From Sulfobacillus acidophilus (GTDB taxonomy: Bacteria; Bacillota; Sulfobacillia; Sulfobacillales; Sulfobacillaceae), in contig PXYV01000008.1 in assembly GCA_003023745.1 (NCBI GenBank), forward strand, positions 1 through 64,000: DNA of 64,000 nucleotides, in the 5' to 3' direction. Position 1 is the first letter of the stretch. Each line of letters begins with the position of its first letter. The notes under the pieces are model-generated. The model did no database searches, was not told where the DNA came from, and worked only from the letters and a program-made list of their open reading frames with translations. This document shows, piece by piece, positions 1-64,000 of this stretch. A program made the position numbers and the translations under genes.

Positions 1-1
1 C

Positions 2-991
2 CAACAACCCGGCGTGACCGTCGTCTTGGTCAATCCGTTGCACACGCACAAGCTCAAAGAAGTCGACGACCACACGCCCTCGAAACACGACGCCAAGGAT
101 GCCGGAATTATTGCCCGGGCGGTCGCCGAAGGGCGGTACCTGCCCTGGACGCCGCGGGAGGGGGTCTGGAGCGAACTGACCACCTTGTCGGTGACGCGGT
201 GCCAGCAGAAGGCGGACGTTGTGCGCTGGCAGAATCGCATTCAGGGATGGCTGGATGTCTATGCCCCGGAATTTCGGCAGGTCTTCAAGGCCTGGAATGG
301 CCTAGCGGCCTTGTGGGTGCTGGACACCGTGCCCTTGCCGGCGGACGTCTTGGCGTATCCCTGCGAGGACTTGGTTGCGGGCTTGCTGGAGGCGTCCCAT
401 CATCGGGTCGGGCGTAAACGGGTGACGGCCTTGGTGACGGCGTATCGCGACTCCATTGGGGTGCCTGGGCACCCGAGTGCGCGCGCCCAGTTAGCCGCGT
501 ACTTGGGGCATTGGCGCGCGGCGTGCGCCGCGCTCGCAGCCACCGAAGCCGCGCAGCAGGAATGGGTGGCCTCAGCGCCCGGAGCGGACGCTTTGCGGGC
601 GATTCCGGGCTTTGGTCCGGTGGTCATTGCGACCCTGTTGGGCGAATTGGGGAATTTAGCGGATTATGCCCATCCTCAGCAGGCGGTACGGATGGCGGGT
701 CTGAACGTGGTGTCCGACAACTCCGGCACGTATCGGGGGAAGACCCATCTGGCCAAGCGGGGGCGGCCGCAAGTCCGTCAGATGTTATATCAGGCCGCGT
801 TGGTGGCCATTGCCCACGAGGGGCCTGCACGGGCGCGCTATCGGGAACTGCGGGAGCGTCTAGCGCCGAAAGCGGCGTTAATCGCGCTGGCCTGTAAACT
901 CTTGCGCATCGCGTGGGCCTGTTTACGGCACCAGGTCCATTACGATGCCGGGCGAGCCTTTTCGCGGTCCACGGCCGCTGCCGCAGCATAA
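2..991 (+). mobile_element. IS110-family transposase, 5' end cut by window
   Basis: DEDD-type transposase of the IS110 family. The reading frame is open to the window edge (Q-Q-P-G-V-T-V-V before the GTG at 14), so the listed GTG is internal and the gene starts outside the window. Visible are part of the RuvC-like DEDD domain (SKHDAKDAGIIA carries two acidic residues) and the C-terminal Transposase_20 region (LRAIPGFGPVVIATLLGELG), followed by NSGTYRG, which holds the probable catalytic serine, and KRGRPQVRQMLY. In this family the transposase works with a structured RNA encoded in a non-coding end of the element. About 240 bp of non-coding DNA follows before the next gene. The visible part has no frameshift, so the element may be intact. 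Family assignment is confident; activity is unknown. Confidence 0.9.
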
Positions 992-1255
992 GGCACGGAA
1001 ATATCCCAGGACGTCTGGGACGAGGGAGAGGATTCTCTCCATTCGGGCATGTGTGCGCTCTCTCGTATGGAGCGACATGAGACCCTGCGCGAAAGATTCT
1101 GCTCCCCTCGTCTGCACCAGGGAACGATAGCATCCTGCACAGAGGACGATTCGGGCTCAGACCCTGCAACCACTTGGTAGGCTTCGTGAGGTCGTTCATC
1201 ACGTGTCGACGGTCGCAGAGGTCCCGGGATTGACAAAAAAACTATGAGAACAAGA
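992..1255 (+). ncRNA. IS110 non-coding right end, possible bridge/seek RNA region
   Basis: Non-coding stretch directly after the transposase stop. It holds two tandem perfect stems: TCCCAG-GACGT-CTGGGA at 1004-1020 and GGAGAG-GATT-CTCTCC at 1025-1040. It ends near a CCGGGATTGACAAAAAAAC segment that resembles IS110/IS1111 termini. In this family a guide RNA is encoded in one non-coding end of the element. The exact element boundary and the RNA limits cannot be fixed from one copy. Confidence 0.35.
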
Positions 1256-1294
1256 GGATTTACACAAAAAACTAAGGTAGGAGCATGGGAAATC

Positions 1295-2275
1295 ATGGAG
1301 TATCGCCGTCTAGGACACAGTGGCCTTGAAGTGTCACGCATTTGTCTAGGTTGCATGAGTTTTGGCATTGCTGAACAGGGACACCACCCTTGGGTTCTAG
1401 GCGAGCAGAAGGCCCGCCAGTTCATCCGCCACGCTCTGGATTTGGGCATCAACTTTTTTGATACGGCCAACGTCTATTCGGGCGGCAGCAGCGAAGAAAT
1501 CCTCGGCCGTGCCTTAAAAGATTTTGTGCCGCGCGAGGACGTGGTCATTGCGACCAAGGTAAATGGGCGCATGCGACCGGGCCCTAACGGCGCCGGCCTA
1601 TCCCGCAAAGCCATAATGCATGAGATTGATCAAAGTTTACAGCGGCTAGGCACTGATTATGTCGACTTATATCAAATTCATCGGTGGGATTATTTAACGC
1701 CCGTTGAGGAGACGTTAGAGGCCCTGAATGATGTGGTTAAAGCAGGAAAAGTCCGCTACATTGGAGCCTCGTCAATGCATGCCTGGCAATTCATGAAAGC
1801 CCTGTCGTTGCAGAAACAGTATGGATGGGCTCGCTTTATTTCAATGCAGAACTATGTGAACTTGTTATATCGGGAAGAGGAGCGGGAAATGTTGCCGTTA
1901 TGCCAGGCAGAAGATGTAGGGGTCATACCGTGGAGTCCATTAGCTCGAGGACGACTGGCACGACGATGGGACCAATCAACTGCCCGGTCCGAGACCGACC
2001 AGTTTGCCCAAACGCTCTACCAGACCACCGCGGATCAAGACCGGAAAGTTGTAGACCAAGTGGAATCACTCGCGCGGGCGCGGGGAGTGCCGATGGCACA
2101 AGTTGCGCTGGCGTGGGTTCTGCAGAAATCACCGATAACGGCGGCGATTGTCGGCACCACGAAGTTGCATCATTTGGACGACGCCGTCGCAGCTCTCGCG
2201 CTTCACCTAACCCCCGAGGAAATCCGGCGTGTAGAGTCTCCTTACGTGCCCCACGAGGTTCGCGGTTACGAGTGA
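1295..2275 (+). CDS. Aldo/keto reductase
   Basis: NAD(P)H-dependent oxidoreductase of the aldo/keto reductase superfamily (Tas/YghZ-like), a cytosolic TIM barrel that reduces aldehydes or ketones; the substrate is not predictable. The catalytic tetrad is visible: Asp and Tyr in FDTANVYSGG, Lys in VIATKV and His in YQIHRWD. The cofactor-binding end includes AAIVGTTKLHHLDD. The ORF track opens at 1244, but the first 17 residues do not match the family. The ATG at 1295 is preceded by AAGGTAGGAG and begins the conserved MEYRRLGHSGLEVS, so I chose it. The gene lies just after the IS110 end, so that element may affect its transcription. About 326 residues, usual for the family. Confidence 0.88.
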   Translation: MEYRRLGHSGLEVSRICLGCMSFGIAEQGHHPWVLGEQKARQFIRHALDLGINFFDTANVYSGGSSEEILGRALKDFVPREDVVIATKVNGRMRPGPNGAGLSRKAIMHEIDQSLQRLGTDYVDLYQIHRWDYLTPVEETLEALNDVVKAGKVRYIGASSMHAWQFMKALSLQKQYGWARFISMQNYVNLLYREEEREMLPLCQAEDVGVIPWSPLARGRLARRWDQSTARSETDQFAQTLYQTTADQDRKVVDQVESLARARGVPMAQVALAWVLQKSPITAAIVGTTKLHHLDDAVAALALHLTPEEIRRVESPYVPHEVRGYE

Positions 2276-2310
2276 TGGTACCCAGTAAGGCCATCCGTTG
2301 CCTTGTGATC

Positions 2311-2385
2311 CAGCCCAGTCTATTTTCGTCCGGTCAATGTATCGACACGGCGCACCGGCGTACATTCCAAATTTAGACTGGGCTG
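2311..2385. repeat. Nested inverted repeat after the aldo/keto reductase
   Basis: CAGCCCAGTCTA (2311-2322) and its exact reverse complement TAGACTGGGCTG (2374-2385) flank a second nested pair, AATGTA (2336-2341) and TACATT (2361-2366). It could be a large terminator-type hairpin, a structured RNA or a small MITE-like element. No T-run follows, so a simple intrinsic terminator is not the obvious reading. Confidence 0.5.
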
Positions 2386-2782
2386 CAGTCCTGAAGAGCT
2401 CCAGGTTGAGGGAGTGAGCATGACATTTTGTGCGCCGGCCGGAGAGGGCTTGCAATAACTATGAGTACTTGCGCCACTTTCGTGTATCGGCCATTTAAGC
2501 CTACATATGCCATTTGCGCGGCGTGCCCACCAGGGCGAGTGGCACCACCCGCACAGGCTCAAGTTCCCCAACCAGCACCCAAAATTCGGTCGCCATTGTG
2601 GTAGACGAACGATTAGCATGCATCTGGCAGGAATAAGGGACAGATGTGTCATGAACTCAGCACACGACTCGCCAAATCGAAACAGTAGTCCGCTGCGAGA
2701 CTTCGACGCCACGAAATGCGCACGACCGAGCTTGCCTGTCGCGATGCATCCCAATCCAGCATGCTGTCGCGGTTCAACGTTC
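2386..2782. other. Non-coding stretch, no recognised gene
   Basis: Between the inverted repeat and the pseudogene I see no protein with recognisable domains. The listed ORFs at 2320-2841 and 2507-2875 show no motif or family resemblance and no convincing ribosome binding site. The stretch looks like decayed DNA continuous with the pseudogene next to it. Confidence 0.4.
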
Positions 2783-3180
2783 TCAATCACCGCTCCGCCT
2801 CGTAACGCCGAGCCAATAATCAGCGGCCATTTGAACCGCATCCCAAGGACTCCCCAACGGCGGCGTATAGCTTAGTCAGCGTCCAAACATCGAGCCACCG
2901 TCCTTTGGTGATACAGCACCGTCGCGAAGAAATCAATCCGTTTTGCTACGGCAGCCTGCCCATGCCCGACCATTTGAGCCCCCAGGAGACGCCCGGTAAT
3001 GCGCACAATGAGTTCGTTCCCGGATAGTTGGCTTTGTGATCCCAAGTCTTCAGTTCAACCGTCGGTGGCTGATAGTCGGCCTGCATGGCCTCGTCGTCGC
3101 GAAGACCGGTGCAGGCAATAGCCCAGTTAAAGACGTTGACCACATGGGTCCCGAACGATCCTTGGAAGGCACTCGGTCTG
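2783..3180 (-). pseudogene. Decayed FAD/NAD(P)-dependent disulfide oxidoreductase (C-terminal part)
   Basis: Only the C-terminal dimerisation half of a pyridine nucleotide-disulfide oxidoreductase of the CoA-disulfide reductase/NADH oxidase type remains, spread over at least three frames. In order on the minus strand: FQGSFGTHVVNVFNWAIACT with GLRDDEA and TWDHKANYPG in one frame; then, after a frameshift, ELIVRITGRLLGAQMVGHG and AVAKRIDFFATVLYHQ; then, after another shift, SYTPPLGSPWDAVQMAADYW, ending at a TGA at 2783-2785. This order matches the family. A short in-frame loss between RITG and RLLGAQ is also apparent. The FAD and NAD domains are absent, so the gene is dead. It lies in a run of non-functional DNA between the aldo/keto reductase and lysR. 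Confidence 0.8.
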
Positions 3181-3449
3181 GAGGACCTTTGAATTTATAC
3201 CATGCGTTCACGGTGGAACATGCGCACGGACTTCCCCGCCTTTATCAGGCTAACCCATTGTCCGCACTAAACAAGAGGCGCCCATGGTCCATATTTAGGG
3301 TACCCACAGCCACGAATAACGGCTGGAAAAAGGCGGAACTAGGAGCAGCCGTCTATGGTTCAGAAAAGGCGACCGTTGCTGCCATCACTTGGCGCTTGCC
3401 CGACCTATTCTGTCTGGGAGCACGCTGGCTCGTATTCAGTGTATTGGAG

Positions 3450-4358
3450 TCATGATCCCGCTGCGAGGTCCTTATTGCGTAACTGACTGAGCAAGGTTTG
3501 AGCTGCCTGCGACAACGGGACATCGCGCAAAACAACGAGTCCAGCAGCGCGCAGCGGCATCCCAGGTGTCACTAAAACCTCGTACAGAGTACCGTGCTCC
3601 AATTCGGGTTGAACAAAATCCCGAATAACGCAGGCCACGCCGAATCCACTGCGCGCAAATTCAACTAACAAATCAATGCTGCCTAATTCAATCTCGGGTA
3701 CGACGTCAACCCCTTGGACGCGAAAGAACTCCTCAACTCGACGACGTATGACGCTTCCCTGTTCTAGCAATAGCAACGGATGACGGCTAAGCTCCACCGG
3801 AGCACACGGCCTGTCGCAAAGGCGGCGATAGGCCTGCCCAACGACAAATCCATCGCGGAGGTGAGGGCCTTCATAAACGACAAGGCCGTCGATACTGGGT
3901 AACGGAAGATTGACAACGCCAAAGTCGATGTGACCCGCGCGCAACAGAGACACCGTCTCCTGCGATGTACGATTCGTCACGTGCAAACGGATATGCGGAT
4001 AGGTGCGGTGAAAGACGTCCAACGTCGGCAACAAATAATGGCGACACAAGGTGTCGCTAGCGCCGATGCGAACTTCTCCATAGGCGAGTTGGTGCATTTT
4101 TGCCACGTGCTGCTCGCCTGCTTCAATATGTCGGAAGGCTTCTTTGAGGTGTGCCGCCAAAACTTGTCCTTCGGGCGTTACCCTGACTCCGCGCGCCGTT
4201 CGAATCAGAAGAGTGGTTCCAAGGTCCCGCTCAAGCTTCTTAATCGCTTGACTCACGGCGGGCTGAGACAAAAACAGCCACTCGCTTGCGCGCGTGAAGC
4301 TTCCCGCGCGCACAACGGCGTCAAAGATGCGATACCGGTCTAAAGTTGATTCATTCAC
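3450..4358 (-). CDS. LysR-family transcriptional regulator
   Basis: DNA-binding regulator of the LysR type. The N-terminal winged helix-turn-helix is clear (FDAVVRAGSFTRASEWLFLS, then QPAVSQAIKKLERDLGTTLL), followed by a periplasmic-binding-protein-like effector domain from about residue 90 (GEVRIGASDTLCRHYLLPTL) to the end. 302 residues, normal for the family. The start is supported by AGGAGG about 12 nt upstream of the ATG. It is transcribed away from purA across a 96-bp gap, the usual layout for a LysR regulator and its target, but control of a purine gene would be unusual. The target and effector are unknown. Confidence 0.9.
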   Translation of the reverse strand: MNESTLDRYRIFDAVVRAGSFTRASEWLFLSQPAVSQAIKKLERDLGTTLLIRTARGVRVTPEGQVLAAHLKEAFRHIEAGEQHVAKMHQLAYGEVRIGASDTLCRHYLLPTLDVFHRTYPHIRLHVTNRTSQETVSLLRAGHIDFGVVNLPLPSIDGLVVYEGPHLRDGFVVGQAYRRLCDRPCAPVELSRHPLLLLEQGSVIRRRVEEFFRVQGVDVVPEIELGSIDLLVEFARSGFGVACVIRDFVQPELEHGTLYEVLVTPGMPLRAAGLVVLRDVPLSQAAQTLLSQLRNKDLAAGS

Positions 4359-4388
4359 AGTGATTATACCTCCTATTAATAGAATTCA

Positions 4389-4418
4389 TTGTACTTATAT
4401 CATAGCGTTCAGTATACT
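4389..4418 (+). promoter_or_regulatory. Sigma-70/SigA-type promoter for purA
   Basis: TTGTAC at 4389-4394 and TATACT at 4413-4418, separated by 18 bp, precede purA by about 36 bp. The promoter lies inside the upstream part of the listed ORF, which further supports the ATG at 4455 as the true start. It sits in the gap shared with the divergent lysR gene. Confidence 0.55.
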
Positions 4419-4454
4419 CGCCGTGGGTACCGTTTAAAAAGGGGGTACATTCTG

Positions 4455-5738
4455 ATGGGCGTGACGGCCGTCGTTGGAGCCAACTGGGGCGATGAAGGCA
4501 AAGGCAAGATAACTGATTACTTGGCCAGTAGCGCTGATTATGTGGTGCGTTTTCAAGGTGGCAGCAATGCTGGCCACACCATTTTGAATGAATGGGGCAA
4601 ATTCGCCCTTCACCTTCTGCCGTCCGGAATATTCTACCAGCATGTCCAAAACGTGATTGGACCCGGTGTAGCCGTTAACCTCCAAGGCCTCGTTCAGGAA
4701 TTGGACAACCTGGCACGCAAGCGAGTTCCTGCACCCCGGCTTCTCATCGCCGATCGCGCACAAATCGTATTACCTGTCCATGTACTCTTGGATGCAGCCG
4801 AAGAAGAGCGGTTAGGTTTTGAGCAATTTGGCTCGACCCGCTCCGGCATCGCCCCCTTTTATGCTGATAAGGCATTGAAACTCGGCATACAGGTGGCAGA
4901 CCTTGCCAACAAGCCACATTTGCTGACGCGTATCCAGCAAAATCTTGTGTTGAAGAATGTGTTATTGCAGCACGTTTACAATCTTCCTCCCATAGATGCC
5001 GAGGAGCTGACTAACGACTTGTGGAATCACGCTCGCATCATTGCCCCCTACGTGTCTGATGTCTCACTGGTCCTACAACAGGCTTTGCAGCGCAAATCCC
5101 GCATTGTGTTAGAGGGGCAACTAGGGGCACTTCGGGACCCCGACCACGGCATTTATCCGTTCACGACCTCGTCACCCACTCTAGCTGGATTCGCGAGTGT
5201 CGGAGCCGGCACTCCTGCGCACACCATCACACGCATCATCGCGGTCACCAAAGCATATTCCACGTGTGTCGGGGCGGGTCCTTTCGTCACCGAATTGCCT
5301 CCAGAACAAGCTCAGGTCTTGCGTGAACGTGGCGGAGATGCCGGAGAATACGGCGCGACCACTGGTCGTCCTCGCCGGATAGGGTGGTTTGACTGTGTCG
5401 CCACTAAATATGGCGCCGCCATTCAAGGCGCAACCGAGGTGGCTCTCACCAATCTCGATGTCCTCAGTTACTTGAATGAAATACCCATCGCGACGGCATA
5501 CCAAATTGACGGTCAGAACATCACTCACTTTCCCAACACAAGAGCGCTGACCCGTGCCGTGCCCGTTCTTGAAGTCATGCCGGGATGGCGCAGCGACATC
5601 ACGCAGGCCCGCCGATATAGCGAATTGCCGCAAAAAGCCCGCCAATATGTAGAACGACTCGAGACCCTCATCGATATGCCGATTCGGCTCATATCGGTAG
5701 GGCCGCACCGTGAGCAAATATTATATAAAGGATCTTGA
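4455..5738 (+). CDS. purA: Adenylosuccinate synthetase
   Basis: Catalyses GTP-dependent condensation of IMP and aspartate to adenylosuccinate, the first committed step to AMP, in the cytosol. The P-loop-like GDEGKGK sits at residues 12-18, with catalytic Asp13 and His41 (SNAGHTI). The C-terminal half carries TTGRPRRIGWFD and the end has ISVGPHREQ, a form of the family's SVGP.R.Q motif. 427 residues, normal length. The ORF track starts 22 residues earlier, but those residues are foreign to the family and overlap the promoter. The ATG at 4455 follows an AAAAAGGGGG run and begins MGVTAVVGANWG. The gene is isolated from other purine genes here. Confidence 0.97.
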   Translation: MGVTAVVGANWGDEGKGKITDYLASSADYVVRFQGGSNAGHTILNEWGKFALHLLPSGIFYQHVQNVIGPGVAVNLQGLVQELDNLARKRVPAPRLLIADRAQIVLPVHVLLDAAEEERLGFEQFGSTRSGIAPFYADKALKLGIQVADLANKPHLLTRIQQNLVLKNVLLQHVYNLPPIDAEELTNDLWNHARIIAPYVSDVSLVLQQALQRKSRIVLEGQLGALRDPDHGIYPFTTSSPTLAGFASVGAGTPAHTITRIIAVTKAYSTCVGAGPFVTELPPEQAQVLRERGGDAGEYGATTGRPRRIGWFDCVATKYGAAIQGATEVALTNLDVLSYLNEIPIATAYQIDGQNITHFPNTRALTRAVPVLEVMPGWRSDITQARRYSELPQKARQYVERLETLIDMPIRLISVGPHREQILYKGS

Positions 5739-6250
5739 TGAGTCCTCCCACGCGGCAATGACATCGTTACGCATTGCACCCCGCGCCACCGAACCATGAA
5801 GATGGGGTTCGTTCTCGCATTAACGCAAGCGCGTCCATTTGGCGGGCCTTTCATCGCCTGGGCATCCGCACGGCCCCAGCGCAGTTGCGATAGGACATAG
5901 AGGCATCTGATTCGGCATGCTGTTCGTGGTGTCGTCATATCGGTCGGACACATGGCCGGGCATCCTATGGTGCGGCCGTTAGTCCAAATACCTGTGCAAC
6001 AACGAATCTAACCTGTGCGGCTAATCAGCCGCTCTCCTTCCTGGCCCTGGGTAAACCAACACCTCGGCTCTACGAAACCGCTCAACAGTCATTCCGTTAT
6101 GAAACCACCGTTCTGATGGACTTATCTAAGTCTCATCATAGCTGATGAAATCTGGCCATCTTCGTGCTTCATCATGCCATCGCTTCTTAGGGCTCGCGCC
6201 GACCGTCCACGGGAGGGCACTCCACCAGCGGTCACCGAGCATATCTGCCG
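5739..6250. other. Intergenic region with one small hairpin
   Basis: About 510 bp with no supportable gene. A perfect short hairpin, GCGGCT-AATC-AGCCGC, lies at 6017-6032 and is followed by TCTCCTTCC; it could terminate purA transcription weakly. The last 100-150 bp lies directly 3' of the tnpB remnant and contains CATCA-GCTA-TGATG near 6138-6151. In intact TnpB elements this is where the guide (omega) RNA lies, so part of the stretch may be the old element's right end. Confidence 0.4.
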
Positions 6251-6645
6251 TTAGGCAGACACGGATGGACAGCCGACCATCGAACTCTCGGCCACCGTGC
6301 GTAAATTGATCGCCACGTTGACATCGCGATCATGCTGCGTACCACAGTTAGGGCACGTCCGCTCTCGCACGGAGAGCGGCGTCTTGGGCATTTTGTATCG
6401 ACAGGAAGAACACGTTTTGCTGCTCGGATACCGTCTTTCTGATCATGGCTCGATACCCGCGCATACACGACGGTCCTGCGATCCGAGTCGGGGCAATGAA
6501 CCTGCTCTCGTCGCAATCGCGCCGGATCATCGCGACGATAGCCCCCGGTGGTCCGTTCATCCGGCAACCGTTTGCCTTCGCGTTCCCATCGCCGCAATGT
6601 GGGCAGGGTAACCCCCAACAAATCGATCGCTTCACGAATCCCCAC
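6251..6645 (-). pseudogene. IS607-type element relic: tnpA head fused to tnpB tail by deletion
   Basis: The minus strand begins with the N-terminus of an IS607-type serine recombinase TnpA: a MerR-like helix-turn-helix (IREAIDLLGVTLPTLRRWER, TTGGYRR), then the start of the resolvase domain (RRTVVYARVSSHDQK). About 70 residues in, it breaks. In the next frame the sequence continues as the C-terminal zinc ribbon of TnpB: YPSSKTCSSC, RERTCPNCGTQHDRDVNVAI, NLRTV, with a TAA at 6251-6253. The natural order tnpA then tnpB is kept, but the catalytic core of TnpA and most of TnpB are deleted. Neither protein can work. The junction lies near 6430, close to a GATCAGAAAGACGG sequence. Confidence 0.88.
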
Positions 6646-6666
6646 AAGGTTTATGCCAATACCTCA

Positions 6667-6695
6667 CTTATATAATTATGGATACTTATAGACAA
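6667..6695 (-). promoter_or_regulatory. Possible relic promoter of the IS607-type tnpA
   Basis: On the minus strand TTGTCT (6695-6690) and TATAAG (6672-6667) are 17 bp apart and would start transcription about 15 nt before the tnpA GTG at 6645. The surrounding DNA is AT-rich compared with its neighbours. Assigned on consensus and spacing only. Confidence 0.35.
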
Positions 6696-6857
6696 TCTTT
6701 TGACAAACTGTTAATCCCCGAGGAATTGTGCAGTCATGGAGCAGTGCGGCTTATTCTTCAAGCATGGGCCGGAAATGTTTTAGGGAACACCTGTTTTTTA
6801 CCGATCAAAAGCTGTAAATTGATGGTAGATGGCAAGCCCTAGGAGAATGGACGCGAC

Positions 6858-8150
6858 ATGTTCACATTGAACCCTAGCAATGCCGAATTTGTGGTCGTTG
6901 CTTTTGAAGGACCCGATCCCTACGCCCAAGCCGGAGGGTTAGGCGTCCGCATGGCCGGTCTCACCCGCGCCTTAGCCCATCGCGGTTTTCGTGTGCATTT
7001 CTTTTTTATTGGCGATCCAAACCTACCGGGCGTCGAGTCCGACGGACCGTTAACTTTGTATCGGTGGGGTCAATGGATTAGCCGCTACCATCAAGAAGGC
7101 GTATACGCCGCAGAGATTGAAAAAAAGGTGGACTTAGATAGCTCGTTGCCTTACTTTATTCGTGACCAAATTGCTCGGCCGGCAATTGCCGCGGGCAAAC
7201 AGTTGGTCATTCTCACTGAGGAATGGCAAACCAGCGAAGCCGCTATCATCCTCTCGGACATCCTCCATGAAGCCGGGTTGCGCGATCGAACCGTGATCTT
7301 TTGGAATGCCAATCACAAAATGGGGTGGCATCGCATTAATTTCGCACGGCTTGGCTACATCGCCTCCATTACCACCGTCAGTCAGTTCATGCGACACCTT
7401 TTGCAACAGTATGGTGTCAATCCCATCGTCATTCCCAATGGCATTGACGGCGCTTGGTTTGATGACATCCGCCGGACAGACACCGTCAAACTGCGGCAAT
7501 TGTATTCTCGTCCGCTGTTAGTTAAGGTGGGACGCTTCGATCCGGATAAGCGTTGGATCATGGCCATAGAAGCGCTGGCTCAACTGAAACGTCAAGGATT
7601 GGGGGCCCGCCTCATCATGCGGGGGGGAATGGAACCTCACGGCGGTGAAGTTTTTCACCGCGCACGCCAGTTGGGGCTTGAAGTAGCAGAACTCTATATG
7701 TCGGGATTTCCGACCAAAGACGAAGTGTTGGCGCGTTTAGAGCACGAACACTTTGTTGCGGACATTATTCACTTGCGCCTCTTTGTTCCACGCGACTTGT
7801 TGGCGTTACTCTATCGGGCGGCGGATGCAGTCCTGGTTAATAGCGGATTTGAGCCGTTCGGATTGGTCGGTCTAGAGGTGATGGCATCGGGAGGGGTGGC
7901 GATTACGGGAGGAACCGGCGAGGATTACGCACGGGCTTTTGTCAATTGCCTAGTCGTCGACGACGATAACCCTCGTCACTTAGCTGATCTCGTTCGCTAT
8001 GCCATGAATAATCCCGAAGTGCGCAGCCGCCTCACCCGCGCGGGTCGCGCCACCGCCCGAACATATCACTGGGATCGCGTCCTCGATGAACTCTTGGCCC
8101 AAATCACGCTGGCCTTCCAACGCCAGCATCCTGAGGGAGAGAATTATTAA
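6858..8150 (+). CDS. GT4-type glycosyltransferase
   Basis: Retaining GT-B-fold glycosyltransferase, probably using an activated sugar to extend an alpha-glucan or similar polysaccharide in the cytosol. The N-terminal Rossmann domain carries a glycogen-synthase-like QAGGLGVRMAGLTRAL. The C-terminal domain carries KVGRFDPDKRW and the E-x7-E motif in GFEPFGLVGLEVMASGG. 430 residues. AGGAGA lies about 11 nt before the ATG. The next gene, a GH57 enzyme, starts within the stop codon (1-nt overlap), so the two are surely co-transcribed and probably act on the same glucan. It could be a glycogen- or maltodextrin-forming enzyme or a trehalose-type transferase; the sequence alone does not decide. Confidence 0.85.
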   Translation: MFTLNPSNAEFVVVAFEGPDPYAQAGGLGVRMAGLTRALAHRGFRVHFFFIGDPNLPGVESDGPLTLYRWGQWISRYHQEGVYAAEIEKKVDLDSSLPYFIRDQIARPAIAAGKQLVILTEEWQTSEAAIILSDILHEAGLRDRTVIFWNANHKMGWHRINFARLGYIASITTVSQFMRHLLQQYGVNPIVIPNGIDGAWFDDIRRTDTVKLRQLYSRPLLVKVGRFDPDKRWIMAIEALAQLKRQGLGARLIMRGGMEPHGGEVFHRARQLGLEVAELYMSGFPTKDEVLARLEHEHFVADIIHLRLFVPRDLLALLYRAADAVLVNSGFEPFGLVGLEVMASGGVAITGGTGEDYARAFVNCLVVDDDNPRHLADLVRYAMNNPEVRSRLTRAGRATARTYHWDRVLDELLAQITLAFQRQHPEGENY

Positions 8151-9397
8151 TGGCTTCGTCCGTCGCCTTCTACTTGTTGTTGCATCAACCCTTAAGATTT
8201 CGCATACCATTAGATGCGTCATCCAAGAACATGCCCAACACAGCGAAAGAATGGCAGCGACACCTCTTCGACGACGTGCTCAACGCCCGGTATTTTAAAG
8301 GCATTGCCGAACGATCCTATGTTCCGATGTTGTCACTAATCGAAGAACTCATCGGTCGGGATTTTCATTGCAACTTGGGCTTGTCGTGGACATTTTGGGA
8401 ACAGGCGCAAGCATTTGGAGAGCCTTTGCTCTCCCTTCTAATCCGCGTGTTGCGCCACCCCAATATTGAGATTATCGGCGTCGAACCATACCATAGTCTT
8501 TTACCCCTGATCGATCCGCACATGTTTCAGCGTCGGATGCGTTGGATGCGAGAAAAGATGCAACAGACGTTTCAAAAATCTGTTTGCATTACCGACACCA
8601 CCGAAATGTTCTATTCAGACCAAATATATTGGTCGCTGGCGTTAGCCGGGTTTGATGCGATGCTTGTCGACGGTCGTCCGAATACGGTCGGGGCGCAAGG
8701 ACCGACCGGCATTTATAACGGGCCTGGACCTCTCGCGATTATTCCACGGCACTGGTCTTTATCCGATGACGTAGGCTATCGCTTTTCCAATCGGTCCTGG
8801 GACCGCTATCCGCTCTACGCTCCAGACTACGCCCAGTGGCTGACAGACGCCCCCGGAGCAGTCGCCATGGTAGGCTGGGACTTTGAAACATTTGGTGAAC
8901 ACCATCGAAAGGAAACCGGCATATTTGCCTTCATGCGACAGTTAAAAGAAGAATTGGACGCACGCGCTGTGCCGACGGTACGGCTCAGCACGCGCTTGAA
9001 CGGGCCCCGAGCCGGCATCCTGACACCACCGCTGCGCCCTCTGACTTGGGCCGGAACCGGCGATCTCAACTTCTTCTTGGGCAATCGGCGCCAGTGGGAA
9101 CTCTATCAACACATGCAATCCGTCTATCATAAAGCGCGTTTGACAGAACGCGCCGGGTACATCGATGTGGCCTTGCGGCTCATGCAATCCGATCATCTCC
9201 ACATGTTGCACTGGTATGATGCGCAGGGACCGGAGGCCGATGTCTCGATGTACTTTACGCCCGGCGAGTGGTGGGCTCAAGGCCGCGACGCAATCATTGC
9301 CGGATTAAACCAGGTCTTTGAAGTGTTTTCCCACGGCTTAGATGAACCGCTGTTACAGAGGTTGTCGCCCACAAAAACGCCTCGATCGCATCCTTAG
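8150..9397 (+). CDS. Glycoside hydrolase family 57 protein (alpha-amylase-like)
   Basis: GH57 (beta/alpha)7-barrel enzyme of the type seen in archaeal amylase homologues. Motif 1 is the HQP in YLLLHQPLRFRIP. The conserved ARYFKGIAERSYVPM and VEPYHSLLPLIDP follow. The presumed nucleophile Glu lies in ITDTTEMFYSDQI and the general acid Asp in VGWDFETFGEHH. 415 residues, close to the compact GH57 amylases. It overlaps the upstream glycosyltransferase by 1 nt and has GAGGGAGAG as its ribosome binding site. It converges on the GH15 glucoamylase gene with only 29 bp between stops. A role in trimming or branching intracellular alpha-glucan is inferred. Confidence 0.88.
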   Translation: MASSVAFYLLLHQPLRFRIPLDASSKNMPNTAKEWQRHLFDDVLNARYFKGIAERSYVPMLSLIEELIGRDFHCNLGLSWTFWEQAQAFGEPLLSLLIRVLRHPNIEIIGVEPYHSLLPLIDPHMFQRRMRWMREKMQQTFQKSVCITDTTEMFYSDQIYWSLALAGFDAMLVDGRPNTVGAQGPTGIYNGPGPLAIIPRHWSLSDDVGYRFSNRSWDRYPLYAPDYAQWLTDAPGAVAMVGWDFETFGEHHRKETGIFAFMRQLKEELDARAVPTVRLSTRLNGPRAGILTPPLRPLTWAGTGDLNFFLGNRRQWELYQHMQSVYHKARLTERAGYIDVALRLMQSDHLHMLHWYDAQGPEADVSMYFTPGEWWAQGRDAIIAGLNQVFEVFSHGLDEPLLQRLSPTKTPRSHP

Positions 9398-9426
9398 ACC
9401 GACTGTACACCAAGCCGGCCACAAGC

Positions 9427-11817
9427 TTAGTCAACATCTTCCTCTTCGAGATGGATTTCGAAGTTGCGATTTTCCCACCGTCCAACCTGCGTCCAGTAGA
9501 AGGTAAAGTCAACCTGAGTACATCCAATCAACGGAACATCTGCAAAATACATGCCAAGTCCTGAATCGGTCAGCGCCACCTCTTCTACATGCGCCCAGTG
9601 GTCCCGCGTGTATACCAAGCGGGCCGGAGCTTTGACCGCCACTCGCAAAAATTGGTCGTGACTAGACCATTCCCGCCGCTGATGGTTAAATTCCCAAAAG
9701 ACTCGGCGCACGCTACCGTCGTCCGTCTTGCGATACCGATCGCGCACAATGGCCGGCGTTTCAAACACCCGGCCCAACCCAGCAGAATACAATAATTTCA
9801 CATATTCCGCATGCGCCCATACCAACGGCATGGCTGATCCCGACGGCCGCCCTTTAAACAATTCCCGTTCCGGCACATCGTCCTCATCCCACACTTGCTC
9901 CGGTATCAATCCGCCTTCGGAGGCTGCACCTTCCATCGCCTTGAGGTACAGTTCCACGTCCTCACCCCGAGCCAAGGCATAATGCCCCCGCTCGCCCGAC
10001 AACAGCGGCCACAACCGCCCTCGTCCTGTTCCCTTATATGGGGACCCATCAACCTGTTCGCCATATCCATCGTGATTGTACCGATACCATAAGGGGCCGT
10101 AGTCCACGTCCCGACGCAATATCGCATCGTAGGCCGCGACCGAATCGAGAATGTGAGGATCGTCCGCCTCCTTCACTCCATAACGCACGAGTTCCAAAAA
10201 TCCTCCGTCGATTACAGCAACCTCAGGATATTCGTTGGGCGCGCCCGCTGGTAGATTCTTAATGGGCACCCATCCTTGGCCTACGTGCCCATCGGAGCTT
10301 TGGGGGTAGTCGGTATGAATGCGAATGTAGTGGCGCGGAAAACGCGGGTCCACCGCACCGTGGGTGGTAAAGGTCCAACGGTCAAGATTCGCGCGCCAAT
10401 AATCCGCCACGATTTCGGCATACTCGGCTGCCAACGTATCGCCTTGTTCGCGCATCAGCGCCGCCCCCATCAACAAGGCACTGATGGCCGCGGCTAAGGT
10501 AGCCGGAGAATATCCGCCGTCTTCTTCCCACCGTTCTTGTTGGGTGACGGGCCCGGCTTGGACTAAAAAGGCCAGGGCTCGCTTCACCGTCGGATAGAGG
10601 TTTTCGCCCGGTCGCATAACCTGCAGCTCGTGCAACCGGTAGGCTAAGTGGATGGGGAAGGCCGTTTCATCCAACTGTGAGCCGGGCCAATAGGGTGTGC
10701 CATCAAGCCAAAAATTCTGCGCCCAGGACCCATCATTCTGTTGCGTCGCCATTAAAAAGAGCATGACTTGGCGCGCCGCATTGAAATCCCCCAACGCAAT
10801 GAACGCTTGTGCAGCCTCGACCAAATCGCGCGGCCACACCAAATGATACCCCCCGATGTTGCCGTCACCGCAAGCCTGGCCCCAGGGAATCGATAATGAG
10901 GCCACCATGCCCCCGGGGAACAGCTTGCCGTGATGTGTTTTCAGCACCATAGCCGAGATACGCTGCAAACGGCCGTGGGCTTTGTCGGCTGGCAATAAGT
11001 TCGGTAGACTGTCCAAATATTCATGCCAGCTTTGAATGTAATGTGTCTCGATATTGCGGTACTCGTGCAACAGCGTCAATTCAGCGGTAAAAAGCGCTTC
11101 GCCACGGTTGCGGCCGAAAGTGAGCACAATCATCTGTTCCGACTGCCGACGAAAGTCTAATTCAGCAGTCATTGCCACATTGCCGTGTTCAGCTTGGTCG
11201 TAGATTTCTAAATTCCCATGGTAGCGCAACGATGTCCACCCGTCGGATGCTCCCACAAATCCGACCGATTGCTGCAAGAAGGGCGTAGAGGCCGTCACGC
11301 AAAGATGCGTGTCTTCGCGCCATGCCAACAACGCTGGACGGCCCTGGTGCAGTTGGATCGTGGCCGCTGAGTTTCCTCCTCCTTGATTGCCGATGTGAGG
11401 AGCCACCAAAAGGAAAACATGGTAGTCCTTGGGATCTCCTTGCATCACGGTAAATTGAGTCCATTGCACCACCGACGCACCGCTAGGCCAGGTAACAATC
11501 CGTTTGGTAATCCGAAAGCGCCCACTGGGCTCCTCATTCACCCATTGAAAGGCGGGCGCATCGGCGCCGATATATTCAAAATGATGAACCAGGTCCCGCT
11601 TTTCCTCCCAAAACCCGCCGTCCTTGGAGATGACAATGAACTGCACATCTCGGGTATTGGCCACGTCCATACGTGGAAAGTAAATCTCGTTGAGAATTCC
11701 ATGAGACGCCGTGACCCACACTGGCGAAGTCGCTTCAATCGCCGTGGCCACCGCTGATTTTGCGCTCGACGTCCAACGTGCCTCTAACCCCGGTCCCCCG
11801 GGAGCCATCATCTTCAT
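9427..11817 (-). CDS. Glucoamylase (GH15, glucan 1,4-alpha-glucosidase)
   Basis: Inverting exo-acting glucosidase that releases glucose from the non-reducing ends of alpha-glucans. An N-terminal beta-sandwich domain (about residues 1-270; ILNEIYFPRMDVANTRDVQF) is followed by an (alpha/alpha)6 barrel with GGYHLVWPRDLVEAAQAF, QLDETAFPIHL holding a candidate catalytic Glu, GHVGQGWVPI, and PEQVWDEDDV holding the second catalytic Glu. A C-terminal extension follows. 796 residues, typical of bacterial two-domain glucoamylases. There is no signal peptide, so an intracellular location is likely. The start is ambiguous among the three clustered Met codons in MKMM; GAGG lies best for the second or third. 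It is divergent from the NDP-sugar pyrophosphorylase. Confidence 0.93.
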   Translation of the reverse strand: MKMMAPGGPGLEARWTSSAKSAVATAIEATSPVWVTASHGILNEIYFPRMDVANTRDVQFIVISKDGGFWEEKRDLVHHFEYIGADAPAFQWVNEEPSGRFRITKRIVTWPSGASVVQWTQFTVMQGDPKDYHVFLLVAPHIGNQGGGNSAATIQLHQGRPALLAWREDTHLCVTASTPFLQQSVGFVGASDGWTSLRYHGNLEIYDQAEHGNVAMTAELDFRRQSEQMIVLTFGRNRGEALFTAELTLLHEYRNIETHYIQSWHEYLDSLPNLLPADKAHGRLQRISAMVLKTHHGKLFPGGMVASLSIPWGQACGDGNIGGYHLVWPRDLVEAAQAFIALGDFNAARQVMLFLMATQQNDGSWAQNFWLDGTPYWPGSQLDETAFPIHLAYRLHELQVMRPGENLYPTVKRALAFLVQAGPVTQQERWEEDGGYSPATLAAAISALLMGAALMREQGDTLAAEYAEIVADYWRANLDRWTFTTHGAVDPRFPRHYIRIHTDYPQSSDGHVGQGWVPIKNLPAGAPNEYPEVAVIDGGFLELVRYGVKEADDPHILDSVAAYDAILRRDVDYGPLWYRYNHDGYGEQVDGSPYKGTGRGRLWPLLSGERGHYALARGEDVELYLKAMEGAASEGGLIPEQVWDEDDVPERELFKGRPSGSAMPLVWAHAEYVKLLYSAGLGRVFETPAIVRDRYRKTDDGSVRRVFWEFNHQRREWSSHDQFLRVAVKAPARLVYTRDHWAHVEEVALTDSGLGMYFADVPLIGCTQVDFTFYWTQVGRWENRNFEIHLEEEDVD

Positions 11818-12024
11818 CGCCTCGTTTCCGAATCCGCAAATTTAATCCCAATGTACCACAGTAGGCCAGGACCGGTTAGCCCTAAAAAGGAGGCCTAGCA
11901 GCATCGCATGACGAGTCGAACGGACCTGGCCTGTCCCCGTCCACCTTGTCAAACTATGGATAGAGAATACTTTCTTGTGACGATTGCACCGTTAAAACAA
12001 CACAAAGGCAGGAGGTCAAACGAT

Positions 12025-13197
12025 ATGGAAGCCATGATACTTGTCGGGGGTCGAGGAACGCGACTGGAACCGCTCACAGATACCCGGCCTAAACCGTTGG
12101 TGGCGTTGTTAAATGCACCCATTTTGGAATCCATCATTCAACACTTAAAGGACGAAGGCGTCGATCGCATTACCTTATTAACCGGCTACCACGCAGACGA
12201 CCTGCGGCAGTACGCCGGATCCGGCAACCGTTGGGGCGTTACCGTTGAGTACCTGCAAGAGCGCACTCCCCTGGGCACAGCCGGGTCTGTCATCCGTGCC
12301 TTAGACCTCAAGCCTCGTCAAGATCCATTTTTAGTCGTAAGTGGCGATGGCCTTACTAACATCTCATTTGCGCATTTTTATCATCAATGTCAAGCCCAAA
12401 GTGCGCATGCCGCGATCTTACTGGCTCAGTCTGTGGAACCCCAACGCTATGGGGTCGTACACACCGATGCGCATGGGTACGTGCGCTCATTTGAAGAAAA
12501 GCCGACTCATGCCCCCACCCCCGCTTGGATCAATACGGGGATTTATTATATCGACCCGCGCCAGTTGGCCACTTTGCCCCATAATACCCCATTGGACTTT
12601 GGGCGACAGGTCTTCCCCCGCTGGGTCGCGGAACAGCGACCGTTTCTCGGCATCCGATCCGAGGGATATTGGACGGACATCGGTACGATTCAGTCCTATC
12701 ATCAAGCCATTGATGACATTTTGGACGAAACAGTGTTACTAGCCGGTGTCATCCGCTATCCCGTCAACGTTAACGGCCAGCCAAACCCAGCCGGCCGCGC
12801 CACAGTCTACATCGACCCCACCGCGCACATCAGCCCCCGGGCCACTATCGGCCCCTATTCAGTCATTGGGCCACATGCCTATGTCGGGGACAGGGCGCGG
12901 ATCGACCACAGCATCGTCCGCGCTTACGCCCGCATTGAAGCTGGCGCTTCACTGCAGAACGCTATCGTAGCGGAACACAGCATTGTCTCGGTCAACGCCA
13001 CGTTGTCGGACGGGGTCGTCATCGGTGAAGCCTGTCAGATTGGCGAGTCTGTCCATTTGCCGCCCGACACCCATCTACCGGCATTCACTACATGCACCAC
13101 CTTCGAAAGCATGAGACCCCAAGAAGCAGGGGGGAATCACGTCGCGATTCATGTGTCAGCCAGCGCACCCGTTTTGCACACTCCGCAAAGCGCGTAA
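12025..13197 (+). CDS. NDP-sugar pyrophosphorylase (nucleotidyltransferase with left-handed beta-helix)
   Basis: Makes an activated sugar from a sugar 1-phosphate and an NTP. The N-terminal nucleotidyltransferase fold has the signature MILVGGRGTRLEPLTDTRPK and the sugar-site region INTGIYYID. The C-terminal part (from about residue 250) has hexapeptide left-handed beta-helix repeats (PRATIGPYSVIGPHAYVGD). It resembles mannose-1-phosphate guanylyltransferases and glucose-1-phosphate nucleotidyltransferases; the exact NTP and sugar cannot be told. The ORF track opens at 11908, but the ATG at 12025, with GGCAGGAGG 10 nt upstream, gives the family's N-terminus. It probably supplies donors to the neighbouring glycosyltransferase. 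Confidence 0.88.
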   Translation: MEAMILVGGRGTRLEPLTDTRPKPLVALLNAPILESIIQHLKDEGVDRITLLTGYHADDLRQYAGSGNRWGVTVEYLQERTPLGTAGSVIRALDLKPRQDPFLVVSGDGLTNISFAHFYHQCQAQSAHAAILLAQSVEPQRYGVVHTDAHGYVRSFEEKPTHAPTPAWINTGIYYIDPRQLATLPHNTPLDFGRQVFPRWVAEQRPFLGIRSEGYWTDIGTIQSYHQAIDDILDETVLLAGVIRYPVNVNGQPNPAGRATVYIDPTAHISPRATIGPYSVIGPHAYVGDRARIDHSIVRAYARIEAGASLQNAIVAEHSIVSVNATLSDGVVIGEACQIGESVHLPPDTHLPAFTTCTTFESMRPQEAGGNHVAIHVSASAPVLHTPQSA

Positions 13198-13263
13198 AAC
13201 TAGGGGTGAGCACCAAGCCGGACACAGCAACTGAGGATAAAAAGCAGGGATCATCCCATACCT

Positions 13264-13303
13264 AGGACCGAAGCCAGGCGGCACCCCGAAAGGCTTCGGT
13301 CCT
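13264..13303. terminator. Hairpin between convergent genes
   Basis: AGGACCGAAGCC (13264-13275) and GGCTTCGGTCCT (13292-13303) form a perfect 12-bp GC-rich stem with a 16-nt loop. It lies between the convergent pyrophosphorylase and aminopeptidase genes and could serve both. Neither side has a clear T-run. Confidence 0.6.
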
Positions 13304-13312
13304 GGTAATCAA

Positions 13313-15865
13313 TTACAATAAATCCGCCATGTGCCCGCGCAGACGTTCGGCCATCGCCACATAAACACCCTGCAACTCAATCGCTTGAGCTGTTGCGCGC
13401 TGCGCTTCGGCAATCGGGTGAGTCTTCATCCAAGCGACCGTTCGAGCGGCCAAAGACGCATCCACAATCGTACTCAGCGAATAGATCACATACTCCATCA
13501 GAAAAGGCGAACACTGCGCAACAATCTCGTCCCAATTAGCCTCGAGCATGTCCCAAGTCGCCGACGCCGCCCGGGGATTTGCCAAAATTGCTCCGAGCGC
13601 GATGGCTCGATCCTGCATGCGCACTTCCGGCGACCGATATAGCTCCAACGTTTTTCTGACTAGATGGCTCGGTTGAAAACGTGCCAGTGAAAAAAGATAG
13701 CGATTCTCATCCTGGGGAGTCAAAGCCGACTTATATTGCTGGTACAATTGCTCCCAATCGGTGTCATCGCCAGTGTGCGCCACCACGCGAACAATATCCG
13801 TCAGCAACTCGGGCGACAACTGAGCGGCTCCTGTCACGTGATTGAAGAACAACGCATGAGCGCGTTCACGCACATGGGCATCCGCACCCACCGTGCCCAA
13901 AAGCCGCAAGAGCACCGCACGCGTGCGTCCCCGCCGCACATCCTCGCCCGGCACCGGATTCCAGCCTAACCGGGCAAAGACCGGGGCCGCGACCTCGCAG
14001 GCCAATCGAGACACGAGCGCACGTTCATCCTCGGTTGCCATGTCCTCTAATTGACTCAAACTCGTCGCCACTGCTCCCCACACATCCGGATCGAACTCCT
14101 CCGACAGTTGATGCCAAAGCCGGACTGCCTGGGCCAGTGGTACTTCATTGGCCGTCACGGCCGCCCACACATCATCCACCACGACCAGGCGCTCCAAGGA
14201 AGACAAGTGCGGCCAAGCTTCGAGCAGACGCTCCCATAAAAAGGCGTCGTAGGTGACGCGGAAAAAGGCGAATCCCCCGTGATTAACCATGAGCCACGAA
14301 GGTTCATTCGAAAGCGGCACCGCACAGGATTCTCCTCCAAGCAGCACCCGCTTTTCTTCAAACCGCCCGTCCCGGTACCGTACGCCAACGATAATGGGAA
14401 CCTGCCATAGGGTGTCGCTGATCTCGCCGGCATTGAGGCGAAATAGTTTTTGGCGCAGCGTCAATACCCGGTCCTCGGGATTCCAACTGGCTTGGATTAA
14501 GGGGTAACCGCCTTGAAACACCCATGATTCCATGACCGTGCGTACCGGTTGCTGCGATGCTTCCTCTAACGCCACCCATAAGTCGCTGGTTTCGGTATTG
14601 CCGAAGCGATGGCGGACAAGGTACTGGTGAATTCCCTTGCGGAAAACATCCGGGCCCAGATATTGTTCAATCATCCGAAGAATCGATCCACCCTTTTGGT
14701 ACGTCAACACGTCAAACATGGCGTGCGCCTCGCTCGGGGCACCCACCGGAAACTCCACTGGGCGCGTCGACGCCAGGGCGTCGATAACGAACGCGTACGC
14801 TCGTCCCCGTCCAAACGCCGTCCAGATGTCCCACTGTGGATACAGCGCGTCGGTGGCCAGATTTTCCATAAAGGTGGCAAACGCCTCATTCAACCAAATG
14901 CCATTCCACCATCGCATGGTCACCAAATCGCCAAACCACATGTGGGCAGTCTCATGAGCGATGGTGCTCACGACGTGCTGCTGTTCGATCGGGGACGATT
15001 TGTCCACATCAATTAACAAAAGTTCGTCGCGATAGGTGACACAACCCAAATTCTCCATGGCCCCCGCCGAGAAATCAGGGATCGCTACATGGTCCATTTT
15101 GGCAGCCGGACACGCTATGCCAAAATAATCCTCAAAAAATTGCAAAGTATCGCGGGCTGTGGCCAGTGCAAAAGCGGTCATATGGTGGCGCGAAGGACGC
15201 GCGCCAATGCGGACCGGAATCCGTCCCGCGAACACCGGCTCGGTCAAATTCAAAGGTCCGACGACCAAGGCCACGAGGTATGTCGACATCGGAATCGTGT
15301 CGGAAAAGACAACTCGCCTCTTTTTCCCTGCAAGCGCCACCTCTTGTAATATGCCGCCATTGGACAGCGCTGTCAGGTCTTCGTCCACGACCATGCTCAC
15401 GGAAAAAACCGCCTTGAAGTCGGGTTCATCCCAGCAGGGAAATACCCGTCGGGCATCGGTGGGCTCCATTTGTGTGCAGGCAATGACTACCGATGACCCA
15501 TCGCCATTAGGCACTTCCGTCTTGTAGAAGCCCCGCAAGTCATCCGCCATTTTGCCCGCAAAATGCAACGATAGCGTCCATGTCCCGACATCCACAGACG
15601 AAGGCCATCGCAGCACTGCCTGTTCTCGGTCCACCTGGTATTCTACCATGCCTGCCATGCGCACCTGATCATCGGCCGATGCAAGTTGCACCGAGTCGAT
15701 ATCTAGTCCCACACTATTCAACACCATTTCGGACAGGCTTGCCGAGGTCTCCACGTTCACGGACATCGTGCCCGTAAACGTGCCTTGAAGCAGATCGGGT
15801 GTAACGTCCAATTCATACCGCCGCGGCACGGCAGTACGGGGCAACCGATTGGGGTTGTCCACCAT
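13313..15865 (-). CDS. M1-family aminopeptidase
   Basis: Zinc aminopeptidase that removes N-terminal residues from peptides. The exopeptidase motif GAMENLG and the zinc site HETAHMWFGD, with the third ligand Glu in NEAFATFMEN 18 residues on, are all present. An N-terminal beta-saddle domain precedes the thermolysin-like domain, and a C-terminal ERAP1-like helical domain ends the protein. 850 residues, normal for the large M1 enzymes. There is no signal peptide, so it is probably cytosolic. The start is supported by GGCGGGAGGGATATT before the ATG. It stands alone, converging on the upstream cluster, and is probably used to recycle peptides. Confidence 0.94.
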   Translation of the reverse strand: MVDNPNRLPRTAVPRRYELDVTPDLLQGTFTGTMSVNVETSASLSEMVLNSVGLDIDSVQLASADDQVRMAGMVEYQVDREQAVLRWPSSVDVGTWTLSLHFAGKMADDLRGFYKTEVPNGDGSSVVIACTQMEPTDARRVFPCWDEPDFKAVFSVSMVVDEDLTALSNGGILQEVALAGKKRRVVFSDTIPMSTYLVALVVGPLNLTEPVFAGRIPVRIGARPSRHHMTAFALATARDTLQFFEDYFGIACPAAKMDHVAIPDFSAGAMENLGCVTYRDELLLIDVDKSSPIEQQHVVSTIAHETAHMWFGDLVTMRWWNGIWLNEAFATFMENLATDALYPQWDIWTAFGRGRAYAFVIDALASTRPVEFPVGAPSEAHAMFDVLTYQKGGSILRMIEQYLGPDVFRKGIHQYLVRHRFGNTETSDLWVALEEASQQPVRTVMESWVFQGGYPLIQASWNPEDRVLTLRQKLFRLNAGEISDTLWQVPIIVGVRYRDGRFEEKRVLLGGESCAVPLSNEPSWLMVNHGGFAFFRVTYDAFLWERLLEAWPHLSSLERLVVVDDVWAAVTANEVPLAQAVRLWHQLSEEFDPDVWGAVATSLSQLEDMATEDERALVSRLACEVAAPVFARLGWNPVPGEDVRRGRTRAVLLRLLGTVGADAHVRERAHALFFNHVTGAAQLSPELLTDIVRVVAHTGDDTDWEQLYQQYKSALTPQDENRYLFSLARFQPSHLVRKTLELYRSPEVRMQDRAIALGAILANPRAASATWDMLEANWDEIVAQCSPFLMEYVIYSLSTIVDASLAARTVAWMKTHPIAEAQRATAQAIELQGVYVAMAERLRGHMADLL

Positions 15866-15987
15866 AATATCCCTCCCGCCAGTTCAACTCCGCCAGCACC
15901 CGCCCAACCACTCGCTGTTCACGTGCATGCACGGTTTCCGTAAAATACACCATACCGCTTTTGCTGATGAATTGCCAAGGACAACCA

Positions 15988-16097
15988 ACAGGAGGTTTTT
16001 GCGGTGTAGATACCTCCGGGAGACTTAGATCTGATGGAGAAGCATCGTGAGCATTACGTAGTTTCAATCCTCTCCCGGAGAGTTATTTCCGGGAGAC
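15988..16097 (-). CRISPR. Orphan CRISPR remnant: one repeat, one 36-bp spacer, one degenerate repeat
   Basis: Read on the minus strand, a 37-nt repeat-like unit (16097-16061) begins GTCTCCCGGA and ends GGATTGAAAC. It contains an 8-bp palindromic stem (CTCCCGGA/TCCGGGAG). GGATTGAAAC is the classical 3' end of many CRISPR repeats. Exactly 36 nt later a second unit begins with the same 10 nt, GTCTCCCGGA, plus scattered further matches, then diverges, as terminal repeats often do. No further unit follows on either side, and no cas gene is in the window. It is either the stub of a collapsed array or a chance hairpin; repeat ends and spacing favour the former. Confidence 0.5.
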
Positions 16098-16706
16098 GCC
16101 GTGGTTTATAACTGCTGCGGCGTAATGTGTGTCGAGCACTATTTGCGAAACGATCTTGCCCTGCCTTGCTGTGGTACAACGGGAAATCCTGCATTCCCTC
16201 TAGCGCTTTCTACGCATACTGCGCGAACCTCCCACCAGTAGGTTGTCACTCGACGTTCGCACGTACGTACTTAGTCGATCTGTTCGAGCCCACCTCCTCG
16301 CTACGGCTCATTGTTGAGCTATCCATCCTCAATGAGCACGCAACAACGCTCACAGCAAACGAAAGGAATCGAGCGACGTCCCCCATTTACGCCATTAACA
16401 CTCTGGCAATTTCATTGGCTACAGAGAAACATCCTCTTCAATTCCATCGCATGTGTGTGAACCAATCGTTGGCACACCTCAAACATGTGCCGAATCGTTG
16501 GCCGTACCGACGACCGATCATTCTATTCGCTTCACTGTTCAGTCTAAATCGACCGCCTACCGTGTCCAGATTGTTGAGCACCCGTTCATGGCGGGGGACG
16601 GTGGTGTCTTTGCGACAGGCTGATCGCGCTAGGCCGTTGGGACAGCAGGGCGGCTTTAACCATCAAAGACTTTGCGACTTGACTTTTAACACCGAGAAAC
16701 AGGGCT
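16098..16706. other. Non-coding stretch, no recognised gene
   Basis: About 600 bp. The 196-residue ORF at 16127-16717 has no recognisable domain, odd composition and no clear ribosome binding site, so I do not call it. If the neighbouring CRISPR unit is real and read on the minus strand, its old leader would lie in the first 150-200 bp here. The last 100 bp lies 3' of the tnpB tail and may include that element's right end. Confidence 0.4.
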
Positions 16707-16878
16707 CTACTTCCTAAAAGGCCCCACCGCCAAAGTCGTCGCTTCAATCGCCGCATAGCAAGTTGAGCCGCGAGAGTCCTTACTGGTTCCTGCGTGGGTT
16801 CGACACCAAGGCTCAGGGGTTTCAACAGCGTCCGGTCGGCGCGAAGTGGGAAGCTCCCCCCTGCCAAGTCCCGTCGGG
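16707..16878 (-). pseudogene. Probable TnpB C-terminal tail relic (IS200/IS605 superfamily)
   Basis: On the minus strand one frame reads LKPAPTGLGRGELPTSRRPD, AVETPEPW, THAGTSKDSRGS, then a TAG at 16707-16709. This is the style of variable tail that follows the zinc ribbon in many IS605-type TnpB proteins. The zinc ribbon and catalytic core are missing, and an in-frame TGA lies just upstream. The methyltransferase stop codon lies about 60 bp further upstream. Assigned by resemblance only. Confidence 0.35.
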
Positions 16879-16941
16879 GCAGGTTTTAACCGAGAGCCTT
16901 GGTGAAATGCCCGTCAATGCTCTACGATGCCAGCATGGCCA

Positions 16942-17970
16942 TTAGACCGGCTCCGGATTCCTTACAAACGATGTCCTCGTTCCAGTCATGGCGGCCATCC
17001 GGTTATTTGTTGACCCAGCCATAGATGTCGCATGACCGGTAGAAGTCGCAGACGATGGTTCAAGGTCTGCCGCACCGGCCTTCAAACACAAGAGATCATA
17101 TCCGTGTCTGCGCTGCACCAAGGCCCCAGCCACGTCAAACCCTGCTTGCGATGCCAAGTCCAACAACTCTTGCAGAGAATAGACATGGCCGTCGCGGACA
17201 TGAAGTGCGACTTGGACGCGAAATAGATCGTACAGGGGCGCCTCCGGTGAAAAATATCCTACCAGGCATAACCTGCCATAAGGCTCTAGTATCTGGAATA
17301 TTTTCGTAAACAAAAAGCGCACTTGCCGAGGTGCTACCATCTCCACAAAACGGCAAAGCAATACGCCGTCAAATTTCCCCGGCACGTCCCCATCTAAAAT
17401 GTTGAGCGCCAGTGCCTTCACATTATCCGGCCACAGCGCCCGATTCCAACGTCCCGCCACATCGGGACAGTCGCACAGAATAACCTCTTTAGTATAACGA
17501 GCCAAATGCGTACCGAGTAGTCCGCTTCCAGAACCCACATCCAACCAGCGTTGCTCCTTTTTCACCCCTGCTACTTCTACAATCCACTGAGCCAGCAGCG
17601 GAGCCGACTCGTTCAGCACCTCCAAACCCAAACCGTCGTAGTCTGAGGCCGGATTCTCGGCAACACTCGGGTTTAGTTGCGCCGCCAGATCTAGCCATCT
17701 CCGTAAATGTTGTGAAAGATACAATGCGCGTCGCACACCCGCCGTATTTACCCATCGAACAAACGGGCCCTGGCGCTGGATGTAACCAAAGGACTCCAGT
17801 GCCACCAGCACCGAACGCACAAATCGTGGGTCGAACTGGTTCAGATCTTCGTCCAGCACTCCGCTTTGTAAGCGCTGATACAAGCCGGACCGCACAGATG
17901 CGTCAATTAGCAGCGCTTGATATAACTCGTGTGCATCGCGCAGTTGAAGACTCCAATCGGCGTGCTCCAT
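16942..17970 (-). CDS. SAM-dependent methyltransferase with winged-helix N-terminus
   Basis: Class I methyltransferase of the small-molecule O-methyltransferase type. An N-terminal helical/winged-helix dimerisation domain (about residues 10-110) precedes a Rossmann domain whose motif I is WLDVGSGSGLLGTHLA; LCDCPDVAG follows, and GRLCLVGYFSPE lies at the post-motif. About 300 residues match this layout. The last 35 residues (from SSATSTGHATSM) are low-complexity and look foreign, as if the gene reads into neighbouring decayed transposon DNA after losing its own stop. The substrate is unknown. It stands alone; the gene downstream of its end is a relic. Confidence 0.75.
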   Translation of the reverse strand: MEHADWSLQLRDAHELYQALLIDASVRSGLYQRLQSGVLDEDLNQFDPRFVRSVLVALESFGYIQRQGPFVRWVNTAGVRRALYLSQHLRRWLDLAAQLNPSVAENPASDYDGLGLEVLNESAPLLAQWIVEVAGVKKEQRWLDVGSGSGLLGTHLARYTKEVILCDCPDVAGRWNRALWPDNVKALALNILDGDVPGKFDGVLLCRFVEMVAPRQVRFLFTKIFQILEPYGRLCLVGYFSPEAPLYDLFRVQVALHVRDGHVYSLQELLDLASQAGFDVAGALVQRRHGYDLLCLKAGAADLEPSSATSTGHATSMAGSTNNRMAAMTGTRTSFVRNPEPV

Positions 17971-18073
17971 AGCCCCACCTCCGGAATTTCAACCTATGCA
18001 GCGTTCAATCAAAACGTTCTTTTTGTGCCCCTAAGGCTTACAAATAAATCATCGACGGTACCCCTGCACCGGC

Positions 18074-19255
18074 TTAAGGTCGTCTAAGCGCCTCTACCGG
18101 AGGTAAGGTCGCCGCACGCGCCGCGGGATAAATGCCGCACAATGCTCCCACCCCCATACTCGCCACAACGCCTGCCGCCGGAATCCACGGATTTAGGACC
18201 AGCGCAATATGCAATCGCTGGGTCAGCAGCACGCTCGCACCAATACCGAGGGCGGCTCCTAGCATACCTCCAATCATCGCGACAATAACCGACTCGAGCA
18301 TGAACTGCGCCAGTATCTCCGCCCGGCGGGCACCAACCGTCTTGCGAACACCAATTTCACGGACACGTTCCGACACCGACATTAACAACACATTAAGCAT
18401 TCCAATCCCGCCCACAAGTACGGAAATGGCGGCGACCCCGGTCAGGACCCGCGTTAGCAATGTCGAGATTTTGTGCGTAACCGTCAGCATTTCCGATTGC
18501 GTCATGACGGTATAGCGATTCGCGTTTCCTAAATCATGGTTGAGCCGGTCTTCCAATCGGTGAATTTCATTAGGATTAGCGGCAGGGCTCGCCGTCTTCA
18601 AATAGACCGACTCAACCGTGTGAATCCCGGATTGCATTTGATAGGTCGTGATGGGAACTATCGCGACGGCATCCTGATTGATATCAAAAAACGCGCCTTT
18701 GGGGGCTAGGACACCCACAACCCGGTATGAAGCGCCATTCAAGGCGATCCGGCGGCCAATCGGATTGCGTTCCCCAAACAACTGCCGACTGGTCTGTGAT
18801 CCCAGCACCACCACTCGTTGTTGCGTCGAGACGTCTTTCGCCGTCCAATTTCTTCCCAAGGCGAGATGATATTGCAGAACCGATGTTAACCGCGGTGACG
18901 ATCCGTAAACCGTGACCGGTGCTGTCGTTTCACCGTGACCGGCGGTGGTCGTTTCGTAATCGACTGGAGCTGCTAAAGCAAATCCTGGCAATCGCTCCAA
19001 TGATCGGGATTGCCGCAGAGTCAGGCCGTCTTGCATATTGGATGCCTCAACCAAAGGATTCATGGTGACAATGACGAGGTTCGTTCCTAAATTCTCCACC
19101 CGGCCACTCACGCTAAGCGATGCGGAGCGCACCAGAGTCGTCAGCGTAATCACAGCCGCCACGCCAATCAAAATACCCATCAAACTGAGTCCCGAGCGTA
19201 ATTTGTACACACGCAGCGGACGAACCGCGTGCCGCACCACATCGTCAATTCGCAC
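18074..19255 (-). CDS. MacB/FtsX-type ABC transporter permease
   Basis: Membrane half of a type VII (MacB-like) ABC system. One transmembrane helix near the N-terminus (LMGILIGVAAVITLTTLV) is followed by a large extracytoplasmic MacB core domain (about residues 45-260) and three C-terminal transmembrane helices of the FtsX domain, including the conserved VSERVREIGVRKTVGARR. 393 residues. The GTG start overlaps the upstream ATPase gene by 11 nt, so the two are translated together. These pairs export peptides, antibiotics or lipids, or transmit force across the membrane. No membrane-fusion partner gene lies beside them here. Confidence 0.9.
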   Translation of the reverse strand: MRIDDVVRHAVRPLRVYKLRSGLSLMGILIGVAAVITLTTLVRSASLSVSGRVENLGTNLVIVTMNPLVEASNMQDGLTLRQSRSLERLPGFALAAPVDYETTTAGHGETTAPVTVYGSSPRLTSVLQYHLALGRNWTAKDVSTQQRVVVLGSQTSRQLFGERNPIGRRIALNGASYRVVGVLAPKGAFFDINQDAVAIVPITTYQMQSGIHTVESVYLKTASPAANPNEIHRLEDRLNHDLGNANRYTVMTQSEMLTVTHKISTLLTRVLTGVAAISVLVGGIGMLNVLLMSVSERVREIGVRKTVGARRAEILAQFMLESVIVAMIGGMLGAALGIGASVLLTQRLHIALVLNPWIPAAGVVASMGVGALCGIYPAARAATLPPVEALRRP

Positions 19256-19928
19256 GCCGCGTCACCGCTTCCGACACCAACCGTCCATGAGCAAGCTTCA
19301 CCACACGATCGGCAGCCTGTGCGAAATACCGATCGTGGGTAATTAGCACAATGGTTTGGCCACTGGCGTGCACTTCATCGAAAACCCGCACAATCTCATC
19401 CGTCGAGTCCCCATCAAGATTTGCAGTCGGCTCATCCGCAAACAGGACCTTGGGGTTATGCACCAATGCCCGGGCGACCGCCACCCGCTGCTGCTGACCA
19501 CCCGACAATTCGGCTGGATAGTGATGCATCCGATCAGAAAGCCGCACGCGTTCAAGCCACAAATCAACCTGATGCCTACGCTCCTTCGGTGGGACTTGGC
19601 GATATACCAGCGGAAGCTCGACGTTCTCGCGTGCCGACAAAGTGGGAATCAAGTTAAAAGATTGATAGACAAAGCCCAGAGTTTCATTGCGCATGCGGGC
19701 AAGGCGCGCGTCCGACCAACCACGCACCCTGGTTCCGTCAATCCAATACTCACCCGTTGTAGGCCGATCCAACAGCCCCAGGATATTGAGCAACGTCGAC
19801 TTGCCAGACCCGGAACTTCCGACCACAGCCAGAAATTCACCCTGCGGCAGCGTTAAGTTGATGCCTTGCAATGCGATCGCCGGCGAGCGCCCTTGATAGA
19901 CTTTGCTAATATCCCGTAAGAGCAACAC
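19245..19928 (-). CDS. ABC transporter ATP-binding protein (MacB/LolD type)
   Basis: ATPase partner of the downstream permease. Walker A is GSSGSGKS, the Q-loop VYQSFN, the signature LSGGQQQRVAVARAL, Walker B KVLFADEP with TANLD, and the switch His is in LITHD. 227 residues, normal for the LolD/MacB group of stand-alone subunits. It is first in the two-gene unit. Upstream there is about 290 bp before the next gene with no called feature. Confidence 0.93.
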   Translation of the reverse strand: MLLLRDISKVYQGRSPAIALQGINLTLPQGEFLAVVGSSGSGKSTLLNILGLLDRPTTGEYWIDGTRVRGWSDARLARMRNETLGFVYQSFNLIPTLSARENVELPLVYRQVPPKERRHQVDLWLERVRLSDRMHHYPAELSGGQQQRVAVARALVHNPKVLFADEPTANLDGDSTDEIVRVFDEVHASGQTIVLITHDRYFAQAADRVVKLAHGRLVSEAVTRRAN

Positions 19929-20222
19929 CTAAGTTCCCTCCGCATTAGTTGCCTGTTCTACGATGCTCGTCCCCCTCCTTAATGATTGGTCAAGCTCTCC
20001 CATGGCTCAAGTGCTTTCTGCTGGAAGGATTGGCACCCTTTAGGATCACCCGCCCAAACCTGAAAATTTGCGCGGCTGCATGGTATTCTAACGGACTAGG
20101 AATGACATCCTCCCCGCTATGCAACTACACGGTTTAGGCCGGGAGCATTTCCAACCCTAACGAGCCGGTTGTGCTGCTTTCTCGCACCATGACGTCTAAA
20201 GGCCTGCTCCGCAGGTTCACAA

Positions 20223-20963
20223 TCAGAATTCGTCTACGTGGTCTTCTGCGCGAAACAGCTCACGCAAAAACACGTCCGGCGCCTCTAAAAAAGTCCTCGT
20301 CAACTGGTATGGCTTTGATTCCATGTAGTTCACCGCTGTGATCGCGCCGTCGTCGAAACTATAAATCGTTGCCCCAGGAAAGGCCAGTAAGAACGGCGAG
20401 TGCGTGGCGATGATGGCTTGGGCTAAGCCTGAATCGCTCCATTCCTTTAACAGCCGCAAAAAAGCCAACTGGCCCGTAGGAGAAAGAGCCGACTCCGGCT
20501 CATCAAAGAGATACAACGAGGGTTGGTGCGGGTTAAGCCGGTTTCGAAATAGCGACAAGAACGATTCGCCGTGCGATTGCTGGTGCAACGACCGGCCCCC
20601 ATACGGGTCAAAACCGTCAATGTCTTCCAGATAATTGACGTAAGCAAAAAAGCTTTCAGCCCGAAAGAAGAATCCGCTCATCGCCTTGAGGTTCCAGATC
20701 AGATGTAAACCTTGGGCCAAATGCACATCCGTATGGACGGCGTCATAGCGGGCATGTCGGCTTCCGCCCTCAGGGTTGAACCCAGCCGCTTGCGCCAGTG
20801 ATTCAATCACCGTCGATTTCCCGCTGCCGTTATCGCCAATGAAGAACGTGACAGGGGTTGGGAAGGCTAACGAATCAAGGTGCGCAAGAGCGGCCAGATT
20901 CCACGGATAGCGGTTGGGCCGCGGGTCGGGAAACTGAAACCGCACTTCGCGCAATAATAGCAT
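20223..20963 (-). CDS. AAA-family ATPase (COG3910-like)
   Basis: Single-domain ABC/SMC-type ATPase without a membrane partner. Walker A is IGDNGSGKSTVIE, the signature-like region YGGRSLHQQSHGES, Walker B SLYLFDEPESALSP, and the H-loop ATHSPFLL. 246 residues. Such proteins are widespread and of unknown role; some work with nucleases in defence, but no nuclease gene lies beside this one. The ATG follows AAGAGGTGTTCTG. It is a single gene between the ABC pair and the MFS fusion. Confidence 0.85.
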   Translation of the reverse strand: MLLLREVRFQFPDPRPNRYPWNLAALAHLDSLAFPTPVTFFIGDNGSGKSTVIESLAQAAGFNPEGGSRHARYDAVHTDVHLAQGLHLIWNLKAMSGFFFRAESFFAYVNYLEDIDGFDPYGGRSLHQQSHGESFLSLFRNRLNPHQPSLYLFDEPESALSPTGQLAFLRLLKEWSDSGLAQAIIATHSPFLLAFPGATIYSFDDGAITAVNYMESKPYQLTRTFLEAPDVFLRELFRAEDHVDEF

Positions 20964-21107
20964 CAGAACACCTCTTTACCGCCACATTAAGCACAAGATA
21001 ATGCAGAAGCCTCCACAAAACAACAAGTCTGCAAGTCAAGCCCCCCACGAAGCGTGGTCGCCATTTCATATCGGTTCTCTACACACGAGATTAGGTGTGA
21101 CGCCCTT

Positions 21108-23483
21108 CTAAAGGCTTTCATGGTCCGGCCTCTCCGCCGACATCCATCGCAGGAGTTCTGCAATTTCTATCCATTGGTTGCGATAGTAAGACACGAAATC
21201 TTTGACAAACGGGAACCGAGCATCGGTGATTGCGGCCCCGACCTGCGAGCGCCGCACAAGTTCGACCAAGGTCTCGCGAAGACAAGCTTCGGGATTTCGG
21301 GTCAAGTCGTTTGCCACAACCAGGCCCGCATCGCGCACTTCATGCAAGTGTGTTAGTGCATCGGCCAGGACGTCAAGATCCCGGACATGAGGGCGCTCTA
21401 ACCACGCGCGGATAATTAAATGACTTGCCGTAATCGGCCTGGCTGCCGTCACGGAAAGTTCGAGTTGATCAGGCCATCGCGGTAGTTCGAATCGCACCCA
21501 CATCCGCAACTTCCCTGGGCGCAGCACATCGTAGCTCACCCCGGCAACATAGACACGGGCAGCAGCTTCTTGCATTACTCCTAAGCTTTTACGAAATCTG
21601 CCCAGGCGCCCATCGTCGCACATCCGACCTTCTGGCGTCGTGTAAACTGTATATCCACGCTGCAAAAGCGACGAAAAAGTGTTCATTTCGCTTTCCACTT
21701 GGTGCCTGAGTTCGCGGCGCACCCAGTCCCGGTAATCTTTGGTCAGTGCCATAATGGTGACGTCATATCGCAAGTCCCGCACGAACCGTGTACTCCAGCA
21801 CACCGACAACCGGGCATCATGGGGGATATGCGGCGGTATCTGGCTCGCTTCAAAAACTTCTGCCAAGGGCAAGTTGCCGAAGTTTTGAAAGACCAAATAG
21901 GCCCAACTGGCCAAAGGTCTGGACAACGGACGATCTTCGATCGGACGCACACCCAAAATCCGCACAATCGGACCCACATTCCACCAGGCAAGTAAAGGGC
22001 CAACCGGTCCGGGTACCCGTGCCGCCATAAACCCCGGCTCAAACATACGAACCGAGCCCGCCGACATCACAGGATGCCAAACACCGCCAAAGCGCGCAAG
22101 TTCCGTGGGAATAATCATGCCTTCCAAATCATGAGCATGGTTGGCCACAATCAGCCGCGACCGCCCTTCGCCTGGAATTCGGCCCATAACGCCGATCTGG
22201 TACCGCAGCCGCGTATAGACCAGCAATACCACAAGGACCAATCCGGCGAGCGCCGGTGACCATTCCCGCCGGGCGCGAGGGCGCCGCACGCTGAGCACAA
22301 TGATCGAACCGAGAACAAACGCAAGACCAGCCATGAGAAACAACACGCGATAGCGTTGCCCGATTGGCAAGGCCCACGACAAAATCCACCCGCCCACAGC
22401 AGGCGCCAGGACCGGAGGCAATCCCGACGCGATGCCCCACACACCGAGATCCCGGGCCACATTGCCGAGATCGGGAATGGAGTCCAGTGCCAACGCCCAG
22501 TCGACGGAGAGCACTGTTCCATAGCCTCCACCATACAAAAGGGCCCAAAGAGGAATCATCCCCGTAGACGGCCACACGGCAAATCCAAGCGCCGCAACAG
22601 CCATGGGAATGCCTGCAGCCGCCACCAGATCCGCGCGATTTAACTTGGTTCGGTCTGACACAAACCCTAAGACCACGGTGGATATCACGGCGCCACCCAT
22701 AGCCAAACCGGCCACGGCTGCCGTACCTGCAGCCGGACGGGAAACATGCAAGACGCCTCGAAAAAAATACAGCACGTAGGTCATCAATAGTGTCTGACCA
22801 AACATTAGCGCGAAACGACCAGAAAACACACGCACAAAGACGCGATGATCCCGCACGACAGCATGCACAGCCACGGATGGCAGCGGGTGTCGGGGTACTG
22901 CCCAGGTAGTCAGCAAGCCGCCCGCTAACGCGGTCACGACCATGACTAAATACGCATCGTCTGCTGAAAACAAGCCAGCAACAGCCAATCCGCTCATTGA
23001 GCCGGTGAGACTAGCAAGTCCCATGTAGCCGGATGCCCGCCCCCATCGCTCGCGCGGTACAATTTCAGGCATCATCGCTTGATACGCCGATTGAGCCGTC
23101 GTCTGTCCGAGAATGGCCACGATGATACAACCAGACAGCAGCACAAATGACCGCGCCAGTAAAGCTGAAAATAATCCGGCTACATTGAGGGCCGTGCCCC
23201 ACCACAACAACTGCAAACGACCGCCCCGGCGACGCTTTTCCCGGTCGGACCATATCCCCGTGACGGGTGACATAATCATTGCCGCCAGCGCGACCAATGT
23301 CGCGATTTGGGCGAGCAAGGTGGTGTGTGACACCCGTGTTGAGAATCGAAGAACGGTTTCTGGAACAACAATTGTCAGTAAGGCCGAACCTTGCAAATTA
23401 AACGCAAACCAGTATCCCTGAAGTCCCCATTGCAGCCGTGCCGATGACGGGCCAAAAAGCTTGGGTTGGACTGAGTTTGCCAT
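21108..23483 (-). CDS. MFS transporter fused to a PlsC-like acyltransferase domain
   Basis: The first roughly 420 residues form a 12-helix major facilitator. It contains the loop motif SDREKRRRGGR and a YGTVLSVDWALALDSIPD segment nearly repeated in the separate MFS gene at 52443. From about residue 440 a soluble domain follows that resembles glycerophospholipid acyltransferases: VANHAHDLEG in the place of the NHx4D motif, GVRPIED, and YTTPEGRMCDDGRLGRFRKS in the place of FPEGTRS. The spacing of His and Asp in the first motif is not canonical. 791 residues. The LplT-Aas lysophospholipid flippase/acyltransferase system pairs comparable parts, so lipid remodelling is a reasonable inference. An alternative is a carrier with a dead acyltransferase domain. 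Confidence 0.75.
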   Translation of the reverse strand: MANSVQPKLFGPSSARLQWGLQGYWFAFNLQGSALLTIVVPETVLRFSTRVSHTTLLAQIATLVALAAMIMSPVTGIWSDREKRRRGGRLQLLWWGTALNVAGLFSALLARSFVLLSGCIIVAILGQTTAQSAYQAMMPEIVPRERWGRASGYMGLASLTGSMSGLAVAGLFSADDAYLVMVVTALAGGLLTTWAVPRHPLPSVAVHAVVRDHRVFVRVFSGRFALMFGQTLLMTYVLYFFRGVLHVSRPAAGTAAVAGLAMGGAVISTVVLGFVSDRTKLNRADLVAAAGIPMAVAALGFAVWPSTGMIPLWALLYGGGYGTVLSVDWALALDSIPDLGNVARDLGVWGIASGLPPVLAPAVGGWILSWALPIGQRYRVLFLMAGLAFVLGSIIVLSVRRPRARREWSPALAGLVLVVLLVYTRLRYQIGVMGRIPGEGRSRLIVANHAHDLEGMIIPTELARFGGVWHPVMSAGSVRMFEPGFMAARVPGPVGPLLAWWNVGPIVRILGVRPIEDRPLSRPLASWAYLVFQNFGNLPLAEVFEASQIPPHIPHDARLSVCWSTRFVRDLRYDVTIMALTKDYRDWVRRELRHQVESEMNTFSSLLQRGYTVYTTPEGRMCDDGRLGRFRKSLGVMQEAAARVYVAGVSYDVLRPGKLRMWVRFELPRWPDQLELSVTAARPITASHLIIRAWLERPHVRDLDVLADALTHLHEVRDAGLVVANDLTRNPEACLRETLVELVRRSQVGAAITDARFPFVKDFVSYYRNQWIEIAELLRWMSAERPDHESL

Positions 23484-23735
23484 TAAGACCGCCGTCCTTG
23501 CAAGCGCTGACTATTCTTTAGCAATATATTATCAAATCTGCGCTAAAGCCTCTAACCTTGATGAAGAGAGCAAGCGCGGCCACGATCCATAGTCAAGTAT
23601 TGTCTGAACTGGACTCGAAAGCTTTACCGCAAGTTCTTGAGCTTAGGGAGCAGGAGCATTCCCAAAGGATGCCATCACCGCACAGCAAGCCATGACCGCA
23701 ACGGATCGTGCATCGTGTACAATCTCCGACCCGCC

Positions 23736-24608
23736 TCACTCGGCTCGGCGGTCGATACCCGCTCGAATCTGGTCCGCACGCGCCCAGGTTTCCGCATAGC
23801 CCGTCCGAATAATATCGGCCACGTGTTCAAAGACACGATGCCCACCCGATATTTCAATCCGAACGTCGATATGGCTGACGTCCACATGGCGCTGGCGAAT
23901 CACCGTCAATTCACGAATCATGGTGGTGAGCGCCATCATGGCGACATTTCCACCATTAACGCGGTGGCTGGGGGGATGGTCCACCTTTTCATCAACCCAA
24001 ACGCCTACTATACGGTTGGCACCCACCCACGCCGCAACATCCACCGGGTAATCGTCAACCACGCCACCATCCACCAGCACATCATCCGTCGTCTCAACCG
24101 GTGGGAACAGTGCCGGTACGGCCGCTGATGCAGCCAATGCCCGCTGTAAGTCGAGGGTCTGACCACCCCAAGCGAGGTGGAAGGCCTCACTCAGTTCGGG
24201 TCTTCGAGGCTCCTCTGTTCCATAGACTATCGTCTGGTAACGCCTCAAAGAGGTGGCCGTCACCCACAACGGAAACCGTAACGCCGACCACCGGAGATCC
24301 TCGAGGAACGGCTCCAGTCGCGTTGCCAATGCTTTCATACTAAAGAGAGACAAAGGCGCGCGCCCGTGCAGCGCACGCGAGCCCCATTCCCGCCAATTTA
24401 ATCGAATTTCTTTACCGTTTAACGAAAGTGCGGCTTGCTCGAGCACCTCGGGTGAATGGCCAGCCGCTAATAGCGCCGCGACCAATGCGCCTGCTGACGA
24501 ACCAACGTAACCATCGACCTCAATCCCGAGTTCCCTCAGTGCGTGCGCTACACCAATTCCCGCCGTGGCCCAAAGTCCGCCCCCACTAATGACTAAGACG
24601 CGCACCAT
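23736..24608 (-). CDS. Patatin-like phospholipase
   Basis: Serine lipid acyl hydrolase of the RssA/patatin type. The oxyanion loop is in VISGGGLWATAGIGVAHAL, the nucleophile elbow is GSSAGALVAAL, and the catalytic Asp lies in LVDGGVVDDYPVD. 290 residues with no signal peptide. The start ATG follows AGGGGGGTGGG. It is upstream of, and in the same direction as, the MFS-acyltransferase fusion, so hydrolysis and reacylation of membrane lipids may be linked. The gap of about 250 bp argues against tight coupling. Confidence 0.9.
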   Translation of the reverse strand: MVRVLVISGGGLWATAGIGVAHALRELGIEVDGYVGSSAGALVAALLAAGHSPEVLEQAALSLNGKEIRLNWREWGSRALHGRAPLSLFSMKALATRLEPFLEDLRWSALRFPLWVTATSLRRYQTIVYGTEEPRRPELSEAFHLAWGGQTLDLQRALAASAAVPALFPPVETTDDVLVDGGVVDDYPVDVAAWVGANRIVGVWVDEKVDHPPSHRVNGGNVAMMALTTMIRELTVIRQRHVDVSHIDVRIEISGGHRVFEHVADIIRTGYAETWARADQIRAGIDRRAE

Positions 24609-24996
24609 CCCACCCCCCTATATGGTATCAAACCTTTTTAACCTTTAGGCCTGAAGACAGGGATTACGGGTGCGAAAAGACGTGTTCCGTTCACACCGCC
24701 TTTCACGGTGCAAGCTCCCAGCAGGGGATAGAATCGACTGGGAAGTAGCGCCTGCCACATTCGCCTTGCCAGGAATAGGTTCGAAACGCACACGCCACGA
24801 TGTTCTAGGCGCGTTAGGTGATAACGACGGAAAGCACCATGGACTTTTTGTCGGGAAATCGGTGCTCACCCGGACGGCTCCTAGAACGGCGCCGACACAC
24901 GTCTAAGCGCCACCTGACAGATCGTCCGGGCAAAAGGAGGACGTACGCTCTCGAAATCTGCCCACATGGACATCGTGATGTGACTTGGACAGCCCC
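24609..24996. other. Intergenic stretch without a recognised gene
   Basis: About 390 bp. Two short overlapping ORFs on opposite strands (24645-24869 and 24670-24906) show no domain. A small stem, CACCG-CCTTTCA-CGGTG, lies near 24697. Nothing else stood out. Confidence 0.35.
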
Positions 24997-25335
24997 TCAA
25001 GAAGACGGGGCTAGACCGTTGAGCCACCGCGGCAGTTTGTCGCTCAGCTTTGAATTCGGCCAGACCTCCTTCACCCCTAAGCGACGCAATTCGAGAAACA
25101 ACTTGCCTTCAACGTGAGGACCAAACGCCGCCACGGCTACATGAACTGGTATAGCCGCAATAAACTCCGCTGGCGCCAAACGCATATCCAAGACAACACC
25201 CGACAAGTCGGGTGCTTGCAGATGGGTGTAGGCCACGTCCAGAGAATTGGCGAGAACGACACGATGACCGTGTTGCCGTGCCATCTCCACAATCGGTACG
25301 CTAAACATGAGGTCATCTTCGACCAGCATAATCAT
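24997..25335 (-). CDS. Single-domain response-regulator-like protein
   Basis: A short receiver-fold (CheY-like) protein of 112 residues. MIMLVEDDLMFS gives the acidic pocket and VVLDMRLAP the phosphate-acceptor Asp. The end has PNSKLSDKLPRWL, where the conserved Lys would lie. There is no output domain. Its ATG overlaps the nth stop by 4 nt, so it is the last gene of a bcp-nth-receiver unit. No histidine kinase is nearby; it may be an orphan receiver that acts by protein contact. Confidence 0.7.
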   Translation of the reverse strand: MIMLVEDDLMFSVPIVEMARQHGHRVVLANSLDVAYTHLQAPDLSGVVLDMRLAPAEFIAAIPVHVAVAAFGPHVEGKLFLELRRLGVKEVWPNSKLSDKLPRWLNGLAPSS

Positions 25336-26000
25336 GGGCGCACCTTTTCCAAAAGCCCCGTATCAACCAACCCTATCTGCGGACAATCCTCGTTCAAGAC
25401 GCAACTTTGGCAGTGCGGATTACGTGCCGTACACACCCGTCGACCATGTAAGATCAGCCAATGATGCGCACGCGACCAGCGCTTTTTTGGCAGGAGTTGC
25501 ATCAATTGCCGCTCCGTTCCGTCCGCATCTTTGGCATCCGCCCACCCGAGGCGGTGCGCCACCCGAAACACATGGGTATCGACCGCAATTGCGTCTTGCC
25601 CAAACGCGTTCGCCACGACAACATTCGCCGTCTTTCTGCCAACCCCCGGCAGGCTCACCAATAAGTCTCGGTCTTGAGGCACTTGACCGTCCCACTGTTT
25701 TACTAAAATCTCGGCACTGGCGCGGATATTGCGCGCTTTGGTATGATACAGCCCGCAATCCCGAATCAGGTCTTCGAGCGATTCGACGGACGCTTGAGCC
25801 ATTGCCTGCGCGGTGGGATAGTGCTGGAAGAGTCGGGGTGTAATCAAATTGACGCGAACGTCCGTACACTGCGCCGACAACATGGTGGCCACCAGCAACT
25901 GAAAAGGGGTCTCAAACTTAAGTTCAGTCGTGGCATCGGGATAAAGGGTCTGCAGTGCCGCCAGACTGCGCGCCACGGGCGCACGCGTCTTTCGGCTCAC
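25332..26000 (-). CDS. nth: Endonuclease III
   Basis: Base-excision repair glycosylase/AP lyase that removes oxidised pyrimidines. The helix-hairpin-helix LPGVGRKTANVVV supplies the catalytic Lys and AVDTHVFRV the catalytic Asp. The [4Fe-4S] cluster ligands C-x6-C-x2-C-x5-C are in CTARNPHCQSCVLNEDC. 222 residues, normal. It overlaps bcp upstream and the receiver gene downstream by 4 nt each (ATGA). Pairing with a peroxiredoxin fits oxidative-stress defence. Confidence 0.97.
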   Translation of the reverse strand: MSRKTRAPVARSLAALQTLYPDATTELKFETPFQLLVATMLSAQCTDVRVNLITPRLFQHYPTAQAMAQASVESLEDLIRDCGLYHTKARNIRASAEILVKQWDGQVPQDRDLLVSLPGVGRKTANVVVANAFGQDAIAVDTHVFRVAHRLGWADAKDADGTERQLMQLLPKKRWSRAHHWLILHGRRVCTARNPHCQSCVLNEDCPQIGLVDTGLLEKVRP

Positions 26001-26467
26001 AGCCGGACCTGCTGTACCTGAGAGCGAACATCCTCGACATGCCCGAGAACTCGGACCTTGCGGTACACCTTGCGAATAATGCCATCCGGATCAATGACAA
26101 AGGTGCTGCGCTCAATCCCCCAACTGACCTTGCCGTACAAGTTTTTTTGCTTATACACACCGTACTGCTTGGCGACGCTGGCATCCTCGTCTGACAACAG
26201 CGAAAATGGCAATTGATGTTTAGCGCGAAACTTTTGGTGACTTTGCAGAGAATCCGTGCTCACGCCTAAAACCACCACACCATCTCCATTGAAGTCCGCA
26301 TACGCATCCCGAAAATCACACGCTTCCGTTGTACAGCCCGGTGTGTTATCCCGCGGGTAAAAATAAAGTACGACTACACGGCCCGCTAGATCCGCCAAAT
26401 GCACCAAACCATCGGTACCCGGCAACGTAAAGTCCGGTGCTTTGACTCCGACTAACGCGTCTTCCAT
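25997..26467 (-). CDS. bcp: Thiol peroxidase, Bcp/PrxQ type peroxiredoxin
   Basis: Reduces hydrogen peroxide and organic hydroperoxides. The peroxidatic Cys is in YFYPRDNTPGCTTEACDFRD; the second Cys, five residues on, is the usual resolving Cys of this group. The ORF track begins 11 residues earlier, but the ATG at 26467 follows AAGGTGGGGATC and gives MEDALVGVKAPDFTLPG, the normal N-terminus. About 156 residues. First gene of the bcp-nth-receiver operon. Confidence 0.94.
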   Translation of the reverse strand: MEDALVGVKAPDFTLPGTDGLVHLADLAGRVVVLYFYPRDNTPGCTTEACDFRDAYADFNGDGVVVLGVSTDSLQSHQKFRAKHQLPFSLLSDEDASVAKQYGVYKQKNLYGKVSWGIERSTFVIDPDGIIRKVYRKVRVLGHVEDVRSQVQQVRL

Positions 26468-26547
26468 GGGCTTGATCCCCACCTTCCTCACGGTTTGCAA
26501 ATGCGCTTGTCAGCACCATATCATGACCGTTTCCGGGAGGCAACCGG

Positions 26548-27621
26548 CTACAGCGGTTTAACATACACCGAACGAGGCACGTGGGACAAAATTTGCGCCC
26601 CTGTTGGCCGCAGAATGACTACTTCTTCCAAACGCACGCCAAACTCGCCTGGAAGGTACACCCCAGGCTCAATCGAAAAAGCCGCGTTAGCAGGCAGCGG
26701 CAACCGGTTGCCTTCCGCTACAGACGGCGACTCGTGGACGGATAGGCCGATTCCATGACCGACGCGGTGCACAAAAGCCAACCCATACCCTTGGGCGGCG
26801 ATAACCTGACGTGCAGCGCGGTCAACCTCCTGGGCAGCGATACCTGGTAGCGCTCGCGCCTGCGCCGCCCGTACCGCTGCATCAACCAGACCATGAATCT
26901 CGACAAAACGTTCGGTCGGTTGTCCCAGATACGCCACCCGCGTCATATCTGATGCATATCCGTGGTAATAGCAGCCAATGTCCAGCAGCACCGGTCCCTC
27001 GCCTAGTTTCGTGGTGGTGGGCGTGTGATGGGGCATCGCACTGTGCGCTCCGTAGGCGACGATGATAAACGCCTCTTTATCCGCCCCATTAGCAATGAAG
27101 GCCCGCCGAATAATGTCGGCCAACTCAAGTTCCGACATTCCAACACGCATCGCCTCATAAGCCGCGCGCATGGCCTGGTCGTTAATCTCTTGGCAACGCG
27201 CTAAAAGGTGGCATTCGTCCTCATCTTTTTGCATGCGCAACGGCGCCATGACCTCCGACGCAAGCCCTAGGGGTTGGCCTATAATCCGTTCAAGCAAAAG
27301 GCCATGGCCGTAGCGGGCATCGTCAGAAATGAGCCACGGCAACCCTTGCAGCCGGTTGGCCACCTCTCTTAGCATCGCTTCAGGCCCCTCATCGTCACCA
27401 AACCGCCCGATCTGCACGATATTACCCAAATGGGACTGCGCTTCTTCGGCATTGACAGAGGCAATCACCAGGCGCGCCATGCGCGAACTCACAATCAAAT
27501 AGGTGGGCCGCTCATCCCCCTTGGGCGACCAACCGACCGCGTAGCGAAAGTCATCGCCCGGAGCTAAAGCGAGTACGGCTTGCCGCTGCGCCAATTGTTT
27601 CTGAATCCTGTCCAACCGCAT
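26548..27621 (-). CDS. M24 metallopeptidase (Xaa-Pro aminopeptidase/dipeptidase type)
   Basis: Pita-bread-fold peptidase that cleaves N-terminal residues before proline. An N-terminal creatinase-like domain (about residues 1-125) precedes the catalytic domain. Metal ligands are seen in order: Asp in LLDIGCYYHGYASDMTR (two), His in VGHGIGLSVHE, Glu in FSIEPGVYLPG and Glu in VRLEEVV. 357 residues, usual length. The gene lies 80 bp upstream of bcp on the same strand and may be part of the same transcript. Confidence 0.92.
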   Translation of the reverse strand: MRLDRIQKQLAQRQAVLALAPGDDFRYAVGWSPKGDERPTYLIVSSRMARLVIASVNAEEAQSHLGNIVQIGRFGDDEGPEAMLREVANRLQGLPWLISDDARYGHGLLLERIIGQPLGLASEVMAPLRMQKDEDECHLLARCQEINDQAMRAAYEAMRVGMSELELADIIRRAFIANGADKEAFIIVAYGAHSAMPHHTPTTTKLGEGPVLLDIGCYYHGYASDMTRVAYLGQPTERFVEIHGLVDAAVRAAQARALPGIAAQEVDRAARQVIAAQGYGLAFVHRVGHGIGLSVHESPSVAEGNRLPLPANAAFSIEPGVYLPGEFGVRLEEVVILRPTGAQILSHVPRSVYVKPL

Positions 27622-27699
27622 TAATGTCCCTCCATCGTTGATGCGACATCTCGTTTGGTTGAGTAGGCTCGGATTTTGCGATAACCAGTCCCTGCCCAG

Positions 27700-28563
27700 C
27701 TAACGATCCGCATGAGATACATACCACTTTACCGCTTGCATCGCCGATGCAAAAGCAGTCACTAAGCTACGCTGCCATGCGGGGACGGCTGCGTCTCCAA
27801 TGATCGTCATTCGCAATTGCCGAGGATAGGCCAAATCCTGCGCCACCAACGCCAAGTCGTGTGTTACTGCTGGCTGCATCCCGATGCGCACCAGAATGTG
27901 CGACCCACTCCATTGCCAGGCGCGCCCCTGAGGTCCGCGGCCATCCGCAATCAAACGACCAGCGTCGGAAGCGATCGCGTTGACGACGGTCTCACGCAAA
28001 ACCGTAACCCCGGCCTCTACCAACTGCTTCTGGTACGATAGGCGGGCGCGAAGTCGTCGCGAGCGGCACGCCAGCGTCACGCGGTGACCTCGCCGGGCCA
28101 ATCGGATCGCGCCTTCAACCGCGCGGTCCCCTGCGCCAATGACCAGTATTTGCTCCGATTCGGGGATGTCTACCAAGTCACTGACCGAACCTTTGTAAGC
28201 CCAGTCTTCCCCTGCAATCTCTAATCGCCGCGGCTTTAAGCCGGGCGCATAAAAGGCCCAGTCATATGAGGCACGATGCTTGCCGGCGGCGTCTAACCAT
28301 TCGCCGTCCCAGCCCAAGACCTCAGAATTGTAGTGGAGAGGAACCTTCAGCCGATGCAAATCGTCACTCAGGCGTTCGACTAAATCTTTGGCGCTAGTAG
28401 ACGGACATCCAGGGAGATCGGTGACCGGCAATGAATAATCTAACAACTGGCCGCCCAAGCCTGAGCGCCCCTCGAAGAGGACCGGTTCTATGCCCAGCCG
28501 ACAGGCCCAGATGGCAAGTGCAATCCCGGCGGGCCCGCCGCCAATAACCGCGATCCGTCTCAT
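27700..28563 (-). CDS. Thioredoxin-reductase-like flavoprotein lacking the redox cysteines
   Basis: FAD- and NAD(P)-dependent oxidoreductase with the thioredoxin reductase fold. The FAD site is IAVIGGGPAGIALAIWA and GLGGQLLDY, the nucleotide site is ILVIGAGDRAVEGAI, and the C-terminal FAD contact is TIIGDAAVPAWQ. The CxxC pair that thioredoxin reductases carry just before the second nucleotide site is absent. It may therefore be a ferredoxin/flavodoxin-NADP reductase-like or unrelated reductase. 287 residues. The ATG follows the stop of the upstream membrane-protein gene directly, so the two are co-translated. Confidence 0.82.
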   Translation of the reverse strand: MRRIAVIGGGPAGIALAIWACRLGIEPVLFEGRSGLGGQLLDYSLPVTDLPGCPSTSAKDLVERLSDDLHRLKVPLHYNSEVLGWDGEWLDAAGKHRASYDWAFYAPGLKPRRLEIAGEDWAYKGSVSDLVDIPESEQILVIGAGDRAVEGAIRLARRGHRVTLACRSRRLRARLSYQKQLVEAGVTVLRETVVNAIASDAGRLIADGRGPQGRAWQWSGSHILVRIGMQPAVTHDLALVAQDLAYPRQLRMTIIGDAAVPAWQRSLVTAFASAMQAVKWYVSHADR

Positions 28564-29439
28564 CTAGGAGAGCGTTGAAGGTTCATCGTCGAGACCCACC
28601 AAGACCCGTTCCTTGAACGTCACGAGAACGGAAATAAAGCGCAGCAGAGCGAAATTGAAAATCCAGCCGCCTAAAGCCAACATTTCCGGCTGCCAATTAA
28701 ACAACGGTGGCGGGGCAAACCCTTGATGCCAAAGAATCAGTAAGGTGGCCGACAACGCTGCGCACAGGGCCGCCCAAGCCTGAAATGTCACCAAATAAAA
28801 ACTGGCCCCAATCCATTTGCGCAACATTAGCCAGGGCCAACCCGCCACTACGGCGCTGAGAACCAACGAGCTACTCATGGACACAAATACCGGGTGAAAC
28901 ATGTTGGCATTGACAATGTTCCAGGGAAGACTGGACACCAAGGCCAAAAATAATCCGGTCATAAATCCGACGCCAAGCATCCGCTCCAGTTCCCGTAAAC
29001 GCAAGGTACGTCGTGCTTGCCCGAGACGGAATTGCAATAGCCGCCAGCGAAGTTGCAAACGTCCGAGCCGGCGCGTCTCCAATCCCGCCGCGACACCGCC
29101 CCAAAGTGTCATGATCCGACCCAATGCCAGGGCTGCAAAGGATTGCGTTCTCAGGCTGAACGCCACGATGGAAATCCCCATCAAAAACTGGATTACGGAC
29201 AAGAGCCAGAGCCAACCGCGCTGGCGTGTCACCGGACCGCACACGCGCTGCGCCAACTGAAAAGGGCTACCTAAAGACGCCATTGCTTCGGCCATCGCCG
29301 CAGATTCGCTCAACCCCATTTGACGAAACCGATCATAGCCTTCTAAGAGCTGTGCACGGAAGTGTGCCTTATAACGGCGCGCCTGGTATTTGTCCGCAAC
29401 GCCGTTCACGGCCGCCTCCAAATACTCCTCCCAGAGCAC
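28564..29439 (-). CDS. HAAS-type membrane protein
   Basis: The N-terminus (about residues 1-65, LLEGYDRFRQMGLSESAAMA then EAMASLGSPFQLAQRV) looks like the small soluble HAAS domain found before membrane segments and near PadR regulators. Roughly six transmembrane helices follow, with a basic loop (LGRLQLRWRLLQFRLGQARR) in the middle. 291 residues; GTG start with AAAGGGGGTATC upstream. No PadR gene is adjacent. Function unknown; coupling to the downstream flavoprotein is the main clue. Confidence 0.7.
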   Translation of the reverse strand: MLWEEYLEAAVNGVADKYQARRYKAHFRAQLLEGYDRFRQMGLSESAAMAEAMASLGSPFQLAQRVCGPVTRQRGWLWLLSVIQFLMGISIVAFSLRTQSFAALALGRIMTLWGGVAAGLETRRLGRLQLRWRLLQFRLGQARRTLRLRELERMLGVGFMTGLFLALVSSLPWNIVNANMFHPVFVSMSSSLVLSAVVAGWPWLMLRKWIGASFYLVTFQAWAALCAALSATLLILWHQGFAPPPLFNWQPEMLALGGWIFNFALLRFISVLVTFKERVLVGLDDEPSTLS

Positions 29440-29637
29440 ATTGATACCCCCTTTGGCATTACGTTAGGCATAATAATCTAAACGCTAGGCACTGACAAGC
29501 CTTCCCGCTTCTTCTAACCGTAGCATAACCATCTCTAGAAATAACGTCTGTGCAGCAATTTTTGTTACACATAACTCTTGGCCTGCAGGAAAACGTCCCC
29601 TATGACGCGAAACAGCAACAAGGAGGTCTTCATAAAC

Positions 29638-30669
29638 ATGCCAGAAGCAACCATTTGGTCGGTAGGCGGCTATGCGCCGCCCCACATCATCACTAACGAG
29701 ATGCTCAGTCACCGCATGGATACGAGTGACGAGTGGATCCGCACACGCACCGGCATCCATGAACGTCGCACTGCCGGCGACGATGAAACCACCGCCAGTG
29801 TGTCAGTCAACGCAGGGCAGGCTGCATTGCAGGCAGCTCACTTTGACGCCGCTGATCTGGACTGGGTCATCGTATGCACCGACACCCCGGAAATGTGGTC
29901 GCCGGCAACCGCGTGTTTCGTTCAAGAATCGCTTGCCGCTTCGCACGCGTCCGCCATTGATTTAACCGGAGGCTGTGCTGGATTTTTACAGACATTACAA
30001 ATCATGAGCCCTCTGGCTGCCGCTGGTAAGCGACTCTTGGTGATCGGCACCGAACTGCTCACACATGCCTTAAATTGGAACGACCGAACGACTGCCGTGT
30101 TATTCGGCGATGGGTCGAGCGCATTTCTTTTAGGGCCGTCAGACGAGGGAGTACCAGGCATTCGCATCGGTCTAGGTCTTTCCCGCAGTGACGGGGCACA
30201 GTCCGATATTTTAGGCAAACCTTTTGGGGGCACGCGCTTCCCCATTACCCCGGACGTCGTTTTGGAAGGACGGCTTCATACGATCCGCATGGAGGGTCCA
30301 AAAGTCTTTAAGCACGCCGTGACCTTGATGAGCGATATTGGTCGCCGAGTCGTCCAGGAAGCCTCACTGGGGCTGGAACAAATCGACTGGATTGTTCCCC
30401 ATCAAGCCAATCAACGCATTATCGACGCGGTCACCCATCAGGTCGGAATCCCCACGGATCGGGTGTTTTCGCACGTCGCCAAGTTTGCCAATACCGGCTC
30501 AGCCTCCATCGGACTAGCCATGGCAGACATGTTAGAACAGCATCTGATTAAGCCCGGCCAACGCCTCTTATCGGTTGCGTTTGGCGCAGGATTTTCTTGG
30601 GCATCGCAGCTATTCTACGTGGACCAAATTCCGCCATGCGAGTTTCGACACGACGGCCAACCAGCCTAA
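29638..30669 (+). CDS. fabH: 3-oxoacyl-[acyl-carrier-protein] synthase III
   Basis: Starts fatty-acid synthesis by condensing an acyl-CoA with malonyl-ACP. The catalytic Cys is Cys113 in DLTGGCAGFLQTL, His is in VPHQANQRIID, and Asn in KFANTGSASIGLA. 343 residues. The ORF track begins 20 residues early; the ATG at 29638 follows AAGGAGG and begins MPEATIWSVGGYAPP. The rest of the fab genes are not in the window, so this is a stand-alone copy. Branched-chain acyl-CoA from the dehydrogenase cluster in this window is a plausible primer; the preference cannot be read from sequence. Confidence 0.93.
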   Translation: MPEATIWSVGGYAPPHIITNEMLSHRMDTSDEWIRTRTGIHERRTAGDDETTASVSVNAGQAALQAAHFDAADLDWVIVCTDTPEMWSPATACFVQESLAASHASAIDLTGGCAGFLQTLQIMSPLAAAGKRLLVIGTELLTHALNWNDRTTAVLFGDGSSAFLLGPSDEGVPGIRIGLGLSRSDGAQSDILGKPFGGTRFPITPDVVLEGRLHTIRMEGPKVFKHAVTLMSDIGRRVVQEASLGLEQIDWIVPHQANQRIIDAVTHQVGIPTDRVFSHVAKFANTGSASIGLAMADMLEQHLIKPGQRLLSVAFGAGFSWASQLFYVDQIPPCEFRHDGQPA

Positions 30670-30798
30670 ATCGCAATTCGACGAAATGTTTTGTAGGGAT
30701 CCCTGCCTTATCGACATAGGCCCAGTCCGTTCACACGCTATACTGTAATCCGATGATGAGCACCATCATGGACTGTGTGAGCGAGGAGGGATTTCTCC

Positions 30799-31446
30799 CT
30801 GGCACCAGAACAACAGCCGGACGCGTGGGCTATTCTCGGGATTGCGCCCACGCGCGATTCCCGGCGCATTCGTCAAGCCTATTTAACATTAGCCAGGCAG
30901 CATCATCCCGACCAATTCCGAGTCGACCCAGCCCGCTATCGCGTCCAGGAAGAACGCATGAAAGCCATCAACGAGGCGTACCACTGGGCGCTCGCACACC
31001 CCCCCGAGGCCCAAGCCGGGGAGGCCCAATCTTCGGGCGATCTGGTCCGTTGCGCCGTGCATCAACGCCCCTGCACCCGAATTTGCCGACGCTGTCGCAA
31101 GCCCATTTGCTGGGCCTGCCCGGGATTTCGTCAATCGCTTTGCATGCGTCATTACCGCCTGGCGCAGTCGCACCAGGCGCGAAGGCGGGTAATCCAAGAA
31201 TGGGGACCGCTCATGATCCTGATCGCCACGCTCCGGCTCTTGGCGTGGAGCAGTGTTGAGATGACGGTCGCGGTTTCGATCTATCTCGCCGCCTTAGGAT
31301 TTCGGTTGCTCCTAACGCGTCATTGGTTTGGGTGCTTGACGTTGCTCCTTCTGCCCTACAGTCTAGTCATGGCAGGCGTGTGGAGCCTCGTGGAGAGCAT
31401 CCGAGACTGGCAGGCAGCCAGTAGCCTAAGAAAGGCAAGGCCCTAG
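30799..31446 (+). CDS. J-domain membrane protein with a Cys-rich motif; apparent CTG start
   Basis: The ORF track opens only at the ATG at 30958, but the same frame is open upstream to the TGA at 30778 and encodes a J domain: DAWAILGIAPTRDSRRIRQA, LTLARQHHPDQF with the HPD motif, then MKAINEAYHWAL. No ATG, GTG or TTG lies between that stop and the J domain. CTG at 30799 has GAGGAGGG 9 nt upstream and is the best start. After the J domain comes a Cys-rich, probably zinc-binding segment (CAVHQRPCTRICRRCRKPIC) and then two or three transmembrane helices. About 215 residues. It would be a membrane-anchored DnaK co-chaperone; the partner is unknown. Confidence 0.72.
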   Translation: MAPEQQPDAWAILGIAPTRDSRRIRQAYLTLARQHHPDQFRVDPARYRVQEERMKAINEAYHWALAHPPEAQAGEAQSSGDLVRCAVHQRPCTRICRRCRKPICWACPGFRQSLCMRHYRLAQSHQARRRVIQEWGPLMILIATLRLLAWSSVEMTVAVSIYLAALGFRLLLTRHWFGCLTLLLLPYSLVMAGVWSLVESIRDWQAASSLRKARP

Positions 31447-31461
31447 CAAAGTTCACACGGT

Positions 31462-32289
31462 TTAGGCGAAAGGAAATTCTTGGTAGAGCAACACGGCATA
31501 CGTTGCCAAAAAGGCCGGCAATACCATCCCCAACGCCAATACGCTGATAATCGTCCCGATGATGGGAATCAACTCGGCAATAAGCGTCATGACTAAAATG
31601 CCCGCGAGCAACAGTCCCATTAACAGCACAATATGGCCGAATAGCCGACCCATGTGGCTCGTGCTCCAGCGCAAAGCCGGAATCCATCCATGCATCGGTG
31701 TCTCTTCTAAAGAAAAAGTAAACCCAAACCAGTATAAAAGTGTCCCAATCATCCACAACACCCCAACAATCACGATGATAACCGCCAATATGCCAAGTGC
31801 TGTGCTTTGCCCATCTAGCGCCGACAGTCCTATGACAACGCCGGCCAGCACTGCCATAACAATCACCGCATAGGCGATCGCTAACAATATTTGTCCCAAG
31901 GCCCGCCAAAAGTTAACGTATCCAAATCGAAAAAACGCAAGAAATCCGGTGAACTGGGGCCGCTCCCGAATTGCGGCGGCGATGCCGCCGTACAATCCAC
32001 CGACAACATACGGCAGGATGATGATCAAAAACGTCACATAGACTAGCACTAGTTTAATCCATAGCGCAGACGATAGATGCGGCAACGTCGTCACACTTCC
32101 CGGATGCGTAACCATATCGGTCAGGCTCTTAGGCAGGGCTGGGCCCAAACGGCTTGCCACCAGATATTGGTATAATGTGATGACTAACGTATACCAAAAA
32201 GCGAGGGTCAAAAATCCTCCTCCCCGATTGCGCGCCCATAACTCCCGCCAAGAATCTCGAATCAGACCCATCGACCATACCATCTCCAA
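31462..32289 (-). CDS. Polytopic membrane protein of unknown function
   Basis: 275 residues with about six hydrophobic helices, long glycine- and isoleucine-rich segments (for example VLWMIGTLLYWFGFTFSL) and no enzymatic motif. The layout resembles DUF4013/DUF975-type membrane proteins, but I cannot place it surely. The frame opens at a TTG at 32289; ATG at 32283 or 32271 may be the real start, with GGAGATGG best placed for the latter. It converges on the J-domain gene with 15 bp between the stops. Confidence 0.6.
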   Translation of the reverse strand: MEMVWSMGLIRDSWRELWARNRGGGFLTLAFWYTLVITLYQYLVASRLGPALPKSLTDMVTHPGSVTTLPHLSSALWIKLVLVYVTFLIIILPYVVGGLYGGIAAAIRERPQFTGFLAFFRFGYVNFWRALGQILLAIAYAVIVMAVLAGVVIGLSALDGQSTALGILAVIIVIVGVLWMIGTLLYWFGFTFSLEETPMHGWIPALRWSTSHMGRLFGHIVLLMGLLLAGILVMTLIAELIPIIGTIISVLALGMVLPAFLATYAVLLYQEFPFA

Positions 32290-32553
32290 TTTGTCTGGCT
32301 CTTACACATGTTGTGCAGGTAGTATCATCATAACGGTTTCATACCCTACCTCACAACGCCGTAGACGCACGTGCCCGTATCCTCCGCCATGATTGAACCG
32401 CACCGCCACAAACATACGTCTTTACTTTCGGGTCGTCGTGATTTAATTTAAATCTAGCCTTTTGTCATTTCCATCATTATTTGCCAGTTGCCGAAGCATT
32501 GGGGTTGAACCATCGTCGAGGGCGAACGAAGGTGAGAAGGGACGAGAAATCTG

Positions 32554-32934
32554 GTGGCCACGGTATTAGTGATCGACGATGAGTGGGGTATCCGCGATAT
32601 TGTGAAACTGGCACTCGGTCAAATTGGCGTCGACGTAATCGAGGCCGACTCAGCACAAGTCGCCTTGGAAATTTTGAGTCGGAGCGAGCTCGATGTCGTC
32701 ATTACCGACATTCGTCTGCCCGATATGAATGGTTTGGACTTAGCCCGCAACATTCGTCAGTCGTATCCCGCTTTGCCAACGATATTTATGTCGGCCGCAA
32801 CCTCGGGCCTCTTTCTGGCGTCTTCCCAACCCGAACAAATTTGGCTGGAAAAGCCTTTTAAGATCCAAGATTTGCAGACTGTCGTACAAGAGGTCCTCGA
32901 TTGGACGCGACACGCGGCCGAGCCGATGTCCTAA
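32554..32934 (+). CDS. Single-domain response regulator (Spo0F/CheY-like)
   Basis: Receiver domain of 126 residues without an output domain. Asp8 and Asp9 (VIDDEWG), phospho-acceptor Asp52 (ITDIRLPDMNG) and Lys100 (LEKPFK) are all in place, so it should accept phosphate. GTG start after GGTGAGAAGGGACGAG. It lies 77 bp upstream of the nitrilase-family genes and is probably co-transcribed with them. No kinase gene is adjacent. Confidence 0.88.
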   Translation: MATVLVIDDEWGIRDIVKLALGQIGVDVIEADSAQVALEILSRSELDVVITDIRLPDMNGLDLARNIRQSYPALPTIFMSAATSGLFLASSQPEQIWLEKPFKIQDLQTVVQEVLDWTRHAAEPMS

Positions 32935-33011
32935 CTGGTTACCTCATCGGTGGTGCGCCGAGGTGGGTGGCGATTCCGGCGGGATTGTCAGTAGATGACA
33001 GGGGGTCAATC

Positions 33012-34049
33012 ATGCTCGTCGACTTATTTTGTGTCCAACCTTATATGCGGCCTCACGACTATTACACCCCCGAGGCCTTTCAGCATCGCGTGGCCCGGTA
33101 TTTCAGCCAGGCCGACGCCATGCGTCAGACGCATCGTCCCGCTCTCATTGTTTTCCCCGAGGATATTGCCACATTTCTCCTGATGGCTGGCCATCAAGAC
33201 ACTTTGGCCGGCACGCACACGATGGATGCCGCATTTCGAGCCATCGGCCAAAAAAAGTTTTTGGCGCTTCTCGGCACCATGGGACGATTTCAAACATTGA
33301 GTATGCGCCGAGCCTTTTTCACCCTGGGGGCCGCTCAGGTTTGGCGCATTTGGTATACCAGCATGGCCGAGCTGGCGCGCCAATACCACATGACCGTCGT
33401 GGCGGGATCGGCGCTATTGCCGGACAATCGTTGGCCTTACCCCACCCATCAATATCAGCCCAAAAATTCTCGCATTTATAACCTGAGCATCACCATCGAT
33501 CCCAAGGGCGACATCATCTATTACACCCGCAAGGTTAACCTGGTCCCCACGCAAGAAGATCAACTTGATCTCACACCGGGATCACTAACCGACGCACAAA
33601 GAATTGTGTTCTTGCCCACGACCCAAATCCCGCTGGCCACCGCAATCTGTTACGATGGGTTTTGCCGCCCGCATACCGACCAGGAGCCGGATTTCGTGAA
33701 CGTGCTCGAGGCTCTGGACCGTCAGGGAGCAAAGCTCGTAGCACAACCGTCGGCTAACCCCTGGTGGTGGAATGAGCCATGGCCACTCGAGCGCACTGGT
33801 CAAAGCCGACTGCGATCGGTGCAATGGGACGAAGAGGGTTCGCTGGCCGCCCTGCAACAATGCCAAAACATCGAGATCATCGTCAACCCGCAACTGCAGT
33901 TAGAATTTCTTGATCTGCACTTTGACGGCCAAAGTCGCATCCTCGCGCGACACGGCGCGCAAGTGGAGATCTTGGCCGCCAGCGAATTCACGCGCGGACC
34001 TGAAGCGGATACCGTTTTGCATGCGGTGTGGGACTTTTCCACGACCTGA
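33012..34049 (+). CDS. Nitrilase-superfamily amidohydrolase (catalytic triad intact)
   Basis: Carbon-nitrogen hydrolase that cleaves amides or nitriles. The Glu-Lys-Cys triad is visible: Glu in LIVFPEDIATFL, Lys in YYTRKVNLVPTQED, Cys in ATAICYDGFCRP. About 345 residues, longer than simple omega-amidases. The ORF track starts 37 residues early; the ATG at 33012 follows ACAGGGGGTCA and begins MLVDLFCVQPYMRP. The next gene, a homologous but degenerate nitrilase domain fused to an amidohydrolase barrel, follows at once. The substrate is unknown. Confidence 0.85.
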   Translation: MLVDLFCVQPYMRPHDYYTPEAFQHRVARYFSQADAMRQTHRPALIVFPEDIATFLLMAGHQDTLAGTHTMDAAFRAIGQKKFLALLGTMGRFQTLSMRRAFFTLGAAQVWRIWYTSMAELARQYHMTVVAGSALLPDNRWPYPTHQYQPKNSRIYNLSITIDPKGDIIYYTRKVNLVPTQEDQLDLTPGSLTDAQRIVFLPTTQIPLATAICYDGFCRPHTDQEPDFVNVLEALDRQGAKLVAQPSANPWWWNEPWPLERTGQSRLRSVQWDEEGSLAALQQCQNIEIIVNPQLQLEFLDLHFDGQSRILARHGAQVEILAASEFTRGPEADTVLHAVWDFSTT

Positions 34050-35653
34050 CCGAACAACGCCACGTTATCCCAGAAAGAGAATCTGTTCTCCCCGGATTGC
34101 CAATTAATGCTAGTTATAGTAATATATGCATATTCATCTTTGAATGGGAGGGAGTTGCCACGACCCCTCGTATCGCCGTATCTCAGGGCCCGTATATCCG
34201 CGACCTCGACGCCGCCTTAATTCGCTGTTTCGAACATTTGCGACACGCGGCTAGCCGCGGCGTAGACATTATGGTTTTCCCAGAATGGTTTTTGGGACTC
34301 AACCCCGTAGACGTCCTGCCCAATCGCTACACGGAGCGCATCAGTCGCGTCGCCCGCGAATTGAACGTGATGGTCATTGCCGGTAGCATTCGGGCACTGG
34401 AACCCGATACGGGCAGGAAGCAACAACGCTCCCTGGTCATCGAGTCGGATGGGACGCTAGTGGGATCGCACGCCAAACTACTCTTTCATCCCACTGAACG
34501 TCCTTGGTTTGAGCCCGGTGTCGGCGTTTTTGCTATTGCCAGTCGCTGGGGTCGAATTATTGTGTTGCCCGGCCTCGACGCATTAGACCCCGAGATCTGG
34601 CATAGTGCTCGAGAACTCACACCCGATTTGGTCGTCATGGCTGCTAATCCTCGGACCCTTAGCGAACGCAACGCCGCGCAGGAGCTGACGATTCAACGCA
34701 GCCAAGAAATCGATGGAACAGTGGTTTTGGCTCCACTTTTAGGGCGGTTTTCAGGTTCTTCGTACGTTGGTGGTGCCCTGATTGCCCATCAAGGCCGGAT
34801 GCTAGGCATGGCCGATGACCAGGAAACGGTTCTCATTGGGGGAGATCCTGAGGCCCCCTTAATTCAATTAGGAACCACGGACGCTACCGCGTATTTGCCT
34901 TTAACTCCTCCTCTCGAGGGATCCCTCGATGTGACGCGTTCGATGGGTCCCCAGGCCGAGAGGCGAGTATTGGTCGACTGGGGCATGATGGCGGCCACGG
35001 ACGTCCTCAACGTTGTAGAAGAGTTGTTCCATGTGATAAGAGACAATCCCCGCTGGACGGCGCTGGTGCCAGCCCGGCCAGGTGCCTCCGCACACTTGCG
35101 GCAATGGCTGGACCGCGGAGCGGCTGGCGCATTCGCGTACCCGGGATTGGAACGGCACTTCCCCTGGTCCGATGCAATCCGTCAACTGGGCCGGGAACTG
35201 AGCAAGACGCCCAAACCGCTCTTGGTCCACAGTGGTCCAGGCCCAGCCCCGCTACGATTCGATAGTCCGGCTCTATGGGATGAATTTCTCATGGAATTCC
35301 CGGCGGTTCCCGTGATTTTCCAGTCGATGGGCCAACGCCCGCCTTACATCGAGCAAGCTTTCGTCCTGGCAGAACGTCATCCACAAGTCCAGCTCGAAAC
35401 CTCCCGCGTCCCGATTGGAGCAATCAAAGAGGCGCTTGGCACGGTCGGAGCCGATCGCCTTTTGTTTGGCAGTGGCGGCCTGGCCCAGGACTTTCAGCAG
35501 GAATGGGAAAAGCTGGCGCATCTGGAGTCAGAGATATCACCCGAGCTATTTCAAAAAATTGTTAACCTCAATGCCCGCCACCTCTTCTTTCACGTGCAAG
35601 CACCCGATCGGCGCACACAAAGTAAAGTCAGATCTTTTCGACTGCCCAGCTAA
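34028..35653 (+). CDS. Degenerate nitrilase domain fused to a degenerate amidohydrolase-2 barrel
   Basis: Residues about 45-290 form a nitrilase fold with Glu (MVFPEWFLG) and Lys (SHAKLLFHPTERPW) kept, but the catalytic Cys region reads IIVLPGLDALDPEIW, with Gly where Cys is expected. From about residue 300 a TIM-barrel like amidohydrolase family 2 follows: VLVDWGMMAATD stands where the HxH metal pair should be, LLVHSG keeps one His, and LLFGSGGLAQ has Gly where the metal-binding Asp should be. Both halves therefore look inactive. 541 residues from GTG 34028, which overlaps the upstream gene and has no ribosome binding site. A promoter and GGGAGGGAG lie inside this leader, so the true start may be near 34160. 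Confidence 0.7.
   Translation: MGLFHDLTEQRHVIPERESVLPGLPINASYSNICIFIFEWEGVATTPRIAVSQGPYIRDLDAALIRCFEHLRHAASRGVDIMVFPEWFLGLNPVDVLPNRYTERISRVARELNVMVIAGSIRALEPDTGRKQQRSLVIESDGTLVGSHAKLLFHPTERPWFEPGVGVFAIASRWGRIIVLPGLDALDPEIWHSARELTPDLVVMAANPRTLSERNAAQELTIQRSQEIDGTVVLAPLLGRFSGSSYVGGALIAHQGRMLGMADDQETVLIGGDPEAPLIQLGTTDATAYLPLTPPLEGSLDVTRSMGPQAERRVLVDWGMMAATDVLNVVEELFHVIRDNPRWTALVPARPGASAHLRQWLDRGAAGAFAYPGLERHFPWSDAIRQLGRELSKTPKPLLVHSGPGPAPLRFDSPALWDEFLMEFPAVPVIFQSMGQRPPYIEQAFVLAERHPQVQLETSRVPIGAIKEALGTVGADRLLFGSGGLAQDFQQEWEKLAHLESEISPELFQKIVNLNARHLFFHVQAPDRRTQSKVRSFRLPS
34097..34125 (+). promoter_or_regulatory. Promoter inside the 5' part of the nitrilase-amidohydrolase ORF
   Basis: TTGCCA (34097-34102) and TAATAT (34120-34125) are 17 bp apart, in a locally AT-rich patch. 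The GGGAGGGAG at 34146-34154 follows the likely transcript start by about 14 nt. This argues that translation begins after it, not at GTG 34028. Confidence 0.55.
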
Positions 35654-35745
35654 CCTCCAGGGTCGCCCCGAACCCGGCCGGCGAGAAAATTGCCGCCGCA
35701 CCCATCACCTGCTACAATGGTGTCATCAGGGCTTTAACCCGGAGA

Positions 35746-36510
35746 TTGGTTAGGTCAGCGTCTAGTGGAGTTTGTGCCCTGTCTGGGCGTGGCAAATCCC
35801 TCATTTCTTTGTCGGGCGCACACGAAATACTTCAATCACTTTCTGTTGGTCTTGATCGTACCATTGCAGGATTCCGACCACAGCTAAACGAGCCGAAGGA
35901 GGGTTTTACGTCGAACACTATTGCACCAGCCGACAAAATTCCTGTCGTTGACCTCGGCGGTCGGCGCTTAACCCCTTGCAGTCCGGAAAAAGCTCAACAA
36001 AACGTGCAGGACGGATTGGCGATCTTACGGAATGATGGCGTATTGCAACTGAACTATCGGCCCTTGGCACATCGCCGCATCTACCGTCAGGTACAACAGC
36101 GTGACGGATGGATTTGTGGCTGGTGTCAAGGACCCGGATCGACTCTCGATCATGTAATCCCCATTTGCTGGGGAGGACAAACCATACCGGAAAATTGCGT
36201 GATTGCCTGTCGATCATGCAATCACAGTCGCAACAACGCGTTGCCCTCAACGTTCATTCGCTGGACAGGGCTAAAGCCCAGCCATCCCGTCATCCGCCAT
36301 ATTCTCACCCATGAGTCAGCCATCCTGGACCGTGCCCAACAATCCTTGGCATCCCGCCCGTTATCGTCATGCGTCAGCCGTGAAGAGGCGCAAATTTGGA
36401 TCGCCTTTCACACAAATCCCATCGAGCGAGTCCAACCTACACCGGTGGAAGAACCGCTAACGCGCGTGAAAAACGAGACCCGCGCCTTTAGCGAATACTT
36501 TGTGCCGTAA
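35746..36510 (+). CDS. HNH endonuclease with RRXRR-like N-terminal domain
   Basis: The HNH fold is clear: RRIYRQVQQRDGWICGWCQG, STLDHVIPICWGG, then NCVIACRSCNHSRNN, with paired Cys for a structural zinc and the DH of the active site. Before it lies KIPVVDLGGRRLTPCSPEKA, similar to the RRXRR domain that precedes HNH nucleases in some proteins. The first 54 residues of the listed ORF match nothing. GAAGGAGGG at 35895-35903 sits 4 nt before an in-frame ACG at 35908, which may be the real start region; TTG 35746 has no good site. Such proteins occur in mobile DNA and defence settings; the role here is unknown. Confidence 0.72.
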   Translation: MVRSASSGVCALSGRGKSLISLSGAHEILQSLSVGLDRTIAGFRPQLNEPKEGFTSNTIAPADKIPVVDLGGRRLTPCSPEKAQQNVQDGLAILRNDGVLQLNYRPLAHRRIYRQVQQRDGWICGWCQGPGSTLDHVIPICWGGQTIPENCVIACRSCNHSRNNALPSTFIRWTGLKPSHPVIRHILTHESAILDRAQQSLASRPLSSCVSREEAQIWIAFHTNPIERVQPTPVEEPLTRVKNETRAFSEYFVP

Positions 36511-36599
36511 ATGTTGCTCGACGGCCTAGATTGTGCCCGGCCTCAGCAAAGTAGACATTGCCCGCGCCCACCCGATCGGCCCATCGTCAGAAAGCGTCT

Positions 36600-38270
36600 T
36601 TACATTTCTTGTGGCTGTTCAATCCCCATTAACTGCAACCCCCGCGTATTCACCGCTAGGACGGCCTCAATCAAGGCTAGGCGCGCTTGACGCAGGGATG
36701 GCTGTGCGTCCAAAATCCGGCCAACGCGATAAAAAGCGTGAAAGGCCGCCGCCAAGGACATTAAATAGCGCGGCAAATGCTGCGGGGCGCGTTCCTTGGC
36801 GACCCTCATCAAGACATCCGGAAAGCGAGCCAACAACATGATCAATTCTCGCTCTTCGGCTAGGGTTAGCAGTCCTAGGTCCAGAGGAACCGGATCGAGT
36901 CCCGACTCGCGCCACTGTCGCAGAATGCTGTGAATCCGGGCGCCGGCATACTGGACGTAATAGACGGGGTTTTCTGACCCCCGCAGCACCGCCAAATTCA
37001 AGTCAAAGTCCATCGGTGTCTGCGGTGCGCGTTCGAGAAAGAAAAAGCGCGTCGGATCGACCCCCGCTTCGGCGATCAGATCCTCCAACGGGACAAAATT
37101 GCCACCGCGCTTAGACATACGGACCAATTCCTGCCCCCGCATCAGCCGCACCAACTGCACGATCATGATTTCTAACCGGTCGGGCGGATACCCTAATGCC
37201 TGCACAACGGCTCGCATGCGGCTGACATAGCCGTGGTGGTCCGGGCCCAAAAGGTCAATCACGTAATCAAAGCCACGGTCAAACTTCCCCGCGTGGTAGG
37301 CGGCATCAGGGACAAAGTAGGTAAATGTTCCGTCCGACTTAATCATGACGCGATCTTTGTCATCTCCAAAGCGCGTCGATTGAAACCAAGTCGCACCATC
37401 TTGTTCCAGGACGCAGCCACGTTCAGCCAGGCGATCAATAATCGCTTGCGGTCCACCGGATTCTCTAAGCTTCCGTTCGGAAAACCAACTGTCAAAGACC
37501 ACCCCGAAGCGTTTCAGCACTTGCTCATGACTTTGGCGGATTCGTTCCGCCGCCCAGACGCCCAAATCCGGCCAATCGCTTTCGCCCAGGCGCGACGCCT
37601 CCAGGCCGGGATGCTCATCGCGATAGACGGCCGCTAACCCCTTCACATAGTCGCCCGGATACACGTTGTCCGGCCATGTGGATTCCACATCCTCGCCGTC
37701 CAATTCCAACAGCCTGAGCGCGAGCGCATGGCCCAGCGTGGCGATTTGATTACCGGCGTCATTGACATAAAATTCCCGGGTCACGCGATAACCAGATGCT
37801 TGCATGACACGCGCCAAGGTATCTCCGACGGCCGCGGCTCGCCCACTCACCACCACCATCGGACCTGTCGGATTAGCGGAAACATATTCTAGTAAAACCC
37901 GTTGACCGTGACCGACGTTGGTATTGCCATATTCCGCCGGATTATTGGAGATCTGGTCAATGACTAAGGCCATCCAGGGCGTATCCAGCGTAAAATTGAG
38001 GAAGCCCGGACCGGCAATCTCGTAGGAGGCGACAGCCGGCACCTTGGACCACTCGGATTCCAGTTCTTGCAAAAGCTCGTGTGGGGAGCGTCGCATGCGA
38101 CCGGCCACCTTCAGCGCAAAGCTGGTCGCCAGGTCTCCATGTCCGGGCTCCGTCGGCACTTCAACCTGAACCAAAGGCACAAGTTCTTCGTAGCCCTGAC
38201 GCGCCAAAAATTCCTCAATGACGGCGGCAATTGCCTGGCGCGCCTCCTCCATCCTCGACCACGCTGACAT
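36600..38270 (-). CDS. argS: Arginyl-tRNA synthetase with degenerate HIGH motif
   Basis: Charges tRNA-Arg with arginine. The N-terminal Add-1-like domain leads into EYVSANPTGPMVVVSGRAAA, in the place of the usual NPTGPLHVGHGR: both HIGH histidines are absent. The rest is conserved: REFYVNDAGNQI, the KMSKS-loop RMSKRGGNFVPL, and an anticodon-binding domain with YVQYAGARIHSILR. About 556 residues. The ORF track begins 41 residues early; the ATG at 38270 follows TAGGAGGTG, which overlaps the speB stop. Last gene of the polyamine operon. As the only argS in view, and otherwise intact, it is probably functional and a natural variant. Confidence 0.92.
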   Translation of the reverse strand: MSAWSRMEEARQAIAAVIEEFLARQGYEELVPLVQVEVPTEPGHGDLATSFALKVAGRMRRSPHELLQELESEWSKVPAVASYEIAGPGFLNFTLDTPWMALVIDQISNNPAEYGNTNVGHGQRVLLEYVSANPTGPMVVVSGRAAAVGDTLARVMQASGYRVTREFYVNDAGNQIATLGHALALRLLELDGEDVESTWPDNVYPGDYVKGLAAVYRDEHPGLEASRLGESDWPDLGVWAAERIRQSHEQVLKRFGVVFDSWFSERKLRESGGPQAIIDRLAERGCVLEQDGATWFQSTRFGDDKDRVMIKSDGTFTYFVPDAAYHAGKFDRGFDYVIDLLGPDHHGYVSRMRAVVQALGYPPDRLEIMIVQLVRLMRGQELVRMSKRGGNFVPLEDLIAEAGVDPTRFFFLERAPQTPMDFDLNLAVLRGSENPVYYVQYAGARIHSILRQWRESGLDPVPLDLGLLTLAEERELIMLLARFPDVLMRVAKERAPQHLPRYLMSLAAAFHAFYRVGRILDAQPSLRQARLALIEAVLAVNTRGLQLMGIEQPQEM

Positions 38271-38280
38271 TGCGCACCTC

Positions 38281-39138
38281 CTAACGATAAATTGACAACA
38301 GCGCTTGCCGCACAATCTTCGCAGCCAATATCGCCGATCGCTGCGACATGTCGGGAACGGGCATTGTTTCCACCACATCCAATCCCACGACATCTAATTG
38401 AGACAACAGGGTAATGGCCTCGAAAATCTCCGCCGATGATACCCCTCCCGGTTCGGGTGTGCCGGTGCCCGGCATAAACGCCGGATCCATCACATCGACA
38501 TCGATGGTGACATAGACTGGTCGATCTTTTAACTCATTTAATGTTTGGGAAAGCGGCTTCAACACCTCGTGCGGGTAAAAGTGCGCATGCGAGCGGGCGT
38601 ACTGCACCTCCTCGCGCGTGGCCGAGCGAATCCCGTATTGATACAGATGGCCCGGCATCAAACATTCGCAGACGCGCCGCAAAACGGTCGCATGAGACAA
38701 CCGCTCCCCAAGATAGGCGTCGCGCAAATCCGCGTGCGCGTCCCAATGAATCACCGTCAAATCCGGGATTTGACGCGCCAGCGCCTGCACCAATGGCAAA
38801 GTGACGAGATGCTCACCTCCGCAGGCGACAAAACGACGCTGCTCAGAACAGATTTCGGCAGCCGTCGCCTCAATCCGGTGCAAGCTTTCTGCCACGTTGC
38901 CAAACGGCAGATCAAGATCGCCAGCATCCATTACCTCAAGGTCTTCCAAGTCCCGGTCTAATGCCAACGAATACGTTTCCAAGGCATAAGAGGCTTCCCG
39001 CACGCGCGCCGGCGCAAATCGAGACCCCGGTTGAAACGATGCTGTGAAATCCATCGGAATGCCGAAGTACACCCAACGGGCCGTGTCCCAGTCGGCGTTC
39101 AACCCTAAAAAGCGATCCGTGCGCGTTAGCCATCGCAT
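38281..39138 (-). CDS. speB: Agmatinase / aminopropylagmatine ureohydrolase
   Basis: Ureohydrolase with a two-manganese centre: ligands in VACGGEHLVTLP, IHWDAHADLRD and TIDVDVMDPAFMPGTGTPEP. It removes urea from agmatine to give putrescine, or from N1-aminopropylagmatine to give spermidine. 285 residues. Its ATG overlaps the end of speE by 13 nt. Sequence alone does not tell which guanidine it prefers; the gene order favours the second in a thermophile (inference). Confidence 0.93.
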   Translation of the reverse strand: MRWLTRTDRFLGLNADWDTARWVYFGIPMDFTASFQPGSRFAPARVREASYALETYSLALDRDLEDLEVMDAGDLDLPFGNVAESLHRIEATAAEICSEQRRFVACGGEHLVTLPLVQALARQIPDLTVIHWDAHADLRDAYLGERLSHATVLRRVCECLMPGHLYQYGIRSATREEVQYARSHAHFYPHEVLKPLSQTLNELKDRPVYVTIDVDVMDPAFMPGTGTPEPGGVSSAEIFEAITLLSQLDVVGLDVVETMPVPDMSQRSAILAAKIVRQALLSIYR

Positions 39139-39977
39139 GTCATGAACTCCTCAACAAAGCGCGGCAACACAAACGCCGCCGATTGAATGTGAGGCGTCCA
39201 GTATCGCGTGGCAATCTTTGTCGTCAGATAACGCGCATGGGGCTCGGGCAGATGCTGCGACGCCATTAAAAAGCTCCATAGGCCGCTGGGATAGGTGGGG
39301 ATGGCGGCCAAATAAAGACGCACGTGAGAAAATGCCGTGCGCATACCATTAGCCATCTGCTTGATGAGCGCTTGATGCAAGTAAGGGGATTCTGACTGCG
39401 CCACCAAAATCCCTCCTGGCGCCAGCGCCTCTGCAATGGATTGATAAAAATCGGGCGAAAATAGACCGGTTGCCGGTCCGACTGGATCCGTCGAGTCCAC
39501 AATAATGAGGTCATAGTCGCGCGCTTGCCGCACCCACTCAATGCCGTCAGCGAGATGCACCTGAGCTCGGGGATCGTCCAGCGCACAGGAGATCTCGGGG
39601 AAAAATTGCCGTGCCGCGCTGACGACCCGGCCGTCAATCTCCACCAAATGGGCTTCCTGAACCGATGCGTGCTTCAAGATTTCACGGATTGAACCCCCGT
39701 CGCCTCCCCCAATGACAGCCACCTTTTTGGGGGCAGCCATCATAAATAAGGGAACGTGCGTAATCATCTCGTGATAGACAAATTCGTCGCCTTGGGTGGT
39801 CTGAACCGCTCCATCCAAAGCTAACAGCCGTCCGTACGTCTCGGTGCGCACCACCAGAACATCTTGAAACGGACTTTTTTCGTGCAACAAAATCTCATCT
39901 ATCCTAAAGCCCAGATTCAGTGAATCGGTTTGATACTCGGTAAACCAGCTTTGTGGGTTGTGCCGCGCTAGTACCAC
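39126..39977 (-). CDS. speE: Spermidine synthase family aminopropyltransferase
   Basis: Transfers aminopropyl from decarboxylated S-adenosylmethionine to a diamine or agmatine. The binding motifs are QTTQGDEFVYHEMITHVPLF, VAVIGGGDGGSIREIL and DLIIVDSTDPVGPATGLFS. About 283 residues. The ORF track begins at ATG 40001, but GGGGGTGG precedes the GTG at 39977, which yields a normal N-terminus and overlaps the decarboxylase by 10 nt. The donor-making AdoMet decarboxylase gene is not in the window. Confidence 0.93.
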   Translation of the reverse strand: MVLARHNPQSWFTEYQTDSLNLGFRIDEILLHEKSPFQDVLVVRTETYGRLLALDGAVQTTQGDEFVYHEMITHVPLFMMAAPKKVAVIGGGDGGSIREILKHASVQEAHLVEIDGRVVSAARQFFPEISCALDDPRAQVHLADGIEWVRQARDYDLIIVDSTDPVGPATGLFSPDFYQSIAEALAPGGILVAQSESPYLHQALIKQMANGMRTAFSHVRLYLAAIPTYPSGLWSFLMASQHLPEPHARYLTTKIATRYWTPHIQSAAFVLPRFVEEFMTCDG

Positions 39978-40429
39978 AACGCCACCCCCGCAAAGGCGCA
40001 TCCAATCGATTGCACCCGATGCTCAACCGCTCGCACAATAATCCGCGCTGGTTGACGTTCCCGCTGCCTTAAGGCATTTCTCGCCATCGTTTCAACCGTG
40101 TGCGCGGCTTCTTCGCGTGAACAACGGCCCGAAAACTCCATAATCACACCACACTCATCGTCAGCACCCAGCCCCACCGCCACTGCGGCCGCAATCACCA
40201 GGCCTGGCTCATCGGCACTGATGCTGCCGTAAGCCGTCGGCACCAGACTACCCGGTGCCACTTCCAAAATGGCCACTTCTTGTGCTTTGGGAGGCAGAAT
40301 CGAACTAACCCGCAACAAGTTGAGATTACCAATGCCCGCGACCAACAGCGCATTGTCAAAGGCGTTTAAATGACTAGGCCCCTCGGCCGATCCGGCCACG
40401 ACCGTAAATTTGCTCGGAGTCGGTAACAC
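39968..40429 (-). CDS. Pyruvoyl-dependent arginine decarboxylase
   Basis: Converts arginine to agmatine using a self-made pyruvoyl group. The proenzyme cuts itself between two serines (Ser42-Ser43) in LLRVSSILPPKA, matching the family motif; LNAFDNALLVAGIGNLNLLR precedes it. The C-terminal half carries CGVIMEFSGRCSREEA. 153 residues, normal. GTG start after GAGGGAGG. First gene of a four-gene operon (ArgDC, speE, speB, argS) with overlaps or gaps of a few nt throughout. Confidence 0.93.
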   Translation of the reverse strand: MLPTPSKFTVVAGSAEGPSHLNAFDNALLVAGIGNLNLLRVSSILPPKAQEVAILEVAPGSLVPTAYGSISADEPGLVIAAAVAVGLGADDECGVIMEFSGRCSREEAAHTVETMARNALRQRERQPARIIVRAVEHRVQSIGCAFAGVALWY

Positions 40430-40456
40430 AACGCGCCTCCCTCGAATCCAGGTTTT

Positions 40457-40516
40457 TGTGGGGAGGGTTTCCCCACATCTTGGCTATTATAGCAAACACG
40501 CCCCCAAACACCACAA
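40457..40516 (-). promoter_or_regulatory. Polyamine-operon promoter with a 5'-terminal mRNA hairpin
   Basis: On the minus strand a perfect TATAAT lies at 40491-40486 with TTGTGG at 40516-40511, 19 bp apart. Transcription should start near 40479. There an 8-bp stem TGTGGGGA/TCCCCACA (40477-40457) would cap the mRNA 5' end, before the GAGGGAGG site of the decarboxylase gene. Such 5' hairpins can stabilise mRNA or regulate it. Confidence 0.55.
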
Positions 40517-40580
40517 AATCCATCGCAAACGACCGATAAGGCGGGAGGGTGAACGCCATACTATCGTCAAAGGAGGCGCG

Positions 40581-42680
40581 TTGGCCGTGAGCAAACTGCG
40601 CGGACGGCACCGGCGATCAGCTAAACACCGCTGGCTGCAGCAGCACGCCAATCGTCTGTTGAAAAAACTGGTCAACACAGGAGCCGTGATCAGTCTTCCG
40701 GCGTTGGTGCTGGCCGTCGTCGCTATCATCGTGCCGAGCGCCTGGATATTTTGGCCTGCTCCAAACCTGCCTGCCGATACGACCATTTATGACCAAACCG
40801 GCCACTTGGTCAGTGTCCTCTATTCCCGTGTTAACCGCATGCCGATAGGTTACGCGCAAATTCCGGCCAACATGCAAAACGCCCTCGTAGCCATCGAAGA
40901 CGACACCTTTTGGGTCGAGCCCGCGCTGGACCCGGTCGGCATCGTCCGCGCTGCTGCCATTGATCTGTCTCACCGCCAAATTCTACAAGGTGGCAGCACC
41001 ATTACTCAACAGTTAGCAAAAAACCTATATCTCTCCGATCAACGAACCTTCAGCCGCAAATTCAAAGAACTTTTCATTGCGCTTAAACTGGCGACCATCT
41101 ACTCCAAACCGCAACTCATCACCATGTACCTCAATGATGTCTATTTCGGAGAAGGCGCGTACGGCGTCCAAGCCGCCAGCGAACGCTACTTTGGTAAAAG
41201 CGTGTCACAGATTTCACTGCCGCAGGCGGCTCTTTTAGCGGGCATCGTCAATGCGCCCAGCTACTACGACCCGCTCATCCACCCCACACCGGCTCTAGCC
41301 CGGCGCAACCTCGTATTAGCGCGCATGGCCCGCCTTCATTACATCAGTCCTGCCCAGGCTCGTGCTGCCCAAACCACGCCGTTAAACTTGAATGCCGCCG
41401 CACCATTGGGCGACCGCGCACCATTTTTTACAGAATTTATCACCCAAGAGCTACAATCGGCCGATCCTCGGGTGGGCAGCACCCTATATACGGGAGGATA
41501 TCGCATCACAACCACCATGAACTGGCCGATGCAACAGATTGCACAAAATGTAGTGGCCCATTACGCACCCATCAACGGCAAGATCCATGGCGTCTGGGAG
41601 CCACAAACCGCGCTGGTCGCGGTCGACCCGCACAATGGGTATGTGAAAGCCTTGGTGGGAGGTGTTGATTACCAAAACTCCGCCTTTAACCGCGCCACCA
41701 ACGCCGCCCGCCAACCAGGATCGGCGATGAAATACTTCTTGTACAGCACGGTCATTTCCCTGGGTTACTCCACATCCGCCGTCAAGGACTCGGCGCCGGT
41801 TCGTTTCCCGGCCGGACACGGCAAATGGTACATTCCTCACAATTATGGCTACGTTTATAATGGGCCCTTGGTCATCCGCCGCGCCATCGCCTTATCGGAC
41901 AATATTGTCGCGCTGAAATGGATGAATACGGTCACCCCACCGAAAATGATTGCCATGGCGCATGCGATGGGCATTACCAGTCCCCTCGCCGACAATCTCA
42001 CCACCGCCCTGGGATCGTCCAGCGTCACGCCGTTCGAAATGGCTGCCGCTGTCTGTCCGCTTGCCAACGGCGGATTGCGGGTGCAACCGCTGGGCGTCCT
42101 ACAAATCCAAGACGCAGGTGGTCACGTGATCTATTCCGCTAAGCCCCACTTGACGCGGGTACTGACCCCACAAGCTGCCTACGTGGTGCAAGACCTCTTC
42201 CATGCGCCCTTGCTCAACCCTCAAGGCACCGCACATGATCTTGAACCGATTTTCGCGGGTCGACCCGCTGCCGCCAAGACAGGTACGTCGTCGCAGCAGC
42301 GCGATAGTTGGCTTGTCGGCTTTACGCCGCAGTTGGCGGCCGCCGTTTGGGTAGGCAACGACAATGATACCCCGGTGGGACTCACCGGGGATCGGGGTGC
42401 CGGACCCGTCTGGGCTCACTTCCTGGCGGACGCTTTGGCAACCACACCGCCCAGTTCCTTTGCGAAGCCACCAGGCATTGTAACCCGCACGGTATGCGTC
42501 AAAACCGGACTCCTATCCAACGGCTGCTGCACCACCTATCAGGAAGTCTACATTCGCGGTCACGAACCGACTGAAATGAGCCCTGGATGTCAAGCCCAGC
42601 CCGGCGGACGGGCGAATCCTGGACTTGACAAAGGTCCTGCGCACAGTCTATTGGAATCGATTCTTAATGCCATCCATTAG
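40581..42680 (+). CDS. Class A penicillin-binding protein (transglycosylase/transpeptidase)
   Basis: Builds and cross-links peptidoglycan outside the membrane. A short basic cytoplasmic tail and one transmembrane helix (VISLPALVLAVVAIIVPSAW) lead into a GT51 domain with the catalytic Glu in AIEDDTFW and QGGSTITQQLAKNLYL. The transpeptidase has SxxK in PGSAMKYF, SDN in ALSDNIVAL and KTG in AAKTGTSSQQRDSW. About 699 residues. The ORF track begins 57 residues early; TTG 40581 (or GTG 40587) follows AAAGGAGG. It is divergent from the polyamine operon and converges on the molybdoenzyme gene with a 4-bp overlap of stops. Confidence 0.94.
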   Translation: MAVSKLRGRHRRSAKHRWLQQHANRLLKKLVNTGAVISLPALVLAVVAIIVPSAWIFWPAPNLPADTTIYDQTGHLVSVLYSRVNRMPIGYAQIPANMQNALVAIEDDTFWVEPALDPVGIVRAAAIDLSHRQILQGGSTITQQLAKNLYLSDQRTFSRKFKELFIALKLATIYSKPQLITMYLNDVYFGEGAYGVQAASERYFGKSVSQISLPQAALLAGIVNAPSYYDPLIHPTPALARRNLVLARMARLHYISPAQARAAQTTPLNLNAAAPLGDRAPFFTEFITQELQSADPRVGSTLYTGGYRITTTMNWPMQQIAQNVVAHYAPINGKIHGVWEPQTALVAVDPHNGYVKALVGGVDYQNSAFNRATNAARQPGSAMKYFLYSTVISLGYSTSAVKDSAPVRFPAGHGKWYIPHNYGYVYNGPLVIRRAIALSDNIVALKWMNTVTPPKMIAMAHAMGITSPLADNLTTALGSSSVTPFEMAAAVCPLANGGLRVQPLGVLQIQDAGGHVIYSAKPHLTRVLTPQAAYVVQDLFHAPLLNPQGTAHDLEPIFAGRPAAAKTGTSSQQRDSWLVGFTPQLAAAVWVGNDNDTPVGLTGDRGAGPVWAHFLADALATTPPSSFAKPPGIVTRTVCVKTGLLSNGCCTTYQEVYIRGHEPTEMSPGCQAQPGGRANPGLDKGPAHSLLESILNAIH

Positions 42681-43759
42681 GGGTACGACCCGAAATAGGC
42701 ATTTTGTGGATATCCACGCTGCTCCCAAAATCCCGGCTCCGCGCGTTCCGAAACACGAATGCCAACCAGCCACTTTACCGACTTATACCCATACATGTCC
42801 GGAACCAGCAACCGCACCGGAAAACCCTGCGCCACAGGCAGAGGGCGGTGGTCAATCACGTCCGCTAACAACGGACGGTACTCGCGAATTTGACCAATGT
42901 CGAGGGTATCTGTATACACGCCATCCCCCGAATAGAACGTAACCCAAGGTTTTTTTGTGGGATCCCATCCCAGCTGCGTCAAAAATTGCAAGAGGTCGAC
43001 CCCTTCAAATTCGACATGGGGCACCACCCATCCAGTGACACAGTGAAAATTGATAACGACTTGCCTCCGGGGCAAGCTAGCGTATTCCGTCCAGTCCAGC
43101 GTTTTGGCTTGGGGAACACCATGGACCCACAAATGCCAGTGCTCCCGCGGGATATCGGGAAATCCATTAATCACCGTATAGGGTACAAATCCCGGCAATG
43201 CCCCATCATTGCTGCCTTCTGCAAATAACCGACCGCTGAGCATTTTCATTAAGGTCGGCAATCCCATCACCACCGGAACCGCCACCACGGCTGCCGCCGT
43301 CCACCGCAAGGCACGGCGGCGCGACAAATGCCATTCACCAGACGGCTTTTTCCAAATAGGCAGCCGAGTCAGCAAATGCCACAAAGCCCAAACGACGAGC
43401 GCGAGCGCAGACAAACCATGTAATACGGTTGCCACCGCCCGGGTCGACGATGGACCGACTAGGAGTCCAAGACCACTGGCAAGCAGCACTAATAAGATGA
43501 AATAACCCCAGCGCGCATAGCCAGGGCCGAGATGACGAGACTGTGTGCCAGGAGCCCAAGGATAGAAGAAGCGGGACCAGCCAATAATCGCGATACCGTA
43601 AAGAATGCCGCCAACAATGTGGGTCCATTGCACCACCGCAAAGAACGGCCCCACAATCCGACGCCAGGTGCTGAGGAAAAGGGCAAACCCCGAAAGCACC
43701 AGCAACCCCAACGCCATTGCGTGCCGCCAATGTTTCTTTTGAAAGCTCAAGAAAACCAC
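42677..43759 (-). CDS. b-type membrane domain fused to a molybdopterin-dependent oxidoreductase
   Basis: The first half has four to five transmembrane helices with several His residues (QWTHIVGG, TVLHGLSAL, WHLLTRL) that could bind heme b, as in b561-type anchors. After SRRRALRWTAAAVVAVPVVM the second half is a sulfite-oxidase-type molybdopterin domain whose Mo-ligand Cys is in VVINFHCVTGWVVPHVEFEG, with VPDMYGYKSVKWLVGI near the end. 360 residues, GTG start. In YedYZ-like systems the two parts are separate proteins; here they are one chain. No Tat signal is at the N-terminus, though an RRR-rich stretch precedes the last helix. The substrate is unknown; sulfur compounds or oxidised methionine are possible. 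Confidence 0.82.
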   Translation of the reverse strand: MVFLSFQKKHWRHAMALGLLVLSGFALFLSTWRRIVGPFFAVVQWTHIVGGILYGIAIIGWSRFFYPWAPGTQSRHLGPGYARWGYFILLVLLASGLGLLVGPSSTRAVATVLHGLSALALVVWALWHLLTRLPIWKKPSGEWHLSRRRALRWTAAAVVAVPVVMGLPTLMKMLSGRLFAEGSNDGALPGFVPYTVINGFPDIPREHWHLWVHGVPQAKTLDWTEYASLPRRQVVINFHCVTGWVVPHVEFEGVDLLQFLTQLGWDPTKKPWVTFYSGDGVYTDTLDIGQIREYRPLLADVIDHRPLPVAQGFPVRLLVPDMYGYKSVKWLVGIRVSERAEPGFWEQRGYPQNAYFGSYP

Positions 43760-43850
43760 CGGCTTTCCGGATCAAACCCCCGTGCACCCGCTTGCTTTTC
43801 CTCGTCGGCCAAATCATGTAATAACTCATTATACCAAAATTCCAGAATCT

Positions 43851-44570
43851 CTACCCAAACACTCGCCCCAAGAGCGTGCCGCCCAGCGCCCCGATTACCA
43901 CGGCGGCCGCCGTCACCAGCAAGAACTGCAGCCCGCTTTTCCACCATGACGATTTCGCCACCTTCGCCTTCAATACCCCGAGTCCAAAGGCCACCACAAT
44001 GGCGCACGCAATGGCCCACGCTTCGGCAACATGGGTCGTAGAGATCAAAAGGTACGGCAAAATTGGCGGCGCGGCCCCCACAACCACCGCTGCCCCCATC
44101 ACCAATGACGTCGACCAGGGACTGTCCAGAGAATCCAACAAAATCCCCAGCTCTTCTTTCATCATGAAGTCCACCCAGCGATCGGGATCAGCGGTCACCC
44201 GTGCTGTAAGAATGTGAACTTCATCCGCATTATACCCTTGCGTGCGAAAGATGCCCTCCACTTCCGCCCGCTCCTCCTGCGGAATTTCCTTGACCTCTCG
44301 GTACTCGCGCTGGCGCTCGGCCCGGAAATACTCATTTTGGGCCGAGGTAGCCAAATATTGTCCCAACCCCATCGATATGGCCGCCGCAATCACGGCCGCC
44401 AATCCCGCAATAATTATTTGGTGCGAGCTCATTCGCGAAAATGTTACCCCCACAATAATGCCTGTGATGGATACTAACCCGTCGTTGACACCAAATACCA
44501 CTTCGCGAATGGAGCGGGCCCGCGGTGTGTGAAATTGAGCCTCTGAATGAAAAGACGGGATTTGCGCCAC
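43851..44570 (-). CDS. VIT/CCC1-family iron or manganese transporter
   Basis: Membrane transporter that moves Fe2+ or Mn2+ out of the cytosol. Five helices are expected: IREVVFGVNDGLVSITGIIV is the family's first signature, and IAAAISMGLGQYLATSAQNE the second. A cytosolic acidic loop with Glu-rich helices (EYREVKEIPQEERAEVEG) is the metal-binding domain. 239 residues, normal. GTG start; its GAGGTGA site overlaps the stop of lipB, so it ends the dehydrogenase/lipoate cluster. Useful to an iron-rich lifestyle (inference). Confidence 0.93.
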   Translation of the reverse strand: MAQIPSFHSEAQFHTPRARSIREVVFGVNDGLVSITGIIVGVTFSRMSSHQIIIAGLAAVIAAAISMGLGQYLATSAQNEYFRAERQREYREVKEIPQEERAEVEGIFRTQGYNADEVHILTARVTADPDRWVDFMMKEELGILLDSLDSPWSTSLVMGAAVVVGAAPPILPYLLISTTHVAEAWAIACAIVVAFGLGVLKAKVAKSSWWKSGLQFLLVTAAAVVIGALGGTLLGRVFG

Positions 44571-44574
44571 GACA

Positions 44575-45294
44575 TCACCTCGTCGCCAGGTCGGCGCTCT
44601 TGACGCTCACACGCTGCTCTAGTTCTAACGCCTCCAGACTGACCGCACGATAAGAAAATCCGAACACCTCCGCCAGCGCACCTTGAACCCAGGGCATCAC
44701 TTCTGCAAGACTGACAGATCGTTTGAGCAAGCGCGACATCGACGTCACGCCTTTTTCAGAAATGCCGCAAGGGACGATTCCGGTAAAGTGGTCCAAATTG
44801 GGATCAACATTCAAGGCAAATCCATGCTGGGTAATCCACTCCGTCGCTTTCACGCCAATTGCTGCTACTTTTTCGTCGCCCACCCAAACCCCGGTATGGC
44901 CGGCCAGACGCCCAGCGTCAATATCAAAGTGGGATAACGCCCGAATGAGGGATTCTTCCAATAGCCGCAGGTACAAGTGCAGGTCACGCCCGTGTTCACG
45001 CAAATCCAGAATAGGGTATCCCACAAGCTGACCCGGGCCATGATAGGTGATGTCGCCACCACGGTCCACCATGTAAAGATCGATCCCCTCGCGTGATCGC
45101 TTTTCATCATCCCAAAGCAGGTTCGCCAACGATCCGCGGGCACCACGCCCCACCGTATAAACGGGGGGGTGTTCAACCAGCAGCACCGTCTGTGGCAACT
45201 CCCCCGCTTGCACACCAGCACCCACGCGCCGTTGCAGATCCCAGGCCTCCTGATAGGGCATACGGCCCAAATGCACTAAAAGCGTTTCGGCCAT
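44575..45294 (-). CDS. lipB: Octanoyl-[acyl-carrier-protein] transferase
   Basis: Moves octanoyl from ACP to the lipoyl domains of 2-oxoacid dehydrogenases. Conserved RGGDITYHGPGQLVGYPILD, Lys in KVAAIGVKATEW and the acyl-binding Cys in GIVPCGISEKGVTS. 239 residues. It follows lipA with 1 nt between them and lies directly downstream of the complex whose E2 it modifies. Confidence 0.96.
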   Translation of the reverse strand: MAETLLVHLGRMPYQEAWDLQRRVGAGVQAGELPQTVLLVEHPPVYTVGRGARGSLANLLWDDEKRSREGIDLYMVDRGGDITYHGPGQLVGYPILDLREHGRDLHLYLRLLEESLIRALSHFDIDAGRLAGHTGVWVGDEKVAAIGVKATEWITQHGFALNVDPNLDHFTGIVPCGISEKGVTSMSRLLKRSVSLAEVMPWVQGALAEVFGFSYRAVSLEALELEQRVSVKSADLATR

Positions 45295-45295
45295 C

Positions 45296-46192
45296 TCACA
45301 CCTCCTGCGGAACTTGGGATGCCGCGTGGTACGAACTGCGGACTAACGGACCCGACTCAACATGGCGAAATCCTAAGGCTTGGGCTTCACGTTTGATGTC
45401 GACAAATTCCTCCGGTGTATAATATTTTTCAACCGGCAAATGCTTTTGATCGGGCCGCAAGTACTGTCCCACCGTCAAAACGTCCACCCCGTTTTCGCGC
45501 AGATCGACGAAGACTTGATGAAGTTCCTCGCGTGTTTCGCCCAGTCCCACCATCAGGCCGGATTTCGTCACAATGCTTTCGTCCTGCTGTTTGACGCGCC
45601 GCAAAAGCTCCAATGTCCGTTCATATTGTGCTTTAGGCCGAACCCACGGATACAGGCGCGGAACAGATTCGGTGTTGTGGTTGAAGATATCCGGGCGAGC
45701 GGCCACGATACTAGCCAAAGCCTCCCAATTGCCAAGCAAATCCGGTGTCAACACCTCAATCCCACAACCCGGCACTTGCTCGCGGACAGCTTCAATACAA
45801 CCTGCAAAAATCTCCGCACCGCCATCAGCCAGATCGTCGCGCGTGACGGAGGTAATGACCACATGGCGCAAACCCATATTCTTGGTCGTCTCGGCAATAC
45901 GCTGGGGCTCCAGCCGATCCAATTCGGTAGGGCGGCCTGTCGTAATGGCACAAAATCCGCAATTGCGAGTGCATATGTCGCCCAGAATCAGAAAGGTTGC
46001 AGTGCGGGCCTGCCAGCACTCGTAAATATTGGGGCACATGGCTTCCTCACAAACCGTGTGCAACGTTTGCGAGCGCATCAGTTGCTTTATCTCAAGGTAG
46101 TTTTCGCCTTGCGTCAACCGAACCTTAAGCCACGGTGGGGGCTTGGGTCCCGGGGCGGTCCGCGACGGATGCGCCATCGGCAATGGCTCCAT
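45296..46192 (-). CDS. lipA: Lipoyl synthase
   Basis: Radical-SAM enzyme that inserts two sulfurs into octanoyl-protein. The auxiliary cluster CEEAMCPNIYEC and the radical-SAM cluster CTRNCGFC are both present, with the C-terminal Ser ligand in VESGPLVRSSYHA. 298 residues; ATG after GGAGGAGAGG. It lies between E2 and lipB in one transcript, so the cofactor is made alongside its target. Confidence 0.97.
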   Translation of the reverse strand: MEPLPMAHPSRTAPGPKPPPWLKVRLTQGENYLEIKQLMRSQTLHTVCEEAMCPNIYECWQARTATFLILGDICTRNCGFCAITTGRPTELDRLEPQRIAETTKNMGLRHVVITSVTRDDLADGGAEIFAGCIEAVREQVPGCGIEVLTPDLLGNWEALASIVAARPDIFNHNTESVPRLYPWVRPKAQYERTLELLRRVKQQDESIVTKSGLMVGLGETREELHQVFVDLRENGVDVLTVGQYLRPDQKHLPVEKYYTPEEFVDIKREAQALGFRHVESGPLVRSSYHAASQVPQEV

Positions 46193-46246
46193 GGTATCCT
46201 CTCCTCCCTAAATTTTACGCGCGTGCGCTATCATAGCCAGCCCCGC

Positions 46247-47545
46247 TTATGCATATAAAGACGTCTCGGGGCCGATACTTTCAAGATTTTTCTTGACCAC
46301 CCGCAAAAACTTGCCTGCGTCGGCTCCATCTACAACGCGATGATCAAACGACAAGCAGACATTGACCATCGATCGCACCGCAATCATGTCGCCGACAACA
46401 ACCGGACGCTTGACGATAGACTCCATCGTCACAATACCTACTTCGGGCGCGTTGATGACCGGATACGTAAGGACGGTTCCTACCGCTCCGGTATTGTCCA
46501 CGGTAAATGTTCCCCCGGACAAGTCCTCCATGCTCAGACGGCCGGATCGGGCACGCTGCACCAAGTCCTGCGTGGCCTTTGCCAACCCCACGACATTTTT
46601 TTGATCGGCATCTTTCACCACCGGCACAATCAAGCCGCGATCGGTCGCAGCGGCCATACCAATATTGATGCGCTTTTTCAGCACAACGCTATCCCCGTTC
46701 CATTGCGCGTTCATCACCGGAACCGCTCGCAGTCCCTCCACTACGGCACGCATCATGAATGGCAAATAGGTAAGCGAAATGCCTTCGCGGGATTTAAACT
46801 CATCCTTCATTCGTTCCCGCAGCGCCACCAATCCACTCACGTCCACTTCGACCATCAACCACGCGTGGGGAACAGTCTGCTTGGATCGCACCATCCGCTC
46901 AGCAATGACCTTCCGCACCGACGACAGCGATTCAACGCGATCGCCGTCCTCAATCACCGCGGGCACCGCATCCATCGCCACACGCGCGGCTTCGGAGGTA
47001 GACGGAACCGGTTTCGCTGTCGGTTCAGACACAGGCGCGGGTGCTGTGGCGGGCGTTGCCGCCTGCAAAATATCGTTGCGCGTGACTCTTCCCCCCGCAC
47101 CTGTTCCCGTGATCTGGGTCGGATCGATGCCGCGCTCTTGTGCCAGCCGCCGAACCGCCGGCGAGAATCGGCCCCGCTCCAGCGACCCGGCAGCACTCGA
47201 GCTAGGCACGGTCGGTGCAACCTCCGAAGCTTTTGCTGGTGGAGAATCCTCGCTCGCGCCCGCGGCTGGCACATCACTCGCGGCATCATCGTTTGCCGGC
47301 TCTCCCTCCACCTCAATTTCACAAATTGGCGTGCCAATGGGAACGGTCGCCCCCGGGTCGACTAAAATCCGTGCGATCTTGCCTCCAATTGGGGCGGGCA
47401 CTTCCGCGTTAACTTTGTCGGTGGCCACTTCTAAGAGGGACTCATACTTCTCGACGGTATCCCCGACTTGCTTTAACCATTCGTTAATCGTCCCCTCCGT
47501 CACCGATTCGCCCAATTGCGGCATGGTGACCACTTCTGTTGCCAT
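46247..47545 (-). CDS. bkdB: 2-oxoacid dehydrogenase E2, dihydrolipoamide acyltransferase
   Basis: Core of the complex; transfers the acyl group to CoA. One lipoyl domain (lipoyl Lys44 in ATDKVNAEVP), an Ala/Pro linker, the E1/E3-binding domain (SPAVRRLAQERGIDPTQITG), a second linker and the catalytic domain with SFDHRVVDGADAGKFL, which includes the active His and Asp. 432 residues. ATG after AAGGAGGAG. Acyl specificity cannot be read with certainty; the E1-alpha type indicates branched-chain 2-oxoacids. Confidence 0.93.
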   Translation of the reverse strand: MATEVVTMPQLGESVTEGTINEWLKQVGDTVEKYESLLEVATDKVNAEVPAPIGGKIARILVDPGATVPIGTPICEIEVEGEPANDDAASDVPAAGASEDSPPAKASEVAPTVPSSSAAGSLERGRFSPAVRRLAQERGIDPTQITGTGAGGRVTRNDILQAATPATAPAPVSEPTAKPVPSTSEAARVAMDAVPAVIEDGDRVESLSSVRKVIAERMVRSKQTVPHAWLMVEVDVSGLVALRERMKDEFKSREGISLTYLPFMMRAVVEGLRAVPVMNAQWNGDSVVLKKRINIGMAAATDRGLIVPVVKDADQKNVVGLAKATQDLVQRARSGRLSMEDLSGGTFTVDNTGAVGTVLTYPVINAPEVGIVTMESIVKRPVVVGDMIAVRSMVNVCLSFDHRVVDGADAGKFLRVVKKNLESIGPETSLYA

Positions 47546-47572
47546 GCAGTCTCCTCCTTGCTTTGGTGTGCC

Positions 47573-48556
47573 CTAGAACTTCGCCAATTCCCGCGCCTTA
47601 TCCCGAATCTTCTCGGGCGTCACCATAAAGGCATGCTCGAGCGGGGCGCTATAGGGCATGGCAGGCACATCGGGGCCGGCTAGCCGCATAATGGGTGCGT
47701 CTAGATCAAAGAGAGCGTGCTCGGCAATTAACGCACTCACCTCGCCGCCGATGCCGCCCGTGAGATTATCCTCGTGCACAATCAAAACCTTCCCCGTTTT
47801 CCGTGCCGTTTCAATAATGGCCGAGAGATCTAAGGGCCGGACGGTCCGCAGGTCGACCACCTCCACGGAAATGCCTTCTTTCTCCAGCTCATCGGCTGCC
47901 TTCAACGCATAACTCACCATCAGCCCATAAGTAATGACGGACACGTCGGTTCCCTCCCGTTTGCGGTCGGCTTGGCCAATGGGAATCAGGTAGCGCTCCT
48001 CCGGAACTTCTCCCTTGAGTGAACGGTAGGCCGCTTTGTGTTCAAAATACAGCACCGGATCTTCGTCTTGAATGGCCGCCGCCAAGAGCCCCTTGGCGTC
48101 GTAGGGCGTTGCCGGCACCACCACTTTCAGTCCGGGCACATGCGCAAAGAAGGCTTCAACGCTCTGTGAATGATACAAAGCTCCATGGACGCCGCCGCCG
48201 TACGGAGCGCGAATGACAATAGGAACCGCGAAAGTGCCATTGGATCGATAACGAATGCGAGCCGCCTCTTGCACAATTTGGTTCATCGCCGGAAAAATGA
48301 AGTCGGCAAATTGAATCTCGGGAACCGGACGCAAACCATTGATGGCCGCGCCAATGGCTGTGCCAACGATGGCCGCCTCAGCCAGCGGTGAATCGATAAT
48401 GCGATCTTCGCCGAACTCCTTTTGCAACCCTTCCGTGACTCGGAACACCCCGCCGCGCACACCCACGTCTTCCCCATAAATGATGATGCGAGAGTCACGT
48501 CGCAACTCTTGACGCAGGGTTTCGCGAATGGCTTCCAAATAGCTCAATACCGCCAT
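47573..48556 (-). CDS. bkdAB: 2-oxoacid dehydrogenase E1 beta
   Basis: Beta subunit of the thiamine-diphosphate E1 heterotetramer. Conserved EDVGVRGGVFRVTEGLQKEF, DSPLAEAAIVGTAIGAAING, RAPYGGGVHGALYHSQSVEA and the end AMPYSAPLEHAFMV. 327 residues. 27 bp separate its stop from E2. It could serve both E1-alpha paralogues upstream. Confidence 0.95.
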   Translation of the reverse strand: MAVLSYLEAIRETLRQELRRDSRIIIYGEDVGVRGGVFRVTEGLQKEFGEDRIIDSPLAEAAIVGTAIGAAINGLRPVPEIQFADFIFPAMNQIVQEAARIRYRSNGTFAVPIVIRAPYGGGVHGALYHSQSVEAFFAHVPGLKVVVPATPYDAKGLLAAAIQDEDPVLYFEHKAAYRSLKGEVPEERYLIPIGQADRKREGTDVSVITYGLMVSYALKAADELEKEGISVEVVDLRTVRPLDLSAIIETARKTGKVLIVHEDNLTGGIGGEVSALIAEHALFDLDAPIMRLAGPDVPAMPYSAPLEHAFMVTPEKIRDKARELAKF

Positions 48557-48651
48557 AGTGTTCGTCCGGCCGTCCTGTCGCGCGCCAGACTTGCCCTCCT
48601 TCTCCGCTTTGGTTTCGATCCGCCACGCCCCCTCTTAGGCAGGGGTGGCGC

Positions 48652-49632
48652 CTACATCGAGCCATACACGTGATCCGTCAGTGTGGCAGGATCCGGCAGC
48701 GCCGCCTTCTCAGCATACTCCGTGGCGTCGTTGACCACATCTTTGATTTGCTGCTGCATGGCTTTCAATTTGTCGTCAGTCAAAATCTCCGCCTTCTTCA
48801 AATACGCTTCAAACAAAGTCAAGGGGTCGCGCTTCTTGGCCTCGGCTACCTCTTCTCGCGAGCGATAGGCACGATCGTCGTCGTCGCTGGAATGTGGTAC
48901 AAATCGGTAGGTCTTGGCTTCAACCAGCGTCGGACCTTCACCGCGTCGCGCACGGTCTGCAGCCTCTTTGACTACTTCATACACCTTGATGGGATCGTTG
49001 CCGTCAACGATGACTCCCGGCATCCCATAACCTTGTGCGCGCGCCGCCACATCTTGCACGACCATTTGCTTGCGCGCCGGAACCGAGATGGCATACCCGT
49101 TGTTTTCATTAAAGAAGATCACGGGCAACTTATGTACAGCCGCAAAGTTTAAGGCCTCGTGAAATTCGCCTTGACTGGTTGACCCTTCACCAAAATAGGC
49201 GACCGAGACCCGACCATCTTTGAGGACCTTTGAGGCCAGAGCTAGTCCCGCAGCATGCACGTCTTGTGTTGCCACAACCGATCCGCCCGTCAGAATATGC
49301 AGTTTGGCGTGACCCCAATGAGCCGGCATCTGGCGGCCGCCCGAATTCGGGTCGTCCGCCCGTCCCAGCAAATGCAACATCACCTCGCGCGGCGTCATGC
49401 CATACGCTAAGACTAGAGCCAAATCTCGATAATAAGGACAAATCCAATCCTCACCCCGGTTGAGGGCAAACGCCGATCCCACCTGAGCTGCCTCGTGCCC
49501 ATTGGACGTATACACGACCGGTGCCCGGCCTTGCCGATTCAAAATCCACATGCGATCGTCGACAGCCCGAGCTAGAGCCATGTGATAGTACATATCAAGC
49601 ATCAGCTCAGGCGTTAATCCGTTATCCGACAT
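48652..49632 (-). CDS. bkdAA: 2-oxoacid dehydrogenase E1 alpha (copy 1)
   Basis: Decarboxylating subunit. Thiamine-diphosphate motif: GEGSTSQGEFHEALNFAAVH through NENNGYAISVP. The phosphorylation-loop segment VPHSSDDDDRAYRSREE is of the BCKDH E1-alpha (Bacillus BkdAA) type. 326 residues. It is 33 bp downstream of copy 2 and 95 bp upstream of E1 beta. Confidence 0.93.
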   Translation of the reverse strand: MSDNGLTPELMLDMYYHMALARAVDDRMWILNRQGRAPVVYTSNGHEAAQVGSAFALNRGEDWICPYYRDLALVLAYGMTPREVMLHLLGRADDPNSGGRQMPAHWGHAKLHILTGGSVVATQDVHAAGLALASKVLKDGRVSVAYFGEGSTSQGEFHEALNFAAVHKLPVIFFNENNGYAISVPARKQMVVQDVAARAQGYGMPGVIVDGNDPIKVYEVVKEAADRARRGEGPTLVEAKTYRFVPHSSDDDDRAYRSREEVAEAKKRDPLTLFEAYLKKAEILTDDKLKAMQQQIKDVVNDATEYAEKAALPDPATLTDHVYGSM

Positions 49633-49665
49633 TGTGACCCGCTCCTTTCCTACTGCTCTGTCCTG

Positions 49666-50655
49666 TTATGCTGGAGGGTAGCCATAGACATGGTCGCTCA
49701 TCGTCTCTGCCGCCGGCAATGCAGCCAATAGCGCATATTCCGTGGCGTCATCAACTTCATGCCTGACACGCGCCTTGAGCGCGCGCTCTCTCTCGTCATC
49801 CCATAATTGCGCCGTAATCAGCCAGTGTTGAAAACGGATGACGGCATCGTCTTTCTTCTCATCTGCAAGTTGCTGGCGCGATCGATATGACCGGTCATCA
49901 TCGTCGCTGGAATGCGCGGTAAAACGATGGGTCTTCGCTTCTATCAGTGTCGGGCCGCCCCCAGTAATTGCCTTTGTCCGCGCCGCCGCCACCACCTGGT
50001 AGACCGCGAGCGGATCCGATCCTTGCACAACCACCCCGGGCATCCCATATCCCTGGGCACGCACCGCCACATCGCGAATCGCCATTTCGCGAGATTGCGG
50101 CACGGAAATGGAATACCCGTTGTTTTCCACCAACACAATCACCGGCACCCGCTGCACAGAAGCAAAATTCAACGCTTCGTGAAATTCGCCCTGGTTGGTC
50201 GATCCTTCTCCCAAAGAGGTCAGCACCACTGCATGATCACCCTTGAGCTTCGCCGCCCACGCCATACCCACGGCATGCACCACCTGCGTCGTAACCGGGG
50301 ACGATCCAGTTAAAATGCGCTTAGCGCGATGACCGAAATGCGACGGCATCTGGCGACCACCCGAACTCGGATCGGCAGCCTTTCCCAACTGACCCAGCAT
50401 CACCTCACGCGCAGACATGCCAAACGCTAACACCATCGCCATATCGCGATAGTAAGGGGCCAACCAATCCGTTTTTACATCGAGCGCCATGGCCGCGCCC
50501 ACTTGCACTCCTTCTTGACCTTGTCCTGAAATAACAAATGCCGATTTGCCCTGACGATTGAGAATCCAAATCCGCCGATCCAACTCGCGACTTAGTACCA
50601 TGTAGTAATACATCGTGCGCAATTGTTCCGCATCGAGGTCGGAATTCTCGGGCAT
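49666..50655 (-). CDS. bkdAA: 2-oxoacid dehydrogenase E1 alpha (copy 2)
   Basis: Second full-length E1 alpha, 329 residues, clearly homologous to copy 1 along its length: RRIWILNRQGKSAFVISGQG, GGRQMPSHFGHRAKRILTGS, GEGSTNQGEFHEALNFASVQ, ENNGYSISVP, and HSSDDDDRSYRSR. All cofactor motifs are kept, so it should be active. Tandem duplication within the operon suggests either two substrate ranges sharing E1 beta, E2 and E3, or two alpha isoforms. Confidence 0.93.
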   Translation of the reverse strand: MPENSDLDAEQLRTMYYYMVLSRELDRRIWILNRQGKSAFVISGQGQEGVQVGAAMALDVKTDWLAPYYRDMAMVLAFGMSAREVMLGQLGKAADPSSGGRQMPSHFGHRAKRILTGSSPVTTQVVHAVGMAWAAKLKGDHAVVLTSLGEGSTNQGEFHEALNFASVQRVPVIVLVENNGYSISVPQSREMAIRDVAVRAQGYGMPGVVVQGSDPLAVYQVVAAARTKAITGGGPTLIEAKTHRFTAHSSDDDDRSYRSRQQLADEKKDDAVIRFQHWLITAQLWDDERERALKARVRHEVDDATEYALLAALPAAETMSDHVYGYPPA

Positions 50656-50675
50656 GACATGCCTCCCTCACACCG

Positions 50676-52079
50676 CTATATGTGAATGGCGTGGCCGTCG
50701 ACAGCCAATGCTGCCTCGTGCAGCACCTCAGACACCGTGGGGTGCGCATGCACGCTTTCCGCCACTTCCCAGGCCGTCGCTTCCAAGAAACGTGCCAAGG
50801 CCATCTCATTAATGTAATCCGATGCGCGCGGGCCGACGATGTGCGCACCTAACAAGGCATCGGTCTTTTTATCGGCCACCACCTTGACAAAGCCATCCGG
50901 CTCCCCCAATATGAGCGACTTGCCGTTGGCCCGAAACGGAAATGTCCCGACTTTCACCTCGTAACCTCGCGCTTGCGCCTCTTGCGGCGTGAGTCCGACC
51001 GACGCAACCTCAGGCCGCGAATACGTGACGCGGGGGACCCGCATCGGATCCAATAGCTCGGGATCCTGATTGGCGATGGTTTCCACCGCAATCATCCCTT
51101 CGTGTGCGGCAACGTGGGCCAAGAGATACCCACCGATGACGTCGCCAATGGCATAAATATGGGGCACGTTAGTGCGGTAGTGGCTATCCACTGCAATATA
51201 GCCGCGCTCAACCTTAACCCCGACTGCTTCAAGCCCAATATCTTCAACGATGGCCCGGCGGCCAACCGCAACGAGCAGCACTTCGCCACTAACCGTTTTC
51301 GTCTTGCCATCGGGAGGAGTTACAGACGCTGAGACCCCTTGTGCGCTTTGTTTGGCGCTCTTAAGGTCAAACTTGGTGCCTACCATGATTTGGATGCCCC
51401 GGCGCGTCAAAAGCTTAGTTAATTCCCCCGCGACCTCCGGGTCGTCTTGGGGCAAGATGTGATCGAGCATTTCAATAAGCGTGACTTGGGATCCGAAGTC
51501 ATTGTACATCGACGCAAATTCCACCCCGATGGCGCCGCCGCCTAAAATAACGATAGATTTCGGCACATCGGTCTTGTCCAGTACGTGGTCCGAGCTTAAA
51601 ATCCGCTTGCCGTCAAAAGGCAGGTCAGGCAGTTCGCGCGGAACCGACCCGGTTGCGACCACGATGTCACGTGCGCTCAATACGGTCTTTCCAGAATCTG
51701 TCGTGACTTCCACATGGCCAGAATCTACCAACCGGCCCCAGCCTGCCACGACGGTAACCTTGTTCTTCTTCAGCAGGAATTCGACACCCTTCCATAGCTG
51801 CGTGACGACCTTTTCTTTTTTGGCCATCGCGTTGGGGTAATCTAAGGAAACACCTTCCGCGGCCAAACCAAACTCCTGAGCATGCTGCATGGTATGGAAC
51901 AACTCCGCCGTATGCAACAAAGCCTTTGTGGGGATGCAACCGCGATGCAAACACGTGCCACCCACCTTGCCGACATCGATCAACGCCGTCTTCAATCCGA
52001 GCTGCGCGGAGCGGATGGCCGCTACGTAACCGCCCGTGCCACCACCCAAAATAATCACATCAAAATTGGTTTCCGCCAT
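50676..52079 (-). CDS. lpdA: Dihydrolipoamide dehydrogenase (E3)
   Basis: Re-oxidises lipoyl groups with NAD+. FAD site VIILGGGTGGYVAAIRSAQL, redox disulfide in GGTCLHRGCIPTKALL, NAD site IVILGGGAIGVEFASMYNDF, and the His-Glu pair at the C-terminus in HAHPTVSEVLHEAALA. About 467 residues. The ORF track begins 26 residues early; the ATG at 52079 follows GGGAGGAGAAG. First gene of the eight-gene cluster. Confidence 0.96.
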   Translation of the reverse strand: MAETNFDVIILGGGTGGYVAAIRSAQLGLKTALIDVGKVGGTCLHRGCIPTKALLHTAELFHTMQHAQEFGLAAEGVSLDYPNAMAKKEKVVTQLWKGVEFLLKKNKVTVVAGWGRLVDSGHVEVTTDSGKTVLSARDIVVATGSVPRELPDLPFDGKRILSSDHVLDKTDVPKSIVILGGGAIGVEFASMYNDFGSQVTLIEMLDHILPQDDPEVAGELTKLLTRRGIQIMVGTKFDLKSAKQSAQGVSASVTPPDGKTKTVSGEVLLVAVGRRAIVEDIGLEAVGVKVERGYIAVDSHYRTNVPHIYAIGDVIGGYLLAHVAAHEGMIAVETIANQDPELLDPMRVPRVTYSRPEVASVGLTPQEAQARGYEVKVGTFPFRANGKSLILGEPDGFVKVVADKKTDALLGAHIVGPRASDYINEMALARFLEATAWEVAESVHAHPTVSEVLHEAALAVDGHAIHI

Positions 52080-52442
52080 GCTTCTCCTCCCTTGACCCTG
52101 GGTATCATACGCTGTCTTATCATGCCCGAAACCGCAATCGCTGCCACGTACCCCCAAACCCTAACACCAAACGCTTAGGACCGGCGTGGCCATCTTGGCC
52201 CGAGACCTCACGCTTTAGTTGCCCTCGACCACTCTACCGTTGAGTGGCAACAAAGCGGTCGGGCACCTGGACTCAACATCCTGGCAACTCCGTGTTTGCG
52301 CCTATGTACCACACTGCCCCGACCTACCAATCCATCCTTCAAACTATCTAGAGCCTAACGCTTTCAGTTGTTTCCCGCAAGTTGAAAGGAACCCACGGCC
52401 CCTTTGTCGAATCATTCGGTCAAACGGTCGAGGAGGATCTTC
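52080..52442. other. Divergent intergenic region between lpdA and an MFS gene
   Basis: About 360 bp that should hold promoters for both the dehydrogenase operon and the MFS gene. I found no convincing consensus pair, no riboswitch fold I recognise and no small gene. Confidence 0.35.
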
Positions 52443-53687
52443 GTGAAAGTCGCCACATCCAATCCACATCGCCTGACAGTGCCCGAGAACGTTGCACTGA
52501 GTTTCTTTTGGTTTACATCGAACATGCAGTGGACCGCCCTAATTATCATCGTCGTCCCGAAAGTCGTGCTGGACATGGTGGGCGCAACGCACTCAGGCAG
52601 CGATATGTCGTGGCTGACCGCGTTGGGAGCTTTGTTAGCCTCAATCATTCAACCCATTGTCGGGGCGTTTTCCGACCGCAGTCGACATCGATCGGGACGC
52701 CGGCGACCTTTTATGGTAATTGGTGTCTTGGGCACTGCTACAGCACTGATCTTGATGGGTATGGCGCGCGGCTTTGCGGTGTTCCTGGCACTATACCTGG
52801 TGTTAGAGCTCTTTTCCAACTTGGCCTCCGCTCCGTACCAAGCGCTCATTCCGGACGTCGTGCTGTTTGAGCAGCGCGGCGTGGCATCTGGCTACATGGG
52901 ATTGATGAGCCAGGCTGCCATCATTGGCGGCGTCTTGATTCCCACCTTTTTTCCCATTCGGACAACATTTGAAATTCTCGCCGTGTTGCAACTGGTGGGA
53001 CTTTTAGTAACCATTGTCGGAGTGCCAGAGGTACCGTTGAAAACGGTGTCTTCCAAGTGGAGTACGGCCGCGTTCCTTCGCGCCTTTTGGATCTCTCCTA
53101 AAAACTATAGCGACTGGTGGTGGGTCTTTCTCACGCGACTCTTGGTCATGCTCGGGTTTTCAACCCTCGAATACTACCTTTACTATTACTTGCATTTCGT
53201 ACAGCACTTAGCCAATCCCAATCCCATGCTGGACCAAGCCCTAATCGCGGTCACGCTCGCCTCGCTTTTGTCCGTGCTCACGGCCGGGTGGCTTTCCGAT
53301 CGCTTGCGGCGTCGGAAAATGATGGTCATTGCCGGAGGCCTGGTTATGGGGGTCGCCGCTTTAGGATTTGTCTTCACCCGAAGCTTAACGATGGTGACGG
53401 TCTTTGCCCTCATCTTTGGCCTAGGCTATGGTACGTACTTGTCCACAGACTGGGCCCTTGCTGTCGACGTTCTCCCTGCCACAGGCGCTGCAGCTAAAGA
53501 CATGGGGCTATGGGCGATTTCCCAAACCGTCGCCCAAACCATTGCGACGGCGATTGCCGGGCTGTTTCTTACTCTCACCGTCGTTCATTGGGGCAACGCC
53601 ACCGCCTATCGCGTGCTCTTTGTGATTACCTTTGTCTATTTCCTGTTCGGGTCGTTCTTGGTCACGCGCGTGCGAAAAGTCCGCTAA
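52443..53687 (+). CDS. MFS transporter (sugar-cation symporter-like)
   Basis: Twelve-helix carrier of about 414 residues. Loop motif SDRSRHRSGRRRPFMVIG is of the GPH/sucrose type. The YGTYLSTDWALAVDVLP segment is almost the same as one in the MFS half of the fusion at 21108, so the two are paralogues. GTG at 52443 follows GAGGAGG; the listed start 13 residues earlier lies upstream of that site. No sugar enzyme is adjacent; the substrate is unknown. Confidence 0.85.
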   Translation: MKVATSNPHRLTVPENVALSFFWFTSNMQWTALIIIVVPKVVLDMVGATHSGSDMSWLTALGALLASIIQPIVGAFSDRSRHRSGRRRPFMVIGVLGTATALILMGMARGFAVFLALYLVLELFSNLASAPYQALIPDVVLFEQRGVASGYMGLMSQAAIIGGVLIPTFFPIRTTFEILAVLQLVGLLVTIVGVPEVPLKTVSSKWSTAAFLRAFWISPKNYSDWWWVFLTRLLVMLGFSTLEYYLYYYLHFVQHLANPNPMLDQALIAVTLASLLSVLTAGWLSDRLRRRKMMVIAGGLVMGVAALGFVFTRSLTMVTVFALIFGLGYGTYLSTDWALAVDVLPATGAAAKDMGLWAISQTVAQTIATAIAGLFLTLTVVHWGNATAYRVLFVITFVYFLFGSFLVTRVRKVR

Positions 53688-53800
53688 GCCCTAATGTCCG
53701 CACGGCTTTCATGGTTCAAGCCGCTCGTTGGTCTGATTTGGAACCGCGACAGCGCCTTTCAGATAGCGCACCAGGCACTTAGATGGGTATCCAGCACGTA

Positions 53801-54124
53801 TCATTGCGGGGATTTGCGGGTCCAACGCGTGGCGTCGCGTCGCTGAAATTTCTCCATGACCTCCGAAAAGATGGTCGCCAAGTCAAGATTTAGGCTATTA
53901 GCAAACGACACCAACACGAACAACATGTCACCCAGTTCGAGTGCGATGGAACTGTCCGGTTCATTGGGCTTTTTGGGCTTGGGGCCATAGACATGGTTCA
54001 CCTCCCGCGCTAACTCTCCCAGTTCTTCGGCCAGGCGCAAAATCATCATCGGAGGAGTAAAGTATCCCTCCTCAAACTGATCAATCCAGGCATGGACTTG
54101 AGCTTGCATCTCTTGTGTTGTCAC
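53801..54124 (-). CDS. MazG-like nucleotide pyrophosphohydrolase
   Basis: Short all-alpha NTP pyrophosphatase of 107 residues. The metal site EELGELAREV and later ELGDMLFVL give the EExxE and ExxD pattern. It cleaves non-standard or excess nucleoside triphosphates. Its ATG overlaps the end of the OYE gene by 4 nt, so it ends an rlmH-OYE-mazG unit. Confidence 0.88.
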   Translation of the reverse strand: MTTQEMQAQVHAWIDQFEEGYFTPPMMILRLAEELGELAREVNHVYGPKPKKPNEPDSSIALELGDMLFVLVSFANSLNLDLATIFSEVMEKFQRRDATRWTRKSPQ

Positions 54125-55170
54125 GACGCATCCCCCACCGTGAAGCGACGTGCAAATGCACGATAGTATTGCTTGGGAACCTGCACTCGGCCTTCAAAGT
54201 GCAACGCGGCAGAATTGGCCCAGTAGGGATCCTTCAACAGTCCACGGGCAATCGCAATCAAGTCCACATCGGCGCGCTCCACAAACGAAGACGCCAGGTC
54301 ATACGATTCCAGCCGTCCCACGGCAATGACAGGTACGTTCAGCACACGCTTCAAAGACGCCGCATACGGCGCCTGATAGCCTGGATACTCATGGATGGCC
54401 ACCACGGCGTTGCCGCCCGAAGAAACATCAAACATGTCGACTCCGTGATCGCGATAGACCCGTGCCATCTCAATCAACTGTTCAAAGTGATAGCCCCCGT
54501 CCGTGTATTCGGTCGCCGACAGCCTCATAATCAACGGCATGGATGAGGGCATCTCGGATTTAACGGCCTCGATAATCTCGACGCCAAAGCGTGTCGGTTC
54601 CCCATATTCATCCTGCCGATGATTGGACAGCGGGGACATAAACTGATGAATCAAGTAACCGTGTGCGCCATGCAATTCTAAGGTATCAACGCCAGCCGCC
54701 ACAGCGCGCCGGGCGCCCTCGGCAAAAGCGTCGACAATGCGGCGCACCTCGTCGCGTGTAAGCTCGTGCGGTACGCGGTATTTGTCCGAAAAGGCAATCG
54801 CTGAGGGAGCTTCCGGCCGCAGCTCTAACGACTCCGCCTTGCGGCCAGCATGGGCTAACTGAATGCCCACGCACGCATGATATGCATGAACCTGGTCAAT
54901 GACGCGCCGAAACGCCGGAATATGAGCATCATCCCAAATCCCCAAATCGTACACGGTGATGCGTCCGTCCGGTACCACATCGGTCATCTCGATCATGATT
55001 AAGCCCGTTCCCCCGACTGCCCGTGAAACATAATGAACGTAATGCCAGTCGTTTGGAGCTCCGTCCTGGGCCCATACTGAATACTGGCACATGGGGGACA
55101 TCATGATGCGATTTTTGACGTGCAAAGCCTTCAGTGAAAACGCCTCGAATAAACTTGCCGTTGTGCTCAC
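54121..55170 (-). CDS. namA: NADPH dehydrogenase of the old yellow enzyme family (NamA/YqjM type)
   Basis: FMN-dependent ene-reductase that reduces alpha,beta-unsaturated carbonyls. IMMSPMCQYSVWAQDGAPND at the N-terminus gives the bacterial YqjM-type Cys; HGAHGYLIHQFMSPLSNHR is the family signature; LIAIARGLLKDP binds FMN phosphate. About 349 residues. The ORF track begins 30 residues earlier inside rlmH; GTG 55170 lies 10 nt past the rlmH stop and yields a normal N-terminus. Confidence 0.9.
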   Translation of the reverse strand: MSTTASLFEAFSLKALHVKNRIMMSPMCQYSVWAQDGAPNDWHYVHYVSRAVGGTGLIMIEMTDVVPDGRITVYDLGIWDDAHIPAFRRVIDQVHAYHACVGIQLAHAGRKAESLELRPEAPSAIAFSDKYRVPHELTRDEVRRIVDAFAEGARRAVAAGVDTLELHGAHGYLIHQFMSPLSNHRQDEYGEPTRFGVEIIEAVKSEMPSSMPLIMRLSATEYTDGGYHFEQLIEMARVYRDHGVDMFDVSSGGNAVVAIHEYPGYQAPYAASLKRVLNVPVIAVGRLESYDLASSFVERADVDLIAIARGLLKDPYWANSAALHFEGRVQVPKQYYRAFARRFTVGDAS

Positions 55171-55180
55171 CTCTGTTTGG

Positions 55181-55651
55181 CTATTTGTGGTACGGATGCC
55201 CCTGGCTGATGGTCCAGGCACGATACAGCTGCTCGGCAACCATGACCTGAGCCAGTCCATGGGAAAACGTCAACGAAGACAACGACCAGCGCCACTGAGC
55301 ACGCTGGCGTACTGCTTCGCCCGTGCCCCACGATCCCCCCACAATAATGGTAATCGGGTGCCCGCTCTCACGCCACTGCTGCAGTCGCTGGGCCAACGCG
55401 CGCGAGTCGACCATTTCTCCCTCGACGTCTAACAACACCACGATGTCCTGCGAACCTACCCGTCTCAAGAGTCGCTCCTGTTCCCGATCAAGCGCGCGAC
55501 TGTCGGGTCCCTTGCGCAACGGCTCCTCTAAGACCGTCTCCCAGCTCACGGTCCAGTTCGCCCGAAACCGCTTTAAATACTCCTCTACAAGCCCCACCAG
55601 GCGTTTATCGCGCGGACGACCAACGGTCAGAAGACGAATATGAGCCAACAC
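55181..55651 (-). CDS. rlmH: 23S rRNA pseudouridine-1915 N3-methyltransferase
   Basis: SPOUT methyltransferase acting on helix 69 of the assembled ribosome. Conserved VLLDVEGEMVDSRALAQRL, TIIVGGSWGTGEAVR, and the C-terminal knot SLTFSHGLAQVMVAEQLYRA with QGHPYHK. 156 residues, the usual length. First in a three-gene unit with the OYE and MazG genes. Confidence 0.95.
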   Translation of the reverse strand: MLAHIRLLTVGRPRDKRLVGLVEEYLKRFRANWTVSWETVLEEPLRKGPDSRALDREQERLLRRVGSQDIVVLLDVEGEMVDSRALAQRLQQWRESGHPITIIVGGSWGTGEAVRQRAQWRWSLSSLTFSHGLAQVMVAEQLYRAWTISQGHPYHK

Positions 55652-55930
55652 AACCTCCTCGGTCTTGACACCGGTTAAATCGTATCACCTTTCCGTGCCG
55701 GACTGCCAGTATGCGTTGTGAGCCAAGCAGTCCCGCCGACCCTCAGCTTACTCGGTGATCGTACTAGGACTTAGCTCAAGCGTACAAATTCCCCCCATAG
55801 TCCCCCAACCGGTCTTATTCGTCAACGCGACCCGCCACAATTGGAGAACTTTAACAAGTATAGTATCCTCGAAGCGAATCATCATCCGGCGTCTGTGTCT
55901 GATGTTACCGTTATAAGGGGGAGTTTTGCG

Positions 55931-56716
55931 ATGGAACAAGTTCACGTAGAGTGGATGGACACAAAACGCATCGTGCGGATTACCCTGGACCATGCCGCTA
56001 AGCGCAATGCCCTTTCTATGCAGGTCTTACAATCCTTATGTGATTATTTGGGCCAGGTCAGGCGCAATGTCCATTTTAACGCCGTGATTATTCGTGCGCA
56101 GGGACCCGTGTTCAGCGCCGGACACGATTTGGCGGAGATTTTGGGTCACGACACCACCTCTGTCCGCGCGATTTTTCAACAATGCGCTGAAACCATGGCC
56201 CTAATTCACGATTTGCCTCAAATTGTCATTGCCGAGGTCTCCGGGTTGGCCACCGCCGCAGGATGTCAATTGGTAGCGGCCTGTGATTTGGCAGTAGCCG
56301 CGCAAAGTGCTCGGTTTGCCACACCGGGTGTGAAAATTGGATTTTTTTGTGCTAGCCCTTCGGTGCAAGTTGCTCGTTCGGTTCCTCGAAAGCAGGCTGC
56401 AGAGATGTTATTTACCGGACGTTGGATGACCGCCGCAGATGCGCGCGCGTATGGTCTCATTAATCGGGTGGTGCCAGACGAGGAAATCTCATCAGCTACC
56501 CTCTCTCTGGCCTCCGAGGTCGCCGCCTGGAGTCTTCCCGTATTGGCGAGCGGCAAAGAATTTTTGCACCAGCAATGGGAAATGACCGAAAGCGGGGCAG
56601 CGCACTACGCCATTGAATACATGGCTCGTCAAAGTCAGACCCGTGATGCCGTGGAAGGGATGACCGCATTCTTTGAAAAACGGCCACCAAGGTGGAGCGA
56701 TCGTTCGTGCGAGTGA
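55931..56716 (+). CDS. Enoyl-CoA hydratase/isomerase (crotonase) family
   Basis: Crotonase-fold enzyme that hydrates or isomerises enoyl-CoA. Oxyanion-hole segments are FSAGHDLAEILG and SGLATAAGCQLVAACDLAVA. The usual second catalytic Glu position (in KIGFFCASPSVQ) does not hold a Glu, so standard hydratase activity is doubtful. 261 residues. ATG 55931 follows AAGGGGGAG; the first 30 residues of the listed ORF are not part of the protein. It stands alone. Confidence 0.85.
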   Translation: MEQVHVEWMDTKRIVRITLDHAAKRNALSMQVLQSLCDYLGQVRRNVHFNAVIIRAQGPVFSAGHDLAEILGHDTTSVRAIFQQCAETMALIHDLPQIVIAEVSGLATAAGCQLVAACDLAVAAQSARFATPGVKIGFFCASPSVQVARSVPRKQAAEMLFTGRWMTAADARAYGLINRVVPDEEISSATLSLASEVAAWSLPVLASGKEFLHQQWEMTESGAAHYAIEYMARQSQTRDAVEGMTAFFEKRPPRWSDRSCE

Positions 56717-56845
56717 TTCGTCAGTGCCAAGCTTCAATCCGGTGCATCATCGGTGAGCTCGCCTCATGCCACGAGTCAGCGTGAGTCATTGTCCGACTCA
56801 AGCCACCTCGCCTCGAACAGTCAATTCTGGATTCGCAACAATTCG

Positions 56846-57877
56846 TCAGGAGACAAAAGATTTTTGATCGCGTTGGGGTAGTTCTTGCAATTGTACTGTC
56901 ATGGTCAGCACCGCATTGCCCCGTAACACCTTCAACTCAACGCGTTGGCCAACCGCCTCATGCTCCAATACCGCGACCACGTCGCGGAGGCGCCGCACGG
57001 GACGCCCATCAATGGCCGTGAGCAAATCTCCCGCCTTTAACCCTGCCTGCGCTGCAGGGCTGTGAGCGGCTACAGCGACAACCAGCATTCCCAATGCGCG
57101 GTGGGGCAACGCCTGTAAACGAACTCCAAGCCACGGACGACGCACATGGCCGTAACGGATCAGTTGAGTGCTGACCATCTGCACGGTATCACTAGGAATA
57201 GCAAAACCAATGCCTTCGATTCCACTTTGAGAAATTTTGCTCGAATTAATTCCTATCAATTGCCCCTGGGCGTTCACCAGCGGCCCCCCGCTGTTGCCAG
57301 GATTGATCGCGGCATCGGTTTGAATCAAATGATATTGCCAGCCATCGCGATACAATACCCGATCGCTAGCGGAAATCACACCGACGGTTACGGTATGCGT
57401 GAGACCCAACGAATTTCCTATGGCCACAACCAGTTGCCCCGGTTGCACTTGAGAAGATCGTGCGATGGTGATGGGGACCAGATCATGGGCACGAATCTGA
57501 ATGACCGCCAAATCGGTGGGCGGGTCCACTCCAACAATTCGAGCGCGAAAGCGATGGCCATCGGCGAGCACGACCGTAAGGGCATCCGCCCCCTGCACGA
57601 CATGATAGTTAGTCACAATATCACCATTGCGATTTAAAATCACGCCGGAGCCCATGCCTTTCATTTGTAAACGGCCGCCGATCTTCTGGTTATTGATGAC
57701 TACCACTACCGACGGCCCCACCTTCTTCGCCACCGAAACCACAGGCCAATTCAGATCGGCAGGAGCGTGACGCGGCGTCACAACGATCATTAACCAGACA
57801 CCCATCAACAATCCGCCAAACCCCGCCAGCATGATGTAGATGCGCGATCGCAAGGCAAGCCCCCCCATCTGTGACAA
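56846..57877 (-). CDS. HtrA/DegP-type serine protease with PDZ domain
   Basis: Membrane-anchored quality-control protease. One transmembrane helix (IYIMLAGFGGLLMGVWLMIV) near the N-terminus, then a trypsin-like domain with His in IVTNYHVVQGA, Asp in PPTDLAVIQI and Ser in AAINPGNSGGPLVN, then one PDZ domain (GLKAGDLLTAIDGRPVRRLR). 343 residues, typical of S1C proteases with one PDZ. The active site should face outside. It stands alone, before a 320-bp AT-rich gap. Confidence 0.94.
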   Translation of the reverse strand: MSQMGGLALRSRIYIMLAGFGGLLMGVWLMIVVTPRHAPADLNWPVVSVAKKVGPSVVVVINNQKIGGRLQMKGMGSGVILNRNGDIVTNYHVVQGADALTVVLADGHRFRARIVGVDPPTDLAVIQIRAHDLVPITIARSSQVQPGQLVVAIGNSLGLTHTVTVGVISASDRVLYRDGWQYHLIQTDAAINPGNSGGPLVNAQGQLIGINSSKISQSGIEGIGFAIPSDTVQMVSTQLIRYGHVRRPWLGVRLQALPHRALGMLVVAVAAHSPAAQAGLKAGDLLTAIDGRPVRRLRDVVAVLEHEAVGQRVELKVLRGNAVLTMTVQLQELPQRDQKSFVS

Positions 57878-58199
57878 CTTATGTCCGCGTGTTGACCTTT
57901 AGACATGTGAGGCCCCACCGGCAACCGATGCCCGGCGTCGCCAACGGGAGATGGGGTGCCGCCATTTGCCAAAACGACAGGCTGCATCGCACTTGCACAG
58001 CCAAAATAGTCGGCGATTAAGAATAAATTTTCGAATTGCCGGGCGCCCTTGCCATAGTTGACAAACCACTAGCAAATTTGTTAGAACATATACAACCAAT
58101 ACCGAACAATAGCATGATACTTTTGAACAATTTATTCCACACTTGAAAGGTTAGTTGTCTGAACCGTTATCTTTTTCATGGTCATCCTAGGGAGGGATA
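57878..58199. other. AT-rich intergenic region upstream of the gal genes
   Basis: Holds a TTGACA at 58058-58063 with a weak TTAGAA 17 bp on at 58081-58086. This may start the gal transcript. The region is clearly more AT-rich than its neighbours; no gene is seen. Confidence 0.4.
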
Positions 58200-58265
58200 A
58201 TGTTGCCGAAGTGGCCTGCAGTTAATTCCCCTACAGAGTTGGCGACGGATCCGTCGGACACGTAG
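58200..58265 (+). CDS. Possible 21-residue leader peptide ahead of the DeoR/gal operon
   Basis: ATG at 58200 preceded by a strong AGGGAGGGATA opens a 21-codon frame (MLPKWPAVNSPTELATDPSD plus T) ending in TAG 20 bp before the DeoR gene. It is too short for the ORF track. A leader of this size next to a regulator gene could couple or attenuate translation. No family is known for it; the claim rests on the ribosome binding site and position. Confidence 0.45.
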   Translation: MLPKWPAVNSPTELATDPSDT

Positions 58266-58284
58266 CCATCGGAGGCGATCTGCC

Positions 58285-59076
58285 ATGGCCGAGAGGGCAA
58301 TGCGTATGTTGGCTGAGCCGCGGCGCAAAGCCGTGGTGCAATGGTTAGCGCAACACCAGAGTGCAACCGTGGCTGAGCTCGCGGCGCGCTTTCAGTGTTC
58401 GGAAATGACGATCCGGCGTGATTTAGCGGTGTTGCGGGAAGAAGGCATGATTCGGCGCATCCACGGCGGTGGAGAAATTGTTCATGGAGCCGACGAGCCG
58501 CCGTTTGCCGTCAAACGCGAATTAGCGACGGCCGAAAAAGCGACAATTGCACGTCAAGCAGTCGCCCTAGTCCAGCCGCACATGGTAGTAGCGCTCTCTG
58601 CCGGGACGACAACTTGGTATATTGCGCAGGCTTTGCCGCGGATTCATCCGGTCACTTTTGTGACGAATTCGACCAATGTCGCACAAGTATTGTATGCCCA
58701 GGGTTGGCCCGACATTATCTTAACCGGGGGCAACTTTCGGACGCCCTCAGATGCGCTGGTCGGCCCCTTCGCCGAAACCACCATTCAGAAATTAAACTGC
58801 GATCTGCTGTTTCTGGGGGTACATGCCATCGATGACGACGGCTGGTTGTGTACGCCAAACATAGCCGAGGCCGCCGTGAATCAGGCGCTTGCCCGCCAGA
58901 GCGCGCGCGTTGTCGTCGTCGCGGATCACAAAAAATGGGGCCACCGAGCGCTGGCTCGCATCATAGCCCTAAGCGACGTGGATGTCGTCATCACGGACGA
59001 CGGCATTGACCGTAAATGGGTTTCCCGCGTTACTCAATTAGGACGGGAAATGCGCATCGCGGCCACGATGCCCTGA
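58285..59076 (+). CDS. DeoR-family transcriptional regulator
   Basis: The N-terminal winged helix-turn-helix (TVAELAARFQCSEMTIRRDL) with the family's RIHGGGE is followed by a phosphosugar-binding sensor domain (LSAGTTTWYIAQALP, THPVTFVTNS-like region and VVVADHKKWG). 263 residues, normal. ATG after GGAGG. First in the gal operon and therefore probably its repressor, answering to a sugar phosphate (inference from position). Confidence 0.92.
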   Translation: MAERAMRMLAEPRRKAVVQWLAQHQSATVAELAARFQCSEMTIRRDLAVLREEGMIRRIHGGGEIVHGADEPPFAVKRELATAEKATIARQAVALVQPHMVVALSAGTTTWYIAQALPRIHPVTFVTNSTNVAQVLYAQGWPDIILTGGNFRTPSDALVGPFAETTIQKLNCDLLFLGVHAIDDDGWLCTPNIAEAAVNQALARQSARVVVVADHKKWGHRALARIIALSDVDVVITDDGIDRKWVSRVTQLGREMRIAATMP

Positions 59077-59104
59077 TGCCAGGGTCAAATAAAGGAGTGG
59101 TGAA

Positions 59105-60127
59105 GTGCCGGAACTACGATATAACCCGGTGTTACAGGACTGGACAATGGTGGCCAGCAACCGCCAAGCGCGTCCCGACATGCCAAAACAGGCCTGCCCC
59201 TTTTGCCCCGGGTCAGGATTTGTGCCCGACCATTATGAAGTCTACATCTATGACAATGATTATCCGGTTTTATCACCCCACCCAGACATCCCCGCGTCTG
59301 TGCCGTCGGAGCTCTATCGAACAGCTCCTGCGCTGGGAAAATGCGAGGTAATCCTGTACTCCCCCGATCACAATGCATCCCTATCCCGTTTGTCCTTAAC
59401 CCAGACCGAACAAATTGTCGCGGTGTGGCGTGAGCGGGTATTAGACTTGAGGCACAATGGACCGCACGCGTACATCTTGATTTTTGAAAATCGCGGTCGT
59501 GAGGTTGGTGCAACCATTTCCCATCCCCATGGACAACTCTACGCGTTGCCCTTCATCCCGCGCAAGATTCGCACGGAGCTTGAATCAGCCGAGGATCACG
59601 CCTGGGCCACGGGCCGCTGTCTGTTTTGCGATGTCTCGGCAGCAGAAGTGCAAGACGGGCGCCGTATGGTGGCAGAAAACGATCGGTTTTTAGCCTACAT
59701 TCCGTTTTTTACCGATTTTCCCTACGGCACCTGGATTAGCTCGCGCCGGCACGTGCCCGATTTAGAACGCTTCGACCCCCAAGACATTAAGGATCTGGCC
59801 GAGATTCTGCATAGGGTGACGCGAGGCATGGACGCCTTGTACGACAAAGACTTTCCTTACATGATGGTTCTTCATCAACTCCCCCTGCACCGGCCTGATG
59901 CCCAGGCCTATTACCACTTTCACATCGAGTTCTATCCCCCCATGCGCGACCGGGATAAAGTGAAGTTCATGGCGTCAGCGGAAACGGGAGCTGGAGCAAC
60001 CGCCAACCCGCAACTGGTAGAAGAGACGGCTGAGCACTTGCGGGAGGCCATCAAGCGATCCCAGGCCCTCGACAAGTCGCTCAATAACCCGCGACGGGAT
60101 TCACAACCCGGGGAGGCAAAGCACTAG
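59105..60127 (+). CDS. galT: Galactose-1-phosphate uridylyltransferase
   Basis: Exchanges UMP between UDP-glucose and galactose 1-phosphate in the Leloir pathway. The nucleophile His lies in TISHPHGQLYALPFIPRK (HPHGQ variant of the HPHxQ motif). N-terminal CPFCPG and later LFCDVS fit the zinc-binding Cys pairs. The C-terminal HFHIEFYPP closes the active site. 340 residues. GTG start after AAAGGAGTGG, 28 bp after the regulator; 2 bp before galK. Confidence 0.95.
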   Translation: MPELRYNPVLQDWTMVASNRQARPDMPKQACPFCPGSGFVPDHYEVYIYDNDYPVLSPHPDIPASVPSELYRTAPALGKCEVILYSPDHNASLSRLSLTQTEQIVAVWRERVLDLRHNGPHAYILIFENRGREVGATISHPHGQLYALPFIPRKIRTELESAEDHAWATGRCLFCDVSAAEVQDGRRMVAENDRFLAYIPFFTDFPYGTWISSRRHVPDLERFDPQDIKDLAEILHRVTRGMDALYDKDFPYMMVLHQLPLHRPDAQAYYHFHIEFYPPMRDRDKVKFMASAETGAGATANPQLVEETAEHLREAIKRSQALDKSLNNPRRDSQPGEAKH

Positions 60128-60129
60128 CC

Positions 60130-61332
60130 ATGGTCAAACAGCTACTGGAAGAATTTCTGCTTTTTTCCCCAGGTCCAGTCGACGAGGTGCGCATCTTCTT
60201 TGCACCCGGGCGCGTGAACCTTATGGGAGAACATTTGGATTATAATGGCGGATTTGTGTTACCTGCCGCTATCAACGTCGGGACGTGGTGCCTCGTGCGT
60301 CCCCGAAAAAGTCCGGGGTGGCGCATCAAGTCGCGCACGGAATCCTTAGAGATTATCGGGCTATCCTCGGACATTCTCCCGCCCAAGCCCGAGCGTGGCT
60401 TCGCCAATTACCCGTTGGGCGTCGTGGCGATGCTGCGCCAGGCTGACATCCCGGTGCCCGATGCCGACTGCTACTTCGCGGGTACCATTCCGCAAGGTGC
60501 AGGCCTCTCCTCGTCCGCTTCCCTGGAAGTCGTGACCGCGTACGCGCTCACACACCTTGCAGGCCTCTCCCTTGACCGCACAGTATTAGCCAAATTGGCT
60601 CAACAGGCAGAAAACGACTATGTTGGGGTACCCTGTGGGCTCATGGATCAACTCACGGTGACGCTGGGTAAAGAACAGCACGCTTTACTGTTAAACATGC
60701 AAGATTTGACTTGTCGGCCGGTGCCCGTGCCGATGCAAGCGGATTGGGCGCTGGTCATCGTGGATAGTCGCAAACCCCACCAACTCATCGTATCGCCATA
60801 TCGCAAACGTCGCGAGGAATGCGCCGCGGCGCTGGCCTTGCTGCACCAGCAGCAGTGGCCCATCCGATATTTAGCCGACATCCGGCCCGATGACCTACCG
60901 CGCGCGCTCGCGGCCCTCGGTGACCCGGTGTTAGAACGGCGGGTCCGACACATTGTACACGAGCAAGAACGCACGATCCACGCCAGTGAGGTATTAGCCC
61001 AGGGGGATTTTACAACCTTCGGCCGCCTCATGAACGCATCACACGAATCATTGCGCCTCGACTACGAGGTCACGGGACCCGAATTGGATGTGTTAGCCAT
61101 GGCTGCATGGTCGGTACCAGGCTGTGCTGGCAGTCGTATGACGGGTGCGGGATTTGGCGGGTCAACCATTGCCTGGGTATCACGTCACGCGATCGACCAA
61201 TTTATCGCCGAGGTGCAGGCACAATACGAATCGCGGTTTGGCTATGCGCCGGCATTTCTTGTTGCATCGCTGGCAGACGGCGTGCACGAAGTTTTTATGA
61301 CTCCAGAGGAGGCAAAGTCATGCGAGTATTAG
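60130..61332 (+). CDS. galK: Galactokinase
   Basis: Phosphorylates galactose with ATP. The GHMP signatures are present: FFAPGRVNLMGEHLDYNGGF (motif 1), IPQGAGLSSSASLEV (motif 2) and RMTGAGFGGSTIAW (motif 3). 400 residues. It is 2 bp from galT, and its end overlaps galE by 13 nt. Confidence 0.96.
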   Translation: MVKQLLEEFLLFSPGPVDEVRIFFAPGRVNLMGEHLDYNGGFVLPAAINVGTWCLVRPRKSPGWRIKSRTESLEIIGLSSDILPPKPERGFANYPLGVVAMLRQADIPVPDADCYFAGTIPQGAGLSSSASLEVVTAYALTHLAGLSLDRTVLAKLAQQAENDYVGVPCGLMDQLTVTLGKEQHALLLNMQDLTCRPVPVPMQADWALVIVDSRKPHQLIVSPYRKRREECAAALALLHQQQWPIRYLADIRPDDLPRALAALGDPVLERRVRHIVHEQERTIHASEVLAQGDFTTFGRLMNASHESLRLDYEVTGPELDVLAMAAWSVPGCAGSRMTGAGFGGSTIAWVSRHAIDQFIAEVQAQYESRFGYAPAFLVASLADGVHEVFMTPEEAKSCEY

Positions 61333-62333
61333 TCACCGGCGGAGCCGGCTATATTGGCAGTCACTTAGTTGCATACCTGGCGCAAAAAGGCGACGAAGTG
61401 ACGGTGGTGGATAATCTTCGGCAAGGCCATGCCCAGGCACTCGCACTGTTTCCGTCGGTCATTGTGGTAATGGAAGATGTCAGCAATCTCGATGCTATGA
61501 CCAAGCTTTTAACCACCCGGGGCATCGAAGGTGTCTATCACTTGGCCGCATCGTCGCTGGTGTCGGAAAGCATGACAAATCCCCTGGCCTATTACCAAAA
61601 CAATGTCGTCGCGACCACGAGCCTATTATCCGCGATGGTTCAGGCCCACGTACCGCGATTGGTGTTCTCGTCTACGGCTGCGGTATACGGAGATGCTGGA
61701 TCCGACCCCCTCACCGAAGCCCTCCCCCTCTTGCCGACCAATCCCTACGGGGAAACCAAACGGGCCATCGAACAGATGCTGCACTGGGCCTGGCGCGCAT
61801 ACGGATTGCGCTCCGTCGCGCTACGATACTTTAATGCCGCTGGGGCCGATTCCCGCTGGGCCATTGGGGAAGATCATAACCCGGAGACGCACTTAATACC
61901 CACGTTGCTGAAAAGCGTAGGCCAACCGCAGTCAACCTCTGTAAAAATATATGGCACCGACTATCCCACGAAAGACGGTACCGCCATCCGCGACTACATT
62001 CATGTGAAAGACCTCGCCCACGTTCACGATCTCGCATTGCAATGGCTTATTGACGAGGATGGGGCCTTTGCCTTCAACGTGGGCAGTGGTCAAGGGTATT
62101 CCGTTCGAGAGGTGGTCGACATGGTGTCTCGTGTTACCGGCACCAAACTTGACCCCGCGCCAGCTCCGCGACGTCAGGGAGATCCGCCGCACTTGGTGGC
62201 AGCCGTCGGGCGCATACGACAAGAATTGGGGTGGACTGCGCAATACTCCGACTTAGAAAACATCGTCGAGAGCGCTTGGCATTGGCACCGCACCCATCCC
62301 CATGGCTTCGCCAACGTTCACGAGGCACCGTGA
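61320..62333 (+). CDS. galE: UDP-glucose 4-epimerase
   Basis: Interconverts UDP-galactose and UDP-glucose with bound NAD. Rossmann motif VTGGAGYIGSHLV, catalytic Ser-Thr region in VFSSTAAVYGD, and YGETKRAIEQML as YxxxK. 337 residues. The ORF track begins 71 residues early within galK; the ATG at 61320 follows GAGGAGGCAAAG. Last gene of the gal operon. Confidence 0.96.
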   Translation: MRVLVTGGAGYIGSHLVAYLAQKGDEVTVVDNLRQGHAQALALFPSVIVVMEDVSNLDAMTKLLTTRGIEGVYHLAASSLVSESMTNPLAYYQNNVVATTSLLSAMVQAHVPRLVFSSTAAVYGDAGSDPLTEALPLLPTNPYGETKRAIEQMLHWAWRAYGLRSVALRYFNAAGADSRWAIGEDHNPETHLIPTLLKSVGQPQSTSVKIYGTDYPTKDGTAIRDYIHVKDLAHVHDLALQWLIDEDGAFAFNVGSGQGYSVREVVDMVSRVTGTKLDPAPAPRRQGDPPHLVAAVGRIRQELGWTAQYSDLENIVESAWHWHRTHPHGFANVHEAP

Positions 62334-62420
62334 GATCGACGCTCCAGCCACGGCCAGGCTTTCCGCATCGGTGTCAGTGTCGGGCTCTTGCCGTTAGGCT
62401 GCACCGCCAGCCCAACGGCT

Positions 62421-63623
62421 CTAAGGCCGCTCAATCAACGTGGCGATACCTTGGCCGACGCCAATGCACATGGTTGCCAACCCACGTCGGGCACCACTCG
62501 TCTGCATACCATAAATCAAGGTCGTCAAAATACGTGCCCCCGATGCCCCCAAGGGATGACCCAGCGCGATCGCACCTCCATGTCGGTTGACAATGCCCGC
62601 GTCAAACGGTAAGTCGTGCAATACGGCCAGGACCTGCGCCGCAAAAGCCTCGTTTAACTCCACCTGCTCGACATCCTGAAGCCGCCACCCGGCGCGCTCT
62701 AAGGCTTTCTTAGAGGCTGGCACGGGGCCATAGCCCATGATGGCGGGATCAACCCCCGCGACGCCTGTTCCGCGAATCAACGCAAGCGGTTCGAGACCAC
62801 GCGCGGCGGCCTCTTCACGTGCCATCAACACCACTGCGGCCGCCCCGTCATTAATGCCCGACGAGTTACCCGCGGTGACTGTCCCTCCCTCGCGGAACGC
62901 CGGCTTGAGGCGGCTGAGCTTCTCCAGGCTGGTGTCCGGTCGGGGATGTTCATCCCGTGTCACGTATTGCACCGTGCCCGTTTTCGCATCAACGATCGGC
63001 ACCGGTACGATTTCTCGGTCAAACTGTCCTGTCGCCTGAGCCTGAACCGCCCGTTGATGAGACTGTAAAGCCCACCGGTCTTGCGACTCGCGGCTAATGT
63101 GAAACTTTTCCGCGAGATTTTCGGCCGTCTCGCCCATGGAATAAGGATAGTAACGAGCTGCTAATTGCGGATTGGTCATCCGCCATCCAATGGACGTGTC
63201 CCAAAGCTGTTGCGAACCTCCGGCAAATCCGGTTGACGGTTTGGGCAAAACCCAGGGCGCACGGGTCATTGATTCAACCCCACCGGCGACAATAATGTCG
63301 GCCTCTTCGGCCCGAATGGCCTGATATCCGCGATTGACAGCTTCTAATGAGCTCCCGCACAACCGATTCATCGTCGAACCTGGCACACTGACGGGAAATC
63401 CCGCCAGCAAGAGCGCCATTCGCGCAACGTTGCGGTTGTCCTCTCCCGCTTGATTTGCATCTCCGACAAGGACATCATCCACGTCCGCCGGGTCGAGATG
63501 GATGTCTTCCACCACTTGTTTGAGCACCAAAGCTGCTAAATCATCCGGCCGAACATCTTTCAATACACCACGGTGACGCCCGATCGGCGTGCGCCGGGCA
63601 GCGACAATAGCCACTTCCCGCAT
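62421..63623 (-). CDS. Acetyl-CoA acyltransferase (thiolase)
   Basis: Biosynthetic/degradative thiolase. Acyl-accepting Cys in TMNRLCGSSLEAVN, His in GGAIALGHPLGASGARI, second Cys in LATMCIGVGQGIA. 400 residues, normal. It follows the 3-hydroxyacyl-CoA dehydrogenase gene by 32 bp and converges on galE. Likely the last step of a fatty-acid or aromatic beta-oxidation pathway. Confidence 0.95.
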   Translation of the reverse strand: MREVAIVAARRTPIGRHRGVLKDVRPDDLAALVLKQVVEDIHLDPADVDDVLVGDANQAGEDNRNVARMALLLAGFPVSVPGSTMNRLCGSSLEAVNRGYQAIRAEEADIIVAGGVESMTRAPWVLPKPSTGFAGGSQQLWDTSIGWRMTNPQLAARYYPYSMGETAENLAEKFHISRESQDRWALQSHQRAVQAQATGQFDREIVPVPIVDAKTGTVQYVTRDEHPRPDTSLEKLSRLKPAFREGGTVTAGNSSGINDGAAAVVLMAREEAAARGLEPLALIRGTGVAGVDPAIMGYGPVPASKKALERAGWRLQDVEQVELNEAFAAQVLAVLHDLPFDAGIVNRHGGAIALGHPLGASGARILTTLIYGMQTSGARRGLATMCIGVGQGIATLIERP

Positions 63624-63655
63624 CCTTTTGCCCCCCTTGACTCTCTGCCTTGCTC

Positions 63656-64000
63656 TTAATCTTCAACCGGTGCCAACGAGCTGCCCACTTGCGCTCGGAT
63701 CCACGGATGCGGTCGAAACCGCGGCCCAAACATGTCGTGCATTGCCGCCAGTCCCCAATACACCGCGGGCCACCCAAATAGTTCAGCCCACTGGAAGGGT
63801 CCACGCGGATAATTGAGACCCAGGCGCACCGCCTGGTCGATTTCTTCAGGAGGTAAACCCTGGTGCAAAAAGTTGACAGCTTCGTTGATAATGGGCAAAA
63901 CTTCGCGCGAGAACACCAACCCTACCGTGTCCTGGACCGCGATAAAGGTGCGGTCCGGCCAGACGCGGCCCAACCAGGCGCGATCCTCGTCCGATGCGTT
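63656..64000 (-). CDS. 3-hydroxyacyl-CoA dehydrogenase, C-terminal part (cut by window)
   Basis: The frame is open to the window edge; TTG 63973 is internal. The visible 115 residues match the C-terminal helical domain: TVGLVFSREVLPIINEAV, EEIDQAVRLGLNYPRGPFQW. The NAD-binding domain lies outside. Oxidises 3-hydroxyacyl-CoA with NAD+ just before thiolase in the same operon. Confidence 0.85.
   Translation of the reverse strand, partial: NASDEDRAWLGRVWPDRTFIAVQDTVGLVFSREVLPIINEAVNFLHQGLPPEEIDQAVRLGLNYPRGPFQWAELFGWPAVYWGLAAMHDMFGPRFRPHPWIRAQVGSSLAPVED

Follow-up and report, generated by a model that had tools for sequence, protein, structure and literature searches.

Putative double pseudoenzyme joining nitrilase and amidohydrolase folds in Sulfobacillus and its kin

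The window analysed here is a stretch of 64,000 nucleotides from a Sulfobacillus acidophilus contig and contains, on the forward strand, an open reading frame of 541 codons (NIT2, 34028..35653) that is predicted to encode a double pseudoenzyme. The usual upstream neighbour of NIT2 is NIT1 (33012..34049, forward strand), an intact nitrilase-fold gene identified through Pfam (5.4e-9). The residues E50, K174, E182 and C213 of NIT1 are kept in 25 of 25 aligned sequences, and its structure model has a pLDDT of 94. A stand-alone receiver domain is encoded further upstream on the same strand (32554..32934). Both genes that the sequence-only reading had placed ahead of NIT2, an intact nitrilase homologue and a receiver-domain gene, are therefore present. 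Downstream lies an HNH endonuclease-like gene (35746-36510); in 22 of 34 loci a member of its cluster occurs close to NIT2. The large ORFs antisense to NIT2 are presumed to be shadow frames, as expected in G+C-rich genes.

Position 34028 is the mechanical start of the NIT2 frame and overlaps the NIT1 stop, while the part that is homologous to the orthologs begins at about 34157-34160. Residue numbers given below for individual sites are counted from 34160, and the site counts derive from an alignment (A1) of 31 orthologs. Translation of the orthologs starts two to three residues before a PRIAV motif and after a good Shine-Dalgarno sequence. The window copy contains a Shine-Dalgarno-like GGGAGGGAG in this region, no in-frame ATG, GTG or TTG is found at the ortholog-conserved start site (34130-34166), and the nearest TTG, at 34155, lies in another frame. 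Possible explanations are a start at the upstream in-frame TTG at 34097, a non-standard start codon or an assembly error.

The first half of NIT2 (34169..34837, forward strand) matches the CN_hydrolase family (PF00795, 2.2e-12) over residues 48-270 of the ORF, with a score above the gathering cut-off. The a-b-b-a nitrilase fold is also supported by structure comparison: in an AlphaFold model built from the family alignment, the N-terminal half matches solved nitrilases with a best E-value of 5.4e-16. The best 50 Foldseek matches of the model are all nitrilase-superfamily structures, with D-carbamoylases and N-carbamoylputrescine amidohydrolase at the top. The model has a pLDDT of 84 and a pTM of 0.54, and the placement of the two halves relative to each other is uncertain. 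Three residues of the catalytic set are invariant in all 31 orthologs, namely the Glu of the FPEW motif (E42, 34283..34285), the Lys (K106, 34475..34477) and the second Glu in TERPWF (E113, 34496..34498). This second Glu belongs to the C-E-E-K set of several nitrilase families (PMC6946656). The position of the nucleophilic Cys is occupied by Gly (residue 138, 34571..34573), likewise in 31 of 31 orthologs, so that the complete Glu-Lys-(Glu)-Cys set is absent throughout; the Asp that follows the Cys site (D140) is also invariant. An HMM alignment to yeast Nit3 (1f89) sets the query 'GriviLlGlDa' on 'GKFGVGICYDM', with the Gly under the Cys. Replacement by another Cys was considered and rejected, as no column of the 31-ortholog alignment holds Cys in at least 10 rows. 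The sequence-only reading had described this half as keeping Glu and Lys with Gly in the place of the catalytic Cys, and the family alignment bears this out and offers no alternative conserved Cys. Because the nucleophile is Gly in every ortholog, nitrilase-family chemistry should not be possible in NIT2.

A second kind of pseudo-nitrilase was observed in the same order at L114:3214-5727(+), L115:1305-3965(-) and L116:1317-3863(-). These genes encode proteins of about 840-890 aa with a Tat-signal-like motif (RRQFL) and a NIT1-like domain, in which SKD stands for CYD (Cys to Ser) and the FPED/YPED Glu and the Lys are kept.

The second half (34937..35587, forward strand) is a truncated Amidohydro_2 barrel (PF04909, 9.9e-8; residues 304-520 of the ORF, above the gathering cut-off) that also matches the solved structure 3irs (1.4e-7) and, by profile comparison, the protein encoded at L102:1198-2031 (1.9e-15). 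The L102 protein is an intact stand-alone Amidohydro_2 relative of the same barrel subfamily, aligned through the LRF-SP-WDEF-FP-VPVI region, and it carries HVH, MFHTG, LVHGG and FGSD. It thus keeps the HxH pair, the b5 and b6 His and the metal Asp, whereas NIT2 lacks the metal ligands HxH on b1 and Asp on b8. The Pfam match of NIT2 starts at position 44 of the model, and the profile comparison with L102 likewise sets in downstream of the HxH strand. The NIT2 strand 'VLVDW' aligns with strand b2 of L102, and therefore the b1-HxH strand/helix unit, about 45-60 aa without a counterpart in NIT2, is missing. A substitution of HxH in place by 'DWG' was rejected, since both the alignment and the profile comparison favour loss of the b1 unit. 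Gly occupies the site of the b8 metal Asp in 31 of 31 orthologs (FGSGG, 35474..35476). The earlier claim for this half was hence right about the lost metal Asp (FGSG for FGSD) and needs revision for HxH, which is not mutated but absent with its whole strand.

Remnants of the metal site can still be recognised at b5, where His (LVHSG, 35228..35230) is kept in the window copy and present in 24 of 31 orthologs, and at b6, where the window copy has Ser (35324..35326) and the family has His in 17, Ser in 13 and Ile in one. Other residues at the barrel strand ends are conserved, including D273 (30/31) and W274 and S438 (both 31/31). Neither a conserved Cys nor a fully conserved His occurs anywhere in the 31-ortholog alignment. 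The solved and uncharacterised Amidohydro_2 protein BB4693 (3irs), a barrel of the same subfamily as NIT2, shows FGTAYP at b8 in the alignment and seems to lack the metal Asp; it also aligns without the b5 His. NIT2 is therefore not alone in this barrel subfamily in having lost the metal site.

The fusion is present in 37 of the 42 genomes of the acid-loving order that comprises Sulfobacillus and its kin, whereas a search of 112 genomes from the rest of the class did not find it. In a scan of the collection, it was confined to Sulfobacillus (S. harzensis, S. thermotolerans, S. benefaciens) and to MAGs, mostly labelled Bacillota; two further matches, in Nocardioides, were nitrilase-only. Among 300 genomes spread over the phylum, nothing but lone barrels turned up outside the order, and all searches beyond the order taken together yielded only lone barrels or lone nitrilase domains. 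NCBIfam returned only weak, sub-threshold matches to NIT2, and no PADLOC model for anti-phage defence matched it at E<=0.1. In the tree, the members of family f2 form one supported clade, as expected under vertical inheritance.

The computable pairs with dS<1 gave YN00 omega values of 0.067, 0.143, 0.095 and 0.083 for NIT2, and both halves are constrained in pairs with unsaturated dS. Identity to the window copy is on average 3.4 points lower than that of ArgS and 6.3 points lower than that of a nearby SpeE-like protein from the same genomes. Compared with NIT1 over 22 loci, it is 4.0 points higher, and higher in 14 of them. The residue losses are identical in every ortholog and are therefore not due to chance. 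The description of NIT2 as a conserved, full-length and catalytically incapacitated fusion holds for 31 of 31 orthologs; no relative with intact active-site residues was found, and the window copy is not a lone decayed one. NIT2 thus combines the general features of a pseudoenzyme, which are an enzyme fold, family-wide loss of catalytic residues and purifying selection. Judged from its sequence, NIT2 is a double pseudoenzyme of ancient origin that is specific to this lineage and held by strong purifying selection, and it is predicted from its residues to be catalytically inactive. As both halves lack their catalytic parts and are yet conserved at a near-housekeeping level, the protein probably has a job other than the chemistry of its relatives.

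Both NIT1 and NIT2 occur in 33 of the 42 genomes; four have NIT2 only, two have NIT1 only and three have neither. In 27 of the 33 genomes with both, NIT1 precedes NIT2 on the same strand at a distance of no more than about 400 bp, and this same-strand pair spans three families of the order. Four genomes (G016, G019, G020, G027) have NIT1 farther upstream, at about 4-8 kb and again on the same strand, and the two genes are on separate contigs in two of the 33. The co-occurrence is weak (Fisher P=0.026, and P=0.26 without incomplete genomes). The four genomes with NIT2 and no intact NIT1 occupy three separate positions in the tree, and in one genome (G010) debris of NIT1 lies upstream of an intact NIT2. 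The reverse is seen in G036, where an intact NIT1 is followed by frameshifted NIT2 debris. The expected pairing with an active nitrilase in relatives is accordingly common, and it is not invariable: NIT2 is not a gene that is never encoded without its active partner. The pairing could also be inherited gene order without function. The profiles of the two families match only locally (57 columns, 67% probability), so NIT2 as a recent duplicate of NIT1 was rejected, and from this local match NIT1 and NIT2 are taken to be distant homologues.

Relaxed constraint on NIT2 after NIT1 loss was not detected relative to ArgS or SpeE in the four genomes, which represent three lineages. The identity of NIT2 minus that of ArgS averages -6.0 points where NIT1 is missing; genomes that are equally distant and have NIT1 average -4.6 points (Mann-Whitney P=0.52). 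The test with the SpeE control gave P=0.61. With only four informative genomes, this test excludes only a large effect, and a moderate one would be missed.

Only four of the loci examined (the window, L035, L038 and L040), all close relatives, have the receiver gene directly before NIT1, and the association of the receiver gene with the pair is local and not general. Elsewhere, a GAF-PAS histidine kinase or a urocanase lies between or beside NIT1 and the receiver. The urocanase is encoded on the opposite strand beside NIT1 in about ten loci from two families (L032, L034, L041, L054, L056-L059, L062, L063). The receiver or the histidine kinase as a constant partner was rejected because the positions differ between genomes, and none of the receiver gene, the histidine kinase and the urocanase is a constant partner.

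The favoured reading, with a probability of about 0.5, is that NIT2 is a non-catalytic scaffold or sensor that binds a small molecule, is held under purifying selection and has NIT1 as a frequent, non-obligate partner. The nitrilase pocket, with its Glu-Lys-Glu set and Gly for Cys, would bind a small molecule of the amide, nitrile or carboxylate type and leave it uncleaved, and the truncated barrel would provide a second binding or docking module. NIT2 would then act as a ligand-responsive scaffold or sensor, with NIT1 as a frequent functional partner through shared transcription and perhaps a shared ligand. That the pocket may still bind a ligand is suggested by the invariance of its charged set and by amidases with Cys changed to Ala, which hold amides in crystals. 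By their titles, such structures include 6ypa with glutaramide and 4izs with butyramide, and the Cys-less pocket of NIT2 plausibly resembles those of the engineered proteins that hold substrate. Since Cys-less amidases have been crystallised with substrate, the binding hypothesis for NIT2 is directly testable. NIT1 would be one client among others, as NIT2 is retained under similar constraint in the genomes that have lost NIT1. An extension in which NIT2 is an order-wide sensor, with the nitrilase half as a natural substrate trap for a metabolite of one of these three types and the barrel relaying the occupancy of the trap to NIT1 and other clients, is speculative and judged unlikely in this full form.

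The main rival to the scaffold or sensor reading makes NIT2 an obligate scaffold or regulatory subunit of a NIT1 amidase, that is, part of a hetero-oligomer in which NIT2 is needed for NIT1 stability or control. Nitrilase-fold proteins are oligomeric, which would suit such a complex, as would the close same-strand pairing, at about 400 bp or less, in 27 of 33 genomes from three families. A precedent is also available in an inactive amidohydrolase-type subunit that is required for activity (PMC7053772). These points are set against the loss of NIT1 in about three lineages that kept NIT2 with no relaxation detected, the one decay of NIT2 beside an intact NIT1, a co-occurrence that is weak without incomplete genomes (P=0.26) and profiles that match only locally. 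An exclusive role as NIT1 subunit is unlikely because of the first two of these, and the simple form of the complex proposed in the sequence-only reading is not supported; the obligate-subunit model as a whole is considered doubtful.

In a lesser rival, NIT2 would be an enzyme with unrecognised, metal-free chemistry that relies on conserved residues of another kind, such as the invariant Lys/Glu pair of the nitrilase pocket or, at the barrel strand ends, D273, E413 and S438. Metal-independent members of the amidohydrolase superfamily do exist, such as the lactonase LigI, and many polar residues are invariant in both halves of NIT2; conserved residues are also kept at the barrel strand ends (D273 in 30/31, W274 and S438 in 31/31). 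However, the nucleophile and the metal Asp are both Gly in every ortholog, the HxH unit is gone and no conserved Cys or fully conserved His is left, which makes this chemistry quite improbable. That NIT2 is a pseudogene or a relic on its way out, kept by chance or misassembled, would agree with the missing standard start codon of the window copy at the conserved start site and with the NIT2 debris in one genome. Nevertheless, the frame is open in 37 genomes, omega is 0.07-0.14 and conservation is close to that of ArgS. Pseudogene status or lone decay was rejected on these grounds; for the family this reading is already refuted, and what is left of it is extremely improbable.

NIT2 belongs to the known class of pseudoenzymes, within which nitrilase-fold members appear to be little described. 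Searches of open-access full text for pseudoenzymes in the nitrilase family returned no paper, although this does not prove that none exists, and nothing on point was found in the literature on Cys-less nitrilase, Sulfobacillus nitrilase or metal-free amidohydrolases. A doubly dead fusion that is kept order-wide at near-housekeeping constraint offers a natural test of what enzyme folds do after their chemistry is lost. It also advises caution in annotation, as NIT2 should not be labelled a nitrilase or an amidohydrolase in these acidophilic, biomining bacteria.

NIT2 shares with the CN_hydrolase/nitrilase superfamily, including yeast Nit3 (1f89) and the N-carbamoyl amidohydrolases, the fold, the Glu, the Lys, the second Glu and the Asp of the CYD motif, and differs in that all NIT2 orthologs have Gly for the nucleophilic Cys. 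NitFhit and glutamine-dependent NAD+ synthetase resemble NIT2 in fusing a nitrilase-fold domain to a second functional domain; in NIT2, however, the partner domain is an amidohydrolase barrel, and catalytic residues are missing from each half. A further likeness is found in the pseudo-dihydroorotase (pDHO) of class A2 aspartate transcarbamoylases, as in Pseudomonas; it is inactive and yet necessary for ATCase activity (PMC7053772). Like NIT2, pDHO is an inactive amidohydrolase-type protein that has lost its metal ligands and is kept by selection, and it works with an active enzyme. In contrast, pDHO is a full-size barrel that the transcarbamoylase requires, whereas NIT2 has a truncated barrel joined to a second dead fold, and the gene of its neighbouring enzyme can be lost.
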